Assembly: GCA_023014335.1 (NCBI GenBank)
Contig: JAECYW010000003.1
Location: 2,914,001-2,978,000 of the forward strand
Direction: 5' to 3'
DNA length: 64,000 nucleotides
Origin: Galerina marginata
Lineage: Eukaryota > Basidiomycota > Agaricomycetes > Agaricales > Galerinaceae
Of the stretch, positions 1 to 64,000 are shown one piece after another. A program made the position numbers and the translations under genes. How positions within the stretch are numbered: position 1 is the stretch's first letter; each line of letters begins with the position of its first letter. The notes below the pieces were generated by a model that was not told the origin of the DNA, did not search any database, and was given only the letters and a program-made list of their open reading frames with translations.

Positions 1-3000
1 GCTCCTAGCTTGCTTGCATCTCGCGACTGCGGTGGGCACGGCCGCCACTACTATCACCCACTGAAAACATCGAATCAAGTATCATGGCGTGGTTCTAGCC
101 CAAACATTAACCCAACCTTTCTTGAGGTCAAACACAGGAGAATATAGATCGTTAACGCTCGGAATTCTTTGATCATCTTTGGATTTGACATCTGCGAATT
201 ATTGACTAGCCTGTTCGGAATGCTGAAATCGCATCCGAATTCGAGAAATATCAGTCAGCACCGCCTGGTAATGGCATCATCATGGGAATCTATTCTGTCT
301 TCCTCCAGCTTCTTACCCTCATCTTCTGAATCTAGATCGAATTCTGACCTTGTCTCTTCATCTATGTTCCGTATTTGTAAGTCTACCATTGAATTTCCTC
401 ACGAGTCGCTGTAGTAATGCTTGACTTAGTCACCCCAGCTTCATCGACATAAGCGACGACGATGAATGCTACTTGAATGCTGCGGGGAACAACGGCGATT
501 CCCCCGAATCCCTGTGACTCAGGTTTTTTCCGTGGCCTCAGCTCGGCTCTATTAATGATGAGACTATCTATATCTATAGTGACACCCTGCTATATCAGTC
601 TCTTTTCATCTGATCTCCGGAATTTCCGCTAGACTCATAGACGGGTTCCCGTCAAAGCTCCTCCACCAGGCCTCAACTCCAAGTTTTGTCATACCCGCCG
701 AATGCTCCAGTAATTTGTTGCCCCAACGCGTCAACATTCCGTCACTAGACGCTACCTCGTGTGGTCGCCCTTTACCGACGTCACCGCTGACGTGCGCGAG
801 AGGCGCTTTGTAGCATCACCTGAACATCCATGCAACTTGGCTTTAGCTCCCCGATACTCGTATTTTGTTTCTCCGTAGCAAGCGAAGGCTGTTATTCCAC
901 TTCACAGTTCTCTATTCTAGTCGCGGTATCCGTGGTCCTGTCATCCGGATTCTACGATGCTCTGAACAGCGCTTTTAATCAGTGATCTAGGTATGTGATG
1001 ACCGAGGAATATTGTTTGATTCGACGCCTTGATCACCATCGGTTTTTGGCGATGCATCATGGTAAACACGATCAGCACTCAGCACGATCGTGGTATCCTC
1101 TCGGGGATCGACACGGCCCCTTTGATTTAATTATAATTATACCATACCTCGCGATCAAAGGCGCTTGAGGTGATCCCTGTCAATGCCGTTTGACTTCAAG
1201 AGCTGTGTACTTGACAAACACACGTGCGTCCTTGCCATCTCTCAGGATGGTAGGAGGCGTGTTGTATCAATTTTTCGAGATGGCACGGAGCAGTGCCGAT
1301 ATCGGTGGGTCTTCCATGGTGCAGCAACGCGCCTGTCGTTCTTGCTAGCCGCTGTGCTCATTTGAGCAACACCTGAGTCATCTCCTGTGACAATGCAGTT
1401 TTAGGCTTTCGGGCACGGAAAAAAGGTTCGAGTATCGAACCGCATTTCCTTGATGACTTTGTTCATACTCTGGCCTGAGAACGCCACACCAATGATGAAT
1501 AAGGCAACCGACCTCCGCACAAATTATCCAAGCGCCCATACAAAGGCTTTTCCAATCCTAGCATTCTATGCATCAATGATTATCAGGCATTGTATTACGA
1601 GCCTTTCTCAATGAGGTCTATCGGTCTGCACCTTTTAATCAGGACTCGAACTAGGGTGTGTTTAGAATGAAACCGAAATCAGCGAGAAGACCGACAACGA
1701 TAGCCCAAGCCTCGAGGCTGCCAAAAACCGTCAAACGAATGGATACAGAATTGGAATGATATCGGAAATTAAATAACTGGTGGCCTTCACAAATCTTCAC
1801 AAGCAATGCTCTTCATTCCAAGTCAAGCTTCGGAGCAGAAGACTATCTCGGACTGCCTCAAGGCGTAACTAAGCACAAAAGACGGATGCTCGGTTGCCAC
1901 AAAGTAGAATGGTATTCACCTGAAGGAGACTCAGGTTATTGAATACATAGGCCTGTACCTGACCAGAGGATCATTATTTTATGCAGTTGTAGCTTAATTT
2001 CGTTCTCCCTGGGTCGATATCCAGTCAAGGGGTCAACATGAACTGGTCATGATAGGGCCCAGAAACACATGTATTTGGATGGGAAAGGGACACCAGTTGA
2101 CAGCTGCGTTTTGCGTTATAATTCGACATAGCCTTCATTACAATTGCCAAGGGGTCTCAAGGCCGAGAGCCAGAGCCACCGCGTTCCAAGACATGCTCGT
2201 CGTTCTCCGGGGGTCCTGCCAGCACGCACCCCAAGCACGATATCAAGCGTCTTATCCACATCGCGAGCCTCGATGATGACACGCGACCAAAAAGAACGAG
2301 ACTCCAAAAGATGCTGCCCACTTTATCTCCTTATCTCCATCTCTCACTTCCCGATCCCAGAGGACGCCGAGAGATAAACTGATTGCGAGGTTATTGAATG
2401 GTCCCTGAGTGGCCTGCGTACATTGCATCATACATCGAGTAGTTAGATAAGTACATATGTGCGTGTCAGCTCACATGGCTCTAGGCCATTCAGGTGTCAA
2501 GTACGAATGGTAGGGCTGCATTTCACGCACCCATGAAGTATATATTACTCTCCGCGACGACCCAGAAGAGATCCAGAGTTTGGAGTGGTGGTGGAAGCTA
2601 AAAGGGTACGCGGGGCAAAATGTCCAAAAATAGACAAGTGATCGGCCGATGGCTATTTTTGGCCTCCTAGTCAACAAGGACTCAGGAGACTCAAGTTACT
2701 ATCAGTACCTCGCGTGCAGTCAAGTCTACCATACAGAATGGCGTGGAGCTACTAGGAGATAGAAAGAAGGAGCCTCGAACAGTCCAATGATCTTGTGGTC
2801 CATTACTCTCCCGATTCCAGACTGAGGTTAGACGACAAAAGGTACCCAAGTAGATATCCCTTCCACTTCAGGACAGAAGGAAAACGATTTTCAATGCCGT
2901 TCCTTTGAGCACACGAATCAGCATCATTCTATGGACTCTGGGGAAGCAGCATCCAGCCGTATTCCGCCAATGGTGTCCTCTTCCCCTCGATGTTAATCGA

Positions 3001-3427
3001 CCTAACCTTTATCAGCAGGCGCCTCTCCCCTCTCTCCCAACATAGTTTCGGGTGAGGTCTTCGACAAAGGAGGGTATGACGTCTGCCTTTTTCGCTTATC
3101 TTTTTACGGCTTCCTTGAGCTTCACGGTGCACTCTATAGTTGACAAGTAAAACCATTACCTTTATTGCGCTCACTCGACTATGTACATAATAGGGAACGG
3201 AAGGTACACTGATTGTCAATGGCTGCTCCTTCGACGCCGTATCATCGCTTCAAGTTCTCCCCAGTGACATCGTTTACCAAAGCTCAAGTCATAGGATCTA
3301 ATTAATTTGGTTCACCAACGTTCAAAACCTCCAGTGACCCATTCCATTTATTCATGTCATTTATCTCTCCGACCATCCGAGCAACACTTTATAGTTAGCT
3401 CCAGATCTATCACAGGCGCTAGACATC
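1..3427. other. Gene-poor stretch, no recognisable gene
   Basis: Only short open frames (80-100 codons or fewer) occur on both strands. None shows a family motif, and none joins into a multi-exon gene by plausible splice sites. The stretch could be decayed gene or transposon sequence, but I see no terminal repeats or duplicated target sites in it. Confidence 0.5.
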
Positions 3428-4587
3428 CTATAGGCCGCTCTTTACACCTCCTGAATCGGGAACTTTCCCTGTTGTCGAATTCGGCCCATTAATAGAGTCT
3501 CCAAGCGTCTCCTTAATCTCCCTGCCGACCTCCTTCCAGGGTTTTCTCGGAAGAATATAACCCTCTGATACCTTTGCGTAAGTCAATCCTCCCATCCTCG
3601 CAATGGGCTTGAGCTTCCCCGGATCAGCCACACCTCTCTCTGGGTCAATGACGTCGTTTCTAATGTGGATAAATTTAATCAGACCGAGAATGAACGTCGA
3701 TGTGATGACGTCGGTCTTTGGGTCTTTAATTTCTATCGCTTGGTAAAGCTGAAACAAGATGTTGGGCAAGCAGCCAGACATAAATTTAAAATTAAAGGCT
3801 CACTTCACATTCCATAGAGAACGCGCTTTCTTTCACTCGAGGAGCTTTTACATGAACCTAAAAGCAACGGTTTCAGTCCGAAAACCAGATCAACGAGGAG
3901 TATAATGCAAAGCTCACGCTAGGCGCCTTTGTTAAACCGCTGATGGGCCATTCACTTATGTCAAACGGTGCGTTGGTTGAGGCAATATTAGATTGCTCGA
4001 CCCAGGCCTCGCTAATAATATTTACTGTGAATCCTGTTCCCGCTTGGATGTTGCGCGCCGTATCCTTAGCTGCACCAGAGCTGTGTGCACACGCAATAGA
4101 TAAGAGAGGCGGTGTCTGGGTTATCTGTGGGATAAATATGGCATTGGTCTAGACCTTGAGGAAAAACATTGAAATTAATCACTTGGTTGAACCAACTGAC
4201 GTTAGGATCTTCGTAAGCCAGCGACATGATTATAAGGTAGTAACCCATAGTACCTGAAGGGCGCAAGATTTTCGATACCATCGGCAGATATCGAGGAGAC
4301 GAATGCAACGGGGCGAGGCGCAATTCCCGACAACAGAACAGAATATAATTTCCTGTTCACAGGATCAAGCAGTAGAACTTAGTTCATAACCACATGAAGG
4401 AAGGTTAAACGCACCCAGGGTCCTCCGTTGAGGCATCAATAACCGTCCAGCCAGCCTTCTCCCCCTCGGCCCAGGCCTGTCCTTCAGGTGTCGCTTCAAT
4501 CCCCTGTCCATAAGTCCATGTCGGATTAGGTGAAGCTGTGTATTTGAATCCTGTAGTCGGCACAAATGGAGGAAGCTCCGACGACAT
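3428..4587 (-). CDS. Flavin reductase-like / FMN-binding split-barrel protein (DIM6/NTAB type)
   Basis: A multi-exon gene starting at the ATG at 4587 (MSSELPPFVPTTG). Spliced exons give, in order, SGIAPRPVAFVSSIS, NLAPF, TPPLLSIA, KDTARNI, FTVNIISEAWVEQSN, HVKAPRVKESAFSMECE, then FILGLIKFIHIRNDVIDPE and RMGGLTYAKVSEGY. These are the consecutive conserved blocks of the flavin-reductase-like FMN-binding split barrel (DIM6/NTAB group). The SG(I)APRPVAFVS block and the T-x-NIISE block line the FMN site in this family. Introns are about 55-65 bp with normal GT-AG ends, and the reading frame stays open across them, so the gene looks intact. Members bind FMN and use NAD(P)H, but the physiological substrate of this fungal group is not known. 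The downstream flank is gene-poor, and the permease gene lies divergently 1.2 kb upstream. The product is probably cytosolic, as no signal peptide or membrane segment is visible. Confidence 0.8.
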
Positions 4588-5800
4588 CGTCTGGCGTTAT
4601 GTACTACAGTAGGAGAACTGCAGAAGTCAGAATAGGGTATCCTTGGAGATGGGCGTGAACTTGAGAACCTGGAAACTGAAAACCCTCAATCTAAATATGA
4701 TAATCTAGCGAGATGTTCAGATAGCAAACGGGTGAGAAGTACCTATTATTGCGTCAGCTTAGATTAATCATCATCACGGTTTGGGACGAGAAGGACCGGA
4801 TCCCGAAGTTGGTGACCGAAAGGTCAAACACAAATCCGCCAAATGTGTGCAATTATTGAAGTACTAAATCTCCGCGACAGGAAGCCTCTGTAAGCTTCCG
4901 AAATCGATTCGAATGGAGTAGTCGAATGCCACCATATCTCGCACTCCCTCAGCCAAGCCCTCAGCGTCAGCTTTCGTCTGGCCGTTGAGTAGAAAATGCC
5001 CTACCTCAAAGGGACGGAATAGTTATAACGTATGCTCCTTTTGATGCTCCTCTTCTGTGACTTTCTACCACCCAATGGCACCCATCCCGGTACCCATGAA
5101 TAAGCGCCCGTCCAAATATGGTCGCGATCACCTTGGGATGCCTGACACAACGACACCCGCACGCCGGAATAATTTGAAGCGTGAAGTCAGCAAGCCGTGC
5201 ACTTTTAGGCCCGTCTAGTGGTCAGAAACTGTGTATTCCTAGTCAAGAAGATTATATGGGAGTAAGAAATGGTCTCTCTTCATTCTTCAAGTTGCCCCAT
5301 TCCTCTGCGTATATTAAGAAGAATTTATATATTTGAGACCTACATATGAACTGGGATATGAGCGTGGAGTAGATGGTCTAGTGTCCATTTGCTCATATAA
5401 TGTGTCCTTTGTAAACCACAGCAGATGTGTACCTCCAGCGCAAGCCAGCCTGAGCGTACTGTTGACCCATTGACCCCGGTGATGTAACCTTGGGGCTCAT
5501 CCACGTTCATCCCTGCTCATCCATGAAATAAACCGTAAAATCTCTCATGGTGAGCGCCGTGCGTGTGTCCTTCTATCTCATTCCTAGAGTTGTGGACGTC
5601 GCATACCTCAAGCCCTATATTTAGCTGCGCATCACACCCCTGTCTGCTTTGCCGTTAACGTGACGCCGAACTAGCTGCCGAACTTCTTCGCTTTACCATC
5701 ACTGTCATCTAAGAGCCAGAGCTTGCGAGGTTCTTATGGGTTCGTTTCTACCGGGGGAAGCGACTGGTGCTATTTGCGAACTTGTACCATAACATCTTCC
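4588..5800. other. Divergent intergenic region with a possible minus-strand coding trace
   Basis: This lies between the divergent flavin-reductase-like and permease genes. On the minus strand, about 4866-5000 translates to a short coding-looking tail (ADAEGLAEGVRDMVAFDYS) that ends at a stop near 4866. Upstream frames break quickly, so it may be the 3' remnant of a lost gene. No family could be assigned. The remainder would hold the promoters of both flanking genes. Confidence 0.35.
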
Positions 5801-8588
5801 ATGACGACCGAGAGTCCTTCAGTACGATCATCCCTTGCAGCGGGACCTGGTGTTGAAAGCTCGAAAGAGCTGGCTTATGTCGCGGTCAAGCGAGATGATT
5901 CACATAGCGAGCCTGATATAGAACGCATCGATGACGAGAGGCAGTTGAGTATATTTCGGAAGTTAACGAATGTCCTCCTGAGCTGGGGTATCGAAACACA
6001 TGGGTGAGTGTCCTCAATTGCACCCAAGTCCACCTCTGGTTCAACCCATGCACTTGTCAATCTCAGAATCACACCGATCTCAGCCGACAAACGTACCGAT
6101 AGGAGGGTATACCAACTCTTTTGGCTCTGGTTCTCCGCCAATTTCAACATTCTGGCTTTCGGTACTGGTAGCGCGGGTCCCGCATTTTTTGGTCTTGGAC
6201 TGAAGAACTCGCTGCTCGTTCTGCTCTTCGTTGACATTGTGTGAGTACAAGTTCCTTCTGATTGAGCCACATCCGACTTTTCGACAATGTCGACTTGTCC
6301 GGTTATAAGCGTATAACACAGATAACACATCCTTTTTTTTAGAACATGCGTAATTCCTGCGTATTTGTGCGTAATTTTCCATTTCCTAGCTTGCTTACTG
6401 AACACACAACCTTAATATCCAGTGCAGTATTTGGTCCTAAATTGGGGACGCGCGGGATGGTACAATGTCGATTTTCATGGGGGTTGGTATCTTTCATTTC
6501 CGGTCTTCCGAATATCCATCGTTTAAATACATTTTCCTTCTCACCGATAGGCTGTATGGCGCGATGATCCCGAGTGTCCTCAATGTCTTCTCTTCACAGG
6601 GTTTCCTCATCCTAAATTCTATCATTGGTGGACAAGCCCTAGCAGCGGTTTCGCATAGGTTAAACGACACTCTGGGGATTGTAATCATCAGCGTCATTTC
6701 CCTGGCAGTGCGTTTTTTTGATTCACTTCCTAATTTTGTTTCTCCCGCTTAATATCCCCAGGTTACTTTTTGCGGGTACAGATTTTTGCATATGTAGGAT
6801 TGACTTATCTTATTGACTCTTCTCGTCCTAATCCTCTTGATGTAGTTTCGAAAGTGTCGCCTGGGTTCCGAGTGCCATCGCGTTTCCTATCCTCATTGGT
6901 CTGGCTGGGAAACATCTCGACCCGTCAAACATGCCTCCAGTACCTTCGGCTTCCGCTGCCCAAGTGCTGTCGTTCACTTCCTTTGTGGCGTCAAGCGTGA
7001 TTAGCTGGTGTACTTTCACTCCAGATTATGGGGTTTATCACGAAAGCACGGCGTCAACGTAGGTTCCGTTGTGTAGTCTTGTCGAAGCCTTGACGATAAT
7101 AACCCATTGGTAGTTTGAAAATCTTCATCCATGTCTACTTTGGCTTTCTGACCCCAAGCGTGCATTCTCTTCCCATTATTACTTCCCCACCACATAATAT
7201 CTGACCTTCTTGCTTTGGACTATAGATTTCATGGCATATGCTTGGGGCCGCCTTCGCTGCTGCCGCTCCCGGAATTCCATCCTGGCAGTCCGGCTTTGAG
7301 GAGGGCAATAATGTCGGTGGCCTACTTGCCGCGGTTTTGGAACCTGCGGGCGGGTTTGGCAAATTTCTATTAGTGCTCATTGCATTAAGCACGTCTTGCG
7401 CTTGCGCCCCTACCATGTATACCTTTGGTAAGCTTCTAATATTTTTGAATTTCCCAGTTCCTGCGAATGCCTTTATCGTCTGGCACTTCGTTCCTCCTGG
7501 ATAACTTGTTAGGTATCTTACCTTCTCTTCACCACAAGGCATGAGTTTCATGGCTATTACGCCGTTCTTCGCTCGCGTACCTCGATACGTCTTTGCCATT
7601 ATTTCCGAAGCAATGTATGTCCTTTGGTTCATCTGCGTCAGACTCCAAGAATCATCGCATACTTTCTTTTTCAGACTTATACCCCTTGCAGTCATCGGCG
7701 CGAAGAAATTTTATACCACGCTTGTTGATGTCCTTAGAGTCTGTTCGGATGGCATAATCATAATTGATTATGATTATTGATGGCTTTCCGTTATTCTCAC
7801 CGACCAAATTTAGAACATCCATCATTCTCCCATGCCACGGAATGGCACGTCACATCCCTGCCGTTTTTTCCCCCCGACTGGTCAGCTCGTTGTCAGTCAC
7901 AGTGAGCAAGCCCCGAACGTGTAATTTTGCTACAATGACTGGCGCTGTGTAATAATTCAATTGATAATATATATCAGACCTTTTTTTGCTGTTTTATCTA
8001 CTTTAATCGCCCCAAACTGTAGAGTAAGCTTGAAAGGCGGGATGGGGGCGGGATGGGCGGGCACGTACAAGGGGCGTCGGCCTTGAATCGGGAACACGGT
8101 TGGGCACGGATGTCAAGGCGAAATTGATCCTTTCCCAATTCAGACTTGTGGGAATGATGCGAGTGCCATCAATAATCATAATCGATTATGATTATGCCAT
8201 CCGAACAGACTCTTAGTAAGTCTAGCAATCAAGCTCTTTATCAATAGAATTTTATTGACACAATTTTGTAGGCGTTATCGGCTACTGGTCCACAGCTTTC
8301 GCAGCCATAGTCCTAACTGAACACTTCCTGTTCCGCCATTCGTCCTTCCAGACATACAACATTTTGCACTGGAATAAGTCCAGCTTACTTCCACCTGGTA
8401 TTGCAGCGACCCTCGCTTTCTTGGGGTCATTCGGTATTATTGTACCAAGTATGCAACAAACGTGGTATACTGGTCCGATTGCGAAGGCGGGTACGGGGGA
8501 TATTGGTGTTTTCACCGGTGGGGTGGTTGCCGTGATTATTTACGCTATATTGAGGACCGTGGAGAGGCAGTTGTGGCCCGGGAGATAA
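5801..8588 (+). CDS. Purine-cytosine permease (NCS1, FCY2-like), interrupted by a MITE
   Basis: The first ATG of the long exon is at 5801 (MTTESPSVRSSL). The protein reads through about nine short introns. Blocks typical of fungal NCS1 purine-cytosine transporters follow in order: FWLWFSANFNILAFGTG, GPAFFGLGLKNSLLV, FGPKLGTRGMVQCRFSWG, YGAMIPSVLN, GQALAAVS, SWCTFTPDYGVYH, PTMYTFGMSFMAITPFFARVP, and a last exon from VIGYWSTAF to VERQLWPGR. About twelve hydrophobic segments fit plasma-membrane proton-coupled uptake of cytosine, adenine, guanine or hypoxanthine. A 476-bp MITE sits exactly at an exon 3' end (7737-8212). Reading into it meets a TGA at about 7778. Unless the MITE is spliced out by a donor I cannot see, the protein loses roughly its last 100 residues. 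The rest shows no other damage, so the hit is probably recent. Confidence 0.85.
7737..8212. mobile_element. Harbinger/Tourist-like MITE inside the permease gene
   Basis: The element is 476 bp with terminal inverted repeats of about 48 bp that differ at one position. Each starts GAGTCTGTTCGGATGGCATA and contains an AT-rich internal palindrome. It is flanked by a 3-bp direct repeat, TTA (7734-7736 and 8213-8215). A TTA/TAA target duplication plus a G-rich TIR with CTGTTCGG is the signature of PIF/Harbinger-derived MITEs. There is no coding capacity. The centre has a G-rich run (8036-8061). Removing the element and one TTA restores a normal exon end followed by GTAAGT. Confidence 0.9.
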
Positions 8589-8725
8589 ATACGGGCTGAG
8601 TAATTCTAGAGGAGGAATTCGAATATTCTGACAATGTCGAATATGATCATGGTCAAATTCGTCTGACCTTCCATAATTCATCCGATCAGATCTCCAGGCT
8701 GCATCATCAGTAAATTCTATGTAAG

Positions 8726-8907
8726 CAGACCTCAGGCTAGACCGGTAACCGTTCGGAGAATGAGGAGAGGATGGAGAGTCCTCGATTCTCCGACCGGAAG
8801 AGCTGAGTTCGAAAAGGGGGTGTAACTCTTATGATCGAGGATTTGATGATGGAACGTTCGAAAGAAAAAAGAAGCAGTCCATTTTAGGACAACTGCCTAA
8901 TTAGGTT
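8726..8907 (+). repeat. Left inverted repeat of the DUF6589/RecQ element
   Basis: Matches the reverse complement of 14803-14987. Identity is near-complete from GAGCTGAGTTCGAAAAGGGG to the inner end CTAATTAGGTT, and weaker toward the outside, where both copies carry a CCTNAGG core. The inner end is about 85 bp upstream of the DUF6589-like ATG, so the repeat probably also carries that gene's promoter. Confidence 0.85.
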
Positions 8908-8993
8908 TTCCTTTGAGTTATTATTAGAACAATTTTTTTTTCTGAGCTCTCACCACTGCGTCGTCGCGCTCGCCTCGTCAATTCTCCTGTGTA

Positions 8994-11900
8994 ATGCCTC
9001 CTCCTTCTCCAGTCTTCTCGGTCAACCCTTCGTTGAACCCCAGAGAGTCTGCTAGTGCGGCTTCATCAACGGGAAGTTTTGCGCTGGATGGCAGTGCTGC
9101 AGCCCAACGTCCAACTCGACAGAGGGCAAATACAATGCCCTGGAACCGCCGCGGAATGGCGTTCAGATCTTGGAACCAACCCTTACCGCCTTCATCTGCT
9201 CCTTTGACCCTTCCACAGGCGTTTTCGGGCTTAAATGACGTGGGATACTCGGTGGAAGATAATGCAGATGTGGAGATGAGTTTTGGGGACACAGGCAGCA
9301 ACACGAAGGACTGTTTTGAAGGCCAGGATAGGCACATACACAAGTACTATTAAATTGTCACTTTTTGTCAGTATTACTCCACTTATAAGAGCATTTTTGC
9401 ATAAAGCGCCTCAGGGCTGTCTTTTAACGTACCTCGACAACATCAAGACTTCGCTCAGCGTGCTTCGACTGAACTCAGTCTGCCCATCTACGCAGGTACT
9501 AATCCAAATAGCAGCCCATCCTTTCAAGTTTCGCGAGCCAGTCTGGACCGTTCGCGATATGTTTCAATGCCGAATACACCATCTATGGGTGGCTACCCCA
9601 GCCATGATTCAACAAGTGGCGAGAGCCCAGTACATCCTAATTACCACTGGAGGCCGCCAAGCACACCACGCTATCCCACTTACGAGCAATTTCGGCCTCC
9701 GAGTCCAATGACTGTTGATAGTCGCAATCAAAACACTTTTCACCGAGCACTCTCATCGTCAGCTTTATTTGAGCGTCCTGAAAACTCGTGGGGGCAATCG
9801 CCAGCGCAGAGTTCTTTCTCCGTCGAGGACCAAAACTCGCCGGATTTATCACCACTTCCATTCTTGAGGGACCTACCATCTCGAGGATCCATCGCACCAA
9901 CCGCTTCAGCTTCATCTCTCGATTCGGGTTTGTCCAGCCCGATTACTCGTCTCCGCGACCATAAAATCTCGAAAACAGACGTCGCTTACGGGGTTCTTAA
10001 GCAGCTTCAAAAAGCTAAACTCACTCTTACAGATCTCATAGGCTATGTTATGTCTGGAGAAGGCGATTTTCTTTTTTACCGCAAAGCTTTTCTTGGTGAA
10101 AAAAATAGCCAGGCCCTCCTCGATGTTTTTACGAAGATCTTTGATGATTCGAAAGGCGCGGAGCTTACGCGCGACTGGCTACTCCCTCGAGCTGTTGAAC
10201 TGGTATGCGAGACAGTTCACCGTGAAATGGAGCAAGCAAAACCACTCTTGAGAATGCATGCCAACCAAGTCACTCCAGAATTTATCGATAGTTGGGACAT
10301 CAACAAAATTATGGAGCCTGTTGAAAAGCTAACACCTACGTGGTCCGCGGTCTTTGAAGCAGCCGCCGAATCAAAAATCTCGAAGAAAAAACCCAAAACT
10401 GCGAAATCCAGAAACCGAAAGACGGTAAATTTATATTCTCTGATTGAAGAGAATGATTTGACACTTTTCCATTAGGGTACATTTATTCTCCATGCCGGCG
10501 TTCACTACCTCCGGTCATTTAGGTCCTGTAAGGTTCAAATTGGACTTAGTTTGATGGGCTGGAGCTCGGGAATCTCGAAAGCGTTCATGTCCGTCCTTCA
10601 CCACTCATGTCTTTCAATCGAACATTCCACGATTGACAAGATTATTACTGCACTTGCCAACGGCTCAATTGAACAAGCTCGAAGAATCGCATCTGGCCCT
10701 CACGGCGTCGGATACGACAATGTCAATGTTTCCACATCTATCTTCGTCGAACAAGTTCCCGGAATGCCTAGCAAAGTCCAGTCGGGGACTTTGGGTGTTA
10801 TCTACGAGCTTTTAAATGCACGTCCCGAGCATATGAAAGTGAAACCCATGGTTGAAAACTTCAGAAATTCTGGTCCGTTATTGCTCTTTGATGTCCGTCC
10901 CAAAATCGCCTCCATTCAATCATATGCGACACACACGAACATTAACATTGTCGACATTCTATTCAAAAACACTGACGGTTTTGATCCGGAGTTGAAAGCT
11001 GACCCTCGCTTCCAACATCCTCCTCGACGTATTGGTCCTACTGGCCATAAAACAAAGTTCTACCCCCTTCGAGCAACAACAATTGAAGAGGCAAGTGTTG
11101 AAGGCAATCTGGCTGTTCACGATGATATCTATACAGTTCAACTTGACCGCAAGACCAGTGACCTCAGCGAGAACGCAATACCATCATACAATGATCAATT
11201 AACGAATGCCCGAATTCGAGGGGCACAAGAGCTTCGTCGCATGGATATCTCTTCATGGGAGCGCCGAGAAGTATTCCAATTGGCATTTGGGACGTTCCAT
11301 CTCGTTATGAATCTTCTCTGGGCTTTGCTTCACACACACCGCGGTAGTATCAGACAAGTTGGCAGCCTAACATATTTCTTTTCCATTCTAGACAAGACGC
11401 GGCTCGGCGGCGAACATCCAGATTACCACACCCTTCTCACAGCACTTACTCAGGTCCTTGAAGGCTTGATCTTGAATGCATGGCGAGCCGAATGTGGCAA
11501 AGAATCTCTGGAAGACTTTGCCAAAAGCAATCCAAGTGCCGAGGAGATCCTTCAGCTTGCCAGCAAAATTGTAGAGCGACACACAGTGCCTGAGCCCATG
11601 CCATGCAAACCAGCTAATCCAAAGGTACCTCTTAAAGACCTCGACCCTGCAACGGATTCAAGTCATAAAGAGACAAGTCAGAATGGTAACAACAACGACC
11701 TTGCAGATGAGGATAATATTCCGGCCACGGACTCCGAGTCAGGCTCTGATTCTGATTCCGAGTCAGACGATGGTGACATTGTCCGCGAAAATATTGTTCT
11801 GCTAACACGGGACTTACTCTACGTGATCGAGCTTGTCAACGCTATTCAAACTGGTGATTTTGGCCGCATTGAAGACATCCTGCCCACGCTAGCTTGTATG

Positions 11901-12649
11901 TTTCGAGGTGCCGGCTCAAATAATTATTCCACCGAGATTCTTCATCTCCTTTTCAATATCAAGGAGGTCTGGACACCTGAGTTTGCGTATATTGCCTTTA
12001 TTTTATTTATTCATGAACCTATTCTAAACACCGTCATTCTACAGGAATATCATGTGAGACAACATGCTTGTCAACGTATCTGGACATCCTGGGCATTGGA
12101 TGGCAATTGACCTCAATATCGAACACTTAATTGGTTATCTAAAGGCAAGCCAACTTATCGGAACAGTCATCATTATGCTCAACCCAAAGACAGGCCTTGT
12201 TTGCTGCAAAGGGGATTTACTCCAACTGGGAACGACTGGGGAACATTGCAGCAGCTATTAATCACTTGCAAGCAGTCAAGAAACAGGTTTCGCGATCTCT
12301 CAAGTCTGGCTATCAAGGTAATAGCCACGCGAAGGCTGACCTATCTGTTGGCATCCACCGCATTTCCAACAAGGCTCGAGAACTCCAACTTGAAAAGAAA
12401 ATAAGTAAACGTCCAGGCAACGAGAGCACGAAGCAAAGTGTGGACTTGATCAGAATCGGATACCAAAAATTCGAATCGTCGTCGCTTGCAACATTTAACA
12501 AAAAGATCGAAGACTCAAAGCACGGTATCCTTTCAATTAGTGAAGTTGATGAGATTGCACCACTCGGTATCAATGTTCGTTCACCCGACGATGATGATGA
12601 TAGTCACATTGACCAAGAATCTGTATTACACGATGATATGACGGACTGA
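8994..12649 (+). CDS. DUF6589-like protein, probably carrying a nonsense mutation
   Basis: A large gene starting at the ATG at 8994 (MPPPSPVFSVNPS). It has a Ser/Pro-rich, low-complexity N-terminus and then a folded part. Conserved-looking blocks include YGVLKQLQKAKLTLTDLIGY, VFQLAFGTFHLVMNLLWALL, TRLGGEHPDYHTLL, LNAWRAECG, NMLVNVSGHPGHWMAIDLNI and LFAAKGIYSNWERLG. I recognise this as the basidiomycete DUF6589 type (family assignment from memory). The middle holds an acidic Ser/Asp/Glu tract at about 11720-11780. After the intron ending at 12044 the frame reads N-I-M-stop (TGA 12055-12057) and then continues in the same frame with clearly conserved sequence. A sense codon there (for example CGA to TGA) would restore a full frame. 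A later intron uses GC-AG ends (about 12145-12191). Function is unknown; no transposase or nuclease motif was seen. It converges on the RecQ-like gene. Confidence 0.7.
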
Positions 12650-12662
12650 TACCAATTCTAAT

Positions 12663-14735
12663 CTACTTCTTTTGGCGCTTGTTTCGGACCTTAAGGGCAT
12701 TTAGATCCTGACCATATCTCTGAATGACTGCGAAAATCTTCTCTGCCCATTCTGTTGCCCATTCATCACTCTCGCCAAGCAATGTTTTGATGTCTGATGT
12801 CGAGTTGATCTCCTTTGCTTGAACACGAACGAGAGTTGCGCGTTGAGCGTCGGACAGAATGAAATACATAGGCCGAATGGAGCGTAAAGGATCGGATGCG
12901 TGTTCAGTTTGTAACCACTGTATTAGTCGATAGTCCAATGAAACTCGCTCCTTCGTCGGACGATAATTCTTCGCAGGAGCTCTCTTGCGCTTATTTGACG
13001 GCTCAGCAGGAGGCGGCGAGAATATAATACCTGGAAGGAAATCTTGGAGGTTGAGTGGATTTTCTGCATGACAAAAACTGCAACAAAATTTCGCAGAATG
13101 AACCAAAGCTGAAAAGGATCAGTTTGAATTAAATAAGGTTGTATTTTCTACATACCTTCCGGCGATTCGTCACGCAGATAGTCCGCAAATTGTTTTCGAA
13201 GACACTTTTTCTCCTGGATAAGCTTCACCCCATGGTATGGGATACGTTCACGACGTTGCGATGTTGGCTTGAGGATTCCTCGTGGTCGATCCAGATCTGC
13301 GAGATCTCCTTGGCTATAATCATTGATATCTATTTCATTTACCCATGGATCGTAGAAAATCACAAATAAAGCGTCTTGGTTTGAGTTCCGTAAGACGCGC
13401 CCTCCACGTTGAAGTGTGTCAATAGTAGTTGAAGGTAGACCGGCAGTGACAACGATTTCAACGTTTGGAAAGTCGACGCCCTGAAAGAGAGTAAGATCAC
13501 CATAGTCATTATCCAAACATAAACGTACCACAGATTGGGCCGATGTCGCAACCATAATTCGACATGTCCCATTTGGTTCAGTGAATGATCGGTGTGCCAT
13601 TTGCAGGTAACTTTCCGACATCTGGCTGTGGTAATGTAAAACCATACCTCTGTTTTGAAGGAGCGGAGGAAGGGAGGAGTCTAGGAAATGAGTTATTTTC
13701 GAGGCAAGAGCCTTATTGTCCACAAAGATGAGAATGCGAGGTTGAGTTGTCGGGTTGAATGGAGGAGCTGAAAGAAAACACTGATAATTTCGAAGATCCT
13801 CAATGTTATTGACTACTTCGTGTGCTGCATATGTCGTATTTGGGCGGTTCGAAGTGAGGTGTATGCGAACATAGTTTGGGCGCAAAATTTCAAGCTCCAC
13901 AGTTTTCAGTATCTGCGGAGTAAACGTAGCCGACAGAGCACACCAGCGAGTTGTGTGCGGGAGAAGCGCCTTTAGTTCGTCCAGTTTTCCCCAAGCAGGT
14001 CGAAAAGCATCAAGACCATAGTGAGGCTGCCCTGCAGAGCCAAGATTATGTGCTTCGTCGACAATAACTCGTGAGATCCGCCGCTGAAAGTGGTTGTTGC
14101 GCAGAAGCAATGCGAGCCTAGGTAAATGTCCAGCTCGAGTTCGAAAAAGCTGTTCAACTGTCACAATAAGATGCCGTGCTTGTCCAGGTGTTCGTGTTTT
14201 GGCGTTAAAGACATTTTTCTAGGGCAAGTCGTAAAAATGGCAGGGTAAAGGGACCGTGACTTACATCCCACCACGAGTCATCTCCAGGGGTATCCTCATT
14301 GATAACGACAGTGCGAATTCCGTAACGTGAATTAAAATCATTTTCTTGAGTGACCTGGAGGCGCTTCAAGGGAGAAAGTGTGATCGTAGTGAGCAAGTCG
14401 GCAGGGTTTTCCAGAAGGACCTTCAGTGCAGTCGGCAGAGTCTTGCCAGAGCCAGTTCCAGCCGAAATCAGTGAATCTAAACCATGTTGATCAGCCAAGA
14501 CAGCGCGTAATTGCATCTCCCGAGGTATTTGTTCTCTCCCAGTGACAGCATAGCATATCAATATAGCCCGCCAGCATATGGCCTTGTCCGAGTCCTTGAG
14601 AGCATTGATGAAAACCGAGAGAAATCGAGAGTCAGAGTCCAGTGAGAGGTCATGAAGGTGCTTTTCAAGTTCATTGGCGGGGCATGTTCTGATATTCGCA
14701 AGCGTTGACGGCAGTAGAGGGACCGGGTCTGTCAT
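12663..14735 (-). CDS. RecQ-like DEAH helicase of the TIR element
   Basis: The ATG at 14735 (MTDPVPLLPSTLAN) is the first in frame; the frame upstream runs into the inverted repeat without an ATG. Helicase motifs occur in order: Walker A SAGTGSGKTLPTAL, TLSPLKRL, DEAH box VIVDEAHNLGS, motif III LSATFTPQ, IFVDNKALA, MVATSA followed by GVDFPNVEIVV, and motif VI QRGGRVLRN. A cysteine cluster (FCCSFCH) and a basic tail ending RNKRQKK follow. This is a superfamily 2, RecQ-like ATP-dependent DNA helicase of about 630 residues. Introns were placed at about 14206-14263, 13482-13530 and 13105-13155. The frame looks intact. Because it sits convergently with the DUF6589-like gene between inverted repeats, it probably serves the element's replication or mobility rather than general DNA repair. 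Nuclear location is inferred. Confidence 0.8.
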
Positions 14736-14802
14736 GAAGAGGGCGACGCGACGCGATGGTGAGAGTTGAAGAAAACGGCATTCTATTATTAACTCGACGG
14801 AC

Positions 14803-14987
14803 AACCTAATTAGGCAGTTGTCCTAAAATGGACTGCTTCTTTTTTCTTTCGAACGTTCCATCATCAAATCCTCGATCATAAGAGTTACACCCCCTTTTCG
14901 AACTCAGCTCGACCAGCCGGAGAATCGAGGACTTCCCATCCTCACTCATTCGACGGATGGTTACGAGCCTAACCTCAGGCTTAGTCT
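14803..14987 (-). repeat. Right inverted repeat of the DUF6589/RecQ element
   Basis: Reverse complement of the left repeat. The inner end begins at AACCTAATTAG (14803), about 70 bp upstream of the helicase ATG, so each repeat lies directly upstream of one of the element's genes and may act as its promoter. Beyond 14987 a second CCTCAGGCTT occurs near 15025, so the true outer edge could lie further out. Confidence 0.85.
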
Positions 14988-15092
14988 CGACGCAAAACCC
15001 TCACACGTGAAACGTTTTGATGAACCTCAGGCTTTTGATCTTGAACCACCTACAACACTCTCCCACTTCGTTTCTTGGCTACAGTGACAGAA

Positions 15093-16475
15093 ATGCCATC
15101 GACGGATTCAGAGTCCATTCTGCCATTCGAGCTCGAAGAATACATCTTGAATTACTTGCACAATGATTTTCCAGCCCTCAAAGCATGTGCCTTAACCTGC
15201 CATCGTTTCGTCGCTCATGCCCAGAGGGTGCTCTTTGCCCGGGTCGAAATCTTCTTTTCGGACAATCCAGTGGAGCGAAACAGATTGGAAGAATTCTGCC
15301 TTCTCGCTTCAACTGATATCGGCGACCTCGTTAATGAACTTTCGATTGTGGTCGTGAACTCCATCACCATGCCTGAATATGCCGGCGTAAACATGCCCAT
15401 GCTGAAAGGGCTGAGGAACATGAACCTAGATGCCAAAGTTGCGAAGATTTCCTGGGAGGCTATATCACGTACCCTGCGCTTCACACTGTGGACGATTTTG
15501 ACCCGACAATCACATTCGCTCGTCAACCTGAGGCTATCTCACATCGAAGAACTTCCTTTATCAGTCTTTGCAAATTTCCGATGCTTGGAAGGTCTTTTCC
15601 TGGAAGGTGTATCCTTTAACATTGATGATTGTCGGCTTTTAGAGAGTGGGCTGTGGCCTGAACCAACACCCAACCGTCCGCCCGAACAGCGCCCGCGCCT
15701 GAAACGCCTCCGCCTAAATCTTATCAATTTTCACCTCATGAACTCTATCTTATGGATCACAAACCCCAGATGCCCTTTTGATGTCTCGGTCCTCGAGGAA
15801 CTATCAATATCGAAGGATCCATCTTATGACTTCTGGAGCTGGGACAATATAAACGCCGAGATCAACACTCTCCTGCAAGCATGCGCGAACTCGCTCCAAA
15901 CCTTCCGTTATAGCCCTGTTTTCCGAGGTACAGTTAAATTTTCATTGTCAAATGGCCTGAAGTACTATCAATACTGAACTTTAACCAAAACAGTGGATGA
16001 AGATGATCTCAATGACGTTGACGACTCGGATTGGGAAGATTGGCTCGAGGACGAGACATCATCCACATCCCTTCAATGTCGCCCTATTGACTTTAAATAC
16101 CTTTCCCATTTGCGAATTCTCCGCCTCTCCATACCGGAATCCAAACCACTGGAATACGGCTTCTTCGATCTATGGTTCCGCGAACTTACTAATCAGGTCA
16201 AATATTGCCATCTCATTGAAGAGGTATCCATCAAGCTTAGTGTGAAGATAATTGGACGCCCTTTAAGCCTTGCTGCATTGAAGGAGGCACTGTTGTCGCC
16301 GACTCTGCCATTGCTTCACAGGGTTGCAATATTTGTGCACAGTCATGATAACAAGCTCTCGTCAGAAGATTTACAACGTGTACGGGAGGAGCTTCTGGAT
16401 TTGGAACAGAAGGGTACCTTGGTAATAGAACAGGCATCTTGTAAGTCCACCAAGCTTCAGCACTGTTGGGCCTAA
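15093..16475 (+). CDS. F-box protein with leucine-rich C-terminal part
   Basis: The first ATG is at 15093 (MPSTDSESILPFELEEYI). The N-terminal F-box reads LPFELEEYILNYLHND, then LKACALTCHRFVAHAQRVLF, the usual basidiomycete F-box form with a Cys/Phe pair. The rest has leucine-rich stretches (SLVNLRLSHIEELPLSVFAN, CLEGLFLEGVSFN, RLKRLRLNLINF) that are likely substrate-binding. One intron at about 15928-15992 is spliced before VDEDDLNDVDDSDW, an acidic insert. The product of about 440 residues would act as the substrate receptor of an SCF ubiquitin ligase. It starts just outside the right inverted repeat of the mobile element. A second gene of the same build lies at 44269-45705 (minus). Confidence 0.8.
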
Positions 16476-16623
16476 TGGCAATCTGATACTCCAGCAATTT
16501 CGGGCTTCCTTAGCGGGCCAGATGAAAGAGTTCAGATAGGATAGTAAATGGATGTCATGTTCAACATTGGGTCATATTGATTGATTCATTGGCAAAGGTA
16601 TGAAAGTACAAGGAAACGTACAA

Positions 16624-18950
16624 TTACAGTTTGTACCCTCGTCCAGGAGTGGGCCTGCCATCGACTCCATAGATATTTTGCTTGAGCACTGAGAGCTGCG
16701 GCAAAATGTGCTCGTAAACATGAGCCACCCACTGACACATAAATGGCATGAAAATCTGGCAAAATCAGAAAACATAATTAACTGACCTCACAGGCCAAAG
16801 GTCGGGTATCGCGCGGATCAATGATCTCCTCTATGCCAAACTTGTGCGCAGTCTTCAGAGGACTTCTTACATCCTCGAATTTCCCCAGCAGCTCATTCAT
16901 CAGTTTATCTCTTTCCTCTGGAGAGCCGGTCGCGTCGAGCTGGCGTTTGTAGGCGGCCTCGATACCGCCCTCTAGAGGAAGACTTCCCCAATCACCTGAG
17001 GGCCTGTTGTTTTGCCATTATGGCAGATTTAAGCATCAAATAGTCAACAAGAGGCAGAGTGAAGGAGCTGACCAGGCAACCCGAGTCCCAGTCCCATCGT
17101 CTGGGTCTGCAAAGGCGCCGCCAGCTACACCGAATGCCCGTCGGATGACAACTGTGTAAAACGGTGTTGTTGCTTGGTATAAAGAGGCCATCGCTGAGGC
17201 GCCGTGGCGGATTGTCGCCATACGCTCGGCAAGAGTGCCTGACGAAGAGACGAGTCAGCCAAGTGCTCTCTTTCAGTCAATAGAATCATATAATTTCACG
17301 AACCGATGGCAAATCCGGGTTGATCGACGAGATTTAGGATCGGGAGTCTGTATGTGAGGTAGTCTCCTGAACAAAGCGACTAGAATTAAACATTGTTTTT
17401 TACGTACCCAAAGTGGTTGCAGAGGGTCACAAATTTAGCTGTTTTTTGACTCCCAAAGGCATCAATAGCACCTGAATGTCGAGAAAAGTCAGATTCGACA
17501 GTCAGGCGTGCGAGTAACGAGAGTAAACTTGCCTCCATTAACCATGCAATCACTCGTCAACACGCCAATCGGTCTCCCAGAAAGCCTCGCAAACCCAGTC
17601 ACGATACACCTTCCCCAAGTTGCTCCGATTTCAAAGAAGGAAGAAACTTCGGTATAAGGATTGCCATCAACGTCGACCACAAGGCGGATTAGTTTTTCCG
17701 AATATCATAAGGCCTTGCTCTCCGCCTGGGGATGATTCGAACAAGTTCCTCTTCTCGACGTGTTTGTGGGTCTGAAGAAGGGAAGATTGGTGGAGGATGA
17801 AATATGGATGAAGGGAGATACGAGAGAAATGCACGAATTTGTAGAAACGCGTCCAACTCAGAGGTAGCGACGTTGTCTACAGTACCATTGGTAGCGTGAA
17901 TTTCCCAGCCTCCGAGAGCTTCTTTAGATAGATCTTCGAAGGTGGCTTGTTTAACCACAGGTGGACCAGCTGCGAAAAGCTGGCTTAGGCCCTTCACCAT
18001 GACACTAGGTAAATAGTCAGTGGTCCTAGCATTGACCCTTTCACTTGACTGTGAAATACCTGAAATGACTGATTGCAGCTTTTGCAGCAGCCAGTCCAAC
18101 TACCGGACCGAGGGGCACAGCACCCATTGCGTCCATGCTTCTACCCAGTCCAGCGAGGCCAGGAATATATGTAGCTCCCATGGTTAGGTCTAACGGTATG
18201 AGGTCGGGTAATTGAAAAGGGATTGAAGAGACGATAGGAACACCCACAAGTTGCGACACTCCCCCCTCCGCTGGACCCATCTAGAAGTCGAATCTGACGA
18301 CGGCTTTCAGACACACGAAAACAAAAGCGGTGTAATTCACGGACCAGAGGCACCTTCGCTCTCAAGGCTAGAGTCTACGTATCATCCGAAGAAGATAGTT
18401 AGTACTTTGTATGAAGTTAAGTTTTCACCTACCTCTCCATGGGGTGCCTTCATCCCAATTCCACCATCTGCATGACCGCCTCGCACACTAAAATCGTCCG
18501 CTGTCACGAACACTTTGCGCCCTTGAACGCGTCCCCAGCCTGTTACGGAATTTCTGTTTCGCTGCCATTGTCGTCTATTTCTTTGTGAACGAAAGGCTGT
18601 ACAACGCAACTCACGCTGGAACAAAAGATTCCAGATCTCCTTTGTCGTTCAGGACTGGTCTGCCCGTGATGGAGCCAACCTCATCGAATGAGTCTGGATC
18701 AAGCAGGGCGGAAATACGTTCGCGAACCCACAGCTTGTTGTTAGCTTTCTGGCGTATGTATCCTGGGTCATTCAGGTTTGGGGCACGGATGAGGTGTTGT
18801 TGGGCTTTCAATTCTCCCAGAGGTTGCTTAAGAAATGGTAGTTACATCACTGACTGGGTATTTTTTACGAACTGTGCTTACCTCCCAACTGGATTCATCA
18901 TCCACAGGTTTCTTCTCGCCAATAACACCCTTGGAGGAAGGTGGAGGCAT
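16624..18950 (-). CDS. Acyl-CoA carboxylase carboxyltransferase (beta) subunit
   Basis: The ATG at 18950 (MPPPSSKGVIGEKK) starts the frame; the stop is at 16624. Exons read KANNKLWVRERISALLDPDS, DDFSVRGGHADGGIGMK, GSSGGGSV, TYIPGLAGLGRSMDAMGAVP, PPVVKQATFEDLSKEALGGW, FFEIGATWGRCIVTGFARL, GLPILNLVDQPGFAIGTLAE, VIRRAFGVAGGAFADPDDG and GDWGSLPLEGGIEAAYKRQL. These are the two crotonase-fold halves of a biotin-dependent carboxyltransferase. The glycine-rich loops form the CoA and carboxybiotin sites. It moves carboxyl from biotin to an acyl-CoA; similarity is to the propionyl-/methylcrotonyl-CoA carboxylase beta group, but the substrate cannot be read from sequence. It is divergent from the matching biotin-carboxylase gene 554 bp away, which strongly suggests one complex. 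No clear mitochondrial presequence was seen. Confidence 0.85.
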
Positions 18951-19504
18951 GATTGACACGCCGAACAGATAGCCTCTGTCCTGCTAGTTGCTTGTCCCCT
19001 AGAACTTTGCAAGTCAAGAAGGTAGCTGAAAGACGGGATAACCAGAAGTCCCGAGGTAACCGGTCATGTTGAAACGGCCCGATCTTCCGGGGGCAAATTC
19101 TGGCGGCGCCTAAAATTCAAAATCAGCCGCTCAAGCTGACCAGCGATTCTTCAAGAATGGACGACAACAACATCGTAAACTCTCCTCTCGGGAAGCTGCA
19201 AACGCAGGAAATTTTCAATGGCGCTACATATATCGCATATATGAATTCCTCGGGATTCTAAATCTCGGCGGACTCTCAGGCAACTCTCAGCCTCAGGCTT
19301 CAATATCCTGATCCATCGGCAACGAGGGTTACCGGAAAACGAAGCACGCCCCTCTGCTCACTCCTAATTATACCCGCGGTATTTTTGCTTCATCTCAGGT
19401 TGTCAAATCCAAACCAACTAACCGCAGGACTCTCTTATATCTCCGAGCTCAAGCACTGGGCATTAAGTGACTTCGTCTGGACGAAAATCGTCTCTACCAA
19501 GATC
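18951..19504. promoter_or_regulatory. Shared divergent promoter of the two acyl-CoA carboxylase subunits
   Basis: A 554-bp gap separates the start codons of the carboxyltransferase (minus) and biotin-carboxylase (plus) genes. No gene was seen inside, so it presumably drives both subunits together. An AT-rich near-palindrome (ATATATCGCATATATG) lies near 19228-19243. Confidence 0.5.
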
Positions 19505-22125
19505 ATGCCACCCAAAGTGCTCATAGCCAACAGAGGCGAAAGTACGAGGAAAATCCTTTGCTCGAGCAATAACTAACCTCATCATCAAATACATAGTTGC
19601 CATCCGCATCCTGCGCTCCGCTTCTGAGCTTGGATGGAGCACCGTCGCGGTTTACACTGAAGGCGACAGCAGCCATGCGACGTTTGCAGACGAAGCAGTA
19701 CAACTAGCAAGCACTGCCGACTTTTTGAACGTCGATGTTATAGTCAATGTTGCTCATAGGTAAGTACAAATTTTTGTACTGCTATAATCCGTAAGTTGGG
19801 CTACAGACTCACTGTACCCCACACTCTTTCGTATCAACAGCACTCAATGCACCCATCTACATCCAGGATATGGTTTCCTTTCAGAGAACCCTGCTCTTCC
19901 TCTTGCTCTTTCCCAATCTGGGGGATCAGTTACATTTATCGGGCCATCTCCGTCTACTTTGCGGATAGCGTCGGACAAGATGCTTTCGCGGGAGCTAGCA
20001 AGCAGCCTCGGTGTTCAAATTGCACCTGGAATGCGTGTCACATCTGCTGCCAACGTCCACTCGTTCGCTGCTGGCCAAGTAGGCGGGAAAAGGGTTGGAT
20101 ACCCTGTGATGATCAAAGCCTTGGATGGAGGTGGAGGACGCGGTATTCGCGTAGTTGAAGATGAAAGTGGCGTTGAGGAAGCATTCAAACGGTTCGGCAA
20201 ACATTCTTTGCTTTGACCCACCTCGAAGATGTCGCTTACTTACCTGCATGGTTTAGTTGTCTGGGAGAAAGCCCCTCGAAACAACTATTCGTGGAGAAGG
20301 CATTAACCGGCACAGGTTGGAAACACATTGAGGTGCAAATAATCGGAGGCGGCACAGCTGTAAACCATCTTTGGGAGAGGGAGTGTAGCGTTCAACGACG
20401 GTGACTTCCATTCATCTCTGCCCAGTACTCTTCGGATCTAATGTTCAAATGATAGGTTCCAGAAGATCGTCGAGGTCAGCCATCGTTCATGACAGAAGAC
20501 CGAAACGCTGATCCTAATCCTCTTCCCGATCTTCTCTCTATTTACTCCGAATTTGAAAGGTCGCCCCTTCCCGTCTTCCTCGGTCAGCCATTCAACCTCT
20601 GTTGGACGCGTCTCTGAAAATGGCGAACCACTTGCAATATAAGGGCCTTGGAACCTTCGAGTTCCTCGTTAATGCTCACTCGCTAGAGTGGGTCTTTCTT
20701 GAGATAAACCCCCGGGTGCAAGTGGAACATACTATTACAGGTAACCCATTCACTTCGCCTCTTTTTCATCTTCTTTCTGGGTCTTGTCAAATAGAAGAAG
20801 AACACAATTCTGTGATTTAATGTCCTCGCAGCTTCTATTCTAAACTGATGCTACTTACAGAGGAAATATGCAACGTCGACCTCGTCCGCTCGCAACTCCT
20901 CCTATTCTCCTCGCCCCACAACACACTCTCCACCCTTTCTCTCCACCTCCCAACCGCCCCACCAACCGCCTACGCCATCCAACTCCGGCTAACAGCCGAG
21001 GACCCGCAAAGAGGGTTCCAACTCTCGCCCGGCACGCTCCGCTCGTCGGACGTGGTCTGGCCGGGCGGACGGGGTGTACGAACCGATACCTGGCTCACTG
21101 TAGGGCCGAATGACCTGCAAGTCAAGGATGGAGATGGAACAGAGGTGCAATGGGTTGTTGGCACGGACTTCGACTCGCTCTTAGCCAAGATCATCGTCCG
21201 CGGAAGCACGTTTGAGGAGGCGACTGAGAAGGGACTTAGGGCGGTAGGTGAGCTGTGGGTCGGTTCTGGGGCGGTAAAAACGAACGTGGCTGTTCTTGCT
21301 GGCACTCTTACCCACCAGGCATGGGTAGACGGCACGGTTGATACCCTTTGGCTCGAGAGGAACGCGATGGAAGTGTTGAGGCTCGGCGAAGGTGTTATGG
21401 GGAGAGGCAGGAGAGATACGAAATTACCAAAACAAAATGCGAAGGGCCAGGAAGATGGTAATCTACCTGGGCAAAGAGGGAACGTCATCTTACAGCCTGG
21501 GTCACTCTTCCACCTGACCCTCTCTCCTTCCTCTGCTTTGCAATCGAGCACAACGACTGCATCATCATTATCATCATCAACGACACCGACAAAGCATAGC
21601 ATCACTCTCGCCTCCATCGCGCAGAATGCCTTCCCCGAAGTCCTCTCCGGCACCTTCCTTTCTTCGTTCTCTGCTGGTGGGACCTCGAGTACTACGCCGA
21701 TGTCGTTCACGCTAAAACAGTCAACTTCCGCGAATGTCTCCACGGGTCAATTCGAACTCGCGGATCCGAACGATCCCAGAAACGTTGGCGCGCCGATGAC
21801 GGGGAAGATCGTCGAGGTGCATCCTGCCTTGGCTGCAGTTCTCTCCTCACCCTCTGCGCCGGAACCCAGTTCTTCAAAGGTGGAGCGCAATTTGAATGCC
21901 AGGAGGATCAAAGTCCGCAAAGGCGACGCTCTGGTCGTGCTCAGCGTGATGAAGATGGAGAACGTCATCGCGGCGCCGTTCGACGGCTATGTCGAGCGTG
22001 TGGGCAGTGGCGTGCGCGTGGGTGTGGTGTTGGGCGAGGGGATGCTGATTTGCGTGCTCTCGACCTCGGGTTCGATGGGGGATGGCGCATCAGGAAAACT
22101 GGAAGGGAGGGTTAGTCGGTTGTGA
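19505..22125 (+). CDS. Acyl-CoA carboxylase biotin-carboxylase / biotin-carrier (alpha) subunit
   Basis: The start ATG at 19505 gives MPPKVLIANRGE; the first intron follows at once and the frame resumes IRILRSASELGWSTVAVYTE. Further blocks are HPGYGFLSENPALPLALS, the ATP-grasp loop KALDGGGGRGIRVV, HIEVQIIGG, ERECSVQRRFQKIVEVAPS, FEFLVNAHSLEWVFLEINPR, RVQVEHTIT, and a C-terminal biotinyl domain with SVMKMENVIAAPFDGYV (biotin on the Lys of MKM). It is an ATP- and bicarbonate-dependent biotin carboxylase fused to the biotin carrier, about 740 residues. A Ser/Thr-rich linker sits before the carrier domain. All exons join in frame, so it looks functional. Its partner is the divergent carboxyltransferase. 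The separate two-subunit layout is that of propionyl-/methylcrotonyl-type enzymes, not of single-chain fungal acetyl-CoA carboxylase. Confidence 0.88.
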
Positions 22126-24534
22126 TTTAGGGTTGATGCACGAAGCTGTAGCTGTGCGGCTTGTACTGGAGCTATCATGGTGTGAATTTGCCGACCATGG
22201 GCTATGAATTATTTCAGAACTGCGAACACGTTTTTTTTTTTGAAGAACCACTGTAGAAGTCTATCCTCAACATCAACTTTTACACCAAGGAGACAAAAAT
22301 AACTCCAGCTATAATCTCTGCCTGGACATCTATGACCAGATCGAGCCCGAAGTTCTTCAGGATATCTAGGCCCGATCTAAGCAACCATTGTTTTGGCTAC
22401 AACACGTACGGGAGTTTCAGCGTTGAATACCGTATTATTTACGGTGGTCGCTCACCAAACACTCGTCGCATGCACGTACGACGCAGAGGCGCTGAGTCCT
22501 GACGATCAAAGGAATCCAGACTCCAGACGCGTTCCTGACACGTGATCGTAATTCACGCGACGCGTCAATCTCTTGGTAAGGTTAAGTATCTCTCTTCAGA
22601 TCCATCACATTCATCCATCGAGTCTCGTCTCTGTGCTCCTGTCAAGGTCGATTATGGCCCATTCACTTTCCGAGTGCACTGTCGAACTCCTATCGCTTCA
22701 ACGTTATCTTGATTCTGAGGAAGCCAAGGACCCGATAGTCAATTGACATCCGACCACCCTCCTGCACTTCAGACTTCTTCACAGCTCTCGGCTCTCTGTC
22801 TGGCGCTGCAGTCTCTTTATACGGTATCTTCAATGCACCGTGCACTAGCTTCTTGCCTATATCTACAGCCGGTTTCCGGCGCAACTGCATAAGGTCTTCG
22901 CAATGTTCGCATCCATACAAGGTCTGTGTTTTCGCAGTCAGTTGCTTTCGGTCAACCGCAATACTCGACTTTGGGCTTTCATCGCCACATTGCTGTTTCT
23001 TCGCCACCTTTCTATCTTGTTCCCTCCATCTAACACAACACTGGGACCCAACTCCGACCTCCTGTTAATTTTGGCGCATATACTCGAGTATTTGTCTCTT
23101 CTCTGCACCTCTGGATGATTCCGACCCTTCTCAGCTTTCCGAATCTGGACCCTGCCTTCCCCTTCTCTAGCTGCTCCGCAGAAATCCCCCCTCCAAGGTA
23201 TTTCTTTCCCTTAAAACACGCATACATTCACCTAAATCCTTCAACCTCGCCCCCTTCCTTTGAACTTGCCGTCCAAACAGTCCTCAACAAAATCTTCAAC
23301 CACCGAACTGGAGCCCAATGCGCCATCCTTCCGTCGCAAACCGAAAACAACATCACTGTCGACTGGGACGGCCCGTATAGGCGGTACAGCTCTTTGTCAC
23401 ATTCTTGTCGACCTGTCCTTACCCATCCTTGCACATCATTAATGACCGATCCGACGTACACACCCTCACACCAAGTTCACCGCACTGTTTTGGGAATAAA
23501 GTTACCCATCGAGGGCGTCGGCGATGCGCATATTCGTGTTTTCGCTGCTGGAAAATTCATTTTACTGGGCATGAGAATTGTTGGCACATTCCTCCTCACT
23601 TTTCCTCTTGGCCCGCAAGAACGTCTTTTGGGTGCCAAGTCATGATTGCAATTTGGGTCTCTAACACTGGCAAAACCCCGCTGTCTTCTTGCTTGTGTCC
23701 ACATACCAGCCATTTGCTGACCTCTCCATGCCGAGCCAGCTAAGTTTTGTTTTTTCGCAGTCCCCTCCTTCTGATTTTATGCAAGCCTACAACTTTTTTT
23801 CACCTTCGTCACGACTCTATTTTCTGGCTTTTCCTCAAACATGATGAAGTTTTGCATGGTCTACCAATTGGGCTAAATAGGCGCCTATTTAGCCCAATTG
23901 GTTGATCATGCAAAACCTCATCAGAATAACCTTCCCTTTGATTCTCTTTCTGGAGCACCAATTTCAATAGCTTTTTATCCCATTCCTATTTTAATCCCCA
24001 ATCAATCCAACATCCTTGGTACCCTTTGCTTTTTGAGCCTTTGCCTGATTCCCTTGATTTTACTAACACTCCCTGTAATCCTCCTTCTGAAACATCACTT
24101 CCAATAATTTCTTACCCTGTTCCTACTTTCAATCCCCAACCAATTCAACACAGCACACCTCTCCAGTCCAATTTTATCCTCAGGCGCTTTTACCCAATTT
24201 TTTGAACACTTCCCAAATCCATCACATTCGTTTGACATTTGTCTGCCCTCACGCGACTCGGAAGGCGTGGGGATATGTTTCCTTGTTCGCATGATCGTTG
24301 ACGGGATCTGATGAAAGTCGCGTGTAGGAATACTCCCACGCATTTTCTTTTTGCCCCGCTTGCGAGTTCAATTTGCGCCCGTCACGGTCTCCTTCGCTTT
24401 TTCTACGCGTCTTGTCTGAAGACTCGAACTTGGACTGCACGCGTGTAGTCTCGACGTCGACAGGACCTTAGTCCTCTCTTCCTCCACCCCCAAAAAGTCG
24501 AACAAATCGACAACATCCAACACACATCGCATCA
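22126..24534. other. Gene-poor stretch with unassigned open frames and repeats
   Basis: Open frames on the plus strand (about 22850-23650) could be exons of a small gene (for example MFASIQGLCFRSQLLSVN, then a proline/serine-rich stretch), but frames shift often and no family is recognisable. The stretch also holds an 82-bp near-perfect palindrome (23843-23924) and a degenerate direct repeat of about 55 bp around 23958-24013 and 24091-24150. The last 300 bp should be the promoter of the DEAD-box gene. Confidence 0.4.
23843..23924. repeat. 82-bp near-perfect palindrome
   Basis: Two 41-bp arms meet with no spacer at GGC|GCC (centre 23883/23884) and differ at three positions. Each arm contains CCAATTGGGCTAAATAGGC. 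It lies in non-coding sequence. It could be a tiny foldback element, a remnant of two head-to-head element ends, or a site able to form a cruciform. Confidence 0.9.
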
Positions 24535-26983
24535 ATGTCGATACCACGGAATCTCCTCTCGTCTTCGAGTCTGCGAGCATGCCCAGCGGCAAGAGCCAGC
24601 ACCATCCTCCGGCGCACCTTTGTCCTGTCTGCCATAACCAGGAGTTGTAAGTCTTTTCCTTTACCTTCATCCAAACCCAAACTGACCACCCAACCCAGCT
24701 CTTCCCCGCAAGCTCTACCCCTCCGAGCTGCTGCGTAATAACACCTTCCGCCATGCCTCGACAGCAACCGCTTCAAAACAACCACCACCCCATATTCCCT
24801 CTTCTTCCTCAGAGCTAACTCCAGACTCGGATACACCTGCGCCGCCCGACTCGTCCCTCTCTTTCCAGACCATCGCAGCGCACATCCACCCGAACACCCT
24901 AAAAGCCATCACAGTCCGCCCCTTCAAATACACCCACATGTCCCCCGTCCAAGCACAGATCCTGCCGCTCCTCCCACAACTCGCGCTACCGCACGACCAC
25001 CCCGACCTCGCAGGCGCTACCACCGAACACCCCCGCGACTTACTCGTGAAAGCTAAAACCGGGACAGGTAAAACCATGGCGTTCCTCGTCCCCGCCATCG
25101 AGAGCCGGCTCAACGCGCTCGCCGCTGTATCCGCCGCTGCCCAAACGACAGGGGTGGACCTCTCCCCCACGGACCTGCAGCGCGCACAGACGGCGTATGC
25201 CCGGAAGAACTTAGGGACATTGATTATCTCGCCGACGCGCGAGCTCGCATCGCAGATCGCGGTGGAGGCGACGAATTTGACTGCCCATCATCGCGGGTTC
25301 CAGGTGCAGCTCCTCCTGGGTGGGGAGAGTAAAGGCCGGCAGATGAGGGAGTGGAGGTATGGGAGGAAGGATATTGTGGTCGCTACCCCTGGAAGGTTGT
25401 TGGATTTGATCAATACGGAGCCAGAGGTGGCGGAGGTTGTGAGCAGTGCGAAGACGGTCTGTCCTTGTCTTACTACAAAATACGTATTCTAACGACCCGA
25501 CCAGCTTATTCTAGACGAAGCCGACACGCTGTTGGACCTTGGGTTCCGCGAGGACATCGAGCGCATCACCGGCTTCCTCCCGCCGTCACCTCAACGGCAG
25601 ACCTTCCTCTTCTCCGCCACGGTCTCTCGCGCGATCCAGCAGATCGCAGCGTCCACGCTCTCGCGGAAGCACCGTTTCGTGAATTGCGTCGCGGCGGACG
25701 ACTCGCCCGTACACGCACACATCCCGCAATACCACACCGTCCTGCGCTCAGGGGAGGACCTACTCCCACACGTTCTCCGTCTCCTCGCTCTAGACCAACT
25801 GGAGAACCAAGGCCTCGCTCGCGGCGGGAACGGGAAAGCAGAAGGAACGACAGGCAATAAAAGCAAAGTAATCATCTTCCTCTCCACCACCAACATGGTC
25901 ATCCTCTTCTCCCAACTCCTCCGCAAAGCACTCCCGCTCCTCCCAGCAGGGGCACGCACATCGCTCTTCGAGATGCACGCCAAGCGTGACATGCGGCAGC
26001 GCACGCGGGTGTCCACCGCCTTCCGCTCAGACACCTCTGCGGCTTCTATCCTCGTTACCTCGGACGTGTCGGCGAGAGGGGTGGACTACCCCGGTGTGAC
26101 GCGGGTGGTGCAGGTGGGGTGTCCGAGTGCGGCGGATATTTATGTGCATCGGGTTGGGCGGACGGGGAGGGGCGGGAGGAGGGATGGGAGGGGGGATTTG
26201 GTGTTGATGCCTTGGGAGATGGGGTTCGTGAAGGCGAAACTTGGGGCGGTGGGGATGAGGCCTGTTACGCGGGATGATGTGGCTGGGCAGCTGGAGGAGC
26301 TTGTGTCTTCCCTAGCTTCTTCGGAGACCAAGTACCCCGCTTACACCCCCCTTGCTATTCAAGCCATCCCGACTGAGGCTGCACACATCACATCCCAACT
26401 GGCCTCGTACTCGGAGGAACAAGTGCAAGGCGGGTTCGCATCGCAGCTCGGGTTCTTCATAGGCCACGCAAAAGCGCTCGGGCTGGAGATGCTCGGCGAA
26501 CGGGGGGTGTTGAAGGGGTTGAAGGAGATGTGGGTGCAGCTGTGGGGGTTGGAGAGGGAGCCGGTGGTTGGCAGGGCGTTGAGAGAGATGTTGGGAGGGG
26601 AGGGTGGGTTTGGGGGGAGGGATAGGAGAGGTGGGAGAAGCTCAAGCTCGAGAGGCGGAGGAGGTTGGGCTGGACGTGGACGTGATGGAGGTGAAGGAGG
26701 AGGGGGAATGTTTGCTTCGCGTAACGCGCCCGGCGGCAACGATGGGTATGGCTATGCGAAAGGCAGCCGTGCTGGGTTTGGAGCTGCGAAAAGGTGGGGT
26801 GAAGGGAGGGAAGGGCGGTGGGAGACGGGTGGGGCTGGTGGGTTTAGTGAGAGAAGTGGGAGTGGGAGGGGTAGCAGAAATGGGGAGAGGGGTGCTGCGA
26901 GGGGGTATGGAAGGGATCGGGAGGGTGGTGGGGCTGGGGGGAGGAGGGAGGGGAAGTATAATTGGCGGGAGCAGATTGATTAG
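24535..26983 (+). CDS. DEAD-box RNA helicase, mitochondrial MSS116-like
   Basis: The ATG at 24535 starts MSIPRNLLSSSSLRACPAAR, an Arg/Ser-rich, acid-free leader that looks like a mitochondrial presequence. An intron at about 24651-24711 follows. All DEAD-box motifs are present: Q motif FKYTHMSPVQAQ, motif I AKTGTGKT, Ia SPTRELASQI, GG in LLLGGES, Ib ATPGRLLDL, II LILDEADTLLDLGF, III LFSATVS, IV VIIFLSTTN, V ILVTSDVSARGVDYPGV, VI YVHRVGRTGRGGR. The tail from about 26600 is very rich in Gly/Arg/Ser (RGG type), an RNA-binding tail. The protein unwinds RNA with ATP; the closest known type is yeast Mss116, which acts in mitochondrial intron splicing and translation. A second intron lies at about 25457-25504. 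Local GC content is clearly higher here than in the flanks. Confidence 0.88.
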
Positions 26984-27410
26984 TTTGGTGAACTGAAGTG
27001 GGCTTGGGTTTAGATTACTTATTGTTTTGCATTATAGATTTACTTAGCTATAGAGCGCTTAGTGATACTCATTTGTATTAATTGTTATATCCCTCTTCTC
27101 TTGCTTGGGTATGTCTAAGTGAATCTGGGGTTTGGAGTTTGGAACCAATGTCCAGTCGATGCATATTACCATAAAATTAAGGATTGCAATGTGGGGCACT
27201 ATCTTACATCCTGTATTTTCGTAGTAAGTACAATGAAAAAGTTCATCTAATTAGAAGGTAACGAATGCATGAAACTTCCATTGAAATCTTTGTATTTCTT
27301 GGTGTCAGTCTTCTATCACAAATCCAATGGTCATAACTTGTTGATTTCAATGAGAATGAAGACTGTAACTGGAACAAGTTCATGCCATGCTGCTATAGCG
27401 CTAAGGCCAT
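26984..27410. other. Convergent intergenic region
   Basis: The 3' flanks of the DEAD-box gene and the minus-strand kinase-like gene meet here. The sequence is AT-rich with no gene and no clear repeat. Confidence 0.5.
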
Positions 27411-30400
27411 GCCAGCATAGTACCACTCGGGGTAGTGACAGTGATAACTTGAAGGTTGGCATCGAAGGGGTCCATGGAACACTCAATACGGTATTCATCC
27501 GGTAAAAAGGTGTTGAAGCTCTGTAAAAGCGAAGGACGGCTGTGAAGGAGGCGCGTGACGCGCAGGACGACGGCCTTGGTATCGATTCTATGTTGAATTT
27601 TATTTCAGATCAGACAAGAATAGCATTAACAGAGCACTGAAGTACTGACAGGTCGTCTTTGAATTCCGACATGATGTCCAAGAACTGGTAGTAGACATCG
27701 TAGTCGTCCTTGAAGTGGGCCTTAACGTCCTCAAGGAAGGCGAGGGCATCTGTGTTCGTAAGGGGCCGGTTGAGTTCAGAAGACTCTTCATAACCTTGAT
27801 ATTTACCAGGCATTTCGGGATTCTGCTTGTTCCATAAAAATGCGGTCACCTTCTGTATGTTTTTTGCACTTGCCTGACATTGATCACATACAAATATGCG
27901 TCGGTCAGAGAGAGAAGCACCAGCACATGACAGATGATGCCATTTAGAACACCGTGTACACTGGACGGTAGGCCCATGTTCAGCATCTGTGGAAATACTT
28001 GATCAACTTTTGAAAAACGGTGGATAGGTGGGATACCACTGACCATCTGAATCACCACCACAGATACAGGCGAAGATCTTTGTATCTTCGACGACTTCTT
28101 TGCAAACAAGGCATATCTCATGTGGGTTCGGACGTGAATGAACAACAATAGCGCTGCGCGTAATGTCGGTGGTAAGGGTAATTTCTTCGCGATTATATCC
28201 GGGACACCGATGAGCAGCCCTGGCTGTATGTTTTCCACGCCGGCGGATTAATGGATAGTCTGAATGTGATCGGAGGAGGTACTGGAACTGGCGCGATATG
28301 TCGTCAAGAGTGTCGGTCAGTGCTGTTGGAGGCTTCCAAACCAATTCTCGGCGAAAGACACTTGGAAGTGTCTTTCGGGGGGGTCTTCCTGGCTCTGTAG
28401 ACGCCAGGAAGGGAGCTGGAGTAAATGATGGAGCTGAATTGAGCCTGTCCGAATCCTCCGACTCTTCCTCAGGGACAGAATCATCCAAGTCATCATCAAA
28501 TATACGATGGACGCCCTGAGCTGAACATTTCATGACATCAAGTCGTTAGTCTGTCGATTCCTGAGAAGGTTTGTGGATGAACTTGCCGTCGTAGTGGCTC
28601 TTGCAGGCAGCATCGAATGTCTAATACAACAAAAAAAGTTCACTTCGTATCATGAGATGACGCCACATGAAGTCTTGTCACCTTTCGACAGAGTCCATGG
28701 AAAACTTTCAAAGCCCAGTACCCGGGCAGGCCAAGTGAATGCGGTTTGGGGAAAGTCGAATACCCATCATCATCATCACTGGGCAGAAATGGCGACTCCA
28801 GTTCGGAGTCCTCATTGATGTATTCATCATCGGAGTCCTCATTGACGTATTCATCATCGGAGTCCTCATCGATGTACTCATCATCGGAGTCCTCATCGAT
28901 GTACTCATCATCGGAGTCCTCATCGATGTACCACTCGCCAAGTCCTTCCGGGTCAAAGCTAATTATTACCTTCCCCTTGCAACTGAAAAGGGAGAAATCC
29001 TGGAGGATTATGCAGTGTCAGTAGAGGGAAAAACGTGCCAATTTTTGCTCACGTCTAATTCCGCTGATGCAAAAGGGTAATTCAAATCCTGAAGATAATC
29101 CAAACCTGACTGACAACCTCGTAAATATATGACACGGAACATTGAGATGTGATTCGTACGGAAAGGCCGATGACCTTGGATAAAGTAAGAACAAATGTCA
29201 TCACATCGGCGCAAGCGAGTCAACGTACCGTCTGAATTCCTAGAACTAGACTCTGCTTGAGGTCTTGCTTAAGAACCTGCCCGAGGATATGGTCGACAGT
29301 GCCTTCATACTCTGTTGCAGATTTTATTTAGAATCAAAGAAACTGAGCTCGTACACGGACTAACCGCCATCGAAGATAAGAAAGGGTATCTTGGATTTGA
29401 GAGACGAGACGGCTATCAAATATGGGAGGTTCGAATGCCTGAAGAGTGCCCTATCAATTCGAATGATCAGGTTCAAAAAGAAATCCAGTTTACATCACTT
29501 TGCGGTCCACTATGAATTTGGCAGCTTCCAAGCACCGCTGCAGTGAAAGATCAACCCTCAAGTAAATTTGTTGTTGTAAGGCTCACCTCCTTAGCGTGAC
29601 TACCTTCGTAGACCTTCATTGCCACAATCTCACCAGATTTTTTGTTTAGAGCAGAATATAACCGGTATCCAGAACCCTTCAGAATGTGTCGCTCCAGAGA
29701 CACATCTTCGATGTCAAGCTGCAAGGCAGTCAGCGGGGAGGGAAGCTTCATGAATCTAGAGCGTACTGCACGCAAGCCTTGAACGATTCCCTTTACCGCT
29801 CTACCCTGGCTAGGAGAATCTAGAGGTTTGAACTGAGCCATAGATAATCTTTTTGATCAAAGTATATTGCTCACATTCATCGCTGACTTTTGTCATAACC
29901 ACATAATTTCCCAAGATATTATTAATTGTCCCATTGGAGACAAAATGGTGGGCGCCAGAGAAAACACTGCAGAGTGCGGTCAGAACGTCATTGAAAGAGT
30001 CAAGCAATTGTAAGAACCTGAAGGAATTCTGGGGTAGATGATCAGGATAGTTGTTTGACTGCTGACTTGTATGAATTGCTTGAGGTAGGATATCGTTCTT
30101 TATGAAGCTTCCACCGTCATGATTACCTTGCTGCTTAAAATCTGGCGAGAATTTATCCGCTGGGTGACCTCGCATGGAGACAGCCTGCTGTGACACTGTT
30201 GATTAGACGAAGCCAAGATATAATAATACACCATCGAATACCTCAAACGCTTGGAGAACTGTTGTTAAGCGTGATTTGAGAACGGAGTATCGAATGTGTA
30301 AATCTTCCCCAAAGAAAAGGTTGACAGTCCATTGCGTTTCGAATCGGACAAATGTATGAATATCGCGAAGCGTTCTGGTAAGCCCTGGTCAGTCATGCAT

Positions 30401-30897
30401 CAGAGGACAAGCTTTAGAATGGAAGCCCATACTTGTTGAGTTGCTCTATGTTGTCGATGATTTGAGACGGTTGGGTAACCGTTTCAACCAGTCTGGAGAT
30501 CTGGTCAATAGTCCTTGCGGCCTGTTCGACTATTGACAGTGTCACCGCTTCGTAATGACGATATGGTGTAAGAGCCCTTGCGGTAGAAAGCAGGATTAGT
30601 TTTGATGTGGAGAGGCAAGGACATAGTTCCTGGACGGCGAGTTGGACCTAAACATCGTTGATATTGTCTTTCAGGCAGTTGAAACAATCATCGGTTGTAT
30701 CGAACACGTACTTTCCAGCTCGCGATGGAGGGTTCGCTTGATGTGGTTAAGAGGAGCCTAGAAGATAGATCCAGAAAAAGCTGCATTTAGTAGAGGCGAG
30801 GGCGTATAATACTGATGATGGTAGGAAGTAAAGATGTGACGAGCCGCATCGTGATTCGAGGCTGGGAGCACAGGTCAACTTGAAGTTTCCTGAACAT
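27411..30897 (-). CDS. Multidomain pseudokinase-like protein with PHD-like finger and SIN3-type PAH domain
   Basis: A many-exon gene. A likely start is the ATG at 30897 (MFRKLQ), but the 5' end is uncertain. Order: helical N-terminal region (ARTIDQISRLVETVTQPSQI, TLRDIHTFVRF, LKSRLTTVLQAFE) like the four-helix adaptor domains of basidiomycete NLR/MLKL-type proteins; a short motif FSGAHHFVSNGTINNILGNY; a kinase N-lobe GSGYRLYSALNKKSGEIVAM with KVYEGSHAKE; HSNLPYLIAVSS and PFLIFDG; then SGLDYLQDLNY and GKVIISFDPEG where HRD and DFG would be, so it is probably inactive as a kinase; five acidic YIDEDSDDE repeats; a tail EEITLTTDITRSAIVVHS; a PHD-like zinc finger (CLVCKE, CTRCSKWHHLSCAG, VCDQC); and a PAH domain (DALAFLEDVKAHFKDDYDVY, QSFNTFLPDEYRIECS). 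One intron appears to use GC-AG ends (near 28580). The product may be nuclear. One gene or two fused models cannot be settled without transcripts. Confidence 0.6.
28796..28930 (-). repeat. In-frame 27-bp minisatellite (5 copies)
   Basis: Five head-to-tail 27-bp units, 135 bp in all, each encode a nine-residue acidic unit with the consensus YIDEDSDDE. Differences are only I/V, D/N and, in the last copy, DD to EL. It lies inside an exon of the pseudokinase-like gene, and its length is a whole number of codons. Copy number is likely to vary between strains. Confidence 0.92.
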
Positions 30898-31100
30898 GGC
30901 GCACCGCCACGAAATTGGCAGTTCAAAGTCATATTTTTAGAACCAGGGTGGTGGGCACAGCCACTGTGTCCTTGCAGTGGCAATCCATCCTCAACCAGGA
31001 CGCGCTCGTGTCTCTCAATCACGATCTGCCGCTTCACTTTATTGCATAAACCTAGCTTAAGTTGACCATTTGGGTCCACGAAAAGGCGCTCCCAGACTCT

Positions 31101-31254
31101 TGTTGGAATCTTTGACTCACGTGTCAAATCGACGCGCACCATGGACTTGTTTGTGTATGTAGTGGTCATGTTCTCTAAATACAACGCCTGTACTTCCTCT
31201 CTTCCTTACCTAAAATCATCATCATCATCCCTCCGTATTCTTTGAACTCCAACA
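31101..31254 (+). repeat. 5' LTR
   Basis: 154 bp, TG...CA ends with a short inverted repeat (TGTTGGA / TCCAACA). No difference from the right copy was found on reading. Confidence 0.93.
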
Positions 31255-32082
31255 GGTTATGGGCCCCGCTTTCTAAAAAAGCGATTTTCCTCACGAAGAA
31301 TCTAGGCGATCCTCTCATTCTTTCATTCTCTCATTTAATCTACTTTGCGAGCCTCTTGCAGCCCGCGTATACTCGACCTCCTTGGTGATCTCTGACTTCT
31401 GGCGTGCTCCTAAGCCTCTCTAAGCTCTTTTAGCTTCGGCTCACCGTTCCTAACAACCTGAAGCATCTCGCGCTCCGCGGTTCTTTAGCTTTTGGGTTTT
31501 CCTCCACAGAAGATTTACCTTTGAGCTCGTCGCACCCATCAAACTGGCTCTAGCTGCCTTGTAGCACTCTGGACCTTCTTCTAGCTTTCTCCCGCTGTTT
31601 TCAACGACTATTGCGAGCCTCTCGCTTTGGGCGATTCAAATCTCCAGGCTCCCGCGGTCCTCACTGCACCACGCTCGCTTGCACCGAATCAGTTCTCGCC
31701 GCGCGTACCTAGAACTTCAAACTCCTGCACGCGCCCGGCACAGCATTATCTTGCGATCTGCCCGACATCACCGCCTTCGTCTCTCCGAAGCCGTCAACAG
31801 AGAGTCCCTCTGTATAATCAATTCCGTTGGTCGTCGTCTCTCCGCCGCCAACAACAGAGTGTCCTCTGTCTAATCAACTTCTTCGCCGTCATCTCCTCGT
31901 CGTCGGCAGCAGTGCATTCTTCTGCACCTTTCTTTTTGGTCAACTGGTACTTCCCATTACCGCGATTTTGCGTAATCGTTTCGGCCTTGCCTTTCCGGAT
32001 CAATTTACACGCATACATTCGCGTTCTTCACATTGTTGTCGCGCATACATCCACTCACCTTCCTTTTATTATCCTCTCCGTC

Positions 32083-32898
32083 ATGTCAACCATCAAACTT
32101 GATCACATCGTTCTACTCCTGGGTTCCGACAACTTTGAGGCGTGGAAACGCGGTGTCCGTCAAGTTCTTCAGGGCCTGGGGTACTGGGGTCACGTTGGAG
32201 GTGACGCTAATCCGTTCTCCCCCTTTCCGATTACCCCTCAGCCTGCTGCCTGCGATATTCTGTCAACCGCGGCTGAACTCGACGCCTTTCGCCGTTGGTG
32301 GCAGGAGGATTCTCTAGCCCGTACTATTGTCGAGCGACGGATATCCCCGATTGTCCTCAACCTACTTCCTCAAGGTGATGTTGTGACAGCTCGCGACGTC
32401 TGGATGACTTTACAGAAAACCTATGGACGTGTTGACATCATGGCTCAGTTTGCTCTTCGCGATCATGTCAACAATCTCAAACTCGAAGATCATAACGATC
32501 TTGATCGTTACATTGGCGAGTTTCGTAATGCTAAGCTTCGCTTTATCCAGATGGGGGTCCCCTTTACCGAACACGAAATGGTTCATGCCATACTCTCTGG
32601 TCTCCCTTCCTCGTCCCACTGGCCTCACTTCCATCAGCTTATGACGCAAATGGTCCAAGATCATATCGACCGGGAGAGCGTCGCTGTCACTCCTGCTATT
32701 CCTGATGCCCTCCTCAATCGTGTCATTGCTCGTCTGGTCATTGAGTGCCAACGTCTTCAATCTGCACCTCCTGTGCCTCCTCATTCCAACACCAATCCTA
32801 TTCCTTCCTTTTCCGTCACTGCGCAGCCTGAGATTGCTGCGAGCGCCTCGCTTTCTTTGTCCCCGACCACCCAATATCTTGGTGATCTCTCTTGTTGA
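32083..32898 (+). CDS. Copia-type gag protein
   Basis: The ATG at 32083 gives MSTIKLDHIVLLLGSDNFEA, then WKRGVRQVLQGLGYWGHVGG, DVWMTLQKTYGRVD, LDRYIGEFRNAKLRFIQMG and MVHAILSGLPSSSHW. This is the gag (UBN2/DUF4219-like) fold of Ty1/Copia elements: the NFEAW start, a WxxL helix region, and the YxxxFrxaklrfiqmG / ilsGLPssw end. It is about 270 residues. An open frame extends upstream to 31627, but the gag homology starts at this ATG. No CCHC zinc knuckle is present before the stop. It should bind and package element RNA in a particle. The frame is intact. Confidence 0.8.
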   Translation: MSTIKLDHIVLLLGSDNFEAWKRGVRQVLQGLGYWGHVGGDANPFSPFPITPQPAACDILSTAAELDAFRRWWQEDSLARTIVERRISPIVLNLLPQGDVVTARDVWMTLQKTYGRVDIMAQFALRDHVNNLKLEDHNDLDRYIGEFRNAKLRFIQMGVPFTEHEMVHAILSGLPSSSHWPHFHQLMTQMVQDHIDRESVAVTPAIPDALLNRVIARLVIECQRLQSAPPVPPHSNTNPIPSFSVTAQPEIAASASLSLSPTTQYLGDLSC

Positions 32899-33072
32899 CC
32901 CCTCCATATTTCGAGCCTGAGATACATTCTTTCATAAGTACTTTCCCTTTCTTCATTGGATTGTTGTTGAGGGGGGGTGTTGGGTTCTGTCGGTGCTACC
33001 TCTTTTTTCTTTCTCCGCCATTGCCGCTTTTCTTTCATTTTCCAAGTCCATGCGCATCTCTTTGAGGGGGCG

Positions 33073-33226
33073 TGTTGGAATCTTTGACTCACGTGTCAAA
33101 TCGACGCGCACCATGGACTTGTTTGTGTATGTAGTGGTCATGTTCTCTAAATACAACGCCTGTACTTCCTCTCTTCCTTACCTAAAATCATCATCATCAT
33201 CCCTCCGTATTCTTTGAACTCCAACA
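33073..33226 (+). repeat. 3' LTR
   Basis: Identical on reading to the 154-bp left copy. It is preceded by the purine-rich TTGAGGGGGCG, a likely plus-strand primer site. Confidence 0.93.
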
Positions 33227-33491
33227 ACTCTCTGGAGTTCGACAACCCCTCCACTGCTTTGAAACGCCCTGCATTGCAGCATAACCTGCCGTCGTGTAGG
33301 CAGGTGTAACGGCGATGACAGAGAGACGCCTGATCGTTGAATCTGACAGGAATTGCTTTGCGACCCCTTTCATTGAGGTATTTTTTGTATCTTTCGAGGA
33401 AAGGCCCGGGCGGCCAGGCGGAGAATGCGACTTGTTTTTTCTCACCTCGAATACGTACAGGCCCTTGCTGAGAATGTTTCACAGGAGCCAT

Positions 33492-34053
33492 TTTTGTATA
33501 TCTTTTTGGAGTTGGGCTGCTTTAGGTTACTCTTTGTTTACACTCTTGAGGATTGATTGACATGTAAGGCTTTGGTGACCATGGCCAATTGGTGGCAGCA
33601 CAGAACTGCCATTCTGTGTAGTTGTCCAAGAGATTTGATGGCAATGCACCAGAGAAATTAGTACAGCTCCTCTTCTTATCTCATTATATAGATATATTCT
33701 TACAGATTTCATTCGTTATGTACCGCTAGGAAAAAGATATCAAATACCGCGTCCCGTCGCGTAATTTAAGACCACGTGCTGGATAGAACGCGACGCAGAA
33801 ATGCAAAAAGGGCAACTTTGTCGCACGCCATGACATGAGCAACAATTTTTGTTCTGCGGTGTTTTTGCTCGTTCTCGGGGACGACGTTGTGCGTCTTCGT
33901 TATCTATCTCTGGATCTACTCTCTCCTTTCAAGTTATACGTTCCTGGTACGCGATATAATTCAAAGATTGTATTTTGAACGTTGACTCATTGTGACGACT
34001 TACGAAGAGAGCCTCCACCATCTATAAAAGCACACTTCATTATCGGACACAAC
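33492..34053. promoter_or_regulatory. Upstream region of CTP synthase
   Basis: No gene was seen. A TATA-like CTATAAAAG lies at 34022-34030, only about 25-30 bp before the CTP synthase ATG, so it may not be the working core promoter. Confidence 0.4.
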
Positions 34054-37000
34054 ATGACGAAATACATCGTCGTATCAGGTGGTGTGGTCAGCGGCATCGG
34101 GAAGGGTGTTATCGGTATGTTTGTTCTGCATCGAGCACGATGGTGATATTAACCTATGGTCATGTCCCGTCTTTGCGATCTGATATCACAATTCAATTTC
34201 AAACTCGAACGAACACAAAACCTACAAACTAGCCTCGTCCACTGGTCTTCTCCTCAAAACCACCGGCCTGAAAGTGACGGCCATCAAGATCGACCCGTAC
34301 ATGAACATCGACGCGGGAACTATGCGTCCGACCGAGCATGGTCTGTTTCTTCCCATTTTCCAATTGAAAGAATCTTACTTACTTTTTCCGACTTACCAGG
34401 CGAGGTATACGTCCTCAACGACGGTGGCGAAGTCGACCTCGACCTCGGCAACTATGAGCGGTACCTCAATGTCACCCTCAGCAGGAACAACAACATCACG
34501 ACGGGCAAGATTTATCGTGAGGTTATCGAGAAGGAGGTGTGTCTTCCCTGCTATTTTTGGGTTTTGGTCTTTGCCTGCGGATTAATCTCGTGTCCGGGGC
34601 TTTGGCTTGTCGTGTGCCAGTGCTGATTGTGTTTTTTTTGTAGAGGAAGGGCGAGTATCTGGGCAAGACGGTACAGGTACGCCAACCTGTCTTCATAACG
34701 CGTCCATACTGACCTCCTTGTCGAAAGATCGTCCCACATATCACCAACGCCATCCAAGATTGGATTGAACGCGTGTCCAAAGTCCCCGTCGACGAGTCGG
34801 ACGAGGAGCCAGACGTGTGCATCGTCGAGGTTCGTTCTTCCATTCTCCCATTCATATTAGTTTATTGTCACTGACCTTCCCTTTTCTTCTTCTTTGTGCC
34901 TTCATTTCCCTTCTCCTCATATCATTTTTGCTCAAATCCCAAAACCACTCCCCAAACCTAAACCAGCTCGGCGGCACAGTAGGCGACATCGAATCCGCAC
35001 CCTTCGTCGAGGCCATGCGGCAGTTCCAGTTCCGCGTCGGCCACGACAACTTTGCGCTCGTGCACGTCTCGCTCGTGCCTGATCTGCATGGCGAGCAGAA
35101 GACGAAGCCAACGCAGACGACGGTGCATTGTTTGAGAGGGTTGGGGCTGTTACCTGATCTAGTGAGTTTTTCTTTTTTGGAAAGTGGGTTTGTGGTTTGG
35201 AGGTTTGTGGACATTGGCCTGACCCGTCGTCGATCTTGACGTGGACGAGGATATAGATGCACATCCAGACCCAGAATTACCTTCATCTTCATCCCATGCC
35301 ATCCCAACCAAATACTAACTCCCTTTCCATCACCCCAGATCGCATGCCGCCTCCTCGGCCCAAAACCGCTCAACCCAGCCACAAAAGACAAGATATCCAT
35401 GTTCTGCCACGTCGCCACCGAGCAGGTCGTCGGCGTGCACGACGTCTCGTCCGTGTACCATGTCCCTCTCCTCCTGCAAGCCCAAGGGATCGTGGAGTAT
35501 TTGACGAAGCGGCTCAAGCTGGACGAGCTGTGCAGGGCGCCTGTGGCTGTTGCTCTGCCGAGGGGGGTGAAAGGGGTGAAGAAGGGGACGGCGAATGGGG
35601 TGATGAAGCCGACTGCGACTGCGAATGGAGGTGCGGGTGGAAGTGGAAGTACGAGTCCGGCGTCGGAGTCGGATACGGAGTCGGAGAAGGCTGCGAAGAA
35701 GCATGAGGAGGAGGAAACGAAGCGGGTATGGGAGGAGCGCAAAGCCAAGGGGCACGAACTTGGAAAGAGGTGGAAGGAGCTGACGAAGGGGTGCGTTTTT
35801 CTTGTTGGCCCACATTTTCTGGCCTTTGCTTTTTACTTGAAAGGCTGATTGATTGCCTGCTCCCAACGACAGCCAAGAACGCCTCTTCGACACCGTGAGC
35901 ATCGCGCTCGTGGGCAAGTATACGGACTTGAAGGACTCGTATATGTCTGTCTCCAAGGCGCTGGAGCATTCTGCGTTCAGGGTGCATCGGAAGCTTACTA
36001 TCCAGGTGCGTTTTGCGTTCTTTCTTTGTACAGTCGAAAGTTGGAGCTGATTCATGGCCATAGTGGGTCGAGTCGTCTGATTTGGAGCTGGAGACGCAGG
36101 AGACAAATGCTAAGCAGTACCACGATGCGTGGAGGGCTGTTGTTGGGGCTGGGTGAGATACTGTCTTCGTCTTTGCTGTCGTGAATGGAACTCATTCTCA
36201 TCTTCACCGTCTCTCCCTTTATTCATCTCTAATTTAAACCTAAACTCAAACGCACATCAACTCGCACACGAAACAGTGGTATCCTCGTCCCAGGCGGCTT
36301 CGGACAGCGCGGCACAGAAGGAATGATGATGGCCATCAAGTGGGCGCGCGAGGCGAAGGTGCCCTTCCTGGGCATCTGTCTCGGCTTTCAGCTTGCTGTC
36401 GTCGAGTGGGCGCGCAACGTGCTCGATATCCCAGGTCCGTTTACTTCTCTCCTTCAACGTGTTCAATTTAATCTACCCTCCCACTTCACGCAGACGCGAC
36501 CTCCGCCGAATTCAACCCCGAAGCCGAGCACCCGCTCATCGTGTTCATGCCCGAGATATCCAAGACGCACATGGGCGGCACGATGCGCCTAGGCCTCCGC
36601 CCGACCGTCTTCGGGGCGGACACTGCATCGTGGAGCAAGGTGCGCCGGCTGTACGGCGGCGCTAGCACGATCTGGGAGCGCCATCGTCACCGATATGAGG
36701 TGAACCCGGCGTATGTGGATCGGCTGGTGGAGAGCGGGATGGTGTTTGCTGGGAAGGACGAGAAGGGGGAGAGGATGCAGGTGTGCGAACTGCGGGGTGC
36801 GTTTATTTTATTTCTTAATGTGTTCTTTTCATGGCTCATACTCGTGTTTCTTAACCTCCACCCTCGCCCTCCCACGCCTCGCTTTGCGTCGGTAGACCAC
36901 CCCTTCTTCATAGGCCTCCAAGCGCACCCCGAGTTCTGCACGCGGCCCTTAAACCCGTCACCCGCTTTCCTCGGGTTCGTAGCCGCGGCGTGCGGCGAGC

Positions 37001-37194
37001 CCGTGCTCGCGGAGCAGCTCGAGGTGCAGGCGCAGACGTACCGCCCGCCGCATCCTGAAGGCGCGATGGTGAGCGAGGCGGCGCTGAAGAGCGCCTCGGA
37101 CGTCGTTGAGCGGCCTGTGGACATGGGGGAGGGGGATAGGGACTCGGCGAGCAGGCATATGGAGGTTGTGAGGGCTGTTAATGAGGATATGTAG
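34054..37194 (+). CDS. URA7: CTP synthase (glutamine hydrolysing)
   Basis: The ATG at 34054 begins [20 protein letters not shown], the synthetase-domain P-loop. After short introns come [76 protein letters not shown] and [18 protein letters not shown]. The glutamine amidotransferase half has [20 protein letters not shown], the nucleophile elbow [20 protein letters not shown], and the catalytic HPEF of [14 protein letters not shown] 6.3.4.2: UTP + ATP + glutamine gives CTP. A Ser/Glu-rich insert (about 35600-35710) separates the two halves and lengthens the linker compared with bacterial enzymes; fungal enzymes are often phosphorylated there. The protein is about 600 residues and all exons join in frame. 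It is cytosolic and essential. A decayed copy of the 3' end lies at 40631-40860. Confidence 0.95.
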
Positions 37195-38005
37195 GGTGTG
37201 GGGACAAAAAAAAGGGTATGCGTGTGGCTGCCCGCCTTGAAAGTTGGGCGTGGCGGGCATGCAGTGCTGATATGGTCTCTCGACGCGAGTGTTTACTGAT
37301 ATCTCTTTTCTCTTTCTTGCTTCATGCCTCATACTTCCTGCTTTCTCGTCTGCTCTGCTCTCTGACCCATTGATCATGATGTTTGTTTGGGATGAGCTGA
37401 ATCCGAATGCAATAAAATATATCATGACCGAGATACACATACAAAAGTAATCTTTAACGAAATTTATAGACCTAGACCTACCTCTTTTCGCATTAGTTTA
37501 GACTAGAATACTTCTAATTTTATAGCGCCTAGTATACCACCCCGCAATTTGTATTTTATACCATCATTGGAACTTGCTCTTTTATTCGTTTTTGGTAGAC
37601 CGGAGGTGGTTTGAAAACACCAGGAACCAGCGACGGGTATCTAACCAGGTATCCGTACTCTGCGGGGCAGGGCTCGCATCGCATCCGAGTCGGTGATCAA
37701 GTACGCCACGAAATGAGCGGGACAATGTTTGCAGTAAGTACTAAAAGTAGCAGTAATAACCTGAGCAGGGCGACATCGGGATGTCGCGCGTCGGGCATTG
37801 AACGATGTGCAAATCTTTCTAGCAGCATAAAAAGCTACCATCAGAACAATATTCCCAGTTTTTCACAGAATATTGTACAAAATTTGGTTCTCTATCTAAC
37901 ACTAATTTTTCAAGAGGACAGCTGGAAATTACGGAGAGATATAGGACATTCAAGAAACTTACTGATAGGATTGGCGCCGTTAGAGTTTGTATTTGTCCAG
38001 ACCTT
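37195..38005. other. CTP synthase 3' flank, partly duplicated at 40.7 kb
   Basis: No gene was seen. Segments around 37303-37375 and 37565-37640 (for example CTGCTTTCTCGTCTGCTCTG) recur in the same order and orientation at 40700-40860. Confidence 0.6.
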
Positions 38006-40304
38006 TCACCCTTGGCAAAATAATGGGCCATGGATATAGGCCTTATCCGAAGAATTCCCCGTTCTATCATGACCACAATAAGCAAGCACAGCTTGTTCAA
38101 TAAGAACGGGGTATCTGAGGGGTTGATACGTACAAATGTTTGAGATTGGGCCATGGCTATTGCTTGATGAATCGATGAATGTTGTTTTGGGCGAATACTT
38201 TCCCAAGGCTTGAGCTGCCTTCTGCCGTCCAAACAAGTTTGACTGTTCTGAGAAAAAATGTAGCGTCAATGTGCCTGCCAGCGTGTCAGCGATAAAGGTT
38301 CAAATGAATGATCGGAAATACATAGAAGTCATGCGGTGCTAGGTGAAAGAAATATGAAGAGAATAACGTACGAGGGTAAGTTTGTAGTTTGCATCCAGGG
38401 TTGTAGCAGTGTAGGCTATGCGCGTCGATAGGTCCTCTGGTGCGAGTATTGCTGTATCCTCGCCTTCTTGGTGGTAAGCTTGAGCTACTCTATGGTTTAA
38501 TTTGAAACCCTTCCTCTTGTTCCACAGGTTAGCAGTGGTCCTCTGAGCAAGTTCTTGTATCTGTGCTGGTCGATTGGAGACCAGGTTAGAGGCCTTCGGT
38601 TGGCTGTACTGAACAAGCTGGCCACACGCCAAGCAGATTTCCATCGGATAGGGAAATTTATGAGAGATGATCGCACTTGTTGATACATCACTGGTGAGCG
38701 TTATCTCCTCACGAAGATATTCAGGGCAGTGATGGGAGGTGAGTTGGGGATAGACAGAGTTGACACGACGCAATAGAGAGTGAGAGGAAGAGTTTGGTTG
38801 AAAGCTGCCCAAATGGTCATTAAAACGCTGCGCGATCGAATCTAGGCTTCGATTACTTGAATTTATATCAAGCCGCCACCAGATTTCACGGCGAAGTGTC
38901 CGGTTGGGCGTTGGAATGGTAGTTGGCGTAACATCGTTTTCAGGGGCACCTGGAATTATGGGCTCTGAGTATGCCCTAGACTCCGTTGGAAGGCTTTCCG
39001 CTGCATATGTGTCAGGTTGACGCTCCGGAGAATCCTCTGTAGTAGATGCTCAGCATGTGCCTGAGATGAGGTCGGTCTGGATGTACTGACCATATAGAAT
39101 ATAATTAACTTCAGAAAATAGCTGGAGTTCACACCGTGTTTAGTAATGAAAGATGAATAGTCTATTCTGGCAAACGACCTACCCTCTGGCAGAGTTCGTT
39201 CAATGCCTGTAGGCCATATCGACGACTTTGAATATCAGCAGAGGGTGCATCTTGGTTCGAGATTCCAGTGAAATGACCCCCTATAACAATTTCATCGTCT
39301 TCGTTGGCGAAAATATCCAAATTCTGCGCCGTAAGCTCAGCGATACATATTGGGGGGCATGGAATCGTTGTAAATTTACCTCCCAACCCAAATTAAGAAC
39401 GGGGATTTTCTTCGACAGCATATAACTTAATCCGGCCTGTAGGCGCGAGCATAAACAAAGGTGCAAAATCGACTGAAATTAATCCATACCGACAGGCCCT
39501 GAACCTAAATAGATCGCCTTCAGACCTGTACACGCGTAATAAAAAACTTATGAGGGGACTCACAGCTTTCATCGCCATCAAGACAATCTTATTCAGATCA
39601 GTGCGCAAGGCTCTGGCCATCAAAGATTGGATCCTCATTTCGGATACTACATTTTTCGGTCACATCGATGACACCACTGGCACCATTCGGGCGTGCTTAC
39701 TTCCACGAAACACAACGAACGGGATTTCAGATCTTTGATCAGAGATACCCGCTATCCTTAAGACGTTGGGATGGCTAGATTAAAGTGGACGTGGAATCAG
39801 TAGTCAAATGGCTGAATTTGAAGGAGCTTAACGAACAAGAAGGTTTTGGAAACCGCCACGTCCGTTGCCCAATCCTGAAAAGAAATTGAATCAATCACTA
39901 CGTCGGATGTATGGCTATTACCTGTTTGGCTCGAGAACCTTCGAAGACTTTGATGGCTGAAACTCGCCCTCTATGCGAAGCGGAATGTATTCGATAACTT
40001 CTCCCTCTGATAAGCTCCCTGCGCAGGTCAATTTCATCAATCCTCAGGACCTATAATAACAGTGGAAGATTAGACACCGAAATCAAAACAACCATCATCG
40101 ACAAACCATTGGCCCATCCGAGTCCTGGGTATTATCCTGGCTCCGCATCACATGCACCCGTAACTGAGCTAGGACATCCCTGGCGCCTGCAGCCTCTTGG
40201 CCTGGAAGGCCGAGTAGGTTGATGTTCATGTTAAAGTCGCCTCCAACCTCAGTGAAGTGGCTCTGATTGATAACCAAACCTGAAGAGCCGGTGAAGAAAG
40301 GCAT
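38006..40304 (-). CDS. Kinase-like protein paralogous to the 27.4-30.9 kb gene (3' end unresolved)
   Basis: Starts at the ATG at 40304 with MPFFTGSSGLVINQSHFTEV and GGDFNMNINL, the same short N-terminal motif as in the 27.4-30.9 kb gene, here at the very N-terminus without the helical region. Next is a kinase N-lobe-like stretch IDLRRELIRGRSYRIHSASH with SAIKVFEGSRAKQ (Lys in AIKVFEG). The C-terminal part has HHCPEYLREEITLTSDVSTS, AIISHKFPYPMEICLACGQL, matching the paralog's HRCPGYNREEITLTTDITRS block. The cysteine pair of the PHD-like finger starts (CLAC) but the rest is replaced by a different tail (LWNKRKGFKLNHRVAQAYHQ), so the finger and PAH domain are missing. The last exon and stop could not be fixed. 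Function is unknown; it belongs to an agaricomycete-expanded family. Confidence 0.5.
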
Positions 40305-41533
40305 GGATGGAACTTGCTATGACCACGCAGGTTGCACGCAGGTGGGGGTTTGAAGACAGACAGAGGGCTATTGGCCTGAATGACGTTGCGTTTTCCGCGC
40401 CAGTCGATATTTTTGTTGCGCTCCACCTGAGAACTAACCACTGATCAGTGGCATCTTAGGCGTAAGATATTATTGGGTATTATTTAAATGATGGCTCACC
40501 GAGCCTTGAGGCGGTTGTGGTTGAGGTGTAGCAGAGGGTGTTGTTACGCATGGGATCGGAGTGTAGAGCTTGCGGGGGAAGCTAGGGTTAGTTGCTTCAA
40601 GTTTGGGTTTGGATGGAGCTCGCAAAGTGCAGGCGCTGACGAAAGAGCGCGTCGGATGTCGTTGAGAGGCTGGTGGGCATGATGGGGGAGAACTTGAATG
40701 CGGATAAGACCCTTTCTTGCTTCTTGCTTCCTGCTTTCTCGTCTGCTCTGCTCTCTGGCCCATTGTCCGTGATATTTATTTTACCGACATTGGAACCAGC
40801 TTTTCCTTTTTTTTGGTGAACCGGAGAGGGTTTGAAAACACTGGGAGCCAGCGACGGGTAATTATAAGCGCCGGTTAACAAGAACCGGAGTGGGAATTCG
40901 CAAGCGTGAGCTGTCCCACCATGATCTTGACCATGATGGACTCTGTCTTACGGAGGTTTCATCATCCGCCCTTGGTTAGTGCCTCAAGTTACCCGGTCCT
41001 GTAATACGGTGTACCCGTCGTCCAGCCATATTCTAGCGGCCAGAACGGTGAACCCGAACTCCAGTCCTCGTGGGTACAATGTTGCGTGGTCCAGACTCCA
41101 GACCCGATGTCTTGCGGGTTATTCAGTCATTTCTTTCGATGAAAACCTGGGCATCTACGCAGAGGATGTTTGATCGGTCATGGGGTGAAATAGGGTTTTG
41201 ATTTGACCAAGATAACGGTGAGTGAACAATGCAAAAGTCCTCGTTCTCCCTCTTTGTTACCCAACTTGAATGCACACTCGCAGCGCCGTGCATTGAATTC
41301 TTAGTTTGGATACTAGTGAGGTCATACCTTGCACAGATGGACCGCTCCAGATCTCTTTTTATCGAGGCCTTATCTTTTTTAATCCAATTTTTCCATCTCA
41401 ACCTTCAGGGACACCTGTCAAACCAGTGATCTCATTCAAAAGCCTCGCCAACGACGCGAGGCTACAAATAGCTGGCGTGGATGCTCCCAAAGATAAAAGG
41501 CTAAAGATACATTGATGAGCTTCGCGGATACCC
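40305..41533. other. Intergenic, with a decayed copy of the CTP synthase 3' end
   Basis: Contains the duplicated segment annotated at 40631-40860. From about 40870 to 41533 I see no gene; the last few hundred bases would be the P450 promoter. Confidence 0.5.
40631..40860 (+). repeat. Degenerate partial duplicate of the CTP synthase 3' end and flank
   Basis: Matches 37080-37131 (last codons, around CGGACGTCGTTGAGCGGC), 37303-37375 and 37565-37640 in the same order and orientation, with the intervening pieces deleted and point differences. A copy of ...TTTGAAAACAC..GGGAGCCAGCGACGGGTA closes it. The kinase-like gene 38.0-40.3 kb lies between original and copy. Confidence 0.75.
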
Positions 41534-43642
41534 ATGGACCGTCTTCCTCTTCCTGCTTTAGTCGCTGCTGCTGTCGTCGGCGGCTCGCTTTTCTTCTATG
41601 CACTATCGTTGACTCAGAGGAAGAGGCTACCACCTGGGCCACGCCGACTTCCTGGGATAGGCAATGTTCATCAAATGCCCTCTGAAACGCCGTGGTTGGT
41701 TTTCGCTGAGTGGGGAAAGACTTATGGTACGTATTTTAGGGTGTTTCTACAGTGAAAGACTCAGTGGCTCATGATACCTTTCAGGAAATATCGTGCACGT
41801 CGACGTCTTCGGGCAGTCATTTGTCATCGTAAACTCATTCAAAATCACGAAGGACCTGCTGGAGAAGCGCTCCTCGATCTACTCTGATCGACCACACTTA
41901 GTGGGTTGTGTTCTCCTACGATTGTTACAAGCTCACCGAAACGTCTTAGGCGATGGCGGGCGACCTGTGAGTGTTAATGCCTGCTCTTCCGACGCCTTAC
42001 AACTCACAACATCTCTATCACGGTACAGAATCCATTATGACAGATTGTTCGCTATGCAACCATATGGTGAAAACTGGCGAAAGCAGCGTCGTTTGTTCAA
42101 CCAGGATTTCAGCCAAGGAACGATTCCTCGATACGACCAACTCAAAGAACAGCAAGCTGCCATTCTGGTCCGGAACTTACTCGTGGACCCAAGCTCATTG
42201 GTTCCCGAAATTAAACTGTGGGTCTTCAATGCCCCTCCAGTACTTGTCTGATCTGAAATGTTGAGCAGGAGAATAGGAACAATCATCATCCGGTTAACAT
42301 ATGGATATCGCGTCCAGTCTGCCGACGATCCTTTCCTAACTACTCCGTTGAGTGCGATGGCGAATCTTGGGAAAGCAACAACACCCGGCAATTTCCTCGT
42401 GGATTTTATGCCAGCTCGTGATTATATTCTTCTTCCTTTACTTCGAATTTGACGACTGACTTTGTTTATTATTTTGCAGTTAAATATATCCCTCGATGGA
42501 TGCCAGGATCTGGATTCCTGAAGACGGCCGACGAATGGCGCGATATATTGTGGAGTGCTGCTAAGAACCCCTTTGAGTGGTGCAAGAGTAACCTGGTATG
42601 ATCCAGCACACCTATGAATCTTTGTATAAAATACTCATCGGGGTTGGGCTTGTGCTATAGGAAACTGACCAAGCTCTGAAACCAAATCTCTGTGGGACTT
42701 ATATTGAAGAAAACGGTGGCAAGATGTCTAAAGACGACGAGACAACCCTCATATGGGGCTCATGTACCGTCATGTTTGGCGGTTTGGATACCGTGAGTCG
42801 TTTGTTAGTCCTTGGAAGTCCTCCTATCTAACCCAATACTTCCCAAGAGCATGTCCTCCGCCCTGTCATTTTTTCTGGCCATGATCTTGAACCCAAGAGT
42901 CCAAGCGAAAGCTCAGGCCGAGCTTGACGCTGTTATAGGAAGAGACAGACTGCCGCAGATCAAGGACAAATACGACTTGCCTTATATCCGAAGCATAGTG
43001 GCAGAGGTTTTCCGCTGGGCTCCAGCAATACCCCTTGGTTAGTTGGAAATTCTCTCCTCGAACTTTCTTATTCAACCTTTTACACTTGTAAAACAGGACT
43101 CCCTCACAGTCTTACCAAGGACGACGTTTACGACGGGTATGAATTCTCTAAAGGAGCCATGGTTATACCCAACATTTGGCGAGTCCATACCTGACATTCT
43201 TCGCCACATCATGGAAATTAACCATCCTTTAGGTACATGCTACACGACCCGGAAGTATACTCGAACCCGATGGAGTTCAACCCAGATCGATTCAATGGAC
43301 TTGATTCGGAAATGAAGAAAGTTACAGAACTTACATTCGGGTTCGGGAGGCGCGTCTGTCCTGGCATCCATTTTGGCGAGAGCACACTCTTTGTCATCGT
43401 CGCAACCACTCTAGCGACCTGCAATATCCTTCCTGGCCTAGACAAGAACGGAAACGAGTCGCTACCAAAATATGCCTATACTTCCGGCTCAATTGTGTAC
43501 GCCTTTTCTTTTTTATTCTTGTCCAAATCTTAATAGTGAATCGTTGCCAATTAGATTTCCTCAACCATTTTCATTGAGATTCAAGGCACGATCGCCACAC
43601 GCAACTGCGTTATTGTCCCAAGTTTCGCCTATAATCGAGTAG
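41534..43642 (+). CDS. Cytochrome P450 monooxygenase
   Basis: The ATG at 41534 starts MDRLPLPALVAAAVVGGSLF, a single N-terminal membrane anchor, followed by the proline hinge RLPPGPRRLPGIGNVHQMP. Further blocks are LLEKRSSIYSDRPHL, MQPYGENWRKQRRLFNQDFS (helix C), the I-helix FGGLDTSMSSALSFF, the K-helix ExxR in IVAEVFRWAPAIPLG, EFNPDRF (PERF-like), and the heme loop FGFGRRVCPGIHFGES with the Cys ligand. After a final intron (about 43499-43559) the frame ends in PFSLRFKARSPHATALLSQV, a usual P450 C-terminus, with the stop at 43642. It looks intact with about nine introns. It resembles fungal CYPs of the O-methylsterigmatocystin-oxidoreductase-like group that are abundant in agaricomycetes. It is ER-bound; the substrate is unknown. 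Neighbouring oxidoreductase and amidohydrolase genes suggest a loose metabolic group. Confidence 0.9.
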
Positions 43643-44268
43643 AATACTACTGTACCGCAAGGACTTATATTAATACCCAGTCTACATCCAATAACCTGGC
43701 GATGGTGTTGACAGCCCTCAGTTTTAACTTGTCTTGCTGCGGCAATCCTATCTTCTACAGCAATCGATAACACTGAAGGCTGCATAGGATTTTAAAACAT
43801 GGCGAACAAAGTAACTGAAGGTCCAGATATCAGTTAACTTTTCTGTAGTACGACATTCGCGGAAAATCATCGAGCAGAAAGGAAAGTTGAGAGATTCACA
43901 GGTAATATTTATCATATGCACACTGTTGCCAAGAGTAGACGAACACCCACAAGAAAACATGTTCGGAGTGTCAATGTCTCAACTTGGATTCCTGCATGGC
44001 GAACTGGATTTTTCCGATTAAAAATACTCAACGAACTCGAGTCTAGAGTACAGTACATGTTAATTATAATGGACTGGTCAAGGCTACAAGCATGAGTATC
44101 GGTCTTTAAAAGGAGACTTCCTCATTACGCTGTTGTTTACCTACCAGTTTGACTGTGACAAGGGAAATTATACATACTCGAGTACCTTTATCTCATTATT
44201 GACTTATGATTTATAGAGAATCGTTATCTGACGCGCCAAAACCTACCCGTGCTATTGGGAATGAGAGT
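43643..44268. other. Convergent intergenic region
   Basis: The 3' flanks of the P450 and the minus-strand F-box gene. No gene or repeat was recognised. Confidence 0.5.
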
Positions 44269-45705
44269 TTAAGCTTCGTCAGTCCTGCCGATTGGCACAG
44301 AAGAATTTGACGACTGACCAAGTGCTTGTTCTATGTTCAATATTCCTTGACCAGATAGGTTAGGAAAGTTGTTCCTGATTTCCGCCAGTAGTTCAGGGGT
44401 CAAAATCGTTTCATCTTTAAGGACGAATAAAGTAGCGAGGCGGAGGGAAGTAAAGCTGGACAATGCTAAATCTAGTGCTGACCATGCTGACATGTCGATG
44501 CCGGATTCCACTTGAAGTTCTTTGAAGAGATTACTCTTGATGGAGATTTCTTGAATGTGGTTTGAGTTTAATTGCTTGATAGCCTCCAAGATCCATGGAA
44601 GAAAACTCTGGCCTGAAGGACCTCGAGCCATCCCAAGGCGGAGGCGGAGAACTCGTAAACGAGGAAGACAGTCGAGGTTTATGGGATTGAGCGTGAGCCT
44701 AGTTGGACCTGAGATCATTAAGTAAGTGCTCTTTGGTTTGACGTTGGGAGAAGAAAATTATGGTGGATACATACCTCCAAAGGAGGGGCTAAAACAGAGG
44801 ACCTCAAGCGCCGTCGCACTTGCTTGCAGCAGTCTCCCAATGTTTCCATGATCATGATATTCCATTGTCATAGACACTGACAATCTCTGGAGATTTGAAA
44901 GATCCAGAGCGCAAGAAGGACTCAGGAGCCAGTTTGTGAAAAAGTGAAATATGGGATCCGCCAGGGTTAGAAATAGGGATTTCAGCTTCATGCGTTGCTT
45001 CGACCCTACTGGAATCAGAGGAACTGGGTCTTGATCAATCCATTCCTGAACGTCTTCATCTTGAAAAGTGACAAATTTGAGGGAAAGTTCCTCCAAGGCA
45101 ACGCATCCAGATAGCAAGCTGATTGGGATGTCCATTATTCGATACAAGGAAATACTAACTAGTGAAGGCAGACGAAACGCGTCTGAGAGGGCTTTTTGAA
45201 CTTCCGGCGAAAATGCTTTCCAAGATGGAGATGAAAAGGAATTGCTGTGGAAGCCGATACTCCTTAGATTCTCGAGGAGTGGCAAACATGCCGGAAGAAC
45301 GGTGTCATCTCGTAGGTGAGTAGGGCGTCCAATTTGGTTTCGGGTCTCGATGATGGAAATTGACTGAACGAGTGTCGCGAGGTGGGGTGATGATATGAGA
45401 AGGCGCACAAAGCGTGCTGGCAATATATCGCTTTGACTCTGGTTTGAAAAAGATAATGAGATATTCTCGAAAAGATGTCTCTGGACAAAGTTGGAAAATC
45501 GACGGCAGACAAGCGAGCATGATTTGAGAGATACGGGGTCATGGAGTATGTAGCTCAGTATGAGCTCTTCCAATTCGTAAGGTAGATCCTGTGGCATATC
45601 TGAACTTGCCATGGGAGTTCTTGTCAACGTCCCATTATCGGTGTTCAAAATGTTCATGGCCCGAATATGTACTCCGAGTCTCCGACGAATTTTGCGGTTG
45701 AACAT
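44269..45705 (-). CDS. F-box protein
   Basis: An open frame from the ATG at 45705 (later in-frame ATGs at MNILNTD and MASSDMPQ are equally possible starts). The F-box reads LPYELEELILSYILHDPVSL, then KSCSLVCRRFSNFVQRHLFE. Leucine-rich stretches follow (LPLLENLRSIGFHS, CVALEELSLKFVTF, KLKSLFLTLADPI, LSNLQRLSVSM). One intron at about 44709-44770 joins FGG to GPTRLTLNPINLDCLPRLR. It is about 460 residues and a likely SCF ubiquitin-ligase substrate receptor. The build (F-box with LEExIL, similar spacing, single late intron, similar C-terminal helix ending NIEQA / VIEQA) matches the gene at 15093-16475, so the two are paralogs. It is divergent from the FAD oxidoreductase gene. Confidence 0.82.
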
Positions 45706-46316
45706 ATTTCGTCTTGCACTTACAACAACTCTACCACAGTGCCAAGATAGGTTACAGAAGATACTCTGCCGTCTGGTTTTGAATCTCGATTCTTAACTTG
45801 CCTTCAACTGCTCGGATTTCTCTAGCTTTCAAGGTTGTCTTGCATACGCCACTGTCCCTTGCCTGCGGCTAAGGGCTAACTCTACGTTGTTGTTTCTCAT
45901 CATTCAAGTGGTTTCCATCACTGAATTAGCGAACGGGAAGAGGAATCGTGTGAGTTGCAATCCCGTTCTTGCCCTTTCTTGCGTTACATCAACATGCATA
46001 CGCAGCATGAGAACGGGAAGAAGCTGGAGAAGGATGTCTTGATCTTCCTCCTAGCATTCGTTGTGGGCGAAGCACTCTCTTGAACAAAAAAAAACACAGA
46101 ACAGAAACGGGAAGGAACATGGTTATAGTTTATACCTGCCCGCTATTTATGGCGCGCCTGGAAGTCGGATCACAGATAAACTCTACTCCCAAGGATTATC
46201 CGGTTACGGTTGCTTAAACACCGTTAAGTCTCACCCCATCATATTAGGATCCAGATGACCTGGTATAAAAGACCACACCGAATATAAAAATATTCCTACC
46301 TGGGTTCCTTGGCTCT
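45706..46316. promoter_or_regulatory. Divergent promoter region with TATA box for the FAD oxidoreductase
   Basis: GGTATAAAAGACC at 46262-46274 lies about 50 bp before the plus-strand ATG, a good TATA position. GAACGGGAAG recurs in both orientations between 45930 and 46020. No gene was seen. Confidence 0.5.
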
Positions 46317-48490
46317 ATGCATTTACCCATACTCTTCGCTCTGGGTCTTGCTGGCTCAACACTGGGAGGTGGTCCTAAGCCACTTTCACTCACTCCTGTT
46401 TGTCGAAATGTGCCTGGAAGTGCGGGTTTCCCTACCTCTGCTGATTTTGCAGCTCTGAACAAAACTGTCTCTGGGAGACTCGTCCACGTCGTACCCTTTG
46501 TCGAATTCTGCGTATCCGTTGGAGGTTGCACCGTTCAGCAGTTCACAAGCTCGGTATTCCGAGATGAAGTGCCAGGAGCCATGAATCAGGTGAGCACAAG
46601 CATGCACGAATTGTAGTTCAGGGCATTAAACCACTGCAGGTCAACTGGGAACAAGTAGAGTGACCCCCACAACGGAAGTGTTCTGGTCTAATATTATTAC
46701 TGATATAGGATTTTGATTCCAACCCGCCATCTTTATGCCAACCAGAGTCACCCCTTACATGCGGTCAGGGGGATGTCCCGTTATTCGCCATTCTAGCTGA
46801 ATCCGTGAGCGACATTCAAGTACATCACTCTTTCTCTTCAATCCCCTCTTTCCACCTGACGATTGGTTGACCGTAGGCTGGAATCAATTTCGCCAAGCTT
46901 CATAACCTTCGTTTAGCTATTAAGGCTTCTGGTCATGACTACCTCGGAAGGTCGACCGCGAAAAACTCCTTGTTAATCTCAACCCATCTATTACAAAATT
47001 CCACATTCACGGACAACTTCATTGTGGGGGGGAAACTTAGCCTTGGGCCTGCAGTTACTCTTGGCAGTGGTGTTCCTCTAAGTAAAATATACTCCTTAAC
47101 AAAAGCTCAAGGAAGGATTGCTGTGGGTGGCACTGCGTCTACAGTTTTTGCCGCTGGAGGATACGTTCAAGGAGCTGGCCATTCCTCGTTGTCGCCTATG
47201 TTTGGCCTTGCAGCTGATAACTGCGTTGGTGAGCTTCGATCCTTTGCCTGAATTTCACAACCTGGACTTTTCATTAGAAATAGATGTTGTTTTGGCGGAT
47301 GGACACCTCGTAAAGGCGAATGCTATAGATAATTCAGATCGTACGCACCAATAATCACTCTGAACATCTCGACGTCTTCTTTAACTTTCATTAGTTTTCT
47401 GGGCCATGAGAGGTGGAGGAGCCGGTAGCTGGGGCGTCATCGTATCTGCTACATTTAGAACATTCCCGACCTTTGACGCCGTCCTTTCTTTGCTCACCCT
47501 CACATCCAATACAACCGCTCAAATGGCCGAAGTTGCCAAGGTCCATGCGAAACACATCTTTGATTGGGATTCTCTTCGAGCGGGGCAATATTTCTATCTA
47601 TCTACTTCGGGATTAACCTCAGCAGCCAACGTCGGAGTACCTACAATGATTGTCGACACATACTTCCCAAACGCAACACTCGATCAGGCTACTGTTGCTT
47701 TACAACCTTTCATCGACGACATTCAAAAGATTGACGGGGTTTCTCTCCTGCAGCGCGTTGTCCAAGCAAATATAAATGATTTACTATTCTCAGCAGACGA
47801 CATGGTCGGTGGTAATCTGGTACTTGGTTCCCGTCTGGTCCCTGCTGCTGCATACAAGAACCCTGAATTGGTCGGTGAGGTCTACTCCGAGCTTTTGAAG
47901 GGAGGTACCACCAAGTAAGCAAGTTATATGTAACTGCTATTTCTCAATCTTGATCATGACTTGTTCACTCCCGTACAGCATTCTTGGTAACCTAGTTGCT
48001 GGAGGTAGGAATCCGAGCATAAATGTTATGCATCATTGGCGCTTATCCAAATTATATAGGACAAGTCAGCCAAAACGCCAACATCTCGAATGCAGTCAAT
48101 CCGGCTTGGAGAACTGCCAAAACACATGTGAGTAATGCATGTCACTCCGAAATATTCGGCGCAGATCTCAGTTTATCTCGTCCGCGCGTTTCGCAGATGA
48201 TCGTTGCTAATGCTTGGGACGACTCGGCAACAATTGACGAAGTGCACGCAAATCAGACTTTCTTCAAAAAGAAGCAACTCCCGATCCTTGAACTTCTATC
48301 AGGAAAAAATGCGGGGGCCTACTCCAATGAGGCTGATTCTCTTGAACTCAACTTCCAGCAAGTATTCTTCGGCCAGAATTACGCGAAACTTAGCCAGATA
48401 AAGATGAAGTATGACCCAACTGATTTGTTCATTGTAAAGGCGGGTGTGGGCAGCGAGAGATGGGATTCTGCCGGTCTCTGTAGGGTCTGA
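46317..48490 (+). CDS. Secreted FAD-linked oxidoreductase (BBE-like, PCMH-type)
   Basis: The ATG at 46317 starts MHLPILFALGLAGSTLGGG, a signal peptide. Spliced exons give INFAKLHNLRLAIKASGHDY, LGRSTAKNSLLISTHLL (FAD-binding PCMH domain with the GHDYxGRS loop), GGYVQGAGHSSLSPMFGLAA, DN, ALFWAMRGGGAGSWGVIVSA-like sequence (read here as LFWAMRGGGAGSWGVI) and a C-terminal berberine-bridge segment YDPTDLFIVKAGVGSERWD. It is about 600 residues with a flavin-linked oxidase role toward small molecules or sugars. Substrate and covalent linkage cannot be read. Several introns of about 55-65 bp lie inside and the frame looks intact. It sits between the F-box and 7-TM genes; with the P450 and the amidohydrolase it could be part of a small metabolite-modifying set. 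Confidence 0.85.
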
Positions 48491-48881
48491 CACACCACAT
48501 GTATGTTAAATTCTCTCTACATTCATTTAGTACCAGAGAGTTGCTAAGCCAACGCCGGACTACTTCAATGGCTTTCATTAGTCTTTCATTAGGTTTCGGT
48601 GAGGGTTGCTAACGATACACGAATGGTGATTTGCCCAATTCCATTCTCTTGTTACAACAGCACGCTCATCGGTAATTTACTTGTACGCTAATAAAGATAC
48701 TAGATAATATACAAGCGTACTTGGCCAATGACCAGCCTTAGATATGGGAGTGAATAGGCGCGATCAATCTAGAGGGCTCTGCCTTTTTCACTCGTGAAAG
48801 AGCTGCGGTTGTCACAATCCCGACCCTGATTTCTCTGCAAGCTTTCATGCTTAATATTCAGATTTAGTCTTTTCGGATACT
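48491..48881. other. Convergent intergenic region
   Basis: 3' flank of the FAD oxidoreductase. It may include a last short exon of the minus-strand 7-TM gene, because GTATGT at 48895-48900 (minus) looks like a splice donor. Confidence 0.4.
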
Positions 48882-50204
48882 CTACGACGTGTCACATACC
48901 GTTTGACTTGGTGCGCCATCTACCTCGACGTCGACCACCTTGTGGACTGAAATACCTCCAACATCATGAGGTGACTTGTAGTCACCAAGGGGGATTTCGT
49001 TAGCCGACATTTGCAGTGTCGTTACATTGGAATTGTTAGCAAACAGAATACGAGCGCCAGTTCGAAGCGGCCCTTCGCTGCTCCGGCTGTTGGGGTTGGA
49101 TCCTCCTGATGGGGGAGCATAAGGATCACCCGCGAAGGAGTCATAGGCGGTGAAGACGTTGCGAAAGACGGTTGTTGCGGCGACAACAGAGACTACGAGG
49201 GCGAACGGCAAGGTCATGATATTCATAACTGGGTTAAGATGAAGCCCAGCCATGACTGTTTGAATCAAATTGGCACAGAAAGCGAAACAGAAATATGCCT
49301 AGGTGGAGTGGATTGAGAACACTGCTGAAATGAGAGAGCAATTTACATACAATTCCGTCGCGCAGAAGAACATTTCCCAGTGTGCTGGCGCGGTGAGATG
49401 CAAGTCGGTAACTGCAAAGAAGGAGGATGACCAGGTCGAAAACCATAGCTGCAATAATGTGAGACCAATACAATCAACTGATTTTCGAAACATACTGTAG
49501 CCCCACACCACGACCATAAGTCCCCTCGGTGCCGTCGAAAGGACGTCACAAAGATTTCTCTTTGGATTCCAAGCAGCTTTGGAGTAGCGGAAGGCTAAAA
49601 ATAGCTGATAAACTTAAGCGCTGAAGAGAGCGCTAAAAATACCTACTTTGCCCCCACATGGCGGCTTGCCCAACGAACATTAGGGCCAGTAAAACGGTAA
49701 CTCTCTTGTCGCGGTGCCAGACCGCGCGTGTGCGAAGGACCAATATCAAAGACGACATACAAGTCCCCACAGCATCGCAGACTGGACAAAAAAATCAGCG
49801 TTTATACAATTCGAATTTGAAAGGCCGTACACTTCGACATGAAAGTGAGTTGAGTGCAAGGAACTTCACTCAGAGCATTACGGTTAATGGTCACCGCAAA
49901 AATGTGCATCAACATGGCAATACGAGCGGCCACGTAAATTAGCTAACAGAATTATCATTTAGAGACGAAGGGAGGAGCAACAAATGAAATCTTCACCATC
50001 GGCCATCTCCATTTTCTTCTGCCCGTTATGATTTGCCATTCAAACCACAAAGTGCTTAAGACATCCCATACAGCGACTCCAGTGAGGACCAACGAAAAAG
50101 CAGCGAAGATTTCTATGACCAATGAGTATGGAGGTAACTGTGGATATCTTGACTAGCTTACTGCTGGTTCGCGTGATAACGTTGGGATCGTTCCAATTCG
50201 TCAT
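48882..50204 (-). CDS. Basidiomycete seven-transmembrane protein
   Basis: A first exon from the ATG at 50204 (MTNWNDPNVITRTS) is spliced to FAAFSLVLTGVAVWDVLSTL, then WQIITGRRKWRWPMVK, CDAVGTCMSSLILVLRTRAV, VTVLLALMFVGQAAMWGQS, FRYSKAAWNPKRNLCDVLST, MVFDLVILLLCSYRLASHRA, STLGNVLLRDGIV and NPVMNIMTLPFALVVSVVAA. About seven hydrophobic helices with short loops fit the large family of integral membrane proteins seen only in mushroom-forming fungi (R-x-W loop after TM2, C-x-V in the middle loop, LGNxLLRDG before TM6). Its function is unknown; a receptor-like role has been supposed for relatives. The C-terminal end is uncertain, as the frame stops shortly after a likely splice donor. It is divergent from the amidohydrolase. 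Confidence 0.75.
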
Positions 50205-51854
50205 TTGGAAATGAGCGGATAGTAAAGGCACCCGATGGAATGAAGGGTGAGAGGTTCGACAGGGCTCAGTAGAATCAACTCGTAGCCTTCTTATTTGTGC
50301 AATTTCTTCGGGAAGGCAGCCTGAGAGAACACTCTGAATCGGTCTCAAATTGTAGGGTCGACCAGTCGACGGAAATTTTTAGCCCTCGTTTTTTCTCCTT
50401 GTGATCAAGACAACAACAGTTGAGCGAACAACCTTGGAAGACGCAGATCAACGCACATGATCTGACGCTATCTGACGCCATGCAGGAAAGTTGAGTGTGC
50501 CTGCCTCCATGCGTTTACTCTCACGTTTTGGAATGAGAAGAGTTCCCTGCCCATTTCATAAATTATCGCGTATCAAGATCGTTTGAGTGTACCCTTCTAG
50601 ATGACTCTCTTTTTGGAACCTTAAATGATCTCCCCATATGTACGTATGAGCTGTGAGGTGATTGGAAAGACATCGTCATGCTCGTTAAGCTCAGAGAAAT
50701 TAACCTGTCGTCTTTGAGTCCATAATTCGGACTGTCCGCGACAGGTCGACCCTCAACAGGTCATGGAGACACTTATGTTACATGGACGCTGTGTCCTGCC
50801 TCTGTGAAACGCCAAAAAAAATCTAGAAAGCGTGATGCAAGCGTGATGCAAATCTGATGGCACTCGATTGCTCATGCACACTCGGACTCTGTGGCTATCT
50901 CCATCGAAACTTATTAACTCCTTGGTAGGAGCGTTCCTGGGAATCAAGTTGAATTAACTGCTGGTATTCCGCGACGTCCTATAATGTGCTTGGTTTGCAT
51001 TGCTCAAGCAAAAAGTGAGCATTGGAGAGAGGCCCTATGTTAGATTGCATCAGGCTAACCCAGCCAAGCATAGTAGTCAGTATGACCGAGCTATTTCTGC
51101 AAACCCGGCATGCCTCAGTTTTGTACTAGTGCTGATCAAATTTTCAGATGTAAGCGTACTACAATCATCATCAGATATATGCTCCTTGCCGTCTGATCGC
51201 CAAGAAGCAAGGGCGACGACCACCAACCATCGCATCGCTTTATACTTATATAGGTCAAGCAGGGATATATGGCATTGATAGGAACGCAGGCCGCTCAGCA
51301 GTCATGCGCGTCACGGTGGATCCGACCTTTTAGATTTTTTTACGCTCTGAATTTTCTTTTTACTATGTTCGAAGGTCTTTTGCTATCGAATTCGACTTGA
51401 ATTCGACGATGAATGACTTTTTGTCAATCCCGAAGACCGACCGCTCCGGGACGGGAAGCCGCAGGAAGTGCCGATTTGTGCCTAAAAGGGTATTGATCGA
51501 TATCAGATTAGGGTTGGACGAGACCAAGTTCGCGCGATGGCACTGACGACTTGCGTGGACTACCTGAGGGGCACTCTGAACCTTTCCTGTGCCCTATGAC
51601 GAACAGGGACCAGGTCCCAGCCCGTACGTACGCCGTAGACAGTCAATTGAAAATTAATTATTCAGGGGAAACGGAAAATGCACGAAGGATCCTAGGACAA
51701 TCGTGCCCTACGTGCCGCGTTTGTCCACTCCAACAAAACCCTACATGGAATTATGCTATAAAATGCCCCCGTCGGCTAACGCTCTTCCAACGTTCTACAA
51801 TACCCCAGTAAGCGTTACTTCTTTACCCCCATCGGCCTCTGTCTTGCCTCTACA
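50205..51854. promoter_or_regulatory. Divergent intergenic region with TATA box for the amidohydrolase
   Basis: 1.65 kb without a recognisable gene. GCTATAAAATGCC at 51755-51767 lies about 90 bp before the amidohydrolase ATG and is a likely core promoter. Confidence 0.5.
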
Positions 51855-53447
51855 ATGAAGACGTCCACTCTCTTTACCTTATTTACCTCATTAGCGTTCT
51901 CCTCCTTCTCTATCGTCGTCGGTCAGGACGCAACAAATATTTCCGACACGATTCTTACCAGCGCCGCTGCTGGTATGTGATCCATATGCCACGATATTCG
52001 GGAGCCTCACACTCTTCGTTTCTTACAGATTCAATTGACTTAACGGTCCTCGATTTCCTCCCAGCCGCACTTTCGGAAATCGAAGAAACCTACGCCACCA
52101 ACGATACAACAACCGAGGCGAAGAGGCGCGATGGTGGTCGGTTTATGCGCCGCCAGACCATCAGCCCTACTAACATCGTTGACACTCATGGTACGACCTC
52201 CCTTAGCCTCTAATTTTTGTTACCAGCCTGACTTGACATTCTCTCCCTAGTTCATGTCGTCCCTGCCTGGTACAAAAATCTCTATCCAGAGATTGGCGGT
52301 AGCCCTGTTCCGGACTGGACCATGGATGATCAATTGTCATTCATGGCGGGGCAAGGCATCGAGCGTGCAATCATCGCGTTCTCCACTCCCGGCCCAAATG
52401 TCTGGGTAGGAAACAAGGTCCTTACCGTTGCCCTCGCTCGCCTCTTGAACGAGCAGGCAGCCGCGTACTGCCGTGCATACCCAAACAAATTCAATTTCTA
52501 CGCACAGGTCCCCCTTCCCTGGACTTCGGAGGCTATTCGTGAGGCTCAGTATGCTATCAATGAGCTCGGAGCCGTTGGTATCTGGGTGCAGTCAAATGTC
52601 GAGGGAAAGTACCTTGGTGATGTATCCTTCACTCCCTTCTTCCAGGCTATGAATTCTTGGGGTGGTCGTCAAATCCTTTATATTCACCCCGCCGTTCCCG
52701 TCCTCCAATACCACAATCAGCTCATTGAAGCCAACCCAACCCCATATATCACCGGCAAAATTGAGTTCTAGTAAGTTTTCACACTCGTCATATCCGTGGT
52801 ATTTCTTTGCTGATTATTCGGCAGTTTCGAGACAGCTCGTACCCTCATGGACTTGACCCTCACACAAACAATTCACAACTTCACCAACATTCATTATGTC
52901 ATTCCTCATGGTACACACCATCTCACTATCCTCCCCTCGTTACCCCGCTCATCATTTTGTTTCCAGTCGGAGGTGCCTTCCCATCTACCGTCGATCGCAT
53001 CCTCAAATCGTACCCCACCCTGTACGACTCCTCCTTCCAAATTTATAACACTCGGTTCGTGTCTTCCCAAGCAATTAAAATTTCTTCATCTCATTTGCCT
53101 GCCTAGCTTCTGGTGGGATTCTGCTGGTCCGACCTACTTCCATCAGGTATCAGGCCTTCTTGGAATGGGCGTCCCCAAAACCCAGTTACTCTATGGCACA
53201 GTACGTTTTCTTCCACATTCCTCTGGCCGTCCTGAAAATTATCGTGTACATAGGACTTCCCTTATGCTCCTCTGGCCCCACAAGCCCCGTCCCTCGCTGC
53301 GGTGAAGAATTCTCCTTTGTTCACGGCAGCTGAGAAGACCGCCATCTTCAGGACGAACGCACAAAACTTGTTCGGTAACAAGATACAATGTAAGTCTCGA
53401 CTTTCTCATCTCAAAGCAGTTGTTGAGATATCTTTCCTACAGGGTAA
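51855..53447 (+). CDS. Secreted amidohydrolase-2 family protein (ACMSD / 6-MSA decarboxylase-like)
   Basis: The ATG at 51855 starts MKTSTLFTLFTSLAFSSFSI, a signal peptide. The core starts NIVDTHVHVVPAWY (metal-binding HxH), then MAGQGIERAIIAFSTPGPNV, EQAAAYCRAYPNKFNFYAQV, QILYIHPAVPV (third His), a split exon ending HYVIPHVGGAFP (fourth His), and LLYGTDFPYAP (catalytic Asp). This is the TIM-barrel amidohydrolase-2 family, whose closest fungal relatives decarboxylate aromatic acids such as 6-methylsalicylate, or ACMS. A short last exon after an intron at 53391-53442 gives W-stop. It is about 420 residues and looks intact. Secretion is unusual for a decarboxylase but has parallels in related fungal sequences. 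No polyketide synthase is in the window, so the substrate is open. Confidence 0.85.
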
Positions 53448-54191
53448 AAGTGATTTCGGGGAATCACTTGCAACACACGACTTTGAGACTATGTATATAC
53501 TCGAATATTGTATCGAAAAGCCTACTCGTCGTGCATAGGTCTACTTAATATAGGAATAATGATACCCCATACATACCCTCTTAAAGAAGTCATTTAGCCG
53601 ACTTGTCGAACATGGGACCTGGGAAAAAGTCAACATGTCTGACCAGTCGTTCTTTAAGCTCTTGGTGTTTTCTCATTAAGAGATCACGTATTCAAGACAG
53701 CCTAGGGTTTGGAATCTCCAATGATTGCGATGACTACGTAGTAAGTTTTATTTCTCCCATCTTGCGGTGTACATTCGTCTTGTCGTCATAATAATCGTCG
53801 TTACCAAAACTGTTTTTCTACTGGCGGGATATTGGCACAAACCTGATCATAACTTTGATGAGGGACAATGCTTTGAGCGCCACAACAGAACTTGGTTTAC
53901 ATGTACCTGAAACGAGGTAAATAACAGAGAAAACTATGGCACTACATCGTTTGATTGAAATACACGGACATAAGGTGATACAATATTATCTATACTAGAC
54001 GCTACCCGTGCTCCGCACATGCACTGAAGTGTTATTCTCGATACGCCATGTACATAAAACTGGTGCCACAATGTTGAATAATGATAAGAGTACAGAATGG
54101 ATAATGCTAGATGTGATGAGGGTGATGCTGAAGAGGATGTGGGTATAGTCTGTGCTAGGCTGAATGGTAACCGAATCTAAGGCGCTGCGAT
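53448..54191. other. Convergent intergenic region
   Basis: No gene, TIR or tandem repeat was recognised between the amidohydrolase and the first membrane-protein gene. Confidence 0.5.
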
Positions 54192-56160
54192 CTATATTGG
54201 TGGTGCGTTAACCACCATCAGGATGCTTTGAGATTCCGAAGTCGTGGCCAACGTCCACGCAGAGACTGTGCGAGTAGGAGGAGGAGGAAGTGGAACTTGA
54301 TGTGTCCCACGAGTTCGCACAGCAGCACGGTATGTAATCCACGATGCGAAACACACTGCAGACAAATGGTCGGTGTTCGTGACTCAAAATCTCAGATGAA
54401 TGAAGAAAAGAACGCTTACGAGTTCCAACCGAAACCAGTAAAAGTAGAATCATCAATTGAATTAAATTCTTGGTGTCTTCTGAAGTACGTTCTCCCTTCG
54501 CATTGCCAAGGACGCAGACCAAGAATATTGCAACTGTGGAAAGAGAGATGGTCAAAAGTAATGCAAGGGGCCAGAAGAAAAAAAAGGGAACATACAAAGG
54601 CACATCACGCTTGCGTACGTGGACAACAAAATGTGTGCAAGTGCGTTCACTTTACTGGGCGGAGTCGTGTTAATTTGAAACTTATACTGCCACCATTGAC
54701 TAGAATGGATGATGCCAGTTAGTCTAGATAAAATAAACAAAAGTTGACACCGACTTACAGGATGCACAGGAAGACGAGGGTAATTCCGGAATAGAAGGTG
54801 GCTACAATAAAACGACCCACTACTGGCGCAATCAGTATTTTGACGGTACGAAGACAAGGCAACACACACCGTCAGCACTTCCGGATTTGCCTCGTCCACC
54901 AAACTTAGATAGCGCTATAATTCCCAAAAGCAAATTGACGGACAACGACGCAAGGGCAATCCCTATCCTCGAGAATCAGCGAATACAGATCTATCGAAAT
55001 TTCAAATCTCACAATAATATGTCGACCGATGGTAATGCTTTTCTTCCTCCCGTGAAGCCTCTCCATCGCCGACCTCAGTATGATCAAAGGAGGAGGCGGG
55101 TAATTGCTGATAGGCATCGTATCTATGGGTGCCAGATAGGCTGGAAAATAACGGAAAGCCCTTGAGTAGTCCAGAGAGGCGTTTTGTTCGTAGTTGCTTT
55201 ATTGGAATGCTCTGAGATTCCGAAGTTGTGGCCAACGTCCACGCAGCAGCTGTGGGTATAGGAAGAACTAAAGGGATAGCTTGTGTGCCTCGCACACTGG
55301 CCGCAGCGCAATATGTAATACGCGCTGCAATGCCCACTGTAAACGTGTTGCAGGGAAAATGGTAAGCGACACTGAGTATGTGAATGCCAATTGCGAAGGT
55401 ACTAACACGCTCCAATTGTAATAACGAACAGCAGTCCCATGAGCGGCACCAGTATGCTCCTGATGTCACCTAAGGGAAAGCCATTCTTCGACGTGTCGAG
55501 AGCGAAGAACAAAAAAATTGGTACTACGGAAGGAGACATACTCAACACTTAGAAAGATAGCCGTAGAAAGAGAAGCGTACAGATACATAGCACGCCAGTG
55601 AGACATAAAACGACGTGCGCCTGAGCATTCACTTTACTGGGCGGGGATGTGTTGATTTGCTTTTTGTACTGCCACCAAAGCCTAGCACGAAGGTGTCAAG
55701 CAATCTAAGCAAGGGAGTGGGTGTAGAGAAACTCACAGAACGGCAACGGCGAGAAGACAGAGACAGGAATATAACCCACTTACGAAGAAAAGAGTAACTG
55801 TGAATGTTTTTGGTAAGGATCGTATGTTCTCAAGAAGAAAGATGGCAGTCACGCACTATTTGAATCCTCGGCTTTGCCTTCTTTATTCAAAACACATATT
55901 ATGATTACTTCGAGCAATATCTCGAAAGCAAGCGACACAAATGCTATCCCTGCCGGCTAGAGTTAGTGACTATCCACAGATCAATAAGAGCACACAGAAT
56001 CAGACTTGCAATAATAGGTCAATCGATGGTAGAGCACCTCCCATCTCTTCGGGGAAGGTACCAGAGGTTCCTCAGCTTGCGGATTCGAAGCCAGTTGGCC
56101 GTAAGTAGTCTGTGTCCTCCTTGGACCGATGACCTTGAACAATTCCGAAATCTGTTCCAT
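54192..56160 (-). CDS. Internally duplicated multi-pass membrane protein (copy 1)
   Basis: The start ATG at 56160 gives MEQISELFKVIGPRRTQTTY and then KRWEVLYHRLTYYC. Two similar units follow in one reading frame. Unit 1 runs from GIAFVSLAFEILLEVIIICV through WWQYKKQINTSPPSK-like sequence to ITYCAAASVRGTQAI and AAAWTLATTSESQSIPIKQL. There is no stop there; the frame continues through a linker to HYHRSTYYC and unit 2 (GIALASLSVNLLLGIIALSK, QWWQYKFQINTTPPSKVNAL, TVAIFLVCVLGNA), ending WTLATTSESQSILMVVN and stop. Each unit has about four or five hydrophobic helices. The linker open frame (55002-55469) is uninterrupted, which argues for a fused double-unit protein. I recognise no family and no function. 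It is a tandem paralog of 56567-58593. Confidence 0.65.
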
Positions 56161-56566
56161 TATTGAGAGTTGGAATGAGACGTTAAGACGTTATGAAGGT
56201 CCGGCGGCAAGCAATACAGGCGTCACTAAAGTTCTTCGTCGAGTTTAACAAGTGGCGGGCATCCAAGACACCCGGAGGAGGGGCAAAGTAGCTCAGGCTG
56301 AGTTGGGCTGAGACGAGAGTGCGCCGACGCGGTTGTTTGCCCAAATGGGATTGTTTGCGATTGTGTCACGTTATTAAGTAGATAAGATAAGATCTTCAGC
56401 AAACAACATTTCGACCACAGGGTATTTTATTTCGGGTTGACCATGCAACTATGCTTTTACTAAAAGCTCACTACAGTGATCGATATCTGTCCTATACAAC
56501 TTCATTGACAGACACGGACGCGCGCGCAAATTAATGCACTATTACTTATAGTTGGTATATTCATGG
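56161..56566. promoter_or_regulatory. Promoter of membrane-protein copy 1 with tandem GATA sites
   Basis: AGATAAGATAAGAT at 56380-56393 gives overlapping GATA-factor sites (HGATAR), about 220 bp upstream of the minus-strand ATG. The block GTTTGCCCAAATGGGATTGT to TTCAGC (56336-56400) is closely similar to the one at 58757-58833 upstream of copy 2. Confidence 0.7.
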
Positions 56567-58593
56567 TCAGTTAACCAGCGCCAGAATACTTTGAGATTCC
56601 GACGTGGTAGCCAATGCCCATGCAGGAGCTGACTCGGGACAGGGAGGGGGAAGTTCAATGGGATCCGGATGGGTCACGCGGTGTGAGCCACGCGCGAGCA
56701 CTGCAGCACGGTATGTAATCCATGACGCGAAGGACACTGAAGCAAAAATTTAGGGCGATTAGAATGAGAACATATGGCAAAAGGTAATACTTACATGATC
56801 CTGCTGCAACCAGGAAAAGCAGTGTCATCAGATGGGATAAATCCCTTCTAATATCGCCTGAGGGTAGGTTCTCATTTCCAAACAAACAAAGCGCGAGGGC
56901 GAAAACTGTGGGGGGAAAAGACGGTCACTTTCAGCCCGAGTTGGGGAAGGAAGAAAAAAGACATACGAAGGCATAGGAAGCTGGTCCAGGTCGACAAAGT
57001 AACATGCGCAAGAGCGGACGCTTGATTCGCTGGATCCGTGTTGGCTTGCGATTTATGTTGCCACCGGAGACTTGAGGAGAACGATGTCAATGAAAAAGTC
57101 CATGTCAAGGAATAACAGATGGCTTACAGAATAAAGAGACAAACGAAGGTGGGCACCGAGTAGAAGGTATTCGAGACAAATCGAGCGACTATGGGAAAGT
57201 CAATTTTTTGGGTCTGGAAGGACAAAAGATGCAACACTGACACTGATCATTCTTTTCCGTGCTCCCAGCACCCGTTTGATTGAGCGCAATTATGCCCAAC
57301 AAGAACTGGACAAAGAGGGAGACAAAAGCAATCCCTGACCCAAAAGGTGAGTAAACCTAGGTCTGTGAAAAGCGAACCCGTTTTGAAGTCTCACAATAAT
57401 ACGTCGAACGGTAAAATCGCTTCCCTTCCGAATGCAAGACCTCGCCCACGGAACTATGATCATAGTAGGGGGTCGAAGTGGGCAATTTTTTGTTGTCACC
57501 TTTATTGCCCAAGGCTGATGGGACGAGTCTCGAAGATTTCTTCGTAGAGAGTTGCTTCACCAGAACGCTCTGGGTCTCTGTCGTTGTGGCCAACACCCAC
57601 GCAGGAATGGTAGGCGTGATAGAAATTTCTATAGGAGTTTCTATAGGGATGCGGCCTTTCCCGCGTACATGTACAGCAGCGTAGTATGTAATACGCGCCG
57701 CCATGGTGACTGAAAAGGTGAGAGGTGAGTGGACTTGGCGCTAAACAACGATCATGAAGGGCCGTACGTGCTGCGATTGAAACAGCATGGGTAAGTGCAA
57801 TCAGCGGCACTAAACCCACCCTGATGTCGCCTGATGGAAAGTTCCCCACTGTGGCGAGCGGGAGGAGGAGCACAATTATCATCACTTGGGAAGTAGAATT
57901 GAGGTATATTCGGTTGAGGCACAGAGACCAAGACGTACGAAAACACATGATGCAAATCATAACGCTCAACATGACGTGCTCATAAGCAGTCACTCTGCTG
58001 GGTGGGGTTGTATTGACTTGCTTTTTGTATTGCCACCAAAGCCTATGCCAAAAATAGTCAATCCAACTTGATCTCAACGGAGAGGAGTGCGAATAAGCGG
58101 TAACTTACAGGGAGGCAGTACCGAAAATCCCGAAGATAGAATAGATCCCAGCCACGCATAAGAGAGCAGCTGTGTATATTTTTCGGTCAGGACAATAAAA
58201 AAAGACTCTTGAAGAGCAGGAGGATGAGCACATACAATTGGCACCATCTTCCTTCCCGCCTTTATTCGGAATAAATATGGCCATTGCTTCGAAGACCGTC
58301 GCGGACAGCATCGATACAAAGGCGATCCCTTTTATAGGAGTGGTCAATGCGCAGATTCCTATCCATAAAAATTCACACGTACAATAATACGTCAAGCGAT
58401 GGTAGAGCATCGCAAATCTCTTCGAAGAAGAGACCATAGCTGTACCCTTCTCGCCATGCGGAGACTGGCTGAGATGTCCAAAATTGAGAGCCGGTGGATT
58501 CCAAGGCAGCTCATAATAAGCGCCGTGGCAAGCGCTGTGGCAGGCGCTGTTCGGTGGACCGACAGCCTCAAAGAGTTCGGAATCCTGTTCCAT
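56567..58593 (-). CDS. Internally duplicated multi-pass membrane protein (copy 2)
   Basis: The start ATG at 58593 gives MEQDSELFEAVGPPNSACHS and then SSKRFAMLYHRLTYYC, the same N-terminus as copy 1. Unit 1 is GIAFVSMLSATVFEAMAIFI, RLWWQYKKQVNTTPPSRVTA, VMIIVLLLPLATVGNFPSGD, MAARITYYAAVHVRGKGRIP, AWVLATTTETQSVLVKQLST. The frame runs on without a stop (open from 57704 to 57357) through a linker to GKRFYRSTYYC and unit 2 (GIAFVSLFVQFLLGIIALNQ, LPSGDIRRDLSHLMTLLFLV), ending WALATTSESQSILALVN and stop. Introns of about 50-60 bp interrupt both units. Function is unknown. Its 5' end faces the cyanase gene across a 392-bp divergent promoter with GATA sites, so a link to nitrogen supply is possible. 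Confidence 0.65.
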
Positions 58594-58985
58594 TAAAAAC
58601 AAATGAGAGGATACTGCGGTTCAGCACAGAAGCAAGTGTGTGTGTGTGTTTTTCAAGTTCTCAGTCAAGTTGTACGAGTGGAAGAAACCTAGGAAATAGG
58701 AAAAGGGGAAGAAGTGACATTTAATATACACACTCGTGGTGGCGGTGCTGATGTCATGGTGTTTGCCCGAATGGGATTGTTTGCGGTCTGTCACGTTATC
58801 GCGTTTCGTGTAGATAAGATAAGATTTTCAGCCACTCCGTCTCAGTTTCATATTCTCCAAACCTCCAACAAGGTTAACCACCCGATTATGTCTTTCGGAT
58901 ACTGCAAACAAAGTATGAAAGCGTCATACTGAGACTATGGTCGTATATAAACCTAAATATCCCCCATTCCTCCTCAGAAATCAAA
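58594..58985. promoter_or_regulatory. Divergent promoter with GATA sites between membrane-protein copy 2 and cyanase
   Basis: AGATAAGATAAGAT at 58812-58825 is the same double GATA site as upstream of copy 1, inside a longer similar block (58757-58833). A TATA-like TATATAAA at 58944-58951 lies about 40 bp before the cyanase ATG. GATA factors of the AreA/Nit2 type control nitrogen use in fungi; that they act here is inferred. Confidence 0.65.
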
Positions 58986-59814
58986 ATGGCAAGCCAATCG
59001 GTACGTTAAGTTGCAACCATCGTCGCCCACCGTCTCTTTTAACTTTGGCATAAATATTGGCGTAGACCGAGCCCCCCTACTCCGACCTCCCGCCTCTCAG
59101 CCCCCTCCTCTTCGAGGCCAAAAACAAAAAAGGCTGCACCTTCCAACAGATCGCAGACCACATGGGCAAAGGCGAAGTCTGGGTTGCAGCAGGCTTCTAC
59201 GGCCAGGTAATTATAAGGCTCCTCCTAAAGTCTGTATCAATTTCTGATACCAAACTTGAATAACAAAGGCCAAATTCACCGACGAGGAATTGAAGCAACT
59301 TTCCACGTTCCTCGGAATCTCCTCTGCTGCCGCTATAAGCAGCAATGCGTGGTTGCCCAACAGAGGCATCGGCCCCATCCCTCCTAAGGACCCTCTCATC
59401 TATAGGTTGTTCGAGGTCAGTTATTGTGTCGGTTAATCCAAAGCCCTTCGCTGACGATTATTGGAATAGGGTATTCTCGTTTACGGCCATGTTATCAAAG
59501 TGCGTATAGGTTTTTAATGCATCCTGTTTCTCTGCTGCTGACCCGGTTTTATTGTTATTCAAGGCTATAATTCACGAAAAGGTAAGCTCACTAACTGCGG
59601 CTTACTAAAATCCTAATTCCCGTTCGATAGTTCGGAGACGGTATTATGTCCATGATTAATTGCAAGATCTACGTCGAGAAGAAACCTGACCCGGCCGGTG
59701 GTGAACGTGTGCTTCTGACTTTCGAGTAAGCCGTGTCCCATCTTGCTCGAGCGTATATTGATGTTTCTACCTGTGCTTTTTAGCGGGAAGTTCCTTCCGT
59801 ATGCCAGGTGGTAA
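58986..59814 (+). CDS. cynS: Cyanate hydratase (cyanase)
   Basis: The ATG at 58986 starts MASQS; after the first intron the frame gives [45 protein letters not shown], then [59 protein letters not shown] and a final exon KFLPYARW with the stop at 59814. The helix-turn-helix-like N-terminus and the C-terminal catalytic domain are both there. The expected active-site residues are visible: Arg and Glu in YRLFE, and Ser in IMSMINC. EC 4.2.1.104: cyanate + bicarbonate gives carbamate + CO2, which releases ammonia. It is about 160 residues, as usual for the family, and acts as a cytosolic decamer. There are six or seven short introns, intact. GATA sites in the upstream region fit nitrogen control. 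Confidence 0.93.
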
Positions 59815-60583
59815 TTGCTTGCGCTTTAGTCCCAGTCAAAATTGTGGTTATAAAGACTCGAAGCCTATGCTTCCCTTTCAATTGTAAAATAGTCACTACA
59901 CGTTACTTTTAAAAATGAATGTGCTACACCATATTCTGATTTTCTGCAATCTATTCTCTCGTCTTTTCGACATCAACGTCGAGTTTTCCATAGATGCACC
60001 ATGTTTATAAATGTGACAATAGCATAAGCACACGTACGAGTATAACATGTACATATTCTAGGCCATTGACTGGAAAAGGATACAAGAAGGCGTCATGAGT
60101 CGTACGTACGTTGCGTGAGGATAAATAATAAATACGATATAATACGCCGAGGGCGGGGAGATTGCCTTGTATGAACGAGAATAAGGAGTTGGGAGGGAGG
60201 GGAGGGCAGTACGCAACGGAGCAAGAGCTGCAGGGAAGAAAAGAAAGCCGTAAACAAGAAAACGGACGAACATTAAATACGAGAAGGATGCCAGAAATAC
60301 ATCAAATCAATCAGTCCAACATACACTCTAATTATATATACGTTACGTGTGCAGGAAAAGACGGGGTAATCTCAGTAAAAGGTACGTTTTGGAGGTCGGT
60401 TGGGTTTGCGGTAGGCGGTCGTAGAGAATTATTCGTGGGGCAGGTGATACAATATGCTGGTATGATAGGCGGAGGCGGAGGCGGAAGCCTGGGATGAGGG
60501 AGTGATACAGATGAACTTTTGTCGCGATATGTTGCAAGAGCAAGTAACCGCATGCCGAAAAAAAGGGTTGTCGAACGCGCAGA
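59815..60583. other. Convergent intergenic region
   Basis: AT-rich 3' flanks of cyanase and the zinc-finger gene. Short open frames only; no family was recognised. Confidence 0.5.
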
Positions 60584-61855
60584 TCAATAAGGATTTGAGC
60601 GCAAAGCAACGCCGCCGCGCGTGTCTACAGGCGACTGCGGAATCTCGGTTCTGAGGGAAGAGACGGCCATGTCGGCGAGGAGACTGATCGAGTTGGTGGC
60701 AGAAGTGAAAGCGGCGGATGCGGGGTAAGCGGTGTAAGCTGTCGACTGAGGCCTCGTGATGAAGGCGTTGTAAATCGTGCGCGGCTGAGACGTGGGGGCG
60801 GGCGACTCTGGCTCCTCCATGGGCGAGTAGGACCGTTGGCGGCGATGCATGGGGGGCGACGCGGAAGAGGAACGCTGCCTCTGATGACCGCTAGCCGTTT
60901 TGGACTCGTTGTCACCATCTTCTTTTGGTAAGGACTCCCGGTGGACTTTGAGGTGCTGTAATAAATTATCGTGGCGGTTGAAATACTTTTGGCACAGTGG
61001 GAACGTGCATTTGAACGCTATTTTTATGAAAACAACGGGGGTTTAGAATACCGAGGTGAAAAAAGGTAACTCAAAATCCACCTACGTTTCTCATGCGTGT
61101 GGATGGAGCGAATATGCCGCTTAAGGTGCTCTCCCCGGTGAAAGCACTTCCCACACCCGTCGACAGAGCACACATATAGCCTGTGATCCTTCTTGTCCGG
61201 ATCAGTAACGCCAGAATCCTGAGTGGGCACGCGCCGGCCACGGCTTTTTTTCGTCAAGTTGGGAATAGGAGTGGGAAGGGTTGCTCTTGAGCGCGGCAGG
61301 CGACATTCGACCTGGTCTTCCGACGTGGACGAGGTGTGGTAGAAAGTGATCTGGTTCCCAGCCGAGGGCAGCGCCCCACTCGAGGTGGAGGACACCAGGG
61401 ACAGTTCGCGGGTGGGAGCTGGGTTCGGACTTGAAGTGGACGACGAATCTTGCGCCGGCGGGTCTGCGCTGTCCTCAACACTGACAGGGGTCATGGACAT
61501 CTTCTGCCTTTTGCGCGACACTGGCCGCTTTTTGGTCTCGCCGATTTGGTCAGAGTCGTCGCGCCTTCGGCGCCTAGTGACGGTTCCGGTTTGGGAACGT
61601 GTAAGTGGGCGGCGAGGGGGTGAAGGAGGAGTATTCGACGATGTGGGTACGCCGTTTTCTTCCTGGACGTCCTGAATTTGGGACGTGTGGGTTTCCTGTT
61701 CGAATTGACTGTTGTGAAGGGGTAAATGTACGAAGAATACGGAGCACACGCACCTCGACAACGTTAGAGACGGTGCCCACATCGACCTTTTCCTCGGTCG
61801 GACAAGGTGCCTCAACAGCAGAGCTAGTTTCCTTCAATTCCTGGGAAGCGTCCAT
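60584..61855 (-). CDS. C2H2 zinc-finger transcription factor
   Basis: The first ATG is at 61855 (MDASQELKETSSAVEAP). A long Ser/Pro/Thr-rich part with basic patches (RSQTGTVTRRRRRDD, KKRPVSRKRQKM, likely nuclear localisation signals) precedes two C2H2 fingers near the C-terminal third: YVCSVDGCGKCFHRGEHLKR with HIRSIH, and across an intron (about 61021-61084) FKCTFPLCQKYFNRHDNLLQ with HLKVH. The linker THEKAFKC is the usual TGEKP-like form. The tail is low complexity. The finger pair resembles those of the Msn2/Com2-type stress regulators, which bind CCCCT-like elements, but that is only similarity of the fingers. It is about 380 residues and nuclear. It is divergent from SEH1 across about 390 bp. 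Confidence 0.85.
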
Positions 61856-62246
61856 TGCGAATCTGAGCTGGCAAATTTCCTGGTAGTGAACAACGTTTTC
61901 CTTCAGAAAACACGACAATTAGCGGTGTAAAGCGCGTAGGATGAACAGAACGCACAAGAAATAAGAAATCCCCTTCGATGGGCAAGAAAGTAGGCTGTAG
62001 GAAGGAAAGGAGGGATAGGGGCTATCCGGTGTAGCTGGGACGAGACAGAGAAGAGTGAAGCCCCTGAATCCAGAATCAAAGCGGTGGACGTCAACATTTT
62101 TTTTGTTCTCCACGTGACATTTGATTAGCTAATAATTTCCCGATCCAATCGCCTCCTCGACAATTGAAGTGAGTAGCCGAGCCCGAGGCTTTCTTGTCCA
62201 CCACACGCGTTTGCTTGGTTCATATTTCGTTTTTGCTTGCTCGGAC
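61856..62246. promoter_or_regulatory. Shared divergent promoter of the zinc-finger gene and SEH1
   Basis: A 391-bp gap between start codons with a poly-T run near 62097-62104. No gene and no clear TATA box were seen. Confidence 0.4.
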
Positions 62247-63993
62247 ATGATCCAAACAGGTCTTATTCAAAATGCGCATGGGGATTTACTGACGGACGCG
62301 TCGTATGACTTTTATGGACTTCGTTTGGCAACCTGCAGTTTAGATCAACGGTGAGTTGATCACCACTTGTGTCTCCAAAGTCTCGTTCTTACGGCCATAC
62401 TTTGTTTGACGTATATAGTATCAAAATCTGGCAATTAGACGAAAATAACACCTGGATTGTTGAGGACGATTGGAAGGTACCCACACACAGACTTCCTAAT
62501 GCCTAACTTCAACTGAGCCATTTTCTAGGCTCACGACGCTGCAGTCTCAAAACTAAGCTGGGCCCACCCAGAATTCGGCTCAATAATAGCCTCCTCTTCA
62601 TTCGACCGCACCGTAAAAATATGGGAACAAGCAGCCTCTCACTCTGACGCAGCGCAGCAATCAACCAACGTCAACGGCTCATCCCAGACCCACCCAGGTT
62701 CAGGACCCCTCAACTCCCGATGGATAGAACGAGCCGTGCTCTCAGATGCCAAAGGCACAGTACGAGCAGTAGAATTTACGCCACATCACTTCGGGTTGAA
62801 ACTTGCAAGTTCATTCCTCTCGTCGCCTTCAGCCATCTGATGAGGTTTTGTGCCTCAATACTCATACTGATCCCTAATAAAACAGGCAACAATATCAACA
62901 GACAACATGCTCCGAATATACGAATGCGTCGAACAGCCCTCTCTCACCTCCTGGCAGCTGGTGGAGGAACTCGATGTGCAAAGCCTCGCTTCCGGCCCCT
63001 CGCCCGGCTATTTATCCAGAGCACATACCGTTGCGCTCTCGACCCCGACACAAACCCACGCAACTCTGGAAGGCACTTCCGGACAACTAACCCAGGCTCT
63101 GCAGGGCCTACAACAAAGCACGTCGACTGCAGGCCAAAGCAGATCAGGGCCTGGAAACCGCGAAGCTGACGGCGGTTGGTGCATCTCATGGTGTAAAGAC
63201 AAGTACTGGGGCGAAATCATCGCAGCTGGTAGTGGGACGAATGGTATCATCAAGGTACGAATTTTAATTACCTCCAACTTCTCTACTTTATCCCAAACCC
63301 ACTTATCCAATCTACAGATCATCCAAATAAACGCCCGCAGATCAACCACCCTCCTGACCCTCTCCTCAACCTCAAACACCGCAACCAGCACAACTTCCGG
63401 CACATCCAACCTCTCCACCTCCGGAACCGCACCCACCGACACGACGGACCCCCGTACCGCCTCCACAAGCGCGCCCACCTTCGCCATCACTTCAGTGGCA
63501 TGGGCCCCGTCGTGCGGACGCTCGTACCACCTCGTCGCTACAGGCGGCAGAGACGGGCATGTGCGGATATGGAAGGTCAAGCCCGGCTCGGAGGACATGG
63601 ATCTTGAGAATATGGTGGAGGGGGAGGGAGAAGAGGCGAAGTGGACAGCGGTATCTGTGGCTGATTTCGATCAACACAAGTAAGTTTCCCTTCATGTTTT
63701 CCAGCACTCATTTTGTTATTCATGACGCTGATTCTTAATTTTTCTTTGATAGATCGGCAGTGGGAAGAGTCGAATGGAATATTACCGGGTGAGTACACCT
63801 TCCAACTCACATCAACATTTACTAAGCAATAACTCGACTTAGCACCGTTCTCTCTTCTGCAGGAAACGACGGTCGCGTTCGTCTCTGGAAAGCCACTTCC
63901 GGGAATGTATGGAGACCAGCCGGCAGCGTAGGCGTGGAGCAGATGGACGAATCGACACAGGCAGAGAGTAAAGACGTCGATATGGATGCTTGA
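62247..63993 (+). CDS. SEH1: Nucleoporin SEH1 (WD40 protein)
   Basis: The ATG at 62247 gives MIQTGLIQNAHGDLLTDASY, DFYGLRLATCSLDQR, then IKIWQLDENNTW, AHDAAVSKLSWAHPEFGSII, ASSSFDRTVKIWEQ, VRAVEFTPHHFGLKLATIST, DNMLRIYECVEQPSLTSWQL, WCISWCKDKYWGEIIAAGSG, SYHLVATGGRDGHVRIWKVK, VEWNITGTVLSSAGNDGRVR and LWKATSGNVWRP. These are the six blades of Seh1: the SYDFYGxRLATCSxDQ start and the LATISTDNMLRIYE middle are typical. The protein serves in the Y-shaped (Nup84/Nup107) complex of the nuclear pore and in the SEA/GATOR2 complex that regulates TORC1. It is about 450 residues with a Ser/Thr-rich insert between blades 4 and 5. The stop is at 63991-63993, right at the window end. Intact. Confidence 0.93.
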
Positions 63994-64000
63994 TTTGATT

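Follow-up and report, generated by a model that had tools for sequence, protein, structure and literature searches.

A helicase-encoding DNA transposon in Galerina marginata with a DUF6589 gene as its candidate transposase gene

The DNA analyzed here, a stretch of 64,000 nucleotides from Galerina marginata (the window), contains a real DNA transposon of 6,234 bp between 8738 and 14971, in which a DUF6589 gene and a RecQ-like helicase gene lie tail to tail between terminal inverted repeats (Table 1). The element is very probably a terminal inverted repeat transposon of the AcademH kind, with the DUF6589 protein as its DDE transposase and the helicase as a second factor. A preliminary description, made from the sequence alone, had proposed an undescribed element type lacking a recognizable transposase. 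This is most likely wrong, as AcademH has been known since 2020 and the DUF6589 protein appears to be DDE-like.

Extent, ends and genes of the element

The ends of the element lie slightly inside the limits given in the preliminary description, 8726-14987. The same 9-mer was found directly outside both ends, a perfect 9-bp target site duplication (TSD). An unguided repeat search of the window returned arms of 176 nt at 8767-8942 and 14768-14943 that are 90% complementary. When the repeats were aligned from the true ends, they extended for approximately 230 bp with 198 of 229 aligned columns identical, including 108 consecutive identical bases at 8800-8907. The convergent gene pair that had been described, flanked by long inverted repeats, is indeed present. 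The predicted start codons stand just inside the repeats, at distances of 257 bp and 237 bp from the respective element ends, so that the earlier proposal of a repeat serving both as element end and as promoter holds anatomically, and the repeats may act as promoters.

Table 1. Coordinates of the features of the element within the window.
Feature	Position	Strand	Remarks
Left TSD copy	8729..8737	.	ACCTCAGGC, exact match to 14972-14980
Left terminal inverted repeat, end A	8738..8971	+	TAGACCGGTAACC...; repeat search, end alignment
DUF6589 gene, likely DDE transposase	8994..12649	+	Several exons; Pfam PF20231, E 2.8e-78; exon frames compared with homologues
Main DUF6589 reading frame, 544 aa	10476..12110	+	Candidate catalytic D81, D240, E487; model md0d58053b6ed
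RecQ-like superfamily 2 helicase gene	12663..14735	-	Frames 14205-14735, 13148-14218, 12663-13118, with introns presumed between them
Right terminal inverted repeat, end B	14739..14971	-	TAGGCTCGTAACC... on the - strand; repeat search, end alignment
Right TSD copy	14972..14980	.	ACCTCAGGC

The assignment of the minus-strand gene as a RecQ-like helicase was borne out by a Pfam Helicase_C match (E 1.8e-10), a DEAD match below the curated cut-off, the motifs GTGSGKT and DEAH found by reading, and a PDB search in which the best match was the Bloom syndrome (RecQ) helicase (E 1.7e-4). The plus-strand gene gave the Pfam DUF6589 match expected from the preliminary description, and a second PF20231 match in a later frame (3.9e-5) was below the cut-off. 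Its predicted introns include 10425-10475 and 11987-12044. The spliced reading of this gene contains an in-frame TGA at 12055-12057, a premature stop, and because of it the window copy has probably lost its autonomy.

Further insertions and gene pairing in the genome

A search of the same genome with the element ends, at no more than one mismatch, located end A at 7 places and end B at 12. Three identical 5,629-bp elements (0 differences) each occupy a different contig; their flanks differ, and each has a duplication of its own. Two more full elements, C23:2375286-2380748 and C23:772507-778562, have the layout of the window element, TAGTCTCG ends and 9-bp duplications. The terminal repeats of the four full families span 131-239 aligned columns and are 79-100% identical, and the repeats of the three-copy element are 239 bp long. 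Among the places found, a single full copy represents the window element's exact family; the three identical elements belong to a sister family. Short copies that carry no genes have also been mobilized.

Twelve insertions could be delimited. Ten of them have an exact 9-bp duplication, one a 9-bp duplication with one mismatch, and one, which is among the three identical 5,629-bp copies, a duplication of 8 bp. None has TTAA, and the ends are TAG..CTA, or GAG..CTA in two 52-bp copies. This set leaves out seven end fragments (C1:977304, C43:920986, C41:1585315, C16:375922, C3:2173572, C18:410468 and C43:416206), for which a second outer 9-mer (no more than one mismatch) was not found in the flanking stretch examined, and more distant matches of 76-80% at seven places.

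Empty sites, which the preliminary description had named as a check, were recovered, as unoccupied paralogous sites, for three of the 12 insertions, all elsewhere in the genome, but not for the window insertion. The joined flanks of the window copy matched the two self halves alone, with 40 of 44 candidates scored, so that this result is a lower bound. Other matches of the left flank of the window element were confined to a small separate inverted-repeat element.

Non-random pairing of DUF6589 and RecQ-like genes, for which a test had been suggested, was also found. Of the 30 DUF6589 loci, 14 have a helicase within 5 kb, and of the 20 helicase loci 14 have DUF6589 at this distance, compared with 0.09 pairs expected; four of the 14 are query-source elements (the window element and the three identical copies), and without these the fractions are 10/26 and 10/16. 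All 14 pairs are convergent. At the other 16 DUF6589 loci, no helicase was detected within 5 kb. With repeats elsewhere, full further elements and DUF6589 associated with both RecQ-like genes and repeats, the proposal that this is a mobile element is upheld.

The DUF6589 protein as a candidate transposase

The possibility was considered that the DUF6589 protein is the mobility enzyme, as the preliminary description had offered as one alternative. Three acidic residues are nearly invariant among the homologues (D in 218/221, D in 209/210 and E in 227/232). Two predicted models place them in strand 1, immediately past a later strand, and in a late helix, which corresponds to the layout of DDE transposases. 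When the models were compared with known folds by Foldseek, the top matches were the P-element transposase for one (probability 0.97 and 0.96) and Hermes for the other (0.85, 0.60 and 0.54), but no match of either model reached E 0.001, and the hits up to E 10, 208 for one and 35 for the other, include unrelated proteins. The near-invariant D, D, E together with these weak best fold matches indicate that DUF6589 is most likely the transposase. Moreover, conservation and the predicted fold suggest that DUF6589 itself carries out catalysis.

Pfam scans of the transposase candidate returned DUF6589 alone, and a DUF6589 sequence profile gave no match at E<=1 among solved structures. No DUF6589 relatives were found in the viral contigs or prokaryote genomes searched. 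The name DUF6589 is absent from the open-licence literature searched, which comprises 5.39 million papers, and a literature search for PF20231 with Academ terms returned nothing on DUF6589; its one match, in a nanophotonics paper, looks unrelated.

Relationship to known transposons

AcademH elements have terminal inverted repeats, as do the four full families found here. According to PMC10045372 and PMC10799480, AcademH is a lineage of Academ DNA transposons named in 2020 (Kojima 2020, Mob DNA 11:15), and its presence at low copy number has been reported for Basidiomycota; in the former source, it encodes a helicase and produces duplications of 9 or 10 bp. The Bloom-like helicase beside the putative transposase and the 9-bp duplication of 11 of the 12 insertions (one with a mismatch) agree with this description, whereas the single 8-bp duplication differs from it. 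Academ is counted among the DDD/E superfamilies (PMC9587614), and the D, D, E of DUF6589 is placed as expected for a DDE-kind transposase in the two predicted models, with weak fold matches. Most likely, then, this is not a new element type, and the window element probably belongs to the known AcademH kind, which it matches by description.

An alternative is that DUF6589-RecQ elements form a separate transposon superfamily that resembles Academ in general life style without being its homologue, and in which the helicase and the 9-bp duplication arose convergently with AcademH. The absence of DUF6589 from the literature searched is in keeping with this, as are the derivation of the AcademH likeness from published description and the acquisition of a helicase by another lineage, KolobokH. 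However, helicase, 9-bp duplication, inverted repeats and basidiomycete-like host all match reported AcademH or Academ, and such convergence is improbable. It is likewise considered unlikely that DUF6589-RecQ constitutes a separate eukaryotic DNA transposon superfamily, defined by a 9-bp duplication, TAG..CTA ends and a convergent RecQ-like helicase, that is expanded in mushroom-forming fungi and, because three identical copies are present, still jumping in this genome.

KolobokH resembles the window element in combining a transposase with a RecQ helicase and has been found in fungi only. Kolobok transposons have TTAA-specific 4-bp duplications and 5'-RR..YY-3' ends, whereas the 12 insertions, with their 8-9 bp duplications, have neither, and a Kolobok origin is refuted by the target duplications and has a negligible probability. 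Equally negligible is a chance position of two host genes between an unrelated inverted repeat, which the single full copy of the window's exact family would allow but which is refuted by bounded insertions of the repeats elsewhere with their own duplications, by gene pairing that recurs at 14 loci and by identical sister-family copies at unrelated sites.

P and hAT elements gave the best fold matches, and the usual 8-bp duplication of hAT is close in length to that found here, but neither matches DUF6589 at the sequence level in Pfam or the solved-structure profile search. P and hAT elements are not known to carry a helicase gene. AcademX has a nuclease gene, XPG, in place of the helicase gene, and the AcademX layout was rejected since the nearest of the 18 XPG_I places listed is about 50 kb from any of the 45 DUF6589 places. 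MULE/MuDR elements share the long inverted repeats; they were rejected because the MULE Pfam domain was not found in the proteins scanned. The nuclease of AcademX, and duplications of 4-10 bp for MuDR and IS256, similar in length to those here, are given in PMC10045372.

On the most probable reading, DUF6589 would be a DDE (RNase H-fold) transposase that recognizes TAG(N)CTCG-type ends, excises the element and joins it to target DNA at positions staggered by 9 bp, and this stagger would produce the 9-bp duplication. Transposition would presumably be by cut-and-paste rather than copying. The RecQ-like helicase would be a second element-encoded factor, probably unwinding the ends or the target during cutting or repair.

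Because the element fits the already described AcademH, the main interest is a function for an uncharacterized protein: DDE transposase is a concrete, testable function for a fungal family listed in Pfam as being of unknown function. Additionally, the three identical copies represent a recently mobile helicase-carrying transposon, a practical entry to the question of the role of a helicase in cut-and-paste transposition.

Boundaries, copies and unoccupied sites

The preliminary description had proposed a mobile element at this locus. Further copies with their own duplications were found elsewhere in the same genome, and the window element is a real DNA transposon. The inverted repeat search gave a single long pair flanking both genes (176 nt, 90%). 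When aligned from the true ends of the element, the repeats extend over about 230 bp with 198 of 229 columns identical; the outer ~60 bp are less similar, and 108 consecutive identical bases are found at 8800-8907. ACCTCAGGC immediately flanks the element on both sides as an exact 9-bp duplication. A small separate element nearby (window 7733-8216) has 52-bp inverted repeats (96%), with related stretches on contigs C21, C9 and C4.

Delimited insertions in the Galerina marginata assembly (end A, left repeat; end B, right repeat)
Feature	Location	Length	Ends
Window transposon	window 8738-14971	6,234 bp	A and B
Window family	C40	756 bp	A and B
Window family	C5	99 bp	A and B
Window family	C43:3027327	93 bp	A and B
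Window family	C9	93 bp	A and B
Short insertion (L054)	C12:2147647-2147698	52 bp	one B
Short insertion (L055)	C8:76000-76051	52 bp	one B
Three-copy family	C2:824548-830176	5,629 bp	
Three-copy family	C43:1294891-1300519	5,629 bp	
Three-copy family	C16:559847-565475 (minus strand)	5,629 bp	
Full element	C23:2375286-2380748	5,463 bp	
Full element	C23:772507-778562	6,056 bp	

The assembly searched comprised 69.3 Mb in 43 contigs, and the window occupies C23:2914001-2978000 in it. When 301 bases of each end served as query, at least 18 and at least 23 places matched. When patterns were allowed at most one mismatch, end B was found at 12 places compared with one for the reversed control pattern, and end A at seven compared with none. 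All five insertions with both A and B ends have exact 9-bp duplications. Of the 756-bp copy, 340 bp at the left and 366 bp at the right match the outer parts of the window element (78% and 76%), and since both aligned parts extend past the repeats, this copy is an internally deleted derivative. The two 52-bp insertions share a stopping point, the internal sequence GAGAATC, and each has its own 9-bp duplication, which is exact in one case and contains a mismatch in the other; the transposon seems able to employ this cryptic second end. A second copy of the duplication was looked for at seven more ends and none was recognisable.

The sister elements of the three-copy family are identical at every base, have different flanks and are bordered by the duplications ACAGGCAC (8 bp), CAAACATGG and GCTGGGATG (9 bp); the family is recently mobile. 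The two full elements on C23 share the same TAGTCTCG ends, with GGTCCACTC and GAAAGGACC as duplications. Over the 12 delimited insertions, the duplication is an exact 9 bp in ten, an exact 8 bp in one and 9 bp with one mismatch in one. At the C43 copy of the three-copy family (L061-L062), the duplicated CAAACATGG spans what may be the ATG of an open frame in the joined flanks, and this insertion may disrupt the start of a gene.

The genome was also searched with the joined flanks of the 12 insertions (60+60 bases including one duplication copy), and 40 of 44 candidates were scored. Uninterrupted matches across the junction were found elsewhere for three insertions: 16 for the 6,056-bp C23 element (best C4:467185-467304, all 120 bases, 95%), two for the 99-bp C5 copy and one for the 756-bp C40 copy. 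Two of the 16, both C5 sites and the C40 site were read base by base, and the duplicated 9-mer is single-copy at all five. Empty sites, to which the preliminary description had looked, were thus found for other insertions; among the scored candidates there was none for the remaining nine, including the window copy and the three identical copies.

Gene content and DUF6589-helicase pairing

The two genes of the window element are convergent, with starts just inward of the repeats, 257 bp from one end and 237 bp from the other. Repeats of the three-copy family measure 239 bp, and its first ATGs are reached 313 bp from one end and 300 bp from the other. Judged from this anatomy, a promoter of either gene would sit mostly in the repeat. 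The plus strand gene matched Pfam DUF6589 in its main frame (E 2.8e-78), and the C-terminal portion of the profile matched in a later frame (E 3.9e-5, under the curated cut-off). The intron 11987-12044 is predicted and is required by alignment to homologues; once it is spliced, a TGA is in frame at 12055-12057, downstream of a conserved E and upstream of about the last fifth of the DUF6589 protein. In the four homologues listed, this position is R in three and C in one. Since the TGA meets the DUF6589 frame after the predicted intron, the window copy looks broken, given this splicing. For the minus strand gene, Pfam matched Helicase_C and, more weakly, DEAD. Its nearest solved structures were Bloom syndrome (RecQ) helicases (E 1.7e-4), which made up five of the seven sequences at E<=0.01. 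Among the matches listed for the proteins of the element, named relatives were all from mushroom-forming fungi.

DUF6589 gave 45 matches at 30 loci in the genome, and the 35 matches to two helicase queries, one from the window and one from the three-copy family, fall at 20 loci. A helicase locus lies within 5 kb of 14 of the 30 DUF6589 loci, all tail to tail, where 0.09 was expected by chance; 14 of the 20 helicase loci are so placed. Without the four query-source elements, 10/26 DUF6589 and 10/16 helicase loci are paired. The suspected pairing of DUF6589 with RecQ-like genes is therefore non-random. At the other 16 DUF6589 loci, no helicase was detected within 5 kb by the two-query search, which other helicase subfamilies may escape; many of these loci are fragments, judged by match length. 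Two DUF6589-helicase units on C43 (L015 and L016, at 2282214 and 2293830) lie in the same direction 11.6 kb apart, with 53 differences over 4,089 compared bases, and represent either a tandem duplication or two insertions.

DUF6589 as a putative transposase

The alignment covered 233 proteins: the two queries and, from 240 homologues returned, the 231 that reach 430 aa or more. In the numbering of the three-copy protein, D77 (218/221), D241 (209/210) and E448 (227/232) are near-invariant, as is a GxxH motif (G275 229/232, H278 231/232). The predicted structure of the three-copy protein (90 sequences, pLDDT 90.4, pTM 0.89) placed D77 within the first long strand (71-84), D241 immediately after strand 236-240, GxxH right after strand 270-274 and E448 in helix 443-459, behind a long helical stretch. 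In the model of the 544-aa window frame (70 sequences, pLDDT 82.8, pTM 0.81), D81, D240, G272-x-x-H275 and E487 are placed likewise. In these predicted models DUF6589 has the layout of the RNase H fold as found in DDE transposases that contain an insertion domain. The proposal that the DUF6589-like protein is the mobility enzyme is favored by the modeled positions of these near-invariant D, D and E residues.

With one model, Foldseek ranked P-element transposase first (E 0.022, probability 0.97), and ISCth4, RAG1 and Transib were among the first 50 matches alongside unrelated proteins; with the other, Hermes ranked first to third (E 0.13-0.52, probability 0.85-0.54). Since no match reached E 0.001 with either model, the fold evidence is supportive and not conclusive alone.

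A divergent clade comprises two loci on C34 (L023, 3612236-3613258; L028, 3660752-3661765) and proteins P0241-P0255, its named members coming from mushroom-forming fungi. In every one of the clade's 16 aligned rows GxxH has changed to D; the residues around the first D differ as well, and L028, the C34 copy that was read, lacks the second D, as do some others. Around both C34 loci, no helicase came up within 20 kb. These are candidate inactive or co-opted transposase genes.

Classification and proposed mechanism

A passage in PMC10045372 gives duplications of 9 or 10 bp for AcademH, the helicase-encoding lineage of Academ transposons, and 3 or 4 bp for AcademX, and links duplication length to the encoded helicase (AcademH) or nuclease (AcademX). 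The encoded helicase and 9-bp duplications match AcademH as described, and filing the element there is most economical on features compared by description. KolobokH, a helicase-carrying fungal lineage, was excluded because Kolobok duplicates TTAA. No XPG nuclease was found beside DUF6589, the 18 XPG_I places in the genome being no nearer than about 50 kb; several have internal stops, some fall in equal-scoring sets, and they are perhaps a separate repeated element. Part of PMC8290104 describes putative non-autonomous Academ insertions as widespread in the mushroom Marasmius oreades.

In the proposed mechanism, the transposase would be expressed from the gene adjoining one repeat and the helicase from that adjoining the other. 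The transposase would bring together two TAG(N)CTCG-type ends, cut, and join them to target DNA at positions 9 bp apart; opening DNA at the ends or aiding repair are plausible roles for the helicase. The 52-99-bp copies contain little beyond the ends and have their own duplications, which suggests that nothing but the ends is needed in cis and that the proteins are supplied in trans. What is new is a function for DUF6589, that of a putative transposase, together with a clean set of copies for testing it.
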